A DNA stretch of 47,106 bases from Actinomycetota bacterium (GTDB taxonomy: Bacteria > Actinomycetota > Acidimicrobiia > Acidimicrobiales > CADCSY01), in assembly GCA_019348495.1 (NCBI GenBank), contig JAHWJI010000006.1, positions 1 through 47,106 of the forward strand, given 5' to 3'. Positions within the stretch are counted from its first letter, which is position 1. Every line of letters starts with the position of its first letter. The notes under the pieces were generated by a model. That model searched no databases, was not told the DNA's origin, and saw only the letters and a list, made by a program, of their open reading frames with translations. The position numbers and the translations under genes were made by a program. Below are positions 1 to 47,106 of the stretch, in pieces.

Positions 1-1677
1 GGCGGTGAAGAACATCTCCACGGCGTGCTGGAAGCCCTCGACGTCGAAGCGGTTCTCGTCCTCGTCGAGGAAGGCGAGCAGGTTGATGGAGGCCAGGTTG
101 CACGCCGAGTTGTCTAGATGCATGTACTCGCTGTTGTGCACGACGACTGCGCACCCGCTTCTGGAGTCGGCGGCGGGAGCGGCAACCGCGAAGTTGTGCG
201 TGCCCTCCACTTCGAGGTCGTAGACAGCAACGGGCTCGTCGAGCGACAAGTGCTCGACCGACAAGACCCAGTCCTGGCCCTCGACCGCCCGAAGTTCGAC
301 TGCGGCCTCCAGCGTTGCGGCTTCTCGGTACTCCCCCGTCGACGTCAGGAATCGGTGCTCCGGAGTGCAACGGGCCACGATGCCCTTCTGGGTGCGAACT
401 TCCACCAGATCGGTCGTGGAACCAACGATCCACGCCTTGATGATCTCTCGGCGCTGCACCACACCTGCTTCGAGATCGAGACTTGACGCTTCGGGCAGCG
501 ATCGTCCTTCGTCGCTCATGCGGGCCAGCCGTTCGATGGCGATGAGGCCATCACTCGTGTCGACCAGCGTCTCGCCCACGAAGCAGCAGGGGTTCGATCC
601 GTTGATGCGGCCGGTGTTGGCCGCGGTGTGCCAGCGGTTGATGGTGGTGTCGAACTGCATGCCCGGGTCGGCGCACTGCCAGGTGGCCTCGGAGATCTGG
701 CGCATCAGGTCGCGGGCCTTGACCGTGCGCACCACCTCACCCGTGGTGACGGCCCGGAGGTGCCAGTCGGCGTCGTCGACCACGGCCTGCATGAACTCGT
801 CGGTGACCCGCACCGAGTTGTTGGCGTTCTGGTACTGCGTGGAGTGGCTGTCCTTGCCGTCGAGGTCCATGTCGAAGCCGGCCTCTCGCAGCACCCGGGC
901 CTTGCGCTCCTCCACCGCCTTGCACCACACGAAGTCCTCGATGTCGGGGTGGTCGGCGTTGAGGATGACCATCTTGGCCGCCCGGCGGGTGGCCCCCCCC
1001 GACTTGATCGTCCCCGCCGAGGCGTCGGCGCCGCGCATGAAGCTGACCGGGCCCGAGGCGGTACCGCCCCCGTTGAGCAGCTCGGCCGAGGAGCGGATGC
1101 GGGACAGGTTGACGCCCGCACCGGAGCCACCCTTGAAGATGGTGCCCTCCTCGACGTACCAGTTGAGGATGGAGTCCATGGTGTCGTCGACCGACAGGAT
1201 GAAGCAGGCCGAGGCTTGCCTCTTCCGTCCCTTGGCGCCGATGTTGAACCACACCGGGGAGTTGAACGCCCCCCGCTGGGTGACGATGAGGTACTTGAGC
1301 TCGTCGGCGAAGGCCGCGGCCTCGGCCTCGTCGGCGAAGTAGCCGCCGGCCCGCCCCCAGCCGGCGATGGTGTCGACCACCCGGTCGGCTACCTGGCGCA
1401 GCGACGTCTCCCGCTCCGGGGTGCCCAGGGCCCCCCGGAAGTACTTCTGGGCCAGGATGTTGGTGGCGTGCAGGGACCAGGAGACCGGTACCTCGACGTC
1501 GGGCTGCTCGAAGGCCACCGAGCCGTCCCGGTAGTTGGTGATGCGACTCGTGCGCCGCTCCCAGGCCACCTGGTCGTAGGGGTGGACCCCGTCTCGCGTG
1601 AAGCGGCGGCGCAACCCGATGCGCCCCCCCACCACGGGCTCGTTCCCGGTCACCTGGCTCGATGGCGCCATCGCCAT
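1..1677 (-). CDS. nrdJ: Adenosylcobalamin-dependent (class II) ribonucleotide reductase, 5' part, intein-containing
   Basis: Reduces ribonucleotides to deoxyribonucleotides with a B12-derived radical. The visible 559 codons cover the N-terminal part; the C-terminal part lies beyond the window edge. Reading frame was taken from the sequence because the ORF track shows only shadow frames here. Recognisable stretches are FNSPVWFNIG, GSGAGVNLSRIRSS, SGPVSFMRGAD, KSGGATRRAAKM, and the catalytic NPC...SEYMHLDNSACNLASIN, which is split by an intein at residues 365-515. By homology with E. coli NrdA (N437, C439, E441) the Cys of NPC should be the thiyl-radical residue. Start is the ATG at 1677, preceded by GAGGAG nine bases upstream. 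No nrdR lies beside it; a RibD-like gene occupies the divergent position. An 8-C run (near 1000) and otherwise normal high-G+C codon use are seen. Family assignment is firm. Confidence 0.93.
   Translation of the reverse strand, partial: MAMAPSSQVTGNEPVVGGRIGLRRRFTRDGVHPYDQVAWERRTSRITNYRDGSVAFEQPDVEVPVSWSLHATNILAQKYFRGALGTPERETSLRQVADRVVDTIAGWGRAGGYFADEAEAAAFADELKYLIVTQRGAFNSPVWFNIGAKGRKRQASACFILSVDDTMDSILNWYVEEGTIFKGGSGAGVNLSRIRSSAELLNGGGTASGPVSFMRGADASAGTIKSGGATRRAAKMVILNADHPDIEDFVWCKAVEERKARVLREAGFDMDLDGKDSHSTQYQNANNSVRVTDEFMQAVVDDADWHLRAVTTGEVVRTVKARDLMRQISEATWQCADPGMQFDTTINRWHTAANTGRINGSNPCCFVGETLVDTSDGLIAIERLARMSDEGRSLPEASSLDLEAGVVQRREIIKAWIVGSTTDLVEVRTQKGIVARCTPEHRFLTSTGEYREAATLEAAVELRAVEGQDWVLSVEHLSLDEPVAVYDLEVEGTHNFAVAAPAADSRSGCAVVVHNSEYMHLDNSACNLASINLLAFLDEDENRFDVEGFQHAVEMFFTA
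133..585 (-). mobile_element. NrdJ mini-intein (151 residues, no endonuclease domain)
   Basis: An in-frame protein-splicing element interrupts nrdJ between Cys364 and Ser516. It begins with Cys (CFVGETLVDTSDG, block A), has a block B with the TPEH motif (ARCTPEHRFLT), a block F (VYDLEVEGTHNFAV) and ends VVVHN followed by Ser+1. All residues needed for standard class 1 splicing are therefore present. At 151 residues there is no room for a LAGLIDADG domain, so it is a mini-intein. The extein junction NPC/SE is the same site that I recall for the split NrdJ-1 intein. Codon use inside is less G+C-rich than the host (for example GAA, GGA, CGA, AGT). Confidence 0.92.
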
Positions 1678-1834
1678 TGCGTCTGCCTCCTCGACATCTC
1701 GGTGCGGCTGCGACTGCTGGTGCCAAGGCTCCACCGACCGATGTCTCCAGCCATCGAACCTCGGTTTCTCGGTTCCCCTCTGCGGTCCCTCGTCGTCCGT
1801 ATCGGGGGCCCGAGGGCTAGGGGTGGGACTTGTA

Positions 1835-1863
1835 ATTACAGCACGGTCATTCCCGCGGTGCAA
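1835..1863 (-). promoter_or_regulatory. Candidate nrdJ promoter
   Basis: On the minus strand TTGCAC (1858-1863) and TGTAAT (1835-1840) are separated by 17 bp. The -10 lies inside the palindrome TGTAATTACA (1831-1840), an A+T-rich island in very G+C-rich DNA. Transcription would start near 1828 and leave a leader of about 150 nt before the nrdJ ATG. Confidence 0.5.
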
Positions 1864-1970
1864 GCTCTGCCCGACATCGTCCGGGGACCGTAGGGCGGTG
1901 GCGCTGTGGAGGGGTAGAGGGCGCATCCTGTGGGCAGCGGGGCCCGAACTGGGGACATCGACGGCGCTGA

Positions 1971-1976
1971 TACCGT
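1971..1976 (+). promoter_or_regulatory. Candidate -10 of a leaderless transcript (TACCGT)
   Basis: TACCGT ends nine bases before the GTG at 1986, and no Shine-Dalgarno sequence is present. No good -35 is visible. Confidence 0.4.
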
Positions 1977-1985
1977 CGCCTCCCC

Positions 1986-2699
1986 GTGCGCCAGCTCCTG
2001 CCCACCGTCGTCGACCAGGTCGATCCCGCCACCGCCTACGCCGAGTCGAGCCGTGGCCGACCCGGCGGGCGCCCGTGGGTGATGGCCAACATGGTGGCCT
2101 CCGTCGACGGCCGGGCTGCGGTGGAGGGTCGCACCGCCGCCCTGTCGGGCGCCGCCGACCGAGCCGTGTTCAACCTCCTCCGTACCCTGGCCGACGTGGT
2201 GCTGGTCGGGGCCGCGACGGTGCGAGCCGAGCGATACGGCCCCGTCCGCTCCGGTGCCCGTCCGCCGGTGGCCGTGGTGACCCGCAGCCTCGACCTCGAC
2301 TGGACCAGCCCCCTGTTCGCCGAGGCGGTGCAGCGCACCGAGGTGCTCACCTGCACCTCGGCCGACCCGGGTCGGCGAGCAGCGGCCACCCAGGTGGCCG
2401 ACGTCATCGTCGCCGGCGAGGGCCAGGTCGACCTGAGTCGGGCCCTGGACGAGCTCGGCGCTCGGGGCCGGCGGGTGGTGCTGTGCGAAGGTGGGCCCCA
2501 CCTGCTGGGCCAGCTCGTCGTGGCCGACCTGCTCGACGAGCTGTGCTTCACCCTGGACCCGCTGTTGGTCGGGGGGATCGAACCCTCCCTGATCGTCGCT
2601 CCTCCCATCCACCCACCGCAACGGCTGCGCCTGGTGTCGGTGATCGAGGACGACGGCGCGCTGCTCCTGCGCTACCTGCGCGCGCCGGCCCCGGCCTGA
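1986..2699 (+). CDS. RibD C-terminal-domain (pyrimidine reductase / DHFR-fold) protein
   Basis: 237 residues, consistent with a single RibD C-terminal / dihydrofolate-reductase-like domain of the kind that reduces 5-amino-6-ribosylamino-pyrimidine phosphates with NADPH. Visible family features are MVASVDGRAAVEGRT near residue 36, a Leu/Val-rich strand followed by GAATVRAERYGP, and the NADPH-side motif VLCEGGPHLLGQL near 166. It lacks the RibD N-terminal deaminase domain. The GTG start has no ribosome-binding site, but TACCGT lies nine bases upstream, suggesting a leaderless message. It stands alone, between divergent nrdJ and convergent LysM genes, so the context does not tell whether it serves riboflavin synthesis. 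The fold is secure, the substrate is not. Confidence 0.8.
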   Translation: MRQLLPTVVDQVDPATAYAESSRGRPGGRPWVMANMVASVDGRAAVEGRTAALSGAADRAVFNLLRTLADVVLVGAATVRAERYGPVRSGARPPVAVVTRSLDLDWTSPLFAEAVQRTEVLTCTSADPGRRAAATQVADVIVAGEGQVDLSRALDELGARGRRVVLCEGGPHLLGQLVVADLLDELCFTLDPLLVGGIEPSLIVAPPIHPPQRLRLVSVIEDDGALLLRYLRAPAPA

Positions 2700-2728
2700 C
2701 CGTCTCGGCCCCCGGCCGCTCCCCGCGG

Positions 2729-3169
2729 TCACTGCGCCTCGGGGATCACCAGGCGATCCCCGGCCATGAGGATGCGCCCGCCATTGGCCTCCTCCAGGGC
2801 GGCGACGCGGACCCTGAGGTCGGACCCGCCTCCCACCTCCTCGGCGATGGACCAGTAGGTCTCGCCCGGCTGCACCAGGCGCACGGCGCCGACCGCCGGC
2901 GACGGGACCGCGGACGGGACCGCTGCGGGGCGACGTGCACCCCCCAGCCCGACGGCGACGTCGGCCACCACGCCGCCCACGGCCATGAGCACCGCCACCG
3001 CGGCCATGGTGAGCGCCGCCCGCCACCGCCCATCGCTCGAACGTCTCCCCGACCCGGGACGGCGGGGGGGGTGGTGGTTGGGGTTGCGGCCTTCGGGCAC
3101 GGGGCTCCTGGGCCCGCCCGGCCACCCCTGCTCCCTCGTCGTCCCCCGGTCGTGCACCAGTGCAGCCAT
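2729..3169 (-). CDS. LysM-domain membrane protein divergent from lexA
   Basis: 146 residues: a short charged, Pro/Gly-rich cytoplasmic N-terminus, one transmembrane helix (LTMAAVAVLMAVGGVVADV, about residues 54-72), a Pro/Ala-rich linker, and a C-terminal LysM-like domain (VQPGETYWSIAEEVGGG ... ANGGRILMAGDRLVIP) placed outside the cell. LysM binds peptidoglycan sugars. Gene order and architecture match the SOS-induced division suppressors next to lexA in other Gram-positives (YneA of Bacillus, ChiZ/Rv2719c of mycobacteria); that functional link is inferred. The start is the ATG at 3169, preceded by GAGGAAG. The ORF-track start at 3235 would be a GTG without such a site and would overlap the promoter. 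LexA-like boxes sit over its promoter. Confidence 0.82.
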   Translation of the reverse strand: MAALVHDRGTTREQGWPGGPRSPVPEGRNPNHHPPRRPGSGRRSSDGRWRAALTMAAVAVLMAVGGVVADVAVGLGGARRPAAVPSAVPSPAVGAVRLVQPGETYWSIAEEVGGGSDLRVRVAALEEANGGRILMAGDRLVIPEAQ

Positions 3170-3196
3170 GGCCTCTTCCTCTCCCGGCCCCTCACC

Positions 3197-3222
3197 CAAC
3201 GCCCGTTCCCAAACTTGTGTTC
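3197..3222. promoter_or_regulatory. Two adjacent near-consensus LexA boxes at the LysM promoter
   Basis: CAAC-GCCC-GTTC (3197-3208) and AAAC-TTGT-GTTC (3211-3222) each differ by one base from GAAC-N4-GTTC. They lie just downstream of the LysM -10, where LexA would block initiation. Confidence 0.5.
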
Positions 3223-3225
3223 CCC

Positions 3226-3254
3226 ACAACAGCACGCGCGGACGTTCGTGTCAA
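3226..3254 (-). promoter_or_regulatory. Promoter of the LysM gene
   Basis: Perfect -35 TTGACA (3249-3254) and TGTTGT (3226-3231) spaced by 17 bp on the minus strand. The near-consensus LexA box at 3211-3222 lies at the expected transcription start. Confidence 0.65.
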
Positions 3255-3264
3255 GGGTCCGCCG

Positions 3265-3276
3265 GAACGAGTGTTT
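3265..3276. promoter_or_regulatory. Near-consensus LexA box beside the lexA -35
   Basis: GAAC-GAGT-GTTT, one mismatch to GAAC-N4-GTTC, overlapping the edge of the lexA -35 hexamer at 3275-3280. Confidence 0.5.
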
Positions 3277-3303
3277 GCCTCCGGTGACGACCTGCGCTAC
3301 CGT
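3275..3303 (+). promoter_or_regulatory. lexA promoter
   Basis: TTGCCT (3275-3280), 17-bp spacer, TACCGT (3298-3303). The perfect LexA box begins ten bases after the -10, that is, at the start of transcription. Confidence 0.6.
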
Positions 3304-3312
3304 GCGCTACAG

Positions 3313-3324
3313 GAACGCCCGTTC
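3313..3324. promoter_or_regulatory. LexA operator (SOS box) of lexA
   Basis: GAAC-GCCC-GTTC is a perfect match to the Gram-positive SOS box. Its place just after the lexA -10 fits autorepression. Confidence 0.8.
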
Positions 3325-3418
3325 GCCACGATCGCCTTTAGGCAGGATCGCCTGCACCGGGCATCGAGGAGCGGGTCCCGACAAGCCGGTACACGCCGGG
3401 GAAGCGAAGGTGGAGACC

Positions 3419-4051
3419 ATGGCCGAGGCGCCGATCAGCGAGCGACAGCGAGAGATCCTGCAGTTCATCGTCGACGAGCAGCGAGACCGGGGCTTTCCCC
3501 CGTCGGTCCGGGAGATCGGCCTGGCCGTGGGTCTGACCTCCCCCTCGACGGTGCACACCCACCTCAACACGCTCGAGCGGCGGGGCTACATCCGTCGTGA
3601 CCCCACCAAGCCCCGGGCCATGGAGGTCTGCTACGACCCGGGCTCGGGCGCCACCGCCGAACGCCGTCCCGTCAACCACGTCCCTCTGGTCGGCGACGTC
3701 GCCGCCGGCGCCAACGTGTTGGCCCAGGAGAACGTCGAGGAGCTGGTGCCCGTCCCGGCCGACCTCACCGGCGAGGGCACCTTGTTCATGCTGCGCGTGC
3801 GGGGAGATTCCATGATCGACGCGGGCATCCTCGACGGCGACTTCGTCGTGGTCCGCCAGCAACCCGACGCCAACGACGGCGACGTGGTGGTGGCCGGCAT
3901 CCCGGGAGAGGAGGCCACGGTCAAGACCCTGCGGCGGGAGGGCGACGAAGCGATCCTGGTACCGGCCAACACCAGCTTGTCGCCCGTTCGCTACCGATCC
4001 GAAGAGATCGCGATCTTTGGTAAAGTGGTCACGGTTCTGCGCCGATTGTAG
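3419..4051 (+). CDS. lexA: LexA, SOS-response repressor and self-cleaving protease
   Basis: 210 residues, normal for LexA. The N-terminal winged-helix DNA-binding domain (about 1-70) contains ISERQREILQFI and PPSVREIGLAVGL with SPSTVHTHL as recognition helix. The cleavage region has the Ala-Gly bond in VAAGANVL. The C-terminal S24 peptidase domain shows the Ser of RGDSM and the Lys of TVKTL as catalytic dyad. It represses DNA-damage genes and is cleaved when RecA filaments form; recA in this window carries a perfect operator. The ATG at 3419 follows AAGGTGGAG. The ORF-track start at 1598 reads through unrelated sequence. The subtilase gene follows 35 bp downstream and may be cotranscribed. 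Confidence 0.97.
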   Translation: MAEAPISERQREILQFIVDEQRDRGFPPSVREIGLAVGLTSPSTVHTHLNTLERRGYIRRDPTKPRAMEVCYDPGSGATAERRPVNHVPLVGDVAAGANVLAQENVEELVPVPADLTGEGTLFMLRVRGDSMIDAGILDGDFVVVRQQPDANDGDVVVAGIPGEEATVKTLRREGDEAILVPANTSLSPVRYRSEEIAIFGKVVTVLRRL

Positions 4052-4086
4052 AAAAGCGGGACAGCGGCACCGCGCAGGAGGCCCAC

Positions 4087-5406
4087 ATGCAGCGAATCGT
4101 CGGGGTGCTCGCGCTCGCCCTCGCGCTCCTGCTCGCCCTGCCGGGGGTGGCCACCGCCAGCAACGATCCGTTGTTCCCCCAGCAGTGGGCCTTGGATGCC
4201 ATCGGCGCCGAGACGGCATGGAGCCGGGGACGGGGCGGGGGCACGATCATCGCCGTGGTCGACACCGGCATCGACCTCGACCACGAGGACCTGGCGTCGA
4301 AGATCGTGGCCGGCTACGACTTCATCGGGGGGGACTCCTCCCCCGAGGACGACGCCCGCGACTGCGAGCCCCGCCAGCCCGGCTGCAACTACGGTCGAGG
4401 GCACGGGACGCACGTGGCCGGCATCGCCGCCGCCGCCACCGGGAACCGCACCGGCGTCGCCGGGGTGGCGCCCGATGCCCGCATCATGCCCATCCGGGTG
4501 CTCGACTCCGCGGGCAGCGGCCACGTCACCCAGGTCGCCCAGGGCATCCGCTTCGCCGCCGACAACGGCGCCGACGTGATCAACCTCTCCTTCGGTGAGA
4601 TCGCCACCGACGTCGACCTCTCGCCCGCCTTCACCGAGGCCATCCGTTACGCCTGGGCCAGGGGCTCCATCCCGGTGGTGGCCGCCGGCAACGACTTCGT
4701 GGGCACGAGCAGCTTCACCGACGAACCCGCCCTGGTGGTCACCGCCACTGGCCGGACCGGCGGCCGGGCCGGCTACGCCAGCAGCGTGGGCAACGCCCGG
4801 TGGGGCATGGCCGCTCCTGGGGGCGACGGGCGGGTCGGCTCCGACGAGGTGTGCACCCCCGAGACGGGCATCGTCTCCACCCACGCCGACAACAACTACG
4901 CCTGCCTGGTGGGCACCTCGATGGCCGTGCCCCACGTGGCCGGCGCCGCCGCCGTGCTCCGGGGCATGGGACTGTCGCCCCAGCAGGTCGTCGACCAACT
5001 CCTCACCACCACCGACGACGTGGGCACCATAGGTCGCGACACCACCTTCGGCGCCGGCCGGCTGAACCTGGCCCGGGCCGCGCACAGCGCCCTGCCACCG
5101 ACCACCGTGGCGCCGGCCACCGTCGCCGCCGTGCCCACCACGACGCCGCCCACCAGCGAGGCACCGGCGACGACCACCACCACCGAGGCGCCCACCACCA
5201 CGGTGCCGTCGCCCACCGTGTCCCTGCCGATGGGCAACCCCACACCGATCGAGCCGCCCGGGCGGGCCATCGCCCTCCTGCCCGACGACGTCCGGGGCGA
5301 CGACACCACCCGCTACGTGGCGGCCGTCCCCGCCGGGTTGCTGATCGCCGGCGTGGGCGCGGCGACGTGGCGCATGCGCCCCCGCCCATCCTCCCCCCTG
5401 CGCTGA
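4087..5406 (+). CDS. Secreted, C-terminally anchored S8 (subtilisin-like) serine protease
   Basis: 439 residues. A signal peptide (residues 1-24, VLALALALLLALPGVATA) is followed by the subtilase domain with the catalytic triad Asp in AVVDTGID, His in GRGHGTHVAG and Ser in VGTSMAVPHVAG; the oxyanion Asn is in AAGND. After about residue 335 comes a Thr/Pro-rich spacer, then a membrane helix (VAAVPAGLLIAGVGAATW) and a short basic tail. This order resembles mycosins, but there are no ESX genes around, so no such role is claimed. The ATG is preceded by AGGAGG with good spacing. It converges with dapE, with only 22 bp between the two stops. Confidence 0.9.
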   Translation: MQRIVGVLALALALLLALPGVATASNDPLFPQQWALDAIGAETAWSRGRGGGTIIAVVDTGIDLDHEDLASKIVAGYDFIGGDSSPEDDARDCEPRQPGCNYGRGHGTHVAGIAAAATGNRTGVAGVAPDARIMPIRVLDSAGSGHVTQVAQGIRFAADNGADVINLSFGEIATDVDLSPAFTEAIRYAWARGSIPVVAAGNDFVGTSSFTDEPALVVTATGRTGGRAGYASSVGNARWGMAAPGGDGRVGSDEVCTPETGIVSTHADNNYACLVGTSMAVPHVAGAAAVLRGMGLSPQQVVDQLLTTTDDVGTIGRDTTFGAGRLNLARAAHSALPPTTVAPATVAAVPTTTPPTSEAPATTTTTEAPTTTVPSPTVSLPMGNPTPIEPPGRAIALLPDDVRGDDTTRYVAAVPAGLLIAGVGAATWRMRPRPSSPLR

Positions 5407-5428
5407 ACCAGGCGTCGCCTCCCCGACG

Positions 5429-6496
5429 TCAGCCCGGGCCCCGGACCACCAGGTCGGCCAGTGCGGCGTAGGTGGCGTCCAGCGGGGCCCGCTCCACCCG
5501 CTCGTCCGGGTGGTGGGCGAGCGTGGGGTCGCCCGGTCCCAGGTTGCAGGCAGGGACGCCCAGCACGGCGAAGCGGGCCACGTCGGTCCATCCCAACTTG
5601 GCCCGCACGGTCATGCCCGGGCGCCGCGCGAGGGCCTGGAGCAGCGGGTGGTCGAGGGCGGGCCGGGCCCCGCCGGCGACGTCGACCACCTCCAGGTGAT
5701 CATCGGCCCCGAGCACCGGCGCCAGAAGGCGACGCAGCTCCCGCTCGGCCTCGTCGGGAGCGCGGTCGGGGGCGAAGCGGTGGTTGAGGGTGAGCCGGGC
5801 CCGGTCGGGAACCACGTTGCCGGCCACCCCAGCCTCCACGGCCACCGCCTGCAGGGCCTCGGCGAACTGGCACCCGTCGAGCACCGGCCTGCGGCCCTCG
5901 TAGCCGGCCACCACCTCGAGCAACGGCCCGAGGCGGTGCACGGCGTTGACCCCCATCCACGGCCTGGCCGTGTGTGCCCGCCTGCCCACCACCTCGGCCA
6001 CCAGGCGCATGGTCCCCTGGCAGCCTGCCTCGATGACCGCCCCGGTGGGCTCCCCCAGGATGGCGGCGTCGCCGGCCAGGAGCTCGGGCCTGGCGGCCGC
6101 GAGGTGAGCCAGGCCGTTGTGGCGGGCCTCCACCTCCTCGGCGGCGTAGAAGACGTAGGTGAGGTCGACCGCCGGGTCCTCGACGAGGTCGGCCAGCTCG
6201 AGGAACACCGCCAGGCCCGCCTTCATGTCCGAGGCACCCAGGCCGTGGACCACGTCGCCTTCGATGCGGGCCCGCTGGTTGGCGTTGGCGGGCACGGTGT
6301 CGAGGTGGCCGGCCAAGATCAGCCGCCAGGGGCGACCGAGGCTGGTGCGGGCCACCACGTTGTCGCCGTGGCGCTCCACCGCCAACCCCGGTCGGGACGC
6401 CAGGCGGGTCTCGACGTGATCGGCGAGGGCCTGCTCGTGATGGCTGACCGAGGCGATGTCGACCAGCTCGGCGGTGCGAGCCAGCAGGTCGCTCAC
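5429..6496 (-). CDS. dapE: Succinyl-diaminopimelate desuccinylase (M20 family)
   Basis: 355 residues. Hydrolyses N-succinyl-LL-diaminopimelate to LL-DAP and succinate in the succinylase lysine/peptidoglycan pathway. M20 metallopeptidase features are the HLDTVP motif (first metal His plus catalytic Asp, near residue 64), GLGASDMKAGLAV with the bridging Asp, the YAAEEVE catalytic/metal Glu pair, GEPTGAVIEAG, and a C-terminal GPGDPTLAHHPDE with the last metal His. The central lid/dimerisation domain starts near GRRAHTARPW. GTG start at 6496. It lies 37 bp after dapD and is the last gene of the long minus-strand run. Confidence 0.9.
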   Translation of the reverse strand: MSDLLARTAELVDIASVSHHEQALADHVETRLASRPGLAVERHGDNVVARTSLGRPWRLILAGHLDTVPANANQRARIEGDVVHGLGASDMKAGLAVFLELADLVEDPAVDLTYVFYAAEEVEARHNGLAHLAAARPELLAGDAAILGEPTGAVIEAGCQGTMRLVAEVVGRRAHTARPWMGVNAVHRLGPLLEVVAGYEGRRPVLDGCQFAEALQAVAVEAGVAGNVVPDRARLTLNHRFAPDRAPDEAERELRRLLAPVLGADDHLEVVDVAGGARPALDHPLLQALARRPGMTVRAKLGWTDVARFAVLGVPACNLGPGDPTLAHHPDERVERAPLDATYAALADLVVRGPG

Positions 6497-6533
6497 GGCC
6501 GGCGCTGGGCGGCGGCCACGCTCGGGGCCCTGC

Positions 6534-7361
6534 TCACACGACGGTCCCGTGGGTGCGCAGCACCTCGTTGAGCTGGGCCTTCTCGTGGCGCTGACCCTCG
6601 GCCAGGCGCTTGATGACCAGCACGCAGGGCAATCCGAACTCGCCTCCGGGGAAGCTCCGGCGCCGGGTGGCCGTCACCGCCACGCACCACGGCGGCACCA
6701 CTCCCCGGCTCAGCTCCTCGCCGGTCTCGGCCTCTATGACCGGGACCGACGCCGCCAGGATGGCGCCGGCGCCCAGCACCGCCCCCTGGCCCACCCGGGC
6801 CCCCTCGACCACCATGCAGCGACTCCCGATGAGGGCGTCGTCGCCGATGAACACCGGGGCGGCCTGGGGCGGCTCGAGCACGCCACCGATGCCCACGCCC
6901 CCCGAGAGGTGCACGTTGTCGCCCACCTGGGCGCACGAGCCCACCGTGGCCCAGGTGTCGACCATGGTGTTGGCTCCCACCCGGGCGCCGATGTTGACGT
7001 AGCTGGGCATGAGGACCACCCCGCGGTCGAGAAACGACCCCCACCGGGCTGAGGCCCCCGGCACCACCCGCACCCCGGCCTCGGCGTGGCCCCCCTTGAG
7101 GGGGATCTTGTCGGCGAACTCGAAGGGGCCGACCTCCACGGTGTCCATCCGCGACTGGTGGAACAGCAACAAGATGGCCCGCTTGAGCCACTGGTGGACC
7201 ACCACCTCGCCGTCGGGCCCCATCTCCGCCACCCGGGCCGCCCCGGTGTCGAGCAGGCCGACGGCCTCCAGCACGACCCGACCTACATCGGCGTCGCCGG
7301 GCACGAGCTCGGCCCGCCGCTCCCACAGCTCGTCGATCTGCGCTTCCAGCGTGGTGGCCAT
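6534..7361 (-). CDS. dapD: Tetrahydrodipicolinate N-succinyltransferase
   Basis: 275 residues. Transfers succinyl from succinyl-CoA to tetrahydrodipicolinate. The N-terminal helical part (DELWERRAEL) is followed by FADKIPLK, and a left-handed beta-helix of hexapeptide repeats (PSYVNIGARVGANTMVDTWATVGS, then GVGIGGVLEPPQAAPVFIGDD and VVEGARVGQGAVLGAGAILAAS), typical of DapD trimers. I start it at the ATG 7361. The ORF-track entry extends 201 codons upstream into the neighbouring gene's shadow frame. TACGCT six bases upstream suggests its own leaderless promoter, separating it from the MPI-like gene 28 bp before. Confidence 0.95.
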   Translation of the reverse strand: MATTLEAQIDELWERRAELVPGDADVGRVVLEAVGLLDTGAARVAEMGPDGEVVVHQWLKRAILLLFHQSRMDTVEVGPFEFADKIPLKGGHAEAGVRVVPGASARWGSFLDRGVVLMPSYVNIGARVGANTMVDTWATVGSCAQVGDNVHLSGGVGIGGVLEPPQAAPVFIGDDALIGSRCMVVEGARVGQGAVLGAGAILAASVPVIEAETGEELSRGVVPPWCVAVTATRRRSFPGGEFGLPCVLVIKRLAEGQRHEKAQLNEVLRTHGTVV

Positions 7362-7367
7362 CGGCGC

Positions 7368-7373
7368 AGCGTA
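7368..7373 (-). promoter_or_regulatory. Candidate -10 of leaderless dapD transcript (TACGCT)
   Basis: TACGCT lies six bases upstream of the dapD ATG; no Shine-Dalgarno sequence is visible. Confidence 0.45.
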
Positions 7374-7389
7374 GGGCCCCGGGTGGGGG

Positions 7390-8220
7390 TCACGGGTTGC
7401 GCAGCAGCGCCTGCAGCCTGAGCCCGAGCCACGGGCGGCGGCCCCAGGCCAGGAACCGGCCACGGGCGATGGCCGGCCACTGGCTGGCACGTCCCCAGGC
7501 CACCAGCAAGAAGGCGGCGGGGTCGACCGACAGGTGGCAGTCGATCGGTGCCCCTCGGGGGCCGGCGCCCGGGACCACGGGCTCGACGACGGCGTCACCG
7601 GCGCCGAAGCGAAGGAGGAACCGTCCCCCGCCCCGGACCCGCACGTCGTAGCTGGCCCAGACGTCGGCGGCCTCCTCCTGGTCGACCAGGGACCGCCCCA
7701 GGTGGCCGATGATCGGGAGCAGGAAGGTGTCGAGGACCAGCGCGGCGTGTCGATCGGGGATGGGCCAAACCTCACCTTCGGCCCGGGCGATGTCCCAGCC
7801 GTGCACCACCAACTCGTTGAGCACCTGGCCGGCCAACGTCTCGGCAACGACGTCGACTCCGGCGACGACCCACGGCAGGGGCTCCCCGCCGACCACGTCC
7901 TCCAACACCTGGACGAAGGTGGCGGCACTGGCCTCGATGCGCCCGGCGAGCACGGCGAGGTCACGCTCGCCCTCGCTGTCGACGAGCATGGTGGTGAACG
8001 CGGGCAGCTCCCACAGGTCGTCGATCAGGGGACCGCCGCCGCGGGCCAGGGCGGTGACGGCCTCGAGGACGTGGGCGACGTGCACGGCGAGGTCGGTGAG
8101 GTCCCAGCTACCCAGGGCCGGGGCGTCCGCCCGGCGGACGCGGCGCAGCAGCATGGCCAGGCGGGCGGCGCTGGCCCGCACGGCCACGCCCAGCTCCGAC
8201 AGGTCGGCTGCGGCGTCCAT
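7390..8220 (-). CDS. Maleylpyruvate isomerase/DinB-fold protein of the mycothiol-dependent type
   Basis: 276 residues. The N-terminal part (to about 160) has the pattern of the mycothiol-dependent maleylpyruvate isomerase N-terminal domain: SWDLTDLAVHVAHVLE near residue 40 carries a possible metal-binding His, and LNELVVHGWDIARAEG near 150 carries the second conserved His. The C-terminal part resembles an SCP2-like sterol-carrier domain. Such proteins are common in actinobacteria, mostly of unknown substrate. The ATG at 8220 overlaps the dapC stop as TGATG, so translation is probably coupled to dapC. Why it is embedded between dapC and dapD is unclear. Function beyond fold is not known. Confidence 0.75.
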   Translation of the reverse strand: MDAAADLSELGVAVRASAARLAMLLRRVRRADAPALGSWDLTDLAVHVAHVLEAVTALARGGGPLIDDLWELPAFTTMLVDSEGERDLAVLAGRIEASAATFVQVLEDVVGGEPLPWVVAGVDVVAETLAGQVLNELVVHGWDIARAEGEVWPIPDRHAALVLDTFLLPIIGHLGRSLVDQEEAADVWASYDVRVRGGGRFLLRFGAGDAVVEPVVPGAGPRGAPIDCHLSVDPAAFLLVAWGRASQWPAIARGRFLAWGRRPWLGLRLQALLRNP

Positions 8221-9338
8221 CAGGCCGAGCCGGCGAGGCGAGCGGCCACCAGCTCGAGGCGGTCCTCGGGGACCACCATGGCCAGGCGCACGTGGCCGGC
8301 GCCGGCCGGGCCGTAGAAGTCGCCGGGGGCCACCAGGCAACCGGCCTCAGTGGCCAGTCGTGAGGCGAAGGCCCAGGCGTCGCCCTCGGGCGCCGGCACC
8401 CACAGGTAGATCCCGCCACCGGGCTCGCCCACCTCCACGTCGAGGGTGTCGGCCAGCAGCGTCCGGCAGCGGTCGAGACGGGCGCGGTAGCGGCGGGCCT
8501 GTTGGCCGGCGTGGGCGTCGTCGCCCAGCGCCAGCGTGGCCGCGGCCTGCACCGGACCCGGGACCATGAACCCGGCGTGCTTGCGCAGCTCGCCCAGGTA
8601 GCGCACCAGCTCGGGGTCCCCGGCGTAGAAGCCGGCCCGCAGGCCGGCCAGGTTGGAGCGCTTCGACAGCGAGTGCAGGGCGAGCACCCCTTCGCTGCCC
8701 GACTGGAGGATGCACCGGGGCGGGCCGTCCCAGGTGCACTCGGCGTAGCACTCGTCGGACAGCACCGTCACCTCCACCCGGCGCCCCCAGGTGGCCACCG
8801 CGTCGAGGTCGTCGAGGCCTCCGGCGGGGTTGCCGGGCGTGTTGGACCACACGCAGAGCGCCCGGGCCACGTCGTCGTCGTCGACCGCCGACAGGTCGAG
8901 GCGCCACTGGTCGTCGACGGGCACGGCCACCGGCCGGCACCCGGCCAGCACCGCGCCCATGGCGTAGGACGGGTAGCTGACGGCGGGGTACAGCACGGTG
9001 TCGCGCTCAGGCCGGCGCAGTCGCAGCCAGTGGGGCAGGCCCACCACCAGCTCCTTGGTGCCGATGCACGCGGCCACCGCCGAAGGGGCGACGTCCACAC
9101 CGAAGCGCCGGGCCAGCCAGGCTGCCGCCGCCTCGCGAAAGACCGCGGTGCCGACCGACGATGGGTAGCCCCGCTCGGCGCCGGAGTTGGCCAGGGCCTC
9201 CAGGACACCGGCCGGAGGTGGGTCCCGGGGCATTCCCACCGACAGGTCGACCATGCCCCCGTCATGGGAGCGAGCGACCTCGGCCAGGGCGACCAGGCGG
9301 TCGTGGGGGTAGGCCGGCGGCGAGAAGGCCGGCTTCAC
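8220..9338 (-). CDS. dapC: Succinyldiaminopimelate transaminase (PLP fold type I)
   Basis: 372 residues. Predicted to aminate N-succinyl-2-amino-6-ketopimelate using glutamate. Class I/II aminotransferase features: VDLSVGMPRDPPP near the N-terminus, GTKELVVGLP, NTPGNPAGG, SDECYAEC for the cofactor Asp/Tyr region, and HSLSKRSNLAGLR with the PLP-binding Lys near 224; RLAMVVPED lies near the end. The assignment as DapC rather than another aminotransferase rests on its position among dapF, dapD and dapE. The GTG at 9338 overlaps the hflX stop (GTGA). Confidence 0.88.
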   Translation of the reverse strand: MKPAFSPPAYPHDRLVALAEVARSHDGGMVDLSVGMPRDPPPAGVLEALANSGAERGYPSSVGTAVFREAAAAWLARRFGVDVAPSAVAACIGTKELVVGLPHWLRLRRPERDTVLYPAVSYPSYAMGAVLAGCRPVAVPVDDQWRLDLSAVDDDDVARALCVWSNTPGNPAGGLDDLDAVATWGRRVEVTVLSDECYAECTWDGPPRCILQSGSEGVLALHSLSKRSNLAGLRAGFYAGDPELVRYLGELRKHAGFMVPGPVQAAATLALGDDAHAGQQARRYRARLDRCRTLLADTLDVEVGEPGGGIYLWVPAPEGDAWAFASRLATEAGCLVAPGDFYGPAGAGHVRLAMVVPEDRLELVAARLAGSA

Positions 9339-10624
9339 GCCACCACGTAAGGGCGGAACCGGTTGACGCCGGCCTGGTCGAGGCGGGCCCGCACGCGGGT
9401 GGCCTCGGCTTCGTGGGCCTCGACCAACACCTCACCCTCCCGGTGCACGGCGGCCAGCACGTCGCCCCGGTCGTAGGGCACCACCAGCTCCACCACCTCC
9501 TCCAGGGCCCGCAGCCGGTCGGCCACGGCGTGCACCAGGTCGTCCATACCTTCGCCGGTGAGGGCCGAGACCGCCACTGAACCCGGGTAGGCCTTGACCA
9601 GGCTCGCACCGTCGGCTCCGGCGACGTCGACCTTGTTGAAGGCCAGCAGCTCGAGCACGCCGCCGGCGCCGATCTCGTCGAGCACGGCGCGCACCGCCAA
9701 CCGCTGCCCCTCGGGGTCGGGGGCGGCGGCGTCGACCACGTGCAGGAGCAGGTCGGACTCGGCCACCACCTCCAGGGTGGACCGGAAGGCTTCGACGAGC
9801 TGATGGGGCAGCTTGCGCACGAAGCCGACGGTGTCGGAGACCACCACCGCCTCGCCACCGGGCAGGTCGAGGCGCCGGGCCCGGGGGTCGAGGGTGGCGA
9901 AGAGCCGGTCCTCGACCAGGACCCCGGCATCGGTGAGCCGGTTGAGCAGGGTGGACTTGCCGGCGTTGGTGTAACCCACGATCGACAGGGTCCGGTTGCG
10001 GCCCCGGGCCCGGGCCTTGCGCTGCGTGCGCCGGGTCTTGGACAGGCGCTCGAGGTCGGCCTCGAGGGTGGTGATGCGCCGCAGCAGCCGGCGCCGGTCG
10101 ACCTCGAGCTGCGTCTCGCCCGGGCCACGCGAGCCGATGGGCGCCCGGGCCCCGCCGGCGCCCATGGCCCCGGCCTGACGGGAGAGCTGGGTGCCCCTGC
10201 CCCGCAGGCGGGGCAGCCGGTAGCGGAGCTGGGCCAGCTCGACCTGGGCCTTGCCTTCGCCACTGCGGGCGTTCTGGGCGAAGATGTCCAGGATCACCGC
10301 CGTGCGGTCGATGGCGGTGCGACCCAGCAGCTTCTCCAGGTTGCGGCTCTGGGCGGGGCTGAGCTCGTCGTCGAAGACCACGGTGTCGGCGTCGACGTCG
10401 AGGGAGACGTCGGCCAGCTCGGCGGCCTTGCCCTTGCCCACGAAGGTGGCCGGGTCGGGGGCGTCGCGACGCTGCAGCACCCGGGCGACCACGTCGGCCC
10501 CGGCGGTGTCGATGAGCAGGGCCAGCTCGTCGAGATGGGCCTCGGTCTCCTCCACGCGCTGCGGCGGCATGGTGACGCCGACGAGCACGATGCGCTCCCG
10601 GAAGGAGCGTTCGATCAGCGTCAC
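9335..10624 (-). CDS. hflX: HflX, ribosome-associated GTPase
   Basis: 429 residues, close to the E. coli length (426). HflX rescues or splits stalled 70S/50S ribosomes under stress. The N-terminal domain contains ELALLIDTAGADV, VGKGKAAELA and the coiled helical region up to about 200. The G domain has G1 GYTNAGKSTL, G3 DTVGF and G4 NKVD. GSRGPGETQLEVDRR precedes the G domain, as is typical. I start it at the GTG 10624, which overlaps the dapF stop by four bases. The ORF-track start adds 65 low-quality residues from inside dapF. Coupled upstream to dapF and downstream to dapC. Confidence 0.95.
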   Translation of the reverse strand: MTLIERSFRERIVLVGVTMPPQRVEETEAHLDELALLIDTAGADVVARVLQRRDAPDPATFVGKGKAAELADVSLDVDADTVVFDDELSPAQSRNLEKLLGRTAIDRTAVILDIFAQNARSGEGKAQVELAQLRYRLPRLRGRGTQLSRQAGAMGAGGARAPIGSRGPGETQLEVDRRRLLRRITTLEADLERLSKTRRTQRKARARGRNRTLSIVGYTNAGKSTLLNRLTDAGVLVEDRLFATLDPRARRLDLPGGEAVVVSDTVGFVRKLPHQLVEAFRSTLEVVAESDLLLHVVDAAAPDPEGQRLAVRAVLDEIGAGGVLELLAFNKVDVAGADGASLVKAYPGSVAVSALTGEGMDDLVHAVADRLRALEEVVELVVPYDRGDVLAAVHREGEVLVEAHEAEATRVRARLDQAGVNRFRPYVVA

Positions 10625-11457
10625 ACCCGTACCTCGATGTCGGCGACGAAGGTGGCCGGTCCGGCCAGGGCCACGGTGGCGCCCAGGGTGACGTCCACCT
10701 CGCCCCCGAGCATGCGCACCCGCACCCGCTCCCCCACCAGGCCCCAGTCGTGGGCGGCGTGGGCAGCGGCGCAGGCCCCGGTGCCACACGCCTGGGTGAG
10801 GCCGACCCCACGTTCCCACACCCGTAGCTCGAGGGTGTCCTCGGCTCCGGCGGCGAGTCGGATCACCTCGACGTTGCTCCCGTGGTCGAACTGGGCCGAG
10901 AGCCGAGGGCCGAGCTCGGCCAGATCGACGCCTGCGGGGTCATCGACCAGCAGGACGAGGTGGGGGTTGCCCATGTCGACGGTGACCACCTTGGTGGCGT
11001 CCAGCTCGACGGTGGTCACCCACGTCGCCGTACCCGGTCGGGCCGGGCCCATGTCGACGTCGACCCAGGCCGTGGCCGGGTCGTGGGGCGGTCCGGGCCG
11101 AACCCGCAGCTCCCGAACCCCGCCGGCCGTGGCCACGGTCAGGTCGAGGGAGGTGACGCCCCGGTGGCGGGCCACGGCCTGGCCCAGGCAGCGGATGCCG
11201 TTGCCGCTCATCTCCGCCTCGCCGCCATCGGCGTTGCGCAGGGTCATGGCCACGTCGGCCCCGGCCCCGTCCCCCCCTGCCGGCGGTGGGGCCACGCGGA
11301 TGAAGCCGTCGGCACCCACCCCGCGGCGCCGGTCGCACAGCCACCGGGCGGTGGCGGCACCGACGGGCGTGAGGTCGTGGAGGTCGACCAGCAACAGGAA
11401 GTCGTTACCCAGGCCGTGGTGCTTGGTCAGGTGCACGGTGTCGCCGACGGGTCTCAT
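10621..11457 (-). CDS. dapF: Diaminopimelate epimerase
   Basis: 278 residues. Interconverts LL- and meso-diaminopimelate without cofactor. The two catalytic cysteines are visible: Cys in MSGNGIRCLG (near residue 89) and Cys in QACGTGACA (near 228). The N-terminal KHHGLGNDFLLLVDL and the NADGGEAEM stretch are diagnostic. ATG at 11457 overlaps the miaA stop (ATGA), and its own stop overlaps the hflX GTG. Confidence 0.96.
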   Translation of the reverse strand: MRPVGDTVHLTKHHGLGNDFLLLVDLHDLTPVGAATARWLCDRRRGVGADGFIRVAPPPAGGDGAGADVAMTLRNADGGEAEMSGNGIRCLGQAVARHRGVTSLDLTVATAGGVRELRVRPGPPHDPATAWVDVDMGPARPGTATWVTTVELDATKVVTVDMGNPHLVLLVDDPAGVDLAELGPRLSAQFDHGSNVEVIRLAAGAEDTLELRVWERGVGLTQACGTGACAAAHAAHDWGLVGERVRVRMLGGEVDVTLGATVALAGPATFVADIEVRV

Positions 11458-12374
11458 CGCAGGGTCCAGTCTCCCAGGAGCCGAGGGAGCAGTGCGAGGG
11501 GGTTGTCGCCGGCGTCGAGCCAGGTGATGCGCGGGTCGCGGCCGAACCAGCGGAGCTGGCGACGGGCGAAGCGGCGGGTGCGCCGCCGGGCCTCGGACAG
11601 CGCCTCGTCCAGGGAGCACCGCCCCTCCAGGTGATCGGCCAGCTCCCGGTAGCCGAGGGCCTGGCGGGCGGTGGGCGACAGGCCCGCGCCCTGGGCGAGG
11701 AGGCAGCGCACCTCGTCGAGGAGCCCGGAGGCGACCATGGCGTCGAGGCGGGCGTCGATGCGGGCGTCGAGGACGTCGAGGGGGAGGCGGAGGCCCACCT
11801 GGGCGATGGGCGAGGGTGGGTAGGCGGCCAGGCCGGGGCCGAAGGAGGAGAAGGGCCGCCCACTGCCGAGGGTCACCTCCAGGGCCCGCACCAGCCGGCG
11901 GCGGTTGGTGGGCTCCATGCGGGCGGCAGCCACCGGATCGAGGTCGGCCAGGCGACGATGGAGCACCGCGGTGTCGGCCTCGGCTTCGGCGCCGGCCCGG
12001 GCCTCGGGGTAGCGACCGGGCAGGGTGAGGTCGTCGACCACGGCCCGCACGTAGAGCCCCGTCCCTCCCACGAGCAGGGCCCGGTGGCCCCGGGCCTCGA
12101 TGGCGGACAGGGCGGACCGAGCGGCGGCCTGGAAGCGGGCGACAGAGAAGTCCTCCCCGGGGTCGGCCAGGTCGAGCAGGTGGTGGGCCACCTCGGCCTG
12201 CTCCGCCGGGCTGGGCTTGGCCGTGCCGATGTCCATGCCCCGGTACACGCCCATGGCGTCCACGCTGACGAGCTCCAGGGTGGGATCGCGCCGGGCCAGG
12301 GCCAGGGCCAGGGCCGACTTGCCCGAGGCGGTGGCGCCCACCAGGGCGAGGTGAGCCGACGGGGTCGAGGTCAC
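11454..12374 (-). CDS. miaA: tRNA dimethylallyltransferase
   Basis: 306 residues. Adds the dimethylallyl group to A37 of tRNAs reading UNN codons, producing the substrate of MiaB. Walker A is GATASGKSAL at about 11-20; DAMGVYRGMDIGTAKP and HHLLDLADPGEDFSVARF follow, with GGTGLYVRAVVDDL for substrate binding. The GTG at 12374 overlaps the preceding stop (GTGA). Upstream residues in the ORF track come from the neighbour's shadow frame. Confidence 0.96.
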   Translation of the reverse strand: MTSTPSAHLALVGATASGKSALALALARRDPTLELVSVDAMGVYRGMDIGTAKPSPAEQAEVAHHLLDLADPGEDFSVARFQAAARSALSAIEARGHRALLVGGTGLYVRAVVDDLTLPGRYPEARAGAEAEADTAVLHRRLADLDPVAAARMEPTNRRRLVRALEVTLGSGRPFSSFGPGLAAYPPSPIAQVGLRLPLDVLDARIDARLDAMVASGLLDEVRCLLAQGAGLSPTARQALGYRELADHLEGRCSLDEALSEARRRTRRFARRQLRWFGRDPRITWLDAGDNPLALLPRLLGDWTLR

Positions 12375-12817
12375 TTCGAGGGCCGGAACGACAGGTCCTT
12401 GGCCACCAGGCGCTCGGGGCTGAGGCGGACGAGGCAGGCGTCTGCTGGCGACAGGTAGGTCCTGAAGCGGGGGTCCCAGGCCCGGCGATCGGCGCCCAGG
12501 TAGCGGCGGAGCTTGCGGTAGGTGACCTCGGCGTCGAAAGGGACCACCCGGGCCGTCCCCCGGGCGCTGACTTGCCTGGTCTGGCCCGTGGCCAGGTCGC
12601 AGGTGTCGACCACCAGCGCCACCTGAGGGTTGCGGGCCAAGGCCGCCGGGAGCTTCGACCACCCACCCGTCAACCACCAGAAGCGGCCGTCCTCCCACAG
12701 GTACCAGACGGGACGCACGGTGGGCTCAGGGGCGGCCACGGCCACCCGGGCCACCAGCGGCTGGGCCAAGAAGGCGTCGATGTCGAAGGGGTGGGCGGTG
12801 GCGGTGCCGTCGCTCAC
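12371..12817 (-). CDS. Pyridoxamine-5'-phosphate-oxidase-like split-barrel flavoprotein
   Basis: 148 residues with the FMN/F420-binding split-barrel pattern: [31 protein letters not shown] at the front, [12 protein letters not shown] in the middle and [11 protein letters not shown] after it. Such small proteins in actinobacteria often use F420 or FMN; the substrate here cannot be read. It sits between miaB and miaA with GTGA overlaps on both sides, so it is translated as part of the tRNA-modification and dap operon, though no role in tRNA modification is implied. Confidence 0.8.
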
Positions 12818-14184
12818 GCCGAGGCGACGGGAATGCGGCTGCGGTGACGGGGACCGGCGGTGACGGCCACCAGCTCGCCGCTGAGGTGGTGGGGGGCGGC
12901 ACCGGTCACCCGCACGTCGGTGAACGTGCCCGCGGCCAGTGGCCGGGCCGAGGGGAAGTGCACCAACTTGTTCTGGCGGGTGCGCCCGGTGAGCACCGCC
13001 GGGTCCTTCTTGCTCGGGCCCTCGACCACCGCCTCCTCCACCCGCCCGACACGGGCCTGGTGCTTGGCCAGCGCGCTGCGCTCCACCACCGATCGCAGCC
13101 GCTCGAAGCGCTCGGCCACCACCTCGGCCGGGACCAGGTCGTCGGTGCGCGTCGCCGCCTCGGTGCCAGGACGGGGACTGAAGATGAAGGTGTAGGCGCT
13201 GTCGTAGCCGGCCTCGGCCGCCACCTGGAGCGTGGCGGTGAAGTCGGCCTCGGTCTCGCCCGGGAAGCCCACGATGATGTCGGTGGTCACGGCCAGGTCG
13301 GGCACGGCCGCCCGAGCGGCGGCCAGGCGCTGCAGGTAGCGCTCGGCGGTGTAGCCCCTGTGCATGGCGGCCAGCACCGCATCGCTGCCCGACTGGAGGG
13401 GGAGGTGCAGGTGCTCGCACACCGACGGGGTCTCGGCCATGGCGGCAACCGTCTCGGGCCGCAGGTCCTTGGGGTGGGGGCTGGTGTAGCGCACGCGACG
13501 GATGCCCTCCAGCCCCCCCACCTGCCGGAGCAGCTCGGCGAAGAGGGGCCGACGACGGGTGAGGTCGCGGCCGTAGGAGTTGACGTTCTGGCCCAGGAGG
13601 GTCACCTCGACCGTGCCGGCGGCGGCCAGCGCCTGCACCTCGGCGACCACCTCGGCCATCGGGCGGCTGATCTCCCGGCCTCGCACCGAGGGCACGATGC
13701 AAAAGGCACAGGCGTTGTCACAGCCGATCTGGATGGTCACCCATGCCGACCAGGGCAGATCGCGCCGCACGGGCAGGGCCGAGGGGAAGGCGTCACTCTC
13801 CTCGAGGATCTCCATGAGGGGCCCCTCGTGGGCCGAGCGGTGAAGGAGATCGACGGTGGCACCCACGTTGTGGGTGCCGAGCACCACGTCGACGTGTGGC
13901 GCCCGCTGCTGGACGACGCCCCGGTCCTTCTGGGCCAGGCAGCCGCCCACCACCACCTGCATGCCGGGGCGGGCGGCCTTGAGCGTCTTCAGGTGACCGA
14001 GCGTGCCGTAGAGCTTGTCGTCGGCGTTCTCCCGGATGCAGCAGGTGTTGAGCACCACCACATCGGCCCCGGCCACGTCGTCGGTGGCCTCCATGCCGTC
14101 GGCCTCGAGCAGGCCGGCGATGCGCTCGGAGTCGTGCACGTTCATCTGGCACCCGAAGGTCCGGATGGCGTAGCGACGGCTCAC
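12814..14184 (-). CDS. miaB: tRNA-2-methylthio-N6-dimethylallyladenosine synthase
   Basis: 456 residues. Radical-SAM methylthiotransferase that turns i6A37 into ms2i6A37. The N-terminal UPF0004 domain has three cluster-binding cysteines ([22 protein letters not shown]). The radical-SAM domain has [19 protein letters not shown], and a TRAM domain follows ([17 protein letters not shown] to the end). [10 protein letters not shown] and [10 protein letters not shown] distinguish it from RimO, encoded separately in this window. GTG start at 14184 with TAACCT seven bases upstream, so a leaderless promoter probably begins the miaB-dapC operon here. Confidence 0.96.
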
Positions 14185-14191
14185 CGTGCGC

Positions 14192-14197
14192 AGGTTA
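14192..14197 (-). promoter_or_regulatory. Candidate -10 of leaderless miaB transcript (TAACCT)
   Basis: TAACCT ends seven bases before the miaB GTG; no ribosome-binding site precedes that codon. Confidence 0.45.
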
Positions 14198-14241
14198 CTG
14201 CCGGACGTCGTGGCCCGAGCCTCCCATGACCGCGGCTGCGA

Positions 14242-14637
14242 CTACCCCTCCTCGTCGTACTCGGGGGCGACCTCAGTCGGGGCATGGAGCCCGGAGGCGG
14301 GTGCCACCCGGTTGCCGTAACGGTCGCCGATCACCAGGCGCATGGCGGTGCGACGCTCGCCGTCGATCTCGATGTCGGCGAAGTTGGGCACGCAGACCAG
14401 GTCGATGCCGGCGGCGGCCACGTAGCCCCGGGCGATGGCCAGGGCCTTGATGGCCTGGTTCAACGCACCGGCGCCGACCACCTGCACCTCCACCGTTCCG
14501 GCCTCGCGAACGACCCCGGCCATGGCACCGGCCACGGAGTTGGGGTTCGACTTGCTGGAGACCTTGAGCATCTCGGCCCCGTGCTGGGCCTCGGGAGGGG
14601 TGGCGGATGGGGGGATGGGTGAGGTGGTGGCGGTCAT
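14242..14637 (-). CDS. spoVS: SpoVS-family protein
   Basis: 131 residues. The core LKVSSKSNPNSVAGAMAGVV ... GAGALNQAIKALAIARGYVAAAGIDLVCVPNFADIEIDGERRTAMRLVI is unmistakably stage V sporulation protein S, an Alba-like nucleic-acid-binding fold. The Bacillus protein is about 86 residues; here a 22-residue Pro/Thr-rich N-terminus and a 20-odd-residue acidic C-terminus (ending APEYDEEG) are added. The start is uncertain: the ATG at 14637 lacks a clear ribosome-binding site, and the internal ATG before LKVSS would give the canonical N-terminus. It lies between recA and miaB. No sporulation genes are nearby, and the family is also known from non-sporulating bacteria. Confidence 0.92.
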   Translation of the reverse strand: MTATTSPIPPSATPPEAQHGAEMLKVSSKSNPNSVAGAMAGVVREAGTVEVQVVGAGALNQAIKALAIARGYVAAAGIDLVCVPNFADIEIDGERRTAMRLVIGDRYGNRVAPASGLHAPTEVAPEYDEEG

Positions 14638-14752
14638 GGGCGGGTATTCGACGCCGAAGGGCAAAAGTCCTTCTCGCTGCAACAATTGCACCGCGAAGTT
14701 TCTCCGGCCCTCCGGCGTCGTCCGGCCCACCCGCCGAACCTCCGACCCAGAC

Positions 14753-16930
<2,178 letters not shown>

Positions 16931-17055
16931 TGTCGCTCCTGTCTCTGGGATTGCCTGCTGGCGAGTTGCGGGACCCCGGAGGTCCGATGGGCACACCCTA
17001 GGAAGAGGGTGAGACAACTACCACGCGTGGAATTCCTCCCGTGTGGTTCTCACAC

Positions 17056-17084
17056 ACCCTAACCCCGAACGATCGTTCGTTCAA
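17056..17084 (-). promoter_or_regulatory. recA promoter
   Basis: TTGAAC (17079-17084) and TAGGGT (17056-17061) with exactly 17 bp between them on the minus strand. The LexA box lies inside the spacer. Confidence 0.7.
17067..17078. promoter_or_regulatory. LexA operator of recA
   Basis: GAAC-GATC-GTTC, extended to the perfect 14-bp palindrome CGAACGATCGTTCG (17066-17079). It occupies the -35/-10 spacer, so bound LexA would exclude RNA polymerase. Confidence 0.85.
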
Positions 17085-17118
17085 GCACTCCGCCCTGCGG
17101 GTACCGCCTGGGCGACGG

Positions 17119-17649
17119 TCAGGCCGACGGGCCCAGGGGGAAGGTGGTGACCACCTCGTGGCGGTTGGGCGCGCCGGACCGCCCGGCCGTGACGCTGGCC
17201 ACCAGGACGATCTCGTCCACCTCCCAGGAGCCCACGACCGGCGTCTCGGTGAGGCCGTCGAGCGACGATCCCCTTCCCCGACTGCGGGCCAAGGTGATGT
17301 GGCCGGTGAACGGTATCGGGCTCGGAGGGGTCCCCACCTCGGCGGTGCCCCGAGAGATCGTCTCGGCCAACTCCTCGAGGCCTGATACGGGCACGTACAG
17401 GACGTTGCCACCGAAGCTGTCCAGCTTCGGGCCCAGCTCAGCCACCGCTGGTCGACCCGACGTCGCCGCCTCGGCCACCCTCCGGCCTGCGGCCACCCCG
17501 AGGTCGACGTCGCTGTCACCGAAGTAGCGCAAGGTGACGTGCCACTGCGACGGCGGCACCCAGCGCAGCCCCGGGCGCTGGGGCCGGGCCAGGCCGGCGA
17601 GGGTCTTCAGCACCTGCTCGGGTGGGCGGGCGGCGACGAACAGGCGCAC
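17119..17649 (-). CDS. thpR: RNA 2',3'-cyclic phosphodiesterase (2H family)
   Basis: 176 residues. Hydrolyses 2',3'-cyclic phosphate ends of RNA; older name 2'-5' RNA ligase. N-terminal RLFVAARPPEQVLKTL and the two HxT/HxTL motifs WHVTLRYFG (near 37) and GHITLARSRG (near 116) give the family. The GTG at 17649 is preceded by AAGAGG seven bases upstream. It lies 91 bp after the ftsH-like stop and upstream of the recA promoter. Confidence 0.88.
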   Translation of the reverse strand: MRLFVAARPPEQVLKTLAGLARPQRPGLRWVPPSQWHVTLRYFGDSDVDLGVAAGRRVAEAATSGRPAVAELGPKLDSFGGNVLYVPVSGLEELAETISRGTAEVGTPPSPIPFTGHITLARSRGRGSSLDGLTETPVVGSWEVDEIVLVASVTAGRSGAPNRHEVVTTFPLGPSA

Positions 17650-17740
17650 CCGGACGCCTCTTCAGCCCTTGACCGGGACGTCGAGGTGACGGCGCTGGTT
17701 CCCGCCTCGAGCGATGTCGCCACCGCCCCCTCGCCGCACC

Positions 17741-19486
17741 TCAACCGTGGATGCGGGCCACCGACGCCGACACCACCGCCGGGGGCAACAGATCGGGCTG
17801 TTCGACCACACGGTCGGCGGCCGGGTCGGGCAGGCCCGCCACCCTGGCCATCTCGGCCACGGTGAGGGTCTCGGAGTGCACCAGGTGCTCGGCCACCGCC
17901 ACCAGGCGATGGGCGTTGTCGCGCAGGATCGACCGCGCCGCCTGCTCGGCCTGGGACAACAACTTGGCCACGCCCGGCTCCGAGCGGCTCTCGGTGCGGG
18001 AACGGGTGACGGCGTCGTCGTCCCGGCCGGCCAGCTCGAAGCGCCCGGTCATGGCCCAGCGCTCCACCATCTTGCGGGCCAGCTTGGCTGCGTCGTCGAG
18101 GTCGTCCTCCGAGCGGGTGCTGGGCTCGCCGAAGGTGGCCACCTCCGCGGCCCGGCCGCCCAGCAGGACGATGAGCTGGGCCATGAGCTCGCGCTTGGTC
18201 AGGGTCTTGCGGTCGTCGCCGAAGGACCACGCCGACTTCTCGCTCGAGGCGGCGCGGGGCACGATCGAGACCCGGGGCGGGAGCTTGACGTTCTTGATCA
18301 GCAGCGACAGCAGGGCGTGGCCGGCCTCGTGGTAGGCGATCAGTCGCTTCTCGTCCTCGTGGATGAGCCGGGAGCTACGAGCGCCACCCGAGACGCGGGC
18401 CACCGCCTCCTCGATCTCGTCGGCGGTGATCTTGGTGCGGTGCTTCCTGGCGGCCAGCAACGACGCCTCGTTGATGATGTTGGCCAGCTCGGCCCCGCTC
18501 AGCCCGGTGGTCTGGCTGGCGACCTCGGGCCAGTCGACCTGGCGCGACATCGGTCGCCGGGAGGCGTAGAGGCGAAGGATGGCCAGGCGGCCGGCGTAGT
18601 CGGGACGGTCGATGTGGATGCGGCGGTCGAAGCGCCCGGGGCGCACCAGGGCAGGGTCGAGCAGCTCGGGGCGGTTGGTGGCGCCGAGGATGAGCACGCC
18701 CGAGGACGAGGCGAAGCCGTCGAGCTCGACCAGGAGCTGGTTGAGGGTGTGGTCGAACTCCCGCTCACCGTTGCCCCCCCCGCTGCGCTTGAGGCCGATG
18801 GCGTCGAGCTCGTCGATGAAGACGATGGCCGGTTCGTCCTGGCCCTTGGCCTCCTCGAACAGCGAGCGGATGCGGGCCGCCCCCAGACCGACGTACTGCT
18901 CGACGAAGCTGGACGCCGAGACGAAGTAGAAGGGCACCCCGGCCTCGCCGGCCAGAGCCCGGGCCAGCAGGGTCTTGCCGTTGCCCGGATGGCCGCACAA
19001 CAGGATTCCCTTGGGCAGCTCGGCCCCCAGCGCCCGGAAGCGATCGGGATCGGCCAGGTACTCCTTCACCTCGCGCAGCTCCTCGATGGCCTCGTCGAGC
19101 CCGGCCACGTCGGCGAAGGTCACCGGCGGGCCGTCGAGCGTGGAGGCCTCCGAGAACACCGCCGCGGTGGACGCCGGCATCTCCGCCGGCACCGCCCCCG
19201 CCACCTTGCCCCGGGCGGGCCCCGCCCTGTCGGTCCCGGGCCGGGCGAACGGCACGGACGGCCGGGCCCGCCCCGCCGGGCGCTTACCCACCTTGGACGC
19301 CATCTCCTGGCGGCCGAGCACCCGGGTGGCGTCCTCGGCCACTGCCGGCGGTACGGCACCGGCCCGGGCCTCGAGGGCCCTACGGGTGTTGTGGCGCGTC
19401 AGGTACAGGGTCAGTCCCAGGACCGCGGCGATGGCCGCCACCGCGGCCAGGAAGGCCGGGTGCAGCAAGATCTCAGTAGTGCTCAT
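17741..19486 (-). CDS. ftsH: FtsH-like AAA+ zinc metalloprotease with a single N-terminal TM
   Basis: 581 residues. One membrane helix (FLAAVAAIAAVLGLTLYL, about 12-29), a Pro/Ala/Arg-rich linker to about 110, then the AAA domain: FADVAGLDEAIEELREVKEYL, Walker A GHPGNGKTLLA (family usually GPPGTGKT), Walker B AIVFIDELDAIG, ATNRPELLDPALVRPGRFDR, and sensor GLSGAELANIINEASLLAAR. The M41 peptidase domain has the zinc site AYHEAGHALL and a later acidic stretch SEDDLDDAAKLARKMV. Unlike standard FtsH there is no second TM or extracytoplasmic domain. I start at the ATG 19486; the track start adds an unlikely 22 residues. TACTGT (19536-19541) is a possible -10. Likely a membrane-tethered protease; its substrates are unknown. 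Confidence 0.88.
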   Translation of the reverse strand: MSTTEILLHPAFLAAVAAIAAVLGLTLYLTRHNTRRALEARAGAVPPAVAEDATRVLGRQEMASKVGKRPAGRARPSVPFARPGTDRAGPARGKVAGAVPAEMPASTAAVFSEASTLDGPPVTFADVAGLDEAIEELREVKEYLADPDRFRALGAELPKGILLCGHPGNGKTLLARALAGEAGVPFYFVSASSFVEQYVGLGAARIRSLFEEAKGQDEPAIVFIDELDAIGLKRSGGGNGEREFDHTLNQLLVELDGFASSSGVLILGATNRPELLDPALVRPGRFDRRIHIDRPDYAGRLAILRLYASRRPMSRQVDWPEVASQTTGLSGAELANIINEASLLAARKHRTKITADEIEEAVARVSGGARSSRLIHEDEKRLIAYHEAGHALLSLLIKNVKLPPRVSIVPRAASSEKSAWSFGDDRKTLTKRELMAQLIVLLGGRAAEVATFGEPSTRSEDDLDDAAKLARKMVERWAMTGRFELAGRDDDAVTRSRTESRSEPGVAKLLSQAEQAARSILRDNAHRLVAVAEHLVHSETLTVAEMARVAGLPDPAADRVVEQPDLLPPAVVSASVARIHG

Positions 19487-19559
19487 TACGGAGGGCACCT
19501 CGAATCGACCGATTTGCACTCCAGCCCGCCCGCACAGTAGCGCTACCGGCACGCACCGT

Positions 19560-20861
19560 TCAAGACGGACCCCCCGGCGACGCGCTGTGGGTGTCGAGGA
19601 GGCGCAGGCGCAGCACGTCGAAGGCAGAGACGGCGGCGTTCTGGCGGATCACCGTGCGGTCGCCGGCCAGGCGCAGGTGGGCGACATCGGTGTCGCCGTG
19701 CAGGTACAGCCCCACGAAGACCGTTCCCACGGGCATGTCGTCCTGGGTCTCGGGGCCGGCCACCCCCGTGACCGCCAGCCCGGCGTCGGCCCCCAGCACC
19801 CGAGCGGCCCCCTCGGCCATGGCCCGGGCCGCGACCTCCGAGACCACCGGCCCCTTCGGAACGTCCAAGAGGTCGAACTTGACCTCGCTGGCGTAGGAGA
19901 CGATCCCACCCCGCAACCAGGCGCTCGAGCCGGGCACGTCGGTGCAGCGCGAGGCGATGAGCCCCCCCGTCATCGACTCGGCCAGCGCCAGGTGGAGACC
20001 GGCGGCCTGCAGCATCCCGCCCACCACCGCCTCCATCGTCGTGCCGTCGCATGCGAAGACGCTGCGTCCGAGGAGGGCCCGCACCGCCGCCTCCTCGGTG
20101 TCGAGGACGACCGCCGCCTCCTCGACGGTCCCGGACCTGGCTGTGATACGCACCTTGACGCCCTCCATCCCGCCGGCCAGGAAGGCGATGGTGGGGTTGC
20201 CGGCGGCGTCGAGGGCTTCGAGGCGAGGTGCCAGGCGCTCGGCCAGGGCCGACTCGGCCACACCCCAGGTGTGCAGCACCCGGCTGACGATGGAGGACCG
20301 TCCGCCCATGCGGGCCTGAAGGTCGGGGATGACGGCCCTGGTCACCATCTCGGTCATCTCGCGGGGTACGCCGGGCACCGCGTAGACGACCTGGGACGAT
20401 ACCGGTGACGTCGCCTCCGGCGAGCCACCAGGGGCAGGGACGGGACAGATCAGTCCGGGGGCGGTGCCGCGGCGCTGCTCGATGACACCGGCCCCGACCG
20501 GCACGTCGGCCTGGCGCTCGTTGCTGGGCGGCATCGTCCGACCGCGCTGGTCGAACAGCTCCCGGATGCGGGCCAGCACCGCGTCGTCCCGCACCAACTC
20601 GACGCCGAGGAACGCGGCCAGCGCCTCGCGGGTGACGTCGTCGGGGGTGGGGCCGAGGCCACCGCAGACGACGACCGCGTCGCTGCGCTCCAGGGCGAGC
20701 CGCAGGGCGGCCCCGATCCGCTCGACGTTGTCGCCCACCCGGGTCTGGTAGAAGACGTCGACCCCGGCCAGGGCCAGGTGCTGTGCGATCCAGGCGGAGT
20801 TGGTGTCGACCACGTCACCGAGCAGCAGCTCGGTGCCCACGGCGACGACCTCAACCTGCAT
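19560..20861 (-). CDS. cinA: CinA-family protein (competence/damage-inducible, nicotinamide-nucleotide amidase)
   Basis: 433 residues, the full two-domain form. The N-terminal MoCF-like/COG1058 domain shows VEVVAVGTELLLGDVVDTN, GGLGPTPDDVTREALA and YAVPGVPREMTEM. The C-terminal CinA amidase domain (about 270 on) shows LALAESMTGGLIASRCTDVPGSSAW, GIVSYASEVKFDLL and GLAVTGVAGPE. It may deamidate NMN for NAD recycling and in pathogens is linked to drug tolerance; here this is only a family role. ATG 20861 overlaps the pgsA stop by 11 bases. The order pgsA-cinA-...-recA is common in bacteria. Confidence 0.95.
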   Translation of the reverse strand: MQVEVVAVGTELLLGDVVDTNSAWIAQHLALAGVDVFYQTRVGDNVERIGAALRLALERSDAVVVCGGLGPTPDDVTREALAAFLGVELVRDDAVLARIRELFDQRGRTMPPSNERQADVPVGAGVIEQRRGTAPGLICPVPAPGGSPEATSPVSSQVVYAVPGVPREMTEMVTRAVIPDLQARMGGRSSIVSRVLHTWGVAESALAERLAPRLEALDAAGNPTIAFLAGGMEGVKVRITARSGTVEEAAVVLDTEEAAVRALLGRSVFACDGTTMEAVVGGMLQAAGLHLALAESMTGGLIASRCTDVPGSSAWLRGGIVSYASEVKFDLLDVPKGPVVSEVAARAMAEGAARVLGADAGLAVTGVAGPETQDDMPVGTVFVGLYLHGDTDVAHLRLAGDRTVIRQNAAVSAFDVLRLRLLDTHSASPGGPS

Positions 20862-21444
20862 CCGTTGCCACCTCCGTCGTTCCGTCGATGACGCTTCGCA
20901 GCCGGGCGGCCCGGGTGCCGTCACGCAGGTACTGGACGCCGCTGCCCAGGGTGAGGGCCACCGCCACCCAAAGGACCACCCGGGCCAACCACGGTGTCCG
21001 CCGGGTGGCGATCGGCGCCAGCGCCAGGCCGACGGCCACAGCCTGGACCGCCGTCTTGGCCTTGGCCGAGCGCCGGGCGGGGATGGACACGCCCCGGCGT
21101 CCCACCCAGCTCCGGTAGCCGCTCATGGTCACCTCTCGTGCGGTGATCAGGCCTACCGGGACCCACCCGAACGCACCCCGCGCCGCCAGGGTGACCATGG
21201 CCCCGAGCACCAGGAGCTTGTCGGCCAGCGGGTCGAGGAAGGCGCCGGAGCGGGTGGTGCCGTAGCGCCGGGCGAGGTAGCCGTCGATGCCGTCGCTGGC
21301 CGCAAGAGTGATCCACAGGGCCAGGGCCGGATAGGACGCCCCCGAACCGCCGATGACGAGCAGCAGCACCGGGGTGAAGGCGGCCCGGGCCACGGTGACG
21401 CCGTTGGCCGGCGTGACCAACGCCGAGGGCCCGAAGGCTCTCAC
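20851..21444 (-). CDS. pgsA: CDP-alcohol phosphatidyltransferase (phosphatidylglycerophosphate synthase)
   Basis: 197 residues, integral membrane enzyme. The CDP-alcohol phosphotransferase signature D-G-x-x-A-R...G...D...D is seen in DGIDGYLARRYGTTRSGAFLDPLADK. Hydrophobic helices flank it (TPVLLLVIGG, LALWITLAAS, LLVLGAMVTLAA, AVQAVAVGLALAP, VVLWVAVALTLGSG). Probably makes phosphatidylglycerophosphate from CDP-diacylglycerol and glycerol-3-phosphate. GTG 21444 overlaps the rimO stop (GTGA). The long ORF-track extension belongs to rimO's shadow frame. Confidence 0.93.
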   Translation of the reverse strand: MRAFGPSALVTPANGVTVARAAFTPVLLLVIGGSGASYPALALWITLAASDGIDGYLARRYGTTRSGAFLDPLADKLLVLGAMVTLAARGAFGWVPVGLITAREVTMSGYRSWVGRRGVSIPARRSAKAKTAVQAVAVGLALAPIATRRTPWLARVVLWVAVALTLGSGVQYLRDGTRAARLRSVIDGTTEVATDAG

Positions 21445-22757
21445 CCGTGCGCCGGCGTCGATCCGCCACCGCCGACGAGGACATCGGCGTCGGCGACGAG
21501 GTCGGGACCGAGGGCGCCGCCGACCCGGACAGTGGCCAACTCGCCGACCGCCAGCGTCACGGGCACCTGCACGATGCCGTCGATCTCCGGCGCTTCCCGG
21601 TAGGTGCGGCCCACCCCGGGCCGGTCGACCAGCACCTCGACGTCGAGCCCCACCAGGGCGTCGCGCCCCTCGGCGGTGATGGCGTCCTGGCGCAGGCGGC
21701 ACTCGCCCAGGCGCTCGGCCACCAGCGCCGGGGCGACCCGACGGTCGAGAGCGGCGGCGTGGGTGCCCTCCTCGGGCGACCAGGCGAAGAAGCCGCACCA
21801 GTCGAGGCGGGCCGCCTCCAGGAAGTCCAGGAGAGCGTCGTGGTCGTCCTCGGTCTCGCCCGGGTAGCCGATGATGAAGTTGGACCGAAAGGCTGCCTCC
21901 GGCTGGCGCCGTCGGATGTCGTCCATGCGGGCCAAGAAGCGTTCGCCGTCACCCCAGCGGCGCATGGCCCGCAGCAGGGGTCGGGAGACGTGTTGGAGCG
22001 ACAGGTCGAAGTAGGGCACCCCGGTAGCGCAGATGGCCTCGACCAGCCCGTCGGTGAGGTCCGAGGGATACAGGTAGAGCAGGCGCACCCGCTCGACCCG
22101 CTCGGCCACCGCCTCCACCAGCCTCACGATGCGCCGGTCTCCCCGCCCCTGGTCGCGCCCGTAGGCGGCCAGGTCCTGGGCCACCAGCACGATCTCCCGG
22201 ACACCGGCACCCAGCGCCTCCACCTCGCGCAGGATCGACTCGACGCTGCGGCTGCGCTGCGGGCCCCGGAACGAGGGGATGGCGCAGAACCCACAGGCCC
22301 GATCGCACCCCTCGGCCACCTTGACGTAGGCCCAGGGGGCCGCAGCCGGAGGCCGGGGCAACTCGAGGAGGTCGAAGGAGGGCACGGCCCGCCCGCCCCC
22401 ACGGCGGCCCCCACGACCGCCCCCACGGCGGCCGAGGTGCACGGGGACCCCGAAGCCGACAACGGCGTCGACCTCGGGCAGGGCGAGGGCCAACTCCTCG
22501 CCGTAGCGCTCGGCCAGACAGCCCGTGACCACCACCTCGGACCCGGGTCGGCGGGCGCCGGCCAGGGCCAGCACGGTGTCGAGCGACTCGGCCCGGGCCT
22601 CCTCCACAAAGGCGCAGGTGTTGACCACCACCAGGTCGGCGTCGGTGGGCGCCGGAGCGGCCACCAGGCCGTCGGCCACCAGGGTGCCGGTCAGCTTGTC
22701 GGAGTCGACCTGGTTCTTGGCGCAGCCGAGCGTCTCCACCCAGAAGCTCCTCGGCAC
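21441..22757 (-). CDS. rimO: Ribosomal protein uS12 methylthiotransferase
   Basis: 438 residues. Radical-SAM enzyme that methylthiolates an Asp of ribosomal protein S12. N-terminal cluster cysteines lie in TLGCAKNQVDSD, VNTCAFVEEA and VTGCLAERYG; the radical-SAM motif is GCDRACGFCAIPSFRG; RLLYLYPSDL, PYFDLSLQHVS and NFIIGYPGETE are RimO-typical, and a TRAM domain ends it. A Gly/Arg-rich insertion (residues 109-123, GRRGGGRGGRRGGGR) lies between the first two domains. GTG start with TAAGGT six bases upstream suggests a leaderless promoter for rimO-pgsA-cinA. Confidence 0.96.
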   Translation of the reverse strand: MPRSFWVETLGCAKNQVDSDKLTGTLVADGLVAAPAPTDADLVVVNTCAFVEEARAESLDTVLALAGARRPGSEVVVTGCLAERYGEELALALPEVDAVVGFGVPVHLGRRGGGRGGRRGGGRAVPSFDLLELPRPPAAAPWAYVKVAEGCDRACGFCAIPSFRGPQRSRSVESILREVEALGAGVREIVLVAQDLAAYGRDQGRGDRRIVRLVEAVAERVERVRLLYLYPSDLTDGLVEAICATGVPYFDLSLQHVSRPLLRAMRRWGDGERFLARMDDIRRRQPEAAFRSNFIIGYPGETEDDHDALLDFLEAARLDWCGFFAWSPEEGTHAAALDRRVAPALVAERLGECRLRQDAITAEGRDALVGLDVEVLVDRPGVGRTYREAPEIDGIVQVPVTLAVGELATVRVGGALGPDLVADADVLVGGGGSTPAHG

Positions 22758-22763
22758 GGCGAC

Positions 22764-22769
22764 ACCTTA
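22764..22769 (-). promoter_or_regulatory. Candidate -10 of leaderless rimO transcript (TAAGGT)
   Basis: TAAGGT lies six bases upstream of the rimO GTG; no ribosome-binding site is seen. Confidence 0.5.
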
Positions 22770-22853
22770 CCGTCGCCGGTGGGCACCCCTCGTGGGAGGG
22801 GCACGGACCGGCGCTCCACCTCACCGGCGAAGGCAGCGACCCCCGCCGTGGAC

Positions 22854-22898
22854 TCTCGTGGGCGTGAGTGCCGTCTTCCGGAAGTTGCGCCCACGAGA
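22854..22898. repeat. Long perfect hairpin in the ftsK-rimO gap
   Basis: TCTCGTGGGCG (22854-22864) pairs perfectly with CGCCCACGAGA (22888-22898). The 23-nt interval holds a second palindrome, CTTCCGGAAG. It begins 15 bases after the ftsK stop, but no T-run follows on either strand, so it may be a terminator, an RNA structure or a copy of a dispersed palindromic element. Confidence 0.65.
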
Positions 22899-22913
22899 TG
22901 ACACCCGGTGGGC

Positions 22914-25322
22914 TCAGCGGTCGTCGCCGCCCTGGAGGTCGTCGAGCTCGGCGGGGGTCATGAGCACGTCGCGGGCCTTGGAGCCGGTGGAGGGCCCGAC
23001 CACGCCCCGCTGCTCGAGCAGGTCCATGAGTCGCCCGGCCCGGGCGAAGCCGACCCGGAGCTTGCGCTGGAGCATGGAGGTGGAGCCGAGCTGGGAGCGC
23101 ACCACCAGGTCCATGGCCTGGCGGCACAGCTCGTCGTCGTCGTCCTCGGCCCCCGCCTCGCCGACCGTCCCCCCGGCGGGATGGTCGTCCTCGAGCCCGA
23201 CGGTGGAGACCACCGACGGCGACTGGCGCCGCCAGTGGGCCACCACCTTGTGGACCTCGTCCTCGCCCACCCAGGCCCCCTGGATGCGACGGGCGCTCGA
23301 GGACGTGGCCCCCAACAGCAACATGTCGCCCTGGCCCACCAGCCGCTCGGCGCCGGCCTGGTCGAGGATCACCCGGCTGTCGGCCAGGCTCGACACGGCG
23401 AAGGCCAGCCGGGCCGGGATGTTGGCCTTGATGACCCCGGTGATGACGTTGACCGACGGGCGTTGGGTGGCGATGACCAGGTGGATGCCCACGGCCCGGG
23501 CCTTCTGGGCGATGCGACAGATCGACTCCTCCACGTCGCGGGCGGCGACCATCATCAGGTCGTTGAGCTCGTCGACGACCACGATGATGAACGGCAGGCG
23601 GGTGTGCAGCGTCTCGCCCGGGTCGTCCACCCCCTCCACCCGGGGATCCCTGCGCAGCTCGCCGCGGTCGAAGGCGGCGTTGTAGCCGGTGATGTCGCGC
23701 ACCCCGACCTCGGAGAGCAGGTCGTAGCGACGCTCCATCTCCCTGACCGCCCAGGCCAGGGCGTTGGCCGCCTTCTTGGGATCGACGACCACCGGCGCCA
23801 GCAGGTGGGGCACGCCGCCGTACTGGCCCAGCTCGACCCGCTTGGGGTCGACCAGGATGAGGCGGACCTGGTCGGGGGTGCTGCGCACCAGGATGGACGT
23901 GAGCACGCTGTTGATGCAGCTCGACTTGCCAGCACCCGTGGCCCCGGCGATGAGCAGGTGGGGCATGTCGGCCAGGTTGGCCAGCACCGCCCGACCGCTG
24001 ATGTCGCGCCCCACCGCCACCTCGCAGGCATGCAGCGCCCGGTGCGCCTCCTCGCTGGCCAGGATGTCGCCCACCGCCACCAGCTGGCGCTGCTGGTTGG
24101 GGACCTCGACACCGATGGCCGACCGGCCGGGGATGGGGGCCAGGATGCGCACGTCGGGCGAGGCCATGGCGTAGGCGATGTCTCGGTGCAACGACGTGAC
24201 CCGGGCCACCTTGACCCCGGGACCGAGCTCCAGCTCGTAGCGGGTGACGGTGGGGCCCACCGCCATGCCCACCAGGCGGGTCTCCACCCCGTGGGCGGCC
24301 AGGGCGTGCTCGAGGGTGCGCCCGGCCTGTTCCACCAGACGACGGTCGATCTCCTGGGCCGGGGTGCGGGCCAGCAGCGACAGGGGAGGGAGCTTCCACG
24401 GCCCCCGCTCGGCCGCGGGCCCGAGATCGATGGCGAGCTGTTCGGCGTCGTCGGGCGGCCTCACCACGGGCGGGTGGGTCCGAAGCCCGGGTTGGGTGGG
24501 ATCGAGATCGTGGGGGGTGGTCGCGTGGGCGACGGTCGCCTCGGCCAAGGGCGGGTCGTCGACGGCCGCGTCGAAGAGCACGGGAGGCGGACGGGTGTCG
24601 ATCGCCGTGGCCGGGACCCCGGCTGCATCCGACCCTGCCGGCGCGTGGGACACCGTCGTGAGCCAGTGGACCCCCCGGCGTAGGCCATCCACCGCCGGTC
24701 GGGTGGCGTCAGCGAACCAACGGCCCGCGGTGGCCAGGTGGTCGGCGGCGGTGCGCACGGTCGTGGCCGTCACCACCAGCACGGCGGCGCCCACCAGGGC
24801 GACGAGGACCACGCCCGCTCCCCACGGCGACAGCAGTGCCTTCAGTGGGGTGGCCACTCCCCGGCCCAGCCCGCCCCCGAGGCCGTCCTCGAGGAGATGG
24901 AACAACCCGTTGCCGGCGACGAGGGCCAGGGCCAGACCGGCGGCGACGCGCGAGGTGGCGTCGCCGGAACGGCCCCGGATCAACAGGGCGCCGACCCAGA
25001 CCTGGGCCAGGGGTAGGGCGAAGCGGGCCACACCCGCCAGCGAGTCGAGGCCTTCGTCGACGGCGCGGCCGGCAGGCCCACCCACGTCGGCCCAGGTGCC
25101 CAGGGCCACGAGGACCCCGGCCACCACCAGCACCGCACCCCACAGGTCGCCCCGGCCCAGGCCCCGGCGGACGACGTCGACCCGGGCTCGGCGCCGCCGG
25201 CTGGCCTCGCGCTTGGCCTTGTTCCTGGCGCTCCTGGCCGCCGCGGTGGGGGCGCCCTTCTTCAGGTGGCGAGCCGGGGGCCGCTTCCGGGCCGGCGGCC
25301 GTTGTCGAGTAGCAGTAGCCAC
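22914..25322 (-). CDS. ftsK: FtsK/SpoIIIE-type DNA translocase
   Basis: 802 residues from the chosen GTG. Pumps chromosome ends through the closing septum and activates XerCD. The N-terminus is Lys/Arg-rich; several membrane helices follow (about 60-260: GAVLVVAGVLVALGTWA, FALPLAQVWVGALLI, GVVLVALVGAAVLVVTATT). The motor has GPTVTRYELELGPGVKV, GRDISGRAVLANLADMPHLLIAGATGAGKSS (Walker A), LILVDPKRVEL, FIIVVVDELNDLMM (Walker B) and VIATQRPSVNVITG. The C-terminal gamma winged helix is GSTSMLQRKLRVGFARAGRLMDLLE. Start uncertain: GTG 25322 has TAGCGT ten bases upstream; GTG 25421 would add 33 residues and has AGAAGG before it, but overlaps the hairpin after rnj. Confidence 0.95.
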   Translation of the reverse strand: MATATRQRPPARKRPPARHLKKGAPTAAARSARNKAKREASRRRRARVDVVRRGLGRGDLWGAVLVVAGVLVALGTWADVGGPAGRAVDEGLDSLAGVARFALPLAQVWVGALLIRGRSGDATSRVAAGLALALVAGNGLFHLLEDGLGGGLGRGVATPLKALLSPWGAGVVLVALVGAAVLVVTATTVRTAADHLATAGRWFADATRPAVDGLRRGVHWLTTVSHAPAGSDAAGVPATAIDTRPPPVLFDAAVDDPPLAEATVAHATTPHDLDPTQPGLRTHPPVVRPPDDAEQLAIDLGPAAERGPWKLPPLSLLARTPAQEIDRRLVEQAGRTLEHALAAHGVETRLVGMAVGPTVTRYELELGPGVKVARVTSLHRDIAYAMASPDVRILAPIPGRSAIGVEVPNQQRQLVAVGDILASEEAHRALHACEVAVGRDISGRAVLANLADMPHLLIAGATGAGKSSCINSVLTSILVRSTPDQVRLILVDPKRVELGQYGGVPHLLAPVVVDPKKAANALAWAVREMERRYDLLSEVGVRDITGYNAAFDRGELRRDPRVEGVDDPGETLHTRLPFIIVVVDELNDLMMVAARDVEESICRIAQKARAVGIHLVIATQRPSVNVITGVIKANIPARLAFAVSSLADSRVILDQAGAERLVGQGDMLLLGATSSSARRIQGAWVGEDEVHKVVAHWRRQSPSVVSTVGLEDDHPAGGTVGEAGAEDDDDELCRQAMDLVVRSQLGSTSMLQRKLRVGFARAGRLMDLLEQRGVVGPSTGSKARDVLMTPAELDDLQGGDDR

Positions 25323-25402
25323 AGTGGCAACAACGCTAACACCAGCAACAGGACAGGGGCGGTGAGCGCAGCCAGCCTGTCTGCTGTCGGAACCAATGAG
25401 CA

Positions 25403-25421
25403 GTGCCGCCAGAGGCGGCAC
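25403..25421. terminator. Hairpin after rnj
   Basis: GTGCCGCC-AGA-GGCGGCAC, a perfect 8-bp stem with 3-nt loop, 32 bases beyond the rnj stop. No T-run follows, so it may be a weak terminator or an RNA-processing element before ftsK. Confidence 0.45.
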
Positions 25422-25453
25422 CGTGCCCTTCTGGGCGAGGGAAGCGAGCCGGC

Positions 25454-27106
25454 CTACGCCTCCATGACGACGGGCACGATCATGGGCTTGCGCTTGGTGC
25501 GCTCGTTGACGAAGGCGGCCAGCGACTTGCGGACCTGGCGCTTGAGGGTGTCGAAGTCGGTGTCGTCGGCCCGCTCGATGGATTGCACCACCCGGCGGCG
25601 GGCCTCCTCCAACAGGTCCTCGGCCTCGGTGGCGTGCACCCAACCGCGGGTCACGATCTCGGGGCCGGCGATGACCTTGCCGCTCCTGACGTCGACGGTG
25701 ACGATGACCACCACCACCCCCTCCTCGGCCAGGACCTGGCGGTCGCGCAGCACGCCGTGGCCGACGTCGCCCACCACGCCGTCGACGTAGAGGTAGCCGG
25801 CCGGCACCTCACCCACCTTGGCCAGGCCGTCGTCGCTCAGCTCGACCACGTCACCGTCGGCGCACACGACGACGTCGTCCTCGCGCATGCCGACCGAGAC
25901 CCCGAGGCGGCCGTGGTGGATCATGTGGCGGTACTCGCCGTGGACGGGGATGAGCCAGGCCGGGTCGGCCACCGACAGCAGGGTCTTGAGCTCCTCGGCC
26001 TTGGCGTGGCCGGTCACGTGCACGTCGGCGATGCCCGAGTGGATGACGTCGGCACCCAGGCGGTGGAGACCGTCGATGACCTTGCCCACGCTGGTCTCGT
26101 TGCCGGGGATGGGGTGCGAGCTGAGGATGATGGTGTCGCCCGGGCCCACCTTCAGCCACTTGTTCTCGTTGGCGGCCATGCGGGACAGAGCCGACAGCGG
26201 CTCACCCTGGGAGCCGGTGGAGATGATGCAGAGCGACTCGGGCCTCACGTCCTCGATGTCGGCGATGTCGCAGACCTTGTCCTCGGGGATGCTCAGCCGG
26301 CCGAGGTCGCGGGCTAGGCGCACGTTCTTCTTCATCGACAGCCCGAGGGTGGCGATCCTGCGGCCCTCGGCGATGGCCACGTCGGCGATCTGTTGGATGC
26401 GGTGGATGTGGCTGGCGAAGCAGGCGGTGACGATGCGCTGTCCCCGGGCGCCGGCGAACAGGCTGCGCAGCGAGGTGCCGATGGAGCTCTCCGAGCGGGT
26501 GTGGCCCTCCTCCTCGGCGTTGGTGGAGTCGCTCAGCAACAGGCGGATGCCGCTGGTGGCGGCGATGGCGCCGATGCGGGCCAGGTCGGTGGTGCGCCCG
26601 TCGACCGGGGTGAGGTCGAGCTTCCAGTCGCCCGAGTGCAGGATCACGCCCTGGGGGGTGTGCCAGGCGGTGGCGAAGCCGTCGGGCACGGAGTGGGTGA
26701 CGGGGATGAACTCGACGTCGAAGGGGCCGATCCTGCGGCGCTCACCGTCCTCCACGGGGACGAGCTTGGTGCGGTGCAGGACCCCGGCCTCGTCGATGCG
26801 GTTGCGGGCGATCCCCAGGCTGAGGGCCGACCCGTAGATGGGGAACGACAGGTCGCGCAACAGGTAGGACAGGGCCCCCACGTGGTCCTCGTGGCCATGC
26901 GACAGCACGCATCCGTCCACCCGGTCGGCGTTGGCCCGCAGCCAGGTGAAGTCGGGCAGCACCAGGTCGACGCCGAGCATCTCCGCCTCGGGGAACATCA
27001 GCCCGCAGTCGAGCAGCACGATGCGCCCGTCGAGCTCGAAGCAGGCGCAGTTGCGGCCGATCTCTCCCAGCCCGCCCAGGAAGGTGATGCGTACGGGACT
27101 GGCCAT
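25454..27106 (-). CDS. rnj: Ribonuclease J
   Basis: 550 residues, normal length. Metallo-beta-lactamase/beta-CASP ribonuclease with endo- and 5' exonuclease activity in mRNA decay and rRNA maturation. FLGGLGEIGRNC opens the protein; the metal site is SHGHEDHVGAL (near 78) plus PVTHSVPDG and HSGDWKLD; beta-CASP motifs STNAEEEGHTRSE, TACFASHIHRIQQ, STGSQGEPLSALSRMA and HVTGHAKAEEL follow, and IPVHGEYRHM near 370. The C-terminal domain ends with RRRVVQSIE and KRKPMIVPVVMEA. Start is the ATG at 27106, one base after the dapA stop, so the two are cotranscribed. Confidence 0.96.
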   Translation of the reverse strand: MASPVRITFLGGLGEIGRNCACFELDGRIVLLDCGLMFPEAEMLGVDLVLPDFTWLRANADRVDGCVLSHGHEDHVGALSYLLRDLSFPIYGSALSLGIARNRIDEAGVLHRTKLVPVEDGERRRIGPFDVEFIPVTHSVPDGFATAWHTPQGVILHSGDWKLDLTPVDGRTTDLARIGAIAATSGIRLLLSDSTNAEEEGHTRSESSIGTSLRSLFAGARGQRIVTACFASHIHRIQQIADVAIAEGRRIATLGLSMKKNVRLARDLGRLSIPEDKVCDIADIEDVRPESLCIISTGSQGEPLSALSRMAANENKWLKVGPGDTIILSSHPIPGNETSVGKVIDGLHRLGADVIHSGIADVHVTGHAKAEELKTLLSVADPAWLIPVHGEYRHMIHHGRLGVSVGMREDDVVVCADGDVVELSDDGLAKVGEVPAGYLYVDGVVGDVGHGVLRDRQVLAEEGVVVVIVTVDVRSGKVIAGPEIVTRGWVHATEAEDLLEEARRRVVQSIERADDTDFDTLKRQVRKSLAAFVNERTKRKPMIVPVVMEA

Positions 27107-27107
27107 G

Positions 27108-27998
27108 TCAGGCGTCGTCTCCTTGTAGCTCGGCCTGCAGCTGGCGGGCCCGGTCCTCCAGGCCCTCGGGGGCGGGTCCCATGGGTGGGCGGCACTGGCC
27201 GACGTGGTGGCCGAGGACCCGCAGCATGGCCTTGGTGGGTACGGGGTTGGGGGCGTCGTCGCCGGTCTCGAAGGCGAAGCTGGCCAGCATGCGCTGGTTG
27301 TGCCGGCGGGCGCCGGCCACGTCACCCTTCTCGAAGGCCTGGATCATGGCGCCCATGGTGGGCCCGACCCAGTGGCTGGCCACGCTGATGACCCCCACCG
27401 CCCCCACGGCCAGCAGGGGCAGGGTGAAGCCGTCGTCGCCGCTGTAGAGCTCGAAGGAACCGGGTGCGGCCGTGACCAGGCGGGCCGACTCGGCCGGGTT
27501 GCCGGCGGCATCTTTGACCGCCACCACGTTGGCCACCTCCCGGGCCAGCGCCACCAGGGTGGCGGTGGCCACCTTGCGCCCGGTGCGGGGAGGGATGTCG
27601 TAGACCACCACGGGCAGGTCGGTGGCGCCGGCCACCGCCGAGAAGTGGGCGAAGAGGCCGGCCTGCGAGGGTCGGCTGTAGTAGGGGGTGACGACCAGCA
27701 GGCCGGCCACCCCGGTGGTGGCCGCAGCCCGGGCCAACTCGACGCTGTGGCGGGTGTCGGCGCTGCCCACGCCGGCCACCACCGGCACCGTCACCGCCTG
27801 GGCCACCGTGCGGAACAGCTCCAGCTTCTCGTCGTCGGTCAGCGTGGGGCTCTCGCCCGTGGTGCCGGCCAGCACCAGTCCGTCGCTGCCGTGGTCGCCC
27901 AGCCACCGGGCCAGGGAGACGGCGGCGTCGTAGTCGACGCCGAGGTCGTCGTCGAAGGGCGTCACCATGGCGGTGACCACCGCGCCGAAGCGGGCCAT
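27108..27998 (-). CDS. dapA: 4-hydroxy-tetrahydrodipicolinate synthase
   Basis: 296 residues, (beta/alpha)8 class I aldolase condensing pyruvate with aspartate semialdehyde, the first committed step towards diaminopimelate. AVVTAMVTPFDDDLGVDYDA opens it; LAGTTGESPTLTDDEK carries the pyruvate-binding Thr pair; VTPYYSRPSQAGLFAHF carries the catalytic Tyr; VVVYDIPPRTG and VVAVKDAAGN contain the second Tyr and the Schiff-base Lys (near 163). Its start lies two bases after the stop of the winged-helix gene; rnj follows after one base. Confidence 0.96.
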   Translation of the reverse strand: MARFGAVVTAMVTPFDDDLGVDYDAAVSLARWLGDHGSDGLVLAGTTGESPTLTDDEKLELFRTVAQAVTVPVVAGVGSADTRHSVELARAAATTGVAGLLVVTPYYSRPSQAGLFAHFSAVAGATDLPVVVYDIPPRTGRKVATATLVALAREVANVVAVKDAAGNPAESARLVTAAPGSFELYSGDDGFTLPLLAVGAVGVISVASHWVGPTMGAMIQAFEKGDVAGARRHNQRMLASFAFETGDDAPNPVPTKAMLRVLGHHVGQCRPPMGPAPEGLEDRARQLQAELQGDDA

Positions 27999-28000
27999 GG

Positions 28001-28666
28001 CTACGCGCCCCGCTCGAGGCCGAGGGTCTCCAGCAGGTCCTGGTGGAGCTCGAACCAGACGCTGTGGTAGCTGTCGAGCACCGGCCGGGTGAACCAGTCA
28101 CCCTCGCCCGCCGTGACCCGGGCCAGGGCGTGGGTCAGGCGGGACCGGTAGGGAGCGAAGCGGGCCAGGGCGCCGGCCAGGGTGTCGAGCACGGGCTGGG
28201 CCCGGCGGTGGACCTCCACCAGGCGGGCCACCACCCCGACGTCATAGGCCCGATCGGTGTGGTCGTTGGCGACTGGCGGAGCAGCGCCTTGGCCGTCGCC
28301 GTCGTCGTGGTCTTCAGCCCGGCGGAGCTGCCAGGCGGCACAGGCGGCCAACAGCTCGGGGTTGAGCTCGAGGAAGTCGCGGTAGGCGCCCTCCACCACA
28401 GCCCGGCTGCTGCTGGCCTGAAGCTCCTCGGCCACCTCGACGTCGTCGTGCTTGCGCCCCAGGGCCGTCGGCGCCCAGCCCACCAGCGCTCCGGGGCGGT
28501 GCTCGACCAGCCCGTCGACGGCCAGCCCGGTCACAATTGCCTCGACCTCGTCCTCGTCCAGGCCGGTGGCCACCGCCACGCACGGCGCCTCGGCCACGCC
28601 CTTGAGCCGCAGCGCGTGCAGCACGAGGAACCGGCGGTCGGACAGGTGGGGCATCGGCAGAGACAT
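28001..28666 (-). CDS. Winged-helix-like protein of unknown function upstream of dapA
   Basis: 221 residues. The N-terminal 70 residues look like a winged helix: RRFLVLHALRLKGVAEAPCVAVATGLDEDEVEAIVTGLAVDGLVEHR with a wing-like GWAPTALGRK. The rest is alpha-helical and ends with a conserved-looking DSYHSVWFELHQDLLETLGLER. I do not recognise a named family; DNA binding is inferred only from the N-terminal pattern. Two ATGs lie 12 bases apart inside a duplicated 12-mer. I chose the upstream one, eight bases after TAGGGT, which fits a leaderless transcript. It is the first gene of the dapA-rnj operon and might regulate it, though nothing in the sequence proves this. Confidence 0.7.
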   Translation of the reverse strand: MSLPMPHLSDRRFLVLHALRLKGVAEAPCVAVATGLDEDEVEAIVTGLAVDGLVEHRPGALVGWAPTALGRKHDDVEVAEELQASSSRAVVEGAYRDFLELNPELLAACAAWQLRRAEDHDDGDGQGAAPPVANDHTDRAYDVGVVARLVEVHRRAQPVLDTLAGALARFAPYRSRLTHALARVTAGEGDWFTRPVLDSYHSVWFELHQDLLETLGLERGA

Positions 28667-28675
28667 CGGCAGAGA
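28652..28675 (-). repeat. 12-bp tandem duplication carrying the start codon
   Basis: On the minus strand TCTCTGCCGATG occurs twice in tandem, each copy ending in an in-frame ATG (28666 and 28654). Confidence 0.8.
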
Positions 28676-28815
28676 CCCTATCCCTGCACCACGGCGGCAC
28701 ACGGAACCCCGACCGGCGCTTGCGCTACGCCGAGCTGCTCCCGTCGAGGAGCCACGACGTGGTGGCATCAAACCTTCGCGACCGGGCGTTGCGGGAGCGG
28801 GCGCACTGGCTGTAG
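28672..28815 (+). pseudogene. Possible gene remnant between wHTH gene and menC
   Basis: An open frame ending in TAG at 28813-28815 reads ...NPDRRLRYAELLPSRSHDVVASN... then LRDRALRERAHWL. It looks protein-like in composition but has no plausible start codon or ribosome-binding site and no family I recognise. It may be the C-terminal remnant of a lost gene or chance. The rest of the 173-bp gap holds only the promoter of the minus-strand winged-helix gene. Confidence 0.2.
28675..28680 (-). promoter_or_regulatory. Candidate -10 of leaderless wHTH-dapA-rnj transcript (TAGGGT)
   Basis: TAGGGT ends eight bases before the ATG at 28666 and just touches the tandem repeat. Confidence 0.5.
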
Positions 28816-28839
28816 CTCGCCTGGCTGGACACCGACTGG

Positions 28840-29937
28840 TCAACAACGATGGGCCGGGACGATCCGGGGATCTCCCACCGCCACGCGTACCCCGCCCAGG
28901 GGGCGTACGGCCATGGTGCCGTCGGGAGCGACCTCCCAGGGGTCGGTGAGGTCCTCGGCGAACCATCGCCGGCTGGCCGGGAGGTCACCCGGCAGGCACG
29001 CTCCGGGCAGGGCGGCCAGGGCCACGTTGACGGCCTTGGCCACCCCGGTGTCGAGCATGCCGCCGATCCACAGGGGGACGCCCCTGTCGAGGGCCAGGTC
29101 GTGGATGCGCAGCGCCTCGGCCACTCCGCCCACCCGTCCCGGTTTGAGGTTGACGTGGTCGACTGCGGCCAGGGCCAGGGCCGTCTCCAGGTCGGCAGCC
29201 GAGCCGATCGACTCGTCGAGGCAGACGGGGGTGGTCAGGCGACGGCGGGTCTCGGCCAGGCCGACCAGGTCGTCGGCGGCGAGGGGCTGTTCGATCTCCA
29301 CCAGGCCGAGGTGATCGAGCGCGGCCAGCGGACCGTCGAGGTCCGAACGCCCGTAGGACCCGTTGGCGTCCACGCCGAGGGCCAGGTCGGGCCAGGCGCC
29401 CCGCACCGCCCGCACCGGCTCGGCGTCCCAGCCCGGGCGCACCTTGAGCTTGACCCGCTGGTACCCGTCGGCCACCGAGGCGGCCACCTCGGCCAGCAAC
29501 TCGTCGACAGAGCCGGCGATGCCAACCGCCACCCCGCAGGCCACCCGGTCGCGCACCGCCCCGACCCACGACGCCATCGTCGACCCGGCGGTGGCCAGGC
29601 GCAGGTGGAGCACGGCCGCCTCCAGGGCGGCCGAGGCCATGGGGTGGCCGACCACGCCCGCCGGTCGACCGGCCAGGGCGGCCGGGACCAGGAAGCGCCG
29701 GAGCACCGCCTCGGCCCCGTCGATCCACTCCCCCGTGTAGCTGGGCCGGGCCAGGGCGGCGCACTCGCCCCACCCCTCCCGGCCCTCGGCGTCGACAGCC
29801 CGGGCGAGGAGGACCTCCTTGGCCGACTCGGTGCCGTGGGCGCTGACGAAGGGGTGGACCAGGGCCAGGCGGCAGCGCAGCACCTCGACGTCGACCAGCG
29901 CCACCTCGGGCAGGGGCGCCCGGGCGCCGGGGGTCAC
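28840..29937 (-). CDS. menC: o-Succinylbenzoate synthase (enolase superfamily)
   Basis: 365 residues. Dehydrates SHCHC to o-succinylbenzoate in menaquinone synthesis. The N-terminal capping domain ([21 protein letters not shown]...[10 protein letters not shown]) is followed by the barrel with catalytic Lys in VKLKVRPG, metal ligands Asp in LGVDANGSY, Glu in VEIEQPL and Asp in CLDESIGS, and the second Lys in [23 protein letters not shown] closes the site. Enolase-superfamily membership is firm; MenC versus N-acylamino-acid racemase is less certain because no other men genes lie nearby. The GTG at 29937 overlaps the HNH stop (GTGA). Confidence 0.82.
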
Positions 29938-30437
29938 GCCGACAGGGCGGTCTCGAGATAGGGCTCCCAGTGGGTGGGGACGGTGCCCACGGCCACGGTG
30001 ATCCACGTGAGCTCCCGGGGCGCGGTGGGGCGCCGGTGGAGGACCATGCCGGTCTCGGCCAGCATGCGGTCGCGCTTGCGGGCGTTGCAGGGGCGACAGG
30101 CGGCCACCACGTTCTCCCACACGTGCTGGCCGCCCCGGCTGCGGGGAACGACGTGGTCGATGCTCTCGGCCGGGTTGGCGCAGTACTGGCACCGGGAGCC
30201 GTCGCGGGCGAAGACGGCCCGGCGGTTGAGCGACGCCCGCCGGCGAAAGGGCACCCGTACGAAGTACCGCAGGCGGATGACCGAAGGGACGGGCACCCGC
30301 AGGCGCTCCGAGCGCATGACCGAGCCGGTGTCGTGGAGCACCTCGGCCTTCTCGCTCAACACCAGCACCACGGCGCGCCGGACCGGTACCACACACAGCG
30401 GCTCGTAGCTCGCGTTGAGCACCAGTGCCCTGGACAC
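29934..30437 (-). CDS. HNH endonuclease-family protein
   Basis: 167 residues. Opens with [30 protein letters not shown], typical of a widespread actinobacterial HNH family. The nuclease core is [26 protein letters not shown]...[17 protein letters not shown], with two CxxC zinc knuckles and the catalytic His of DHVVPRS. Cellular role is unknown; these genes are chromosomal and not linked to a mobile element here. TAGCGT eight bases before the GTG suggests leaderless transcription. Confidence 0.88.
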
Positions 30438-30445
30438 CGACCGAG

Positions 30446-30451
30446 ACGCTA
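30446..30451 (-). promoter_or_regulatory. Candidate -10 of leaderless HNH-menC transcript (TAGCGT)
   Basis: TAGCGT ends eight bases before the GTG at 30437; no ribosome-binding site is present. Confidence 0.5.
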
Positions 30452-30497
30452 TCCGCCCCGACGCCCGTAGCGGTGACAGATCCGCCCGACCGACGGA

Positions 30498-30776
30498 TCA
30501 GCCGCCTTCCCGCCGCCGCCGCCGGCACCAACGCAGGTAGGTGACGACATCGCCCGGGTCGGGATCGCGCCCGGGGTCGCCGTAGGCCGTCTGGAGCCGG
30601 AAACGGAGGTAGGCCGGGTCGGGGCGGGGCAGCGGCGGCCAGCGCCGCCACCACCCGGTGGGCGCCAGACGCCCGACCTGGCGCAACACCGTCGGCCAGA
30701 GCCGGGGGCGGCGGGCCACAGCCAGGCCGGCAGCCAGCCACCACGCCGATGGCGACGGCCCACCGGAGGGCGTCAT
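30498..30776 (-). CDS. Small hypothetical protein (92 residues)
   Basis: 92 residues, not recognised. The N-terminal half is weakly hydrophobic and Trp-rich (WWLAAGLAVARRPRLWPTVLRQV). The C-terminal half reads PAYLRFRLQTAYGDPGRDPDPGDVVTYLRW and then a very basic tail (CRRRRREGG). The gene overlaps the ROK stop by four bases (ATGA), and its codon use is like its neighbours, which supports it as real. Probably an accessory or peripheral membrane protein; no function is proposed. Confidence 0.65.
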   Translation of the reverse strand: MTPSGGPSPSAWWLAAGLAVARRPRLWPTVLRQVGRLAPTGWWRRWPPLPRPDPAYLRFRLQTAYGDPGRDPDPGDVVTYLRWCRRRRREGG

Positions 30777-31675
30777 GGGCCCCTCATCGAAGCGGGGGCC
30801 ATGGGAGCGTCCCCCCCGAGGATGGGGTACCCGAGGCCCCGCCAGCCTACGGCACCGGCTCCGACGAGGGGCCCCCGGTCGCCCAAGCCGGCGGGGACGA
30901 TGCGGGCGCCGGCGGAGAAGTCGAGGCGGGCCCGCAGGTCGAGCTCGGCCTGGGCGGCGGCGAAGAACGGCGACCCGAAGCCCAGCGCCACCGAGCCGGC
31001 CACCACCGCCAGGCCCAGGTCGCACAGGTTGGCCACCGAGGCCACCGCCCGTCCCACCATGGTCCCGGCGTGGTGCACCACCTCGGGCGTGGCCTCCTCG
31101 GAGGGACGCCCGGTGGCCCGGCGGATGCCGGTGCCCGACGCCTCGGCCTCCAGGCACCCCTGGGCACCGCAACCACAACGGTTGCCCTCGGGGGCCACGA
31201 TCACGTGGCCGATGTGGCCGGCGTTGCCGGCGGCCCCGTCGACCAGGCGGCCGTCGAGCACCAACCCGCCGCCCACGCCGGTGGAGACGACCATGGCCAG
31301 GAAGTCCGACGTGCCGGCCGCCGCCCCCACCCACCCCTCCCCCAGGGCCAGGGCCTTGGCGTCGTTGTCGACGAAGGTGGCCAGCCCGGTGGCTTCGGCC
31401 AGCCGGCGGCGCAGGGGGAAGGCCCGCCAGGCCGGGATGTTGAGCGGCGACACCTCCTCGCCGGCCGGTGCCATGGGGCCACCCACACCCACCCCACACA
31501 CGGCCTCGTCGCCCGAGCGCACCTCTGCCACCACCGCCACCAGGCCGGCGAAGAGGGCCTCGTCGTCGTGGCCGACGGTGGGCGCCTGGCGACGCCGAAC
31601 CAGGACGCCCTCGGACGAGACCAGCCCGGCCGCAAGCTTGGTCCCACCGATGTCGACGGCCAGGGCGCTCGCCAC
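30773..31675 (-). CDS. ROK-family sugar kinase (glucokinase-like)
   Basis: 300 residues. Phosphate-binding motif ALAVDIGGTKLAAGLV at the N-terminus, FVDNDAKALALGEGWVGAA with the catalytic Asp (near 108), TGVGGGLVLDG, and the ROK zinc site GHIGHVIVAPEGNRCGCGAQGCLEA with its His and three Cys. Most likely a glucokinase acting on glucose with ATP; polyphosphate use cannot be judged. GTG at 31675 preceded by TACCCT at eight bases. Divergent from the MoxR operon. Confidence 0.9.
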   Translation of the reverse strand: MASALAVDIGGTKLAAGLVSSEGVLVRRRQAPTVGHDDEALFAGLVAVVAEVRSGDEAVCGVGVGGPMAPAGEEVSPLNIPAWRAFPLRRRLAEATGLATFVDNDAKALALGEGWVGAAAGTSDFLAMVVSTGVGGGLVLDGRLVDGAAGNAGHIGHVIVAPEGNRCGCGAQGCLEAEASGTGIRRATGRPSEEATPEVVHHAGTMVGRAVASVANLCDLGLAVVAGSVALGFGSPFFAAAQAELDLRARLDFSAGARIVPAGLGDRGPLVGAGAVGWRGLGYPILGGDAPMAPASMRGP

Positions 31676-31683
31676 CGCCCGAG

Positions 31684-31689
31684 AGGGTA
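31684..31689 (-). promoter_or_regulatory. Candidate -10 of leaderless ROK transcript (TACCCT)
   Basis: TACCCT ends eight bases before the GTG at 31675. Confidence 0.45.
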
Positions 31690-31812
31690 GTGGGAGCCGC
31701 ACCCCGCACCCGCCCGCAACCCGCCCGCCGCGACCAGGCCGATAGGCTGCGCCAGGTCCGAAAGAACCGGTTGCCGACACGTCGGCGTGCCGCGGGCAGG
31801 AAGGAGGGCCAC

Positions 31813-32787
31813 GTGGCCAGACGAGCGCCGGGAGGCCCACCCCAGGCCTTCGCCGAGACTTTCGGGGCCGTTGCCAGCAACGTCGAGCGGGTCGTGCGAG
31901 GCAAGCCCGACGTCATCGAGTTGGTGTTGCTGTGCCTGGTGGCCGAGGGCCACGTCCTCATCGAAGACGTGCCCGGCGTGGGCAAGACGAGCCTGGCCAA
32001 GGCCCTGGCCACCTCCATCGACTGCCGGTGGGGGCGCATCCAGTTCACCCCCGACCTCCTGCCCGCCGACGTGGTGGGGGGCAGCGTGTGGAACCGGGCC
32101 ACGGGAGCCTTCGACTTCCGCCCCGGGGCGGTGTTCGCCAACCTGGTGGTGGGCGACGAGATCAACCGGGCGTCGCCCAAGACGCAGTCGGCCCTGCTCG
32201 AGGCCATGGAGGAGCGCCAGGTCACCGTGGACGCCACCACCTACGCCCTGGAGCCGCCGTTCATGGTCCTGGCCACCCAGAACCCGATCGACCACGACGG
32301 GACCTACCCCCTGCCCCGCAGTCAGCTCGACCGCTTCCTCATGCGGGTGACCGTGGGCTATCCGGGTCGGGCCAGCGAGATCGAGATCCTCGACCGCAAC
32401 GACAGCGACGTCTTCGACGCCCTCGAGCCGGTGGCCACGGCCAAGGACATCATCGAGATGTCCGACATCGCCCGGGCCGTCCACGTGGCGCCGGTCCTCC
32501 AGGGTTACCTCGTGGACCTGGCCGAGACCACCCGCCGGCACCCGGCCCTCTCACTGGGCATGTCGCCGAGGGCCACGCTCGCCCTCCAGCGCGTGGCCCG
32601 GGCCCGGGCCGCGGCGAGCGGTCGGGCCTACGTCGTCCCCGACGATCTCAAGGCGCTGGCCCAGCCGGTGCTGGCACACCGGCTCTGCCTCTCCCCCGAG
32701 GCCCGGCTGCAAGGCGCCCGGGCCGGCGACATCGTCGACGACGTGCTGCGGCGCGTCCCCGTCCCCACGGCCACGCCCGGGCGCTAG
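31813..32787 (+). CDS. MoxR-family AAA+ ATPase
   Basis: 324 residues. Walker A VLIEDVPGVGKTSLAKAL, RIQFTPDLLPADVVGG, Walker B NLVVGDEINRASPKTQSALLEAMEERQV, ATQNPIDHDGTYPLPRSQLDRFLM, and the lid domain with SPRATLALQRVARARAAASGRAYVVPDDLKAL. MoxR ATPases act as chaperone-like maturation factors together with DUF58 proteins. The GTG at 31813 is preceded by AGGAGGG with five-base spacing; TAGGCT at 31743-31748 is a possible -10. First gene of the MoxR - DUF58 - transglutaminase operon. Confidence 0.93.
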   Translation: MARRAPGGPPQAFAETFGAVASNVERVVRGKPDVIELVLLCLVAEGHVLIEDVPGVGKTSLAKALATSIDCRWGRIQFTPDLLPADVVGGSVWNRATGAFDFRPGAVFANLVVGDEINRASPKTQSALLEAMEERQVTVDATTYALEPPFMVLATQNPIDHDGTYPLPRSQLDRFLMRVTVGYPGRASEIEILDRNDSDVFDALEPVATAKDIIEMSDIARAVHVAPVLQGYLVDLAETTRRHPALSLGMSPRATLALQRVARARAAASGRAYVVPDDLKALAQPVLAHRLCLSPEARLQGARAGDIVDDVLRRVPVPTATPGR

Positions 32788-32810
32788 CCGGCGCCCCCGT
32801 CGCTCCTCTC

Positions 32811-34046
32811 GTGCTCACCCGCCAAGGCGTCGTCGCAACGGCCGTCGCCGTCACCCTCGTGGTCGCCGGGCGGCTCTTCGGCATCTTCGAGCTGTTCCTG
32901 CTCGGCGCCGGCGGCGCCGCCCTGGTCGTGGTCGCCGTCGTGGCCACCGGCCTCACCCGGCTGCACCTCGACGTCTCCCGGGAGCTGCACCCCGACCGGC
33001 TGCACGCCGGTACCCCGGGGGTGGTCGAGCTGCGGGTGTCCAACCGCGGGAGTCGCCGGACCCCTCTCCTGCACCTGCGGGACGCGGTGGGCGACACGGG
33101 ACGCAACGCCAGCGTCACGCTCTCCCCGTTGCCCCCCGGTGCGGACGTGGCCGCCGCCTACTCGCTTCCCACCGCCCGCCGCGGCTGCCTGGCCGTGGGC
33201 CCCCTGGAGGTGGGCGTCGGCGATCCGTTCGGTCTGGCCGGCCTGGCCACGCCTGGGGCGCCGATGACCACGCTCACCATCTGGCCCGCACTGGAGGAGG
33301 TCCTGGCCCCCTCCTCCCTCGCCGGCCACCGCCACGACGCCGGCGACCCCTCGGGCCTCGGTGTCAGCGGCGAAGAGCTCTACGGCCTGCGGCCCTACGT
33401 CGACGGCGACGACCTGCGCCGGGTGCACTGGCGGGCCTCGGCCAAGCGCGACGAGCTGGTCGTGCGCCAGGACGAGCGACCGGCCCAGGGCCAGGTGGGC
33501 GTCGTCCTCGACGTCCGCACCGGCGTCTACGGCGGCGACACCTTCGAGCGGGCCGTGTCGGCCGCGGCCAGCGTCCTCGTCGCCAGCGCCCGCCGGGGCC
33601 TCCTGGTGCGTCTGGTGACCACGGCCGGACACGACTCCGGCTACGGCGGGGCGGGCGGGCCCGACGGGGCGGGGCGGGTCGGTCCCGGTGCCGGGAACGA
33701 CCACCTCGACGCCATCCTCGAGCACCTGGCCGTCGTCGAGGAGCGCAACTTCGGACACCTGGCCACGCTGGTGGCTGCCGTGGAGCGGCCCGGTGGCACC
33801 CAGGGCGGGGCCGTGGTGGTCGTGACCGGAACACCCCCGACCGGCAGGGCAGGTGTCTCGCCTGTGCCCCACGGCGCCGCCTCGCCCAAGACGGTCCTCG
33901 TCAGCTTCACCACCGACCCCGTGCGGGGGGACTCGACGGCGGCGGGGACCCGGTCGATCGTGGTGGACGACACCACCCCCTTCGCCTCGGCCTGGAACCG
34001 GGCGATGGCGACGTCCGCCCGGGAGACGGCAGGAGCGTCGGCATGA
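32811..34046 (+). CDS. DUF58 membrane protein (vWA-like)
   Basis: 411 residues. Two closely spaced N-terminal TM helices (VATAVAVTLVVAGRL and LFLLGAGGAALVVVAVVATG), a beta-rich region, then the DUF58 signature GVSGEELYGLRPYVDGDDLRRVHWRASAKRDELVVRQDE, with the following VGVVLDVRTGVY resembling the start of a vWA fold. GTG at 32811, 23 bp after moxR, with no strong ribosome-binding site, so probably translated from the moxR message. Partner of the MoxR ATPase in this widespread operon; the process it serves is unknown here. Confidence 0.9.
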   Translation: MLTRQGVVATAVAVTLVVAGRLFGIFELFLLGAGGAALVVVAVVATGLTRLHLDVSRELHPDRLHAGTPGVVELRVSNRGSRRTPLLHLRDAVGDTGRNASVTLSPLPPGADVAAAYSLPTARRGCLAVGPLEVGVGDPFGLAGLATPGAPMTTLTIWPALEEVLAPSSLAGHRHDAGDPSGLGVSGEELYGLRPYVDGDDLRRVHWRASAKRDELVVRQDERPAQGQVGVVLDVRTGVYGGDTFERAVSAAASVLVASARRGLLVRLVTTAGHDSGYGGAGGPDGAGRVGPGAGNDHLDAILEHLAVVEERNFGHLATLVAAVERPGGTQGGAVVVVTGTPPTGRAGVSPVPHGAASPKTVLVSFTTDPVRGDSTAAGTRSIVVDDTTPFASAWNRAMATSARETAGASA

Positions 34047-36382
34047 GGGCCGACCTCCACCCGCCGATGGTTGACCCCCGGACGGGTGACGGGGCCGTGT
34101 CGCCTCGGTGGCTCCTCCTCCTGGCCGAGATCGCCCTGGTCGGGCTCACCGCCGCCGGGGTCGTCGGCCTGGCTCGTCTGTTCAGCGACGGCTCCTTCCT
34201 GCTTCCCGTGCTCGCCTTCGCCATGGCCGGTCACGCGCTGGCGGCGCTGTGCCGGCGCCGGCGGCTGCCCGTCCCGACCACCGTCGCCCTCGCTGCCGGT
34301 GGCCTGGTGGCCGGGATCTCGATCTTCCTCCTGCCCGAGACCACACGCTTCGGCCTCCCCACCGCCGCCACCTTGGGCCAGGCCGGTCGTGAGCTGAGCG
34401 AGGCGCTCGCCGCCTTCCGGGCGGTGGTGGCGCCGGCCCCGGTGCAGCCCGGGTTCGTCCTCGCCGCCGCCACGGTCAGCTGGGTCGTGGCCTTCGTAGC
34501 CGACAGCGCCGCCTTCCGGGCTCGGGCCCGGGCGGAGGCCGCCGTGCCTGCCGCCACCCTGTTCCTCTTCGGCGCCGCCCTGGGCGCCCCGCCCCACCGC
34601 ATCCCGGTGACGGCGCTGTTCCTGGTCGCGCTGGTGGCCTACTGGCTCACCCAGCGTGTCCTCACCCATTGGAGCGAGCCCCACCTCATGGCCCAACCCG
34701 GTCATGCCGACGCCGGGCCCCACTCGCTGCTGCGTGGCGGTGCGCTGCTCGGTGCCGTCGCCGTGATGGCAGCCGTCGTCGTCGGCCCGCTCCTCCCCGG
34801 CGCCGAGGCCAGCGCCGTCATCCCCTGGCGCTCCGGCGACCGGGGGGGGCCCGGCTCGAGGGTCACCATCAGCCCCCTGGTCGACATCCGCAGCCGCATG
34901 GTCGACCAGTCCGACGTCGAGGTCTTCTCCGTCGACAGCGACGCCCGCGCCTACTGGCGCCTGACCTCTCTCGAGATCTTCGACGGCCGGATCTGGTCGT
35001 CGCGGGGCCAGTACCGCGAGATCGACGGTGGCCTGTCCGACGGGTCCGGCGACGATCTGGCCACGACCGGCACCATCGTCCAGGACTTCGAGATCGCCGA
35101 CCTCGCCTCCATCTGGCTCCCCGCCGCCTACCGTGCCGTTCGCCTCGAGGGGGTCGAGGCCCGCTTCGACGACGCTTCGGCCAGTCTCCTCACCGAGGAG
35201 GAGCAGGCGACGGGGCTGCGCTACCGGGTCACCTCGGAGGTGCGCAGCCTGGACCCGGGGGCGCTGGCCCAGGTGCCCAACGTGGCTCCGGCCGAGGTGG
35301 CCGAGACCTACACGGCGCTGCCGGCGGACTTCAGCCCGGAGGTGCAGATGGCGGCGGCCCGCATCACCCAGGACGCGCCCACGCAGTACGAGCGGGCCCG
35401 GTCGCTGCAGGACCACTTTCGCGGCGGCTCGTTCAGCTACGACCTGTCGGTGGCCCCCGGCCACGGCGACGACGACCTCGAACGCTTCTTGTTCGAGAGC
35501 CGGCGGGGCTACTGCGAGCAGTTCGCCGGCGCCTTCGCCGCCATGGCCCGCTCCATTGGCCTGCCCACCCGGGTGGCGGTGGGCTTCACCCCTGGTGAGC
35601 CCGACGCCGAGGGGCGCCTCGTGGTGCGGGGACTGAACGCCCACGCCTGGCCCGAGGTGTACCTGGCCGGCTACGGGTGGGTGGCATTCGAGCCCACGCC
35701 CGGACGGGGGATCCCCGGGGCCGAGGCCTACACCGGGGTGGCCGAGCAACAGGCGGCCCCGGCCAACCCCACCACCGCCACCACCCGTCCGCCGAGCGAG
35801 ACGGTCCCGCCCACCGCGACGGCAGCCGGTCAGGGCACGCCCACGACCGCCGCCGAGGGCGACGGCGCCGACCGTCAGGCCACGAGCCCGACGGCACCAG
35901 GCTCACCCTGGCCCTCCCGGGTGGTGCTGGCCCTCGGGGTGGTGATCGGCCTCCCCCTGGCCTGGGCCGGCGCCTTGGCCCTGTTCGTCCGACGTCGTCA
36001 GGAGCGACGCCGTGCCGGTGCCCGCACCGCCGACCAGCGAGTCCTGGTGGCCTGGTCGGAGGTGGGCGAGAGCCTGGCCCGGGCCGGGACCCCGCCCCGG
36101 GAGTGGGAGACGCCCATGGAGTACGCCCAGCGGGCAGGCGGGGCCACCGGGATCGATCACCGCCTCCTCAACGCGCTGGCCGGCGTCACGACCGCCGCGG
36201 GCTGGGGTCCCCACGGTGTCGGCGAGGACGTGGCCGACCAGGCGACGCGGGCGGCCAGCGAACTGCGGCAACGGATCGAGCGGGCCCTCGACACCAAGAC
36301 CCGGCTGCGCCTGGCCTTCGACCCCCGGCCCCTGCTGCCCGCCCGCAAGCCCCGCCTCGACGTGCGGGTCTCCTCCACCTGA
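34043..36382 (+). CDS. Transglutaminase-like membrane protein (TgpA/DUF3488-DUF4129 type)
   Basis: 779 residues. About six N-terminal TM helices (residues 20-260), an extracytoplasmic domain with the transglutaminase core: Cys in RRGYCEQFAGAFAAMARS (near 495), His in NAHAWPEVYLAGYGW and an acidic residue in FEPTPGRG (often Asp in relatives). A Thr/Pro-rich linker (about 570-615), another TM helix (VVLALGVVIGLPLAWAGALALF) and a cytoplasmic DUF4129-like tail with REWETPMEYAQRAG follow. The ATG overlaps the DUF58 stop (ATGA). Likely a membrane-anchored cysteine protease/transglutaminase working with the two preceding genes. Confidence 0.92.
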   Translation: MRADLHPPMVDPRTGDGAVSPRWLLLLAEIALVGLTAAGVVGLARLFSDGSFLLPVLAFAMAGHALAALCRRRRLPVPTTVALAAGGLVAGISIFLLPETTRFGLPTAATLGQAGRELSEALAAFRAVVAPAPVQPGFVLAAATVSWVVAFVADSAAFRARARAEAAVPAATLFLFGAALGAPPHRIPVTALFLVALVAYWLTQRVLTHWSEPHLMAQPGHADAGPHSLLRGGALLGAVAVMAAVVVGPLLPGAEASAVIPWRSGDRGGPGSRVTISPLVDIRSRMVDQSDVEVFSVDSDARAYWRLTSLEIFDGRIWSSRGQYREIDGGLSDGSGDDLATTGTIVQDFEIADLASIWLPAAYRAVRLEGVEARFDDASASLLTEEEQATGLRYRVTSEVRSLDPGALAQVPNVAPAEVAETYTALPADFSPEVQMAAARITQDAPTQYERARSLQDHFRGGSFSYDLSVAPGHGDDDLERFLFESRRGYCEQFAGAFAAMARSIGLPTRVAVGFTPGEPDAEGRLVVRGLNAHAWPEVYLAGYGWVAFEPTPGRGIPGAEAYTGVAEQQAAPANPTTATTRPPSETVPPTATAAGQGTPTTAAEGDGADRQATSPTAPGSPWPSRVVLALGVVIGLPLAWAGALALFVRRRQERRRAGARTADQRVLVAWSEVGESLARAGTPPREWETPMEYAQRAGGATGIDHRLLNALAGVTTAAGWGPHGVGEDVADQATRAASELRQRIERALDTKTRLRLAFDPRPLLPARKPRLDVRVSST

Positions 36383-36396
36383 GGGCGAAGCGCCCT
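36382..36396. terminator. Short hairpin between convergent stops
   Basis: AGGGCG-AAG-CGCCCT spans the 12-bp gap between the transglutaminase and DUF3040 genes. It could act on both strands; no T-run is present. Confidence 0.35.
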
Positions 36397-36766
36397 ACTG
36401 GTCCTTCTTGAACCGCTCTCGCATCCGCTGGGAGGCGGTGTCGAAGTAGTCACGCACGCCGGAGGTGCCCACCGACTGGGTCCACTGGCGCCAACCGGCC
36501 CGGCCCATCTTGCGCAGGTTGGTCTGGAACACGATCCCGGACCCGAGCATGGCCAGGAAGCCGGCGAAGGCGAGGGGCAGGGTCTGCACGGTGAGCACCA
36601 TGAAGACGAGACCGGAGATGAACCCCAGCCCGGCCCACTTCAGATTGCGCCCGGCGTGGCGGTAGATCGTGGTGGAGCTGACCTTGCGGGCCAGATCCTT
36701 GTCGGAGTCGTAGAGCTGCTGCTCGATCTCCTGGAGGATGCGCTGTTCGTTCTCGGAAAGCGGCAC
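36395..36766 (-). CDS. DUF3040 membrane protein
   Basis: 123 residues. LSENEQRILQEIEQQLYDSDKDLA at the N-terminus and two TM helices (LGFISGLVFMVLTVQTLPL, LAFAGFLAMLGSGIVFQ) followed by a basic tail give the actinobacterial DUF3040 family. The function is unknown. GTG at 36766 follows AGGACAGG. TAGGTT (36834-36839) about 65 bases upstream is a possible -10. Confidence 0.88.
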   Translation of the reverse strand: MPLSENEQRILQEIEQQLYDSDKDLARKVSSTTIYRHAGRNLKWAGLGFISGLVFMVLTVQTLPLAFAGFLAMLGSGIVFQTNLRKMGRAGWRQWTQSVGTSGVRDYFDTASQRMRERFKKDQ

Positions 36767-36900
36767 GCCACCTGTCCTTCGTGCTGGGTCCTGACGTCGA
36801 CTGAACTGCGGCTCGTTCGCCTGGGCGGCCGAACCTACCCCGTATCTTCGCGCACCACCCCGATCTCGACAACGCGACTCGGGACCTTTCCCCGCCGGTG

Positions 36901-36906
36901 CCTACC
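36901..36906 (+). promoter_or_regulatory. Candidate -10 of leaderless transcript (TACCAT)
   Basis: TACCAT ends eight bases before the ATG at 36915. Confidence 0.45.
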
Positions 36907-36914
36907 ATGGCCCG

Positions 36915-37280
36915 ATGCCCGAAGCTGGTGGGGTGGCGCGGCCCTACACCCCCACGGCGCTGCCTTCGGTGGCCGCCCGGGCCCTGGCCTTCGTGGCCAT
37001 CGTCATCGGGGGCATCTGCGGCGGCCTCATCGCCTACTCCGTCACCGATCTCCAGTGCGGCAGCGACGACGGCCGGACCGCAGTCGTGCTGCCGGCGCCC
37101 CCCGCCGGTCGCCCGGCGCCCGACCTCGCCCCGGTGGCCGACGACGAGGGCTGCACCACCATCGCCGGTCTGGCCGGTCTGGCCGGGGCCACGGCCAGCG
37201 CCGGCGCCGTGTCCATCATCGTGGTCCTGGTGCTGCGGGCCATGGCCGAGTGGCGCCGCGACCTGGCCCCCGGGGCCTGA
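36915..37280 (+). CDS. Small two-TM membrane protein, unknown function
   Basis: 121 residues. First helix ALAFVAIVIGGICGGLIAYSV, an outside loop of about 45 residues with two cysteines (LQCGSDDG and DEGCTTI) that could form a disulfide, second helix AGAVSIIVVLVLRAMAEW. Not recognised. Stands alone between divergent DUF3040 and convergent PIG-L genes. Confidence 0.65.
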   Translation: MPEAGGVARPYTPTALPSVAARALAFVAIVIGGICGGLIAYSVTDLQCGSDDGRTAVVLPAPPAGRPAPDLAPVADDEGCTTIAGLAGLAGATASAGAVSIIVVLVLRAMAEWRRDLAPGA

Positions 37281-37295
37281 CCGGGGCGCTGGCGC

Positions 37296-38009
37296 TCAGC
37301 GTAGGAGGCGCAGCCGGCGGAACCCCTCGGCGTAGCGCACACCCGCCCTCCGGGCCTCCTCGGCCGCCCGCTGGCGGACGAAGTCACCCAGCCACTCGTC
37401 GGCGTCGGGGGCAAGCTGGCTGCGGTGACAGAACATGGCCTGGACCTTGGTCTCCAGTGTCGACGCCACGTCGACCCACACGTCAGGCTCGAGGGTGCCC
37501 GACAACAACACGGTGGCCACCTGGTGGGCCGGTCCCTCCTCGGGGAAGTACAGAGGCGACGACGTTGCCGGCGCCACCGCGTCGAGGGTGGCCCAACCGA
37601 TGCAGCGATGGTCGACATGGTTGACGTAGGCGTCGCCGAAGAACACTGCGGTGGGATCGGCGCCCACCACCACGTCGGGGCGGAGCCGGCGGAGCACGCC
37701 GACCAGCTGGCCCACGAGGCCGGGCACTGCGGCCAGCTCGCCGTCGGGGTGGCCGAGGAGCTCGACGCCGGCCAGGCCGAGGACCTCGGCGGCGGCGGCC
37801 ACCTCTGCCGCGCGCCGGCGAGCCAGCGCCTCAGGATCGGTGAACGGGTCACCCGAACCCTTGTCGCCCCGGGTGGCCACCACCGCGTGCACCTCGGCAC
37901 CGGCCTTGGCCCAGCGGGCCAGCGCTCCCCCGCAGGACACCTCGGGGTCATCCGGGTGGGCGTAGACGGCCACGACCCGGGCCGGTACCTCCGCCAAGAG
38001 CTCGGCCAC
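37296..38009 (-). CDS. PIG-L/LmbE-family deacetylase
   Basis: 237 residues. Zn-dependent N-deacetylase fold: metal/catalytic motif VVAVYAHPDDPEVSCGGALARWA (AHPDD) and the third ligand in YVNHVDHRCIGW. In actinobacteria this family includes MshB and Mca of mycothiol metabolism, but the residues visible do not decide the substrate. GTG at 38009 with TAGGGT six bases upstream; transcribed divergently from the inositol-phosphatase gene 39 bp away. Confidence 0.87.
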   Translation of the reverse strand: MAELLAEVPARVVAVYAHPDDPEVSCGGALARWAKAGAEVHAVVATRGDKGSGDPFTDPEALARRRAAEVAAAAEVLGLAGVELLGHPDGELAAVPGLVGQLVGVLRRLRPDVVVGADPTAVFFGDAYVNHVDHRCIGWATLDAVAPATSSPLYFPEEGPAHQVATVLLSGTLEPDVWVDVASTLETKVQAMFCHRSQLAPDADEWLGDFVRQRAAEEARRAGVRYAEGFRRLRLLR

Positions 38010-38015
38010 CGCTCG

Positions 38016-38021
38016 ACCCTA
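38016..38021 (-). promoter_or_regulatory. Candidate -10 of leaderless PIG-L transcript (TAGGGT)
   Basis: TAGGGT ends six bases before the GTG at 38009. Confidence 0.5.
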
Positions 38022-38034
38022 TCGGCGGGCGCTC

Positions 38035-38040
38035 TAGCGT
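38035..38040 (+). promoter_or_regulatory. Candidate -10 for the inositol-phosphatase gene (TAGCGT)
   Basis: TAGCGT ends eight bases before the ATG at 38049. Both divergent promoters fit into 39 bp. Confidence 0.45.
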
Positions 38041-38048
38041 GACTGCCG

Positions 38049-38936
38049 ATGCCACGGAGGGGGACTGAGGACATGGGGACGCACGACGCCGAGCTCGACG
38101 AGGTGGCCACCCTGGCTCGCCACCTGGCTGCCGCCGCCGCCACCCTGCTGCTCGAACGCCAGGCCAGCCCCGGCACCCTCGGGACCAAGACCAGCCTCAC
38201 CGACCTGGTGAGCGAGGTCGACCGGGCCTCGGAGCAGCTCATCGTCGACGCTGTCCGCCAGGCCCGTCCCGGCGACGGCATCGTGGGCGAGGAGGGGGCG
38301 GCCCATGACGGCACCAGTGGGTGGCGCTGGGTCATCGACCCCCTCGACGGCACCATCAACTACCTCTACGGCCTGCCCTCCTACGCCGTGTCCATCGCCG
38401 TGGAGCGCCACGGGAGGGCGGAGGTCGGGGTGGTGGCGCAGCCGGCCCATCGGGAGACCTTCAGCGCCATCCGGGGACAGGGAGCCACCTGCGAGGGCGT
38501 GCCCATCACCGCCAGCGCCCACGACGACCTGGCCACCGCCCTGGTGGGCACCGGCTTCTCCTACGAGGCCGACCGTCGGTCGGTCCAGGCCGCGCTCTTG
38601 GCCCGGGTGCTGCCCGCCGTGCGCGACATCCGCCGGGCGGGAGCCGCTTCGGTCGACCTGTGCTGGGTGGCCTGCGGGCGCCTCGACGGCTACTACGAGC
38701 ACGGTCTCCAGCCCTGGGACTTCGCGGCCGGCGCGCTCATCGCCACCGAGGCCGGCGCCCGCACCGGTGATCTGGACGGCGCCACCCCGTCGGGCGACTT
38801 CACCATGGCCGCCGCCCCCGCCCTGTTCGAGTCGCTACGCCAGCTCCTCGTTGACGCCGGGGCACGGGCGTCGTTCGCGCCGACGGTCATGCCTGCGGCC
38901 AGCCAGGACCATCAGTCCCTCTCCACCGGCGGGTAG
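38049..38936 (+). CDS. Inositol monophosphatase-family protein
   Basis: 295 residues. Li-sensitive phosphatase fold: SLTDLVSEVDRASEQLIVD, GEEGAA (metal Glu pair), the DPLDGTINYLYGLP signature with metal Asp residues, and YYEHGLQPWDFAAGALIATEAGA near the C-terminus. Probably dephosphorylates inositol-1-phosphate or a related sugar phosphate. The ATG at 38049 fits leaderless transcription; the ATG at 38073, preceded by GGAGGGGG, would drop eight residues and may also be used. The 3' end overlaps the convergent STAS-like gene by 25 bases. Confidence 0.9.
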   Translation: MPRRGTEDMGTHDAELDEVATLARHLAAAAATLLLERQASPGTLGTKTSLTDLVSEVDRASEQLIVDAVRQARPGDGIVGEEGAAHDGTSGWRWVIDPLDGTINYLYGLPSYAVSIAVERHGRAEVGVVAQPAHRETFSAIRGQGATCEGVPITASAHDDLATALVGTGFSYEADRRSVQAALLARVLPAVRDIRRAGAASVDLCWVACGRLDGYYEHGLQPWDFAAGALIATEAGARTGDLDGATPSGDFTMAAAPALFESLRQLLVDAGARASFAPTVMPAASQDHQSLSTGG

Positions 38937-39295
38937 GCCGCCAGCAGGGCGGCGCGCCCCGGCCCCCGGCCGGTGCGGTAGTGCAGGCCCTCGCGCAGTC
39001 GGGCGGCCGGGAGCCGGCAACCCCTTAGCGCCACCGCCCCCTCCACGGTGAACGAGGCCACCTGGCGCAGATCGATGTCGAGCCGTCGAGCCCCCTGGTG
39101 CAGCGCCCCTTCGGCCGCGGCCCCGAGCGCCGCGCCCACGGCGGCGTCGAGGTGTCCCTTGACCGTCAGCACCAGGATGCCGTCATCGACTGCCACCTCC
39201 AGACCCTGCGTCGCCGTGGCGACGGTGGCGGCCACCTCCCCCGGGTAGGGGTCCAGGAGCCGGGGAGCACACGTGGCGCCGGGGTGGGGGGTCAT
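38912..39295 (-). CDS. STAS-like (anti-sigma-factor-antagonist fold) protein
   Basis: 127 residues. LEVAVDDGILVLTVKGHLDAAVGAALGAAAEGALHQGARRLDIDLRQVASFTVEGAVAL resembles a STAS domain, but the phosphorylatable Ser usually found after the central DL motif is not clearly placed. ATG at 39295; CAAGAT six bases upstream may be a -10. No anti-sigma kinase or sigma factor lies nearby, so a regulatory role is only suggested by the fold. Confidence 0.6.
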   Translation of the reverse strand: MTPHPGATCAPRLLDPYPGEVAATVATATQGLEVAVDDGILVLTVKGHLDAAVGAALGAAAEGALHQGARRLDIDLRQVASFTVEGAVALRGCRLPAARLREGLHYRTGRGPGRAALLAAYPPVERD

Positions 39296-39474
39296 CGGCC
39301 CATCTTGACAAGGCCACCTGTCGCGCCGGTGTCCCCTGGTTGACACTTGGGTGACGATCCCGGCCCGGCTCAGAGCACCGAGACCGGGCCACGAGGACCG
39401 TGCCCGGCGACGTGGCCCGCCCCGAGCCCACCCACAGGTACCGCAGTGGCCCCTCCATGAGGCATCCTCGAACG

Positions 39475-40152
39475 GTGGGAACCCGGATCCTGTCGGTGGA
39501 GGACGACGAGCGCATCCGCACGGCCGTGCGCATGGGCCTCGAGGACGAAGGCTGGATCGTCGACGAGGCGGCCTCGGGAGAGGATGCCCTGAAGGTCTTC
39601 ACCGACCACCCGGCCGACGTCGTGCTGATCGACCTCATGCTGCCCGGGATCGACGGCTTCGCCGTGTGCCGGTCGATCCGGCGGGTGAGCGACGTGCCCA
39701 TCCTCATCGTCACCGCCCGGGCTGACACCCACGACGTGGTGGCCGGTCTGGAGGCCGGGGCCGACGACTACGTCACCAAGCCGTTCCAGCCCAAGGAGCT
39801 CTCGGCCCGGATCCGGGCCCTGCTGCGCCGGGCCCGTCCCGCCGCTGCGGGCACCCAGCTCACGTTCGGCGACCTCGAGATCGTGCCCGACGAGGGCGTG
39901 GTGCGGCGGGCCGGCGGCGACATCCACCTGACCAAGACCGAGTTCCGCCTCTTGTGCGAGCTGGCCTCGGTGCCCGGGCGGGTCTTCAGCCGCGAGCAAC
40001 TCCTGGAGCGGGTGTGGGGCTACGACTACTTCGGCGACGGGCGCCTGGTCGACGTCCACGTCCGGCGGCTCCGGACCAAGGTCGAGGTCGACCCGGCAGT
40101 CCCCCGCCACGTCGTGACCGTGCGCGGCCTCGGCTACAAGCTGCAAGCCTGA
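39475..40152 (+). CDS. mtrA: OmpR-family response regulator (MtrA-like)
   Basis: 225 residues. Receiver domain with acidic pocket VEDDE, phospho-acceptor Asp in LIDLMLPGIDG, Thr in IVTARAD and Lys in YVTKPFQPKEL; the C-terminal winged helix has IHLTKTEFRLLCELA and RLVDVHVRRLRTKVEVDP. The order regulator - kinase - GerMN lipoprotein matches the actinobacterial mtrA-mtrB-lpqB locus controlling cell-wall and division genes; orthology is inferred. The GTG at 39475 (CATCCT six bases upstream) gives the normal short N-terminus. The ATG at 39457 would add six residues; the track start at 39400 is unlikely. Confidence 0.88.
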   Translation: MGTRILSVEDDERIRTAVRMGLEDEGWIVDEAASGEDALKVFTDHPADVVLIDLMLPGIDGFAVCRSIRRVSDVPILIVTARADTHDVVAGLEAGADDYVTKPFQPKELSARIRALLRRARPAAAGTQLTFGDLEIVPDEGVVRRAGGDIHLTKTEFRLLCELASVPGRVFSREQLLERVWGYDYFGDGRLVDVHVRRLRTKVEVDPAVPRHVVTVRGLGYKLQA

Positions 40153-40154
40153 CC

Positions 40155-41687
40155 GTGGCCGCCTCGGTGAGCGCCTCGGTGGACGCTGAAGTGGCCGACC
40201 ACGACGACAGTGGCGCCGGGGCGGAGCGCGCCGGCCGTCACCGGCCCTCGCCGCTGGGCCTGCGAGCCCGGGTCATCATCGCCTTCACCGCTGGGGCGCT
40301 GGTCCTCTCGGCGTTGCTGGCTGCGGTCACCTACGGGCTGGTCCGGGAGAACCTGGTGCGCCAGCGTGAGGCGGTGGCCATCAACCAGGCCTATCTCAAC
40401 GCCCGTTACCTGCGGGACAGCCTGCGTTCCACCGGCGCCGAGGTGAAGAGCCCGCTCGACGCCGTGGAGACCACCGGCGGAGGCAGCCCGCTGCTGCTTC
40501 GAGAGGGCGTGTGGTTCGCCCCCCTGGGGGTCGGGCGCGAGGATCTGCCGTCCGAACTGCAAGACACCGTCATCGGGGGCGAGCCTGCCCGCATGCGCTT
40601 CTCCGTCGACGGCCAGACCCAGCTCGGCGTCGGGATCCCCCTACCGGCGGTGGGCTCCGCCTACTTCGAGGTCTCCTCGTTCGAGGAGCTGGAGGGCACG
40701 CTGCGCTCCCTGGGCCTCAGCCTGCTCGCCGCCGCCTTGATGACCACCCTCGCCGGGGCCATGCTCGCCGCCAGCGTGAGCCGGCGTGTGCTTCTCCCCC
40801 TGTCCCACGTGAGCGCCGCGGCCGTGGCCATCGCCGGCGGACGTCTCGACACCCGGGTGGCGAACATCGACGACGCCGATCTCGGCGTCCTGGTGACGTC
40901 GTTCAACGAGATGGCCGGCGCCCTCCAGGAGCGCATCGAGCGCGACGCCCGCTTCGCCTCGGACGTGAGCCACGAGCTGCGCTCGCCCCTCACCACCATG
41001 ACCGCCTCCATCCAGGTCATGGAGGGTCGGCGGGCCGACATGCCCCCCCGGGCCCAGGCCGCCCTCGACCTGCTGGTGGCCGACGTCAGCCGCTTCTCCA
41101 CCCTCGTCGAGGACCTGCTGGAGATCTCCCGCTTCGACGCCGGCGCGGCCCGCCTCAACCTCGAGGACGTCTGCATCAGCGAGCTGGTCATGCACGCCGT
41201 GGCCGCGTCCTCCGACGCCGACATCCCCATCGCCATCGCCCCCGACGCCCTCGACACCGTGGTGCAGGCCGACAAGCGCCGTCTGGTGCGCGTCATCGCC
41301 AACCTGGTGGGCAACGCCGAGGCCCACGGGGACGGGGTCACCAGGGTGTCGATCGAGCGAGCCGACCCGGACCACGTCCGCATCGCGGTCGAAGACGACG
41401 GTCCGGGCGTCGACGAGGAGCACCGCGGACGCATCTTCGAGCGCTTCTTCCGGGGCGCTGCCGCCGGCAGCCGGGGGCGGGGCGAAGGGGTAGGGCTCGG
41501 CCTGGCCCTGGTGCACGAGCACGTCCAGCTCCACGGCGGCCGGGTTTGGGTCGAGGACCGGGGTGGCGAGGTGGGCGGCGCCCGCTTCGTGGTCGAGCTC
41601 TCGGTGGCCAGGCCCAACATGACCGCGCCCGAACCCGATCCCCAACCCGATCCCGGGCCGGCGGCGGTCCCTGCGGCGCGGCCGTGA
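40155..41687 (+). CDS. mtrB: Membrane sensor histidine kinase (MtrB-like)
   Basis: 510 residues. First TM near 40-60 (VIIAFTAGALVLSALLAAVTYGL), an extracytoplasmic sensor of about 130 residues, second TM (LGLSLLAAALMTTLAGAMLAAS), HAMP (PLSHVSAAAVAIAGGRLDTRV...FNEMAGALQERIE), dimerisation helix with phospho-His in SDVSHELRSPLTTM, and the ATPase with N-box NLVGNAEAHG, G1 VEDDGPGVD and G2 EGVGLGLALVHEHV. The GTG lies two bases after the regulator stop, so the pair is cotranscribed and the regulator is the expected partner. Confidence 0.92.
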   Translation: MAASVSASVDAEVADHDDSGAGAERAGRHRPSPLGLRARVIIAFTAGALVLSALLAAVTYGLVRENLVRQREAVAINQAYLNARYLRDSLRSTGAEVKSPLDAVETTGGGSPLLLREGVWFAPLGVGREDLPSELQDTVIGGEPARMRFSVDGQTQLGVGIPLPAVGSAYFEVSSFEELEGTLRSLGLSLLAAALMTTLAGAMLAASVSRRVLLPLSHVSAAAVAIAGGRLDTRVANIDDADLGVLVTSFNEMAGALQERIERDARFASDVSHELRSPLTTMTASIQVMEGRRADMPPRAQAALDLLVADVSRFSTLVEDLLEISRFDAGAARLNLEDVCISELVMHAVAASSDADIPIAIAPDALDTVVQADKRRLVRVIANLVGNAEAHGDGVTRVSIERADPDHVRIAVEDDGPGVDEEHRGRIFERFFRGAAAGSRGRGEGVGLGLALVHEHVQLHGGRVWVEDRGGEVGGARFVVELSVARPNMTAPEPDPQPDPGPAAVPAARP

Positions 41688-42343
41688 CCCCTTCCCGCCG
41701 CCACCTGGCTTCGGCCGTCCTTCTGGCCACCGTCCTGGTCACCGGCGCATGCGCCATCCAGCACGACGCCCAGCCTCGGGCCATCGACCGGAGCCAGGTG
41801 CCGTTCAGCCTGCTCGCAACCAGCACCACCAGCGCGGAGCCAGCCACTCCCATGAGGGCGGAGGTCCCCACGTCGATCTTCCTGATCGACAGCAACACCG
41901 AGATGCTCACCGAGGTCCTGCGCCCGGTCCCACCTCCCCCATCGGTGCGGGCGGGCCTCCTGGAGCTGCTGTTGGGACCCACCGAGGAGGAGCTGGCCCG
42001 GGGTCTCAACAGCGCCATCACCCGCAGCACCACGCTGCTCGGGGTCGACGGGCCCCGCGACGGCGTGGTCACCGTGGACCTGAGCGACGACCTGCGCAGC
42101 ATCGGTGGCCAGGGCCAACGACTGGCCCTGGCCCAGGTGGTGTTCACGGCCACGGCCACGCCCGAGGTGTCGGCGGTGCGGTTCGCCTTCGAAGGACAGC
42201 CCAGTGCGGTCCCCGACGGCCAGGGGGCGTCGACCACCGAGCCACTCGACCGGACCGACTTCGCCACCTTCGATCCCCGCGCGCCTCTGTCCCCACCCCC
42301 AGCATCCCCGCCCCCGTCGGAGGCCCCACCCTCATCCGGATGA
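41684..42343 (+). CDS. GerMN-domain lipoprotein
   Basis: 219 residues. Signal peptide with lipobox-like VLVTGACAIQ (Cys near 24), a linker rich in Ser/Thr, then a GerMN domain (about 60-180): SIFLIDSNTEMLTEVLRPV, LLELLLGPTEEELARGLNSAI, DGVVTVDLSDDL and LALAQVVFTATATPEVSAVRFAFEG. A Pro-rich tail ends it. Position after the kinase matches LpqB, but actinobacterial LpqB is more than twice as long and has a beta-propeller domain absent here. GTG overlaps the kinase stop (GTGA). Probably lipid-anchored outside the membrane and linked to MtrB sensing. Confidence 0.85.
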   Translation: MTPSRRHLASAVLLATVLVTGACAIQHDAQPRAIDRSQVPFSLLATSTTSAEPATPMRAEVPTSIFLIDSNTEMLTEVLRPVPPPPSVRAGLLELLLGPTEEELARGLNSAITRSTTLLGVDGPRDGVVTVDLSDDLRSIGGQGQRLALAQVVFTATATPEVSAVRFAFEGQPSAVPDGQGASTTEPLDRTDFATFDPRAPLSPPPASPPPSEAPPSSG

Positions 42344-42398
42344 CGGGTCGGTGCCGAAGAGAGACTGGTAGCCAGAGGTCGGATGTCTCCGATGTCAC

Positions 42399-42415
42399 CG
42401 TGCCCTACGGGCACG
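42399..42415. terminator. Hairpin between GerMN gene and ferritin-like gene
   Basis: CGTGCCC-TAC-GGGCACG, a perfect 7-bp stem, 56 bases after the GerMN stop and 36 bases before the next start. Could terminate the two-component operon; no T-run follows. Confidence 0.4.
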
Positions 42416-42450
42416 CCTGGCCGAACCACTCATCGAAAGGGGAATCCACC

Positions 42451-43335
42451 TTGAAGAAGATCGACGACAGGCAACTCAAGGAGTTGATCGTCGAGTCCGA
42501 GGACTTGCAGGCCGACGCGCTGCGCGACGTCAAGCGGACCATGCCCGACCTGGTCGAGATCGGGGAGTCGCGTCGCGGCAAGCCCGTCGACCCGGATCGC
42601 GTCCGCGCCTTTAACGACGGTCGCCGGCGCCTGCTGCGCAACGGCGGCCTCGGCCTCGGCGCTTTCAGCGCCCGCAGCCTGGTCGGCGGGGGCTTCGGCG
42701 CCGCCCTTATGGGCATCGTGGCCCGTCCGGCCCACGCTCAGGCCCAGCTCGACGTGCAGATCCTGCAGACCGCGGCCTCGCTCGAGAACCTCGCCGTCAA
42801 CACCTACAAGGCGGCCCTGGGGCTCCCCGGCTTCGACGCCAACGCCACGGTGGCCGCCTTCGCCATGACCACCATGGAGCAGCACGCGGCCCACGGCGAT
42901 GCCTTCAACGCCCAGGCCGAGACCCTCGGTGGGCAGCGCCAGGACGAGGTGAACCAGCAGGGCCAGGCGGTGGTCGACCAGGCCATGCTCACCGACGCCT
43001 CCGGCAACGCGAACTACGAAGGCATCGTCGAGCTGGCCGCCAGCCTGGAGCAGGTCGCCACCCAGACCTACGTCCAGAACGTGCTCCAGCTCGAGGACGG
43101 CACCGCCAAGGAGCTCATGGCCAGCATCATGGGTGTCGAGGCCCAGCACCTGGCCACCCTGCGAGCGGTCGGCGCCCTGCTCGCGGCCGGCGCCCCCGAG
43201 CTGATCACCGTGGAGGCCACCGACGGCCCCGTCGACGTGGCCGCCCTGCCCGCCGCCGCCGGCAGCGTGGCCTTCCCCGAGCCCTTCGAGAGCACCGAGA
43301 ACGCCTTCCCGCCCGACTCAGGAGATGTCCAGTGA
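42451..43335 (+). CDS. TAT-type exported ferritin-like-domain protein
   Basis: 294 residues. A cytoplasmic-looking lead of about 50 residues precedes a twin-arginine signal (RRRLLRNGG, hydrophobic stretch, ARPAHAQA cleavage region near residue 95). The mature part is a four-helix ferritin-like domain: QILQTAASLENLAVNTYKAAL, TTMEQHAAHGDAFNAQAETL, ELAASLEQVATQTYVQNVL and MGVEAQHLATLRAVGALL, with Glu and ExxH residues that could bind iron or manganese. The start is TTG at 42451, supported by AAAGGGGA seven bases upstream; no ATG or GTG is in reach. Coupled to the next gene by GTGA. Confidence 0.82.
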   Translation: MKKIDDRQLKELIVESEDLQADALRDVKRTMPDLVEIGESRRGKPVDPDRVRAFNDGRRRLLRNGGLGLGAFSARSLVGGGFGAALMGIVARPAHAQAQLDVQILQTAASLENLAVNTYKAALGLPGFDANATVAAFAMTTMEQHAAHGDAFNAQAETLGGQRQDEVNQQGQAVVDQAMLTDASGNANYEGIVELAASLEQVATQTYVQNVLQLEDGTAKELMASIMGVEAQHLATLRAVGALLAAGAPELITVEATDGPVDVAALPAAAGSVAFPEPFESTENAFPPDSGDVQ

Positions 43336-44012
43336 GCGACCGTTTCGATGAGCAGGTGGAGGAGAACGCCTCCTTCGCCGAGCGCCTTGCCCCCTCGCCC
43401 CTCTCCCGCCGCAAGATGCTGCTCGGCGGTGGCGCAGGTGCCCTCGCCCTCGTGGCCGCCGCCTGTGGCACGTCCGAGCAAGGCGGCCCGTCCAGCACGG
43501 GTGACCCCACCTCGACGACCGCCGCTGGTGGTGGTGGTGGTGGTGGCGACGTGGCCACCGCCCAGACGGCGGCCGGCCTCGAGGTGCTGGCCGTCAACAC
43601 CTACAACGCCGCGCTCGAGGCCCCCCTCGACTACCCCGAGGCGGTGGCCCAGTTCGCCACCACGGCCCGCGACCACCACCAGGCCCACCTCGACGCCTGG
43701 AACGAGCTCCTCACCAGCCTGGGCGAGCAGGCGGTCACCGAGCCCTTGCAGCCGGTGGCGGGCGAGGTCATGACCCAGTTCCAGTCGGTCACCGACGTCG
43801 CCGGCGTGGCCAAGTTGGCCCTGATGCTGGAGCAGGTCGCCGCCTCCACCTACTTCGCGGTGATCCCGACGATCCAGAACGACCAGGCCCTGGAGCTGGC
43901 GACCACCATCCAGCCCATCGACATGCAGCACGCGGCCATCCTCAACTACGTCATGGGCCAGTACCCTGTGCCCGAGGCCTTCGCCGATGCGGAGCAGTCC
44001 GTCACCGCCTAG
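43332..44012 (+). CDS. TAT-type ferritin-like-domain lipoprotein
   Basis: 226 residues. Twin-arginine plus lipobox signal (SRRKMLLGGGAGALALVAAACG, Cys near 46), a Gly-rich linker coded by (GGT)6, then the same helical pattern as the preceding protein: TAAGLEVLAVNTYNAALEAP, ATTARDHHQAHLDAWNELL, LALMLEQVAASTYFAVIP and QPIDMQHAAILNYVMG. Evidently a paralogue, shorter and lipid-anchored. It overlaps the upstream stop (GTGA). Together they may form an extracytoplasmic metal or oxidative-stress module; this is inference. Confidence 0.83.
   Translation: MSDRFDEQVEENASFAERLAPSPLSRRKMLLGGGAGALALVAAACGTSEQGGPSSTGDPTSTTAAGGGGGGGDVATAQTAAGLEVLAVNTYNAALEAPLDYPEAVAQFATTARDHHQAHLDAWNELLTSLGEQAVTEPLQPVAGEVMTQFQSVTDVAGVAKLALMLEQVAASTYFAVIPTIQNDQALELATTIQPIDMQHAAILNYVMGQYPVPEAFADAEQSVTA
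43527..43547 (+). repeat. (GGT)6 triplet repeat coding poly-Gly
   Basis: Six GGT units followed by GGC encode seven glycines in the lipoprotein linker. Length changes would stay in frame. Confidence 0.9.
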
Positions 44013-44055
44013 GTCGGGCGTCGCATCGGCAATCTCGTCAGACCCTGCAGCACGC

Positions 44056-44085
44056 ACACCGGCCGGGCCGAGGCCCGGCCGGTGT
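44056..44085. terminator. Strong G+C hairpin after the ferritin-like operon
   Basis: ACACCGGCCGGGCC pairs perfectly with GGCCCGGCCGGTGT around GA, 43 bases after the stop. Stability suggests a terminator although no T-run follows. Confidence 0.6.
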
Positions 44086-44119
44086 CGCGCCCACCCGACC
44101 TCCGAAAGGGACCACATCC

Positions 44120-44494
44120 ATGTTCGTCACTTCCCACCCCGCCCGCCGCCTCGTACCCATCCTGCTCACCCTGGCGCTGGCCCTGGCTGCCTGCGGAGGG
44201 GGCGGCGGCGACGCCGCGCCCGACGACGCCGGTACCTCGGGCTCGACCAACCAGGTGGGCATCGACGGCTTCGCCTTCATGCCGGCCGAGATCGACGTGG
44301 CCGCGGGCACGACCGTGACCTGGACCAACCAGGAAGCCGCCGAGCACAGCATCCGAGACGAGGGCGACCTCTTTGCCGAGAGCGAGGCCCTGGCGGAAGG
44401 TGAGAGCTTCAGCTTCACCTACGACACGCCCGGTGCGTACCCCTACGTCTGCGGCATCCACCCCTACATGAAGGGCACCGTCACGGTCTCCTGA
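44120..44494 (+). CDS. Cupredoxin (plastocyanin/azurin-like) lipoprotein
   Basis: 124 residues. Signal with lipobox LALAACGG (Cys at 25), then a cupredoxin fold: VGIDGFAFMPAEIDVAAGTTVTWTNQEAAEHSI (first Cu-ligand His) and YPYVCGIHPYMKGTVTV (Cys, His, Met ligands). Type 1 copper binding and extracytoplasmic electron transfer are expected from the ligand set. ATG preceded by GAAAGGG at 11 bases. Transcribed separately from the ferritin-like pair, judging by the hairpin between them. Confidence 0.88.
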   Translation: MFVTSHPARRLVPILLTLALALAACGGGGGDAAPDDAGTSGSTNQVGIDGFAFMPAEIDVAAGTTVTWTNQEAAEHSIRDEGDLFAESEALAEGESFSFTYDTPGAYPYVCGIHPYMKGTVTVS

Positions 44495-44523
44495 CCGGCT
44501 CGCTGCGCTCGACGCTCCGCCGC

Positions 44524-44529
44524 TAGGGT
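44524..44529 (+). promoter_or_regulatory. Candidate -10 of leaderless cation-efflux transcript (TAGGGT)
   Basis: TAGGGT ends six bases before the GTG at 44536. Confidence 0.5.
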
Positions 44530-44535
44530 CACCGG

Positions 44536-45465
44536 GTGCAAGAGGGGAGCCGTTCGATCGTCCTGGCCGCGTTCTTCGCCAACCTGGGCATCGCCATAGC
44601 CAAGTTCATCGGCTTCTTGATCACCGGTGCGGCGTCGATGCTGGCCGAGGCCGTGCACTCGACGGCCGACACCGGCAACCAGGGCCTGCTCCTGCTCGGC
44701 GGCAAGCGGGCGGCCAAGGTGGCCACCCCCGCCCACCCCTTCGGCTACGGGCGGGAGCGCTACTTCTGGGCCTTTGTGGTGGCCATGGTGCTGTTCTCCC
44801 TCGGCGGGCTCTTCGCCCTCTACGAGGGCGTGCAGAAGCTGCGCGAACCCCACGAGATCGAGTCGGTCACCGTCGCCGTGGTCATCTTGGTGGTGGCCAT
44901 CGCCTTCGAGTCCTACGCTCTGACCAAGGCCGTCAAGCACGCCAACGCCGAGCGGGCGGGCCAGTCGTGGTGGCACTTCATCCGCCACTCCAAGAACCCC
45001 GAGGTCCCCGTGGTGCTGCTGGAGGACGCCGGCGCCCAGATCGGTCTGTTCTTCGCCCTGATCGGCATCGCCATGGCCGAGATCACCGACAACCCCCGCT
45101 GGGACGCCTTGGGCAGCCTGGCCATCGGCGTGCTCCTGGTCGTCATCGCCGTGGTCCTCGCCGTGGAGATGAAGAGCCTGCTCATCGGCGAGTCGGCCGG
45201 ATCGACCGACGTGTCCGCCATCCGCAAGGCCATCGAGGGCGCCCCGGACGTCAAGCGCCTCATCCACCTGCGCACCCAGCACCTCGGCCCCGACGAGCTG
45301 CTGGTGGCGGCCAAGGTGGAGCTCGAGGGCCACCTCAGCTTCGCCGAGGTGGCATCGGCCATCAACACCACCGAGGGCCAGTTGCGAGCGCAGGTCCCCG
45401 AGGCTCGCGTCGTCTACCTCGAGCCCGACGTCGCCACTGACGCTGCCGTGGGACCGGCCGGCTAA
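44536..45465 (+). CDS. Cation diffusion facilitator (metal exporter)
   Basis: 309 residues. TM helices at AFFANLGIAIAKFIGFLITG, FWAFVVAMVLFSLGGLFALYEG, TVAVVILVVAIAFESYAL, IGLFFALIGIAMAEI and IGVLLVVIAVVLAV. Metal-site helix MLAEAVHSTADTGNQ (His/Asp) in TM2 and LLEDAGAQIG in TM5, then a cytoplasmic domain KRLIHLRTQHLGPDELLVAAKVEL. It resembles the SLC30A9-like branch of the CDF family; Zn, Mn or Fe export are possible. Its TAA stop overlaps the convergent pfkA stop by four bases. Confidence 0.9.
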   Translation: MQEGSRSIVLAAFFANLGIAIAKFIGFLITGAASMLAEAVHSTADTGNQGLLLLGGKRAAKVATPAHPFGYGRERYFWAFVVAMVLFSLGGLFALYEGVQKLREPHEIESVTVAVVILVVAIAFESYALTKAVKHANAERAGQSWWHFIRHSKNPEVPVVLLEDAGAQIGLFFALIGIAMAEITDNPRWDALGSLAIGVLLVVIAVVLAVEMKSLLIGESAGSTDVSAIRKAIEGAPDVKRLIHLRTQHLGPDELLVAAKVELEGHLSFAEVASAINTTEGQLRAQVPEARVVYLEPDVATDAAVGPAG

Positions 45466-46496
45466 CCGAAGAACACCTCGGCCACGCCGTGGAACAGCGT
45501 GGGGTCCACCGTCTTGAGCTCCCCGACTGCTTCGGCCAGCGGCACCTGCACGATCTGGTCGGCCCGCAGGGCGACCATCTGGCCGAAGGCGCCCTCGTGC
45601 ACGGCGTCGATGGCGCCGATGCCGAAGCGGGTGGAGAGCACCCGGTCGAAGGCCGTGGGCGTCCCTCCCCGCTGGACGTGGCCGAGGATGGTCACCCGGG
45701 TCTCGAAGCTGGTGCGCTCCTCGATCTCGGTGGCCAACACGTTGGCGATGCCCCCCAGCTTGGCGTGGCCGAACTGGTCGACCTCGGCGTCGGCCAGGGT
45801 GAGCGAGCCCTCCACCGGCTGGGCCCCCTCGGCCACCACCACGATGGAGGCGTAGCGGCCCTTCTCGTGGCGACGGATGAGGGCCTGGCACACATCGTCG
45901 ATGTCGAAGCGCTCCTCGGGGATGAGGATGGCGGTGGCGCCGCCGGCGATGCCGGCGTAGGTGGCGATGTGGCCGGCGTGTCGGCCCATCACCTCGACCA
46001 CCATGACCCGGTCGTGCGACTCGGCGGTGGTGTGGAGCCGGTCGATGGCGTCGGTGGCGATCTGCACGGCGGTGTGGAAGCCGAAGGTGACCTCGGTGGC
46101 CGACAGATCGTTGTCGATGGTCTTGGGTACCCCCACCACCGGGATCTCCTCCTCCCGGTGCAGGCGATGGGCCACTCCGAGGGTGTCCTCGCCCCCGATG
46201 GCCACCAGGGCCTCGACCCCCTCGTCCGCCAGCACGCCCTTCAGGCGCTCCACCGCCCCGTCGAGCTTGAAGGGGTTGGTGCGCGAGGTGCCCAGCACCG
46301 TGCCCCCACGAGGCAACGTGCCCCGCATGGTCTCGACGTCGAGGCGGGTGGTGAGCCCCTCCACCACCCCCTTCCAGCCGTCGCGGAAGCCCACGAACTC
46401 GTCGCCGTAGTGGCGCTCGCCCTTGCGCACGACCGCCCGCATCACGGCGTTGAGCCCCGGGCAGTCACCTCCACCCGTGAGCATCCCGACTCGCAT
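45462..46496 (-). CDS. pfkA: 6-Phosphofructokinase with PPi-type active-site signature
   Basis: 344 residues. MLTGGGDCPGLNAVMRAVV, LGTSRTNPF, VAIGGEDTLGVAHRL, VVGVPKTIDNDL (catalytic Asp), VEVMGRHAGHIA, LIPEERFD and ILGHVQRGGTPTAFDRVL define the family. In E. coli ATP-PFK the residues at 104 and 124 are Gly; here they are Asp (GGED) and Lys (PKTIDND), the pair associated with pyrophosphate as phosphate donor. The ATG at 46496 has TAAGGT six bases upstream (leaderless). Confidence 0.93.
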   Translation of the reverse strand: MRVGMLTGGGDCPGLNAVMRAVVRKGERHYGDEFVGFRDGWKGVVEGLTTRLDVETMRGTLPRGGTVLGTSRTNPFKLDGAVERLKGVLADEGVEALVAIGGEDTLGVAHRLHREEEIPVVGVPKTIDNDLSATEVTFGFHTAVQIATDAIDRLHTTAESHDRVMVVEVMGRHAGHIATYAGIAGGATAILIPEERFDIDDVCQALIRRHEKGRYASIVVVAEGAQPVEGSLTLADAEVDQFGHAKLGGIANVLATEIEERTSFETRVTILGHVQRGGTPTAFDRVLSTRFGIGAIDAVHEGAFGQMVALRADQIVQVPLAEAVGELKTVDPTLFHGVAEVFFG

Positions 46497-46502
46497 CGCC
46501 CC

Positions 46503-46508
46503 ACCTTA
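46503..46508 (-). promoter_or_regulatory. Candidate -10 of leaderless pfkA transcript (TAAGGT)
   Basis: TAAGGT ends six bases before the ATG at 46496. Confidence 0.5.
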
Positions 46509-46534
46509 GGAGGCGGCGGAGGCCCGGCGTGCCC

Positions 46535-47095
46535 TCAGGACGCCGGCGTGACGCTCACCGCCCTGTCTTCCCCCAACTGGCGGAGCCGGGCGCCGACGAT
46601 GCGAGCGAGGGCGCACAGCTGGCGGCGCTCCCGGGCCCGCAGCGGTCGCCCGCAGCGGCCGAGGACGAGGTCGAGGCCCGCGCCCGCCAGCGGGGCCCAC
46701 GCCACGTCGTCGGGGCCGGAGACCACGCCGTCGGTCGACGCCGCCGATGACCTGGCGCCGTCCAGGAACGCTCGCAGCCATCCGGCCGAGGGCGCGGGGC
46801 CGAGAGCTCGGGTGACCACCGGGGGCCCGGTCTCGACCACCACCGCCCAGTCCCCCTCGAAGTCGATCCGGACGTGTTCGAGCAGGGCGTCGAGCACGGC
46901 GTCACGCGACGAGAGCTCGACGAGGGTGGCGACCGTCTCGAGGGCGTCGACGCGAGGGTCGCGCAGCGTGGGCGGCGCCGGACGGACGTCTTCCACGTCG
47001 ACGTCGTCGACGACGTTGACCTCGTCGATCAGCAGGGGGAGCAGGGCCGGATCGGGCAACTCCACGACCAGCTCGTCGATGGCCCGTCCCCCGCC
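46535..47095 (-). CDS. Partial ACT-like/regulatory protein, C-terminal part
   Basis: 187 codons up to the contig end, 5' end missing. The first visible residues, GGGRAIDELVVELPDPALLPLL, look like the last strand of an ACT-type domain. After an acidic stretch (VDDVDVEDV) comes a region of about 120 residues (LETVATLVELSSRDAVLDALLEHV ... ARERRQLCALARIVGARLRQL) that could be a GAF-like domain. Reading is therefore continuous upstream of the GTG at 47065 used in the ORF track, which is probably not the true start. Function unknown. Confidence 0.6.
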   Translation of the reverse strand, partial: GGGRAIDELVVELPDPALLPLLIDEVNVVDDVDVEDVRPAPPTLRDPRVDALETVATLVELSSRDAVLDALLEHVRIDFEGDWAVVVETGPPVVTRALGPAPSAGWLRAFLDGARSSAASTDGVVSGPDDVAWAPLAGAGLDLVLGRCGRPLRARERRQLCALARIVGARLRQLGEDRAVSVTPAS

Positions 47096-47106
47096 AGATC
47101 GGAAGA
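47096..47106 (+). other. Residual Illumina adapter sequence
   Basis: The final 11 bases, AGATCGGAAGA, equal the start of the Illumina TruSeq adapter. They are most likely read-through left at the contig end and not genomic. Confidence 0.75.

Follow-up and report, generated by a model that had tools for sequence, protein, structure and literature searches.

A contiguous class 1 mini-intein beside the predicted radical cysteine of a class II ribonucleotide reductase, one codon away from the LAGLIDADG intein of its congeners

The nrdJ gene at the start of the window (the whole 47,106-nt stretch analysed here) contains an insert that divides the motif holding the predicted radical cysteine, which raises the question of what this insert is and by what route it reached that position. 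Positions 1-1926 of the minus strand form one open frame encoding NrdJ, interrupted by the insert at 133-585. We hold with high confidence that it is a class 1 mini-intein, occupying the NrdJ-1 site in a class II ribonucleotide reductase, whose origin would lie in a family that includes HNH-bearing phage inteins and which probably replaced a LAGLIDADG intein. The single genome concerned (G000) is a 2.2 Mb draft in 161 contigs; the window lies at the end of contig C128, so that the C-extein breaks off after 132 nt. A search of the G000 assembly for the missing 3' half of nrdJ matched only the class I NrdA paralogue.

An earlier note, made from the letters alone, had read the segment as a contiguous mini-intein of 151 residues with Cys1 and Ser+1, with blocks A, B, F and G intact and no endonuclease, and had proposed searching it with intein profiles and looking for empty sites in close relatives. 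That reading was borne out. The coordinates are exact, the translation runs for 151 residues without a stop (CFVGETLV...VVVHN), and the NrdJ frame is unbroken across both junctions (...GRINGSNPC / intein / SEYMHLDNSACN...), with the insertion point at NPC/SEY and a 3' junction reading ...VVVHN/SEYMH.... The junction DNA reads AACCCCTGC/TGCTTC...CACAAC/AGCGAG. Three profiles matched the segment above their curated cut-offs, namely PF14890 Intein_splicing (E 5.9e-10), TIGR01445 intein_Nterm (E 5.7e-9) and TIGR01443 intein_Cterm (E 5e-4), while a Pfam/profile scan of the 151 residues returned HINT families only and no endonuclease domain. The class 1 residue set is complete (Cys1, Thr74-x-x-His77, His150-Asn151 and Ser+1). 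Invariant across 13 aligned family members are Cys1, C73, Thr74, His77, D123, Asn131, F132 and Asn151, and the penultimate His is present in 12 of the 13 (Table 1). The AlphaFold2 model of the intein, with the 13-member alignment as input, has a mean pLDDT of 94.9 and a predicted HINT fold; Foldseek matched it to solved inteins and intein-like domains with TM-scores of 0.74-0.81 (2lwy 0.81; Mtu RecA 3ifj 0.75; Npu DnaE 4kl5 0.76; NrdJ-1 8ubs 0.79), 1mi8 being also among the matches. A split intein is ruled out, as one continuous frame spans both junctions.

Table 1. Features of the interrupted nrdJ gene in the window
Feature	Positions	Strand	Evidence
N-extein, NrdJ residues 1-364, ending ...GRINGSNPC (start set by choice at the ATG at 1677; frame open further 5')	586..1677	-	PF08471, PF02867, PRK06556 E 1.1e-178
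TGC Cys-1, predicted thiyl-radical cysteine	586..588	-	Alignment with PDB 1xje; junction DNA AACCCCTGC/TGCTTC
Contiguous class 1 mini-intein, 151 aa, without endonuclease	133..585	-	Profiles, AlphaFold2 model, Foldseek
Block A, residues 1-13, Cys1 nucleophile	547..585	-	Cys1 invariant, 13 members
Block B, residues 68-81, GIVARCTPEHRFLT, Thr74-x-x-His77	343..384	-	C73, T74, H77 invariant, 13 members
Block F, residues 120-134, AVYDLEVEGTHNFAV	184..228	-	D123, N131, F132 invariant, 13 members; TIGR01443
Block G, residues 146-151, AVVVHN, His150-Asn151	133..150	-	13-member alignment
Ser+1 (AGC), second nucleophile	130..132	-	Junction DNA
C-extein, first 44 residues SEYMHLDNSACN..., ends with contig	1..132	-	PF02867 E 2.3e-7; 95% nt identity to G006 over 129 nt

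Profile searches (PRK06556, PF08471 and PF02867) identify the host protein as the class II B12-dependent ribonucleotide reductase NrdJ. The residue preceding the intein corresponds in the alignment to Cys322, the established radical cysteine of T. maritima NrdJ (1xje; motif N320-P321-C322-G-E324), and the intein thus does adjoin the predicted radical cysteine, as had been claimed. That the insertion might belong to the normal NrdJ fold, the outcome named beforehand as refuting the intein, is ruled out by the relatives that do not have it and by solved class II enzymes, which align without a break over the junction. Placing the intein boundary before the first of the paired cysteines (NP/CC...) was also rejected, because splicing would then remove the radical cysteine from the mature enzyme. 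Since the intein divides the N-P-C-S-E motif between Cys and Ser, the unspliced precursor is expected to be inactive. Splicing would begin with an N-S acyl shift at Cys1, continue with attack by Ser+1 and cyclisation of Asn151, and end with NPC joined to SEY, restoring the N-P-C-S-E motif with its radical cysteine. The earlier expectation of an enzyme idle until splicing can be kept for NrdJ, but contig C147 of G000 also has genes for class I NrdA (an open frame of 917 aa) and NrdB, and the cell may thus not be wholly dependent on NrdJ. No intein was seen in the NrdA frame, and none of the G000 intein matches lies on C147.

At least ten bacterial genomes besides this one have a contiguous mini-intein at the same nrdJ codon. 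Their hosts are Acidimicrobiia, other Actinomycetota including a Euzebyaceae genome, one Dormibacterota and one genome labelled Chlamydiae, and the inteins, of 149-184 aa, are 40-54% identical to that of the window. These mini-inteins (L016, L042, L043, L044, L054, L173, L174, L176 and L191, with L046 and L047 also grouped among them) share the NPC/S codon and are endonuclease-free, but they reside in other hosts and show a smaller codon-composition gap. Within the host class the site is present in 257 of 296 sampled genomes; about 18 of these 257 gave the split match expected of an occupied site, and a mini-intein was found in four, including the window. One genome (G670) has two nrdJ genes, each with a different NPC/S mini-intein (L174 and L191). 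In the Acidimicrobiales MAG YX2bin35 (L045) the NPC site of nrdJ is empty and an apparently intact mini-intein of the family lies just upstream of the gene in a short frame (4001-4444; junctions TPS/CLVG...VVVHN/SGG), which may be a copy that moved or a product of misassembly.

Seven nrdJ genes on viral contigs (L192-L195, L197, L268 and L272) carry a related intein at the same codon that is enlarged between blocks B and F, and in all four tested this region contains a PF13392 HNH_3 domain. The viral HNH inteins measure approximately 293-309 aa where the end could be read, against 151 aa in the window, and in the five compared the splicing domain is 39-42% identical to the window intein. One viral mini-intein (L246), although on a long branch, is nested in a clade of HNH forms (support 99/93 and 97/87) and has probably lost its nuclease. 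The deep branches are weak in both intein trees, including those that bear on which form, HNH or mini, came first in bacteria. The NPC codon of other viral nrdJ genes holds a 311-aa HNH intein with Cys+1 (L113-L124), a 134-aa mini-intein (L259) and, on three contigs (L255, L256 and L257), split inteins at GTNPC/CEIALRP, with an N-half of 107 residues and the C-half (HN/CEIALRP) some 0.8-0.9 kb further on the same strand. A search of named cultured phages turned up no intein closely related to that of the window; in Sphingomonas phage PAU and Synechococcus phage S-CBWM1 the class I reductase has an intein directly before the equivalent cysteine (SNL/C...HN/CTE). The likely origin of the window intein, as judged from these sequences, is nuclease loss followed by horizontal spread: a phage-borne HNH intein would home to NPC/SEY, and some of its copies would lose the nuclease, persist as mini-inteins and spread with nrdJ recombination.

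The three congeners examined (G004, G005 and G006) all have a different intein, inserted one codon upstream at NP/C (NP/CFPG...VRN/CSEYM). It comprises 398 residues where complete (G004 and G006), with just its C-terminal part on the contig of G005, and in G006 it contains a LAGLIDADG_3 domain (E 3e-22) and has the junction DNA AACCCG/TGCTTC...CGGAAC/TGCTCGGAG. Inteins of this kind, present in the nrdJ of the congeners and of many Actinomycetota, are likewise class 1 but differ from the window intein in their size (about 360-400 aa), Pro-1, Cys+1 and absence of the penultimate His, the domain itself having been tested in G006. Five other members of the host family have an empty site with an uninterrupted NPCSEYM. 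The extein DNA tree reads ((window, G006) 99/96, G004), and the window is collinear with G006 over nrdJ and the adjoining genes, at 83.9% over 2.3 kb upstream and 95% over 129 nt downstream. As the window species is sister to G006, which has the NP/C intein, its lineage probably lost that intein and gained the NPC/S one. The GC3 of the window intein is 0.77 vs 0.97 in the exteins, a wider gap than at any other occupied locus compared and one consistent with recent arrival. No clear co-conversion tract was found around the site: of 14 flanking codons, 5 are different in G006 (P 0.04), and other parts of nrdJ reach this value too.

The reverse order of events, with a mini-intein ancestral in the genus that the congeners lost before gaining the LAGLIDADG intein, would suit a family so diverse and scattered across the phylum, but we consider it improbable, given that it requires repeated losses and gains (G006, the sister, G004 and G005 are all NP/C) and that the strongest codon-composition gap is that of the window intein. 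Far less probable still is a derivation of the mini-intein from the congeners' own NP/C intein by endonuclease deletion and a one-codon slip. The two share a genus, adjacent codons and a class 1 HINT domain, but the window intein is only 29-32% identical to the congeners' intein, as opposed to 40-54% to the NPC/S mini-inteins, and the end residues are unlike (RN/C vs HN/S). The present trees also disfavour such a derivation, with the NP/C LAGLIDADG inteins in a separate clade and the NPC/S inteins outside (86/97 in one tree, 95/95 in the other), and had the slip begun with loss of the upstream TGC, the mature enzyme would have been left with no radical cysteine. We give equally little credit to a splicing-dead remnant within a pseudogene made dispensable by the class I reductase: nrdA and nrdB without a visible intein and an nrdJ that ends at the contig end would accommodate it, but every splicing residue is intact, no stop breaks the frame, and the exteins are strongly conserved (83-88% identical to those of other family genomes). 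An assembly or binning artefact, conceivable in a draft genome where the contig ends 132 nt past an intein of deviating codon composition, is the least credible explanation in view of junctions exactly in frame, both flanks collinear with G006 and other genomes with the identical arrangement at the same codon.

Replacement of the LAGLIDADG intein by the mini-intein thus remains our preferred history of the window lineage. The LAGLIDADG intein should target a stretch overlapping the mini-intein site, and with overlapping targets either intein would destroy the target of the other. It is conceivable, although we advance it tentatively and would sooner doubt it than accept it, that two unrelated intein lineages compete over the adjacent codons flanking the radical cysteine, and that the mini-intein, having replaced the LAGLIDADG intein, now shields nrdJ from re-invasion by interrupting the overlapping recognition sequence.

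The choice of codon is not strictly tied to the lineage of the intein. One intein (L175, in G594) is 51% identical to that of the window, yet it is placed at NP/C with Cys+1, so the mini-intein family uses both codons. The NP/C mini-inteins L175 and L019 (G373) have Pro-1, despite its reported disruption of splicing in NrdJ-1, as do the LAGLIDADG inteins at NP/C. Other nrdJ inteins (L236 in G004, L239 in G003, L238 in G005 and L240 in G011) lie at further conserved motifs, and the additional sites in the host family are before the cysteine of QASA/CFILS, at APTG/TIG and at AISK/TVN. The window has a second intein, of 360 residues, in recA (15218-16297, minus strand, within the frame 14756-17017; GVMFG/CMTW...), and two more are found in G000 on contig C70 at approximately 25.7-27.7 kb (L040 and L041), apparently in the replicative helicase DnaB.

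We found no description of contiguous NPC/S inteins, nor of the one-codon intein pair, in the open-access literature; subscription papers, for the most part, and InBase lay outside the search, so an earlier description elsewhere is possible. The window intein is a natural contiguous intein with Ser+1, inserted where a split intein in wide use also lies, and homologues at the same codon are available in a mini and an endonuclease-bearing form, with split inteins there too. Within the genus, nearly identical exteins carry different inteins one codon apart, a comparison that suits the direct study of competition, replacement and blocking between adjacent inteins.

The earlier note had also equated the insertion site with that of NrdJ-1; the site identity stands, but no close kinship in sequence goes with it. 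The native NrdJ-1 junction is NPC/SEI with an obligate Ser+1, and Pro-1 is poorly tolerated and disrupts splicing (PMC13123727). NrdJ-1, a split intein from a marine metagenome (PDB 8ubs), is like the window intein in its insertion codon NPC/SE, Cys1, Ser+1 and HINT fold (TM-score 0.79), whereas the window intein is contiguous, only about 20% identical by Foldseek, and followed by SEY instead of SEI. The match between the two reaches 32.8 bits, below the 43.7 bits for a CDC21 intein, and together with the low identity this rules out a member of the NrdJ-1 subfamily or a fused NrdJ-1. The contiguous NPC/SEY mini-intein is of a known kind, and its distinctive point is the one-codon alternation around the radical cysteine. 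Neighbouring inteins have been shown to interfere with each other in the MCM of haloarchaea (PMC10643990), but there they stand at separate sites and can both be present at once, whereas the two nrdJ inteins compared here lie one codon apart.
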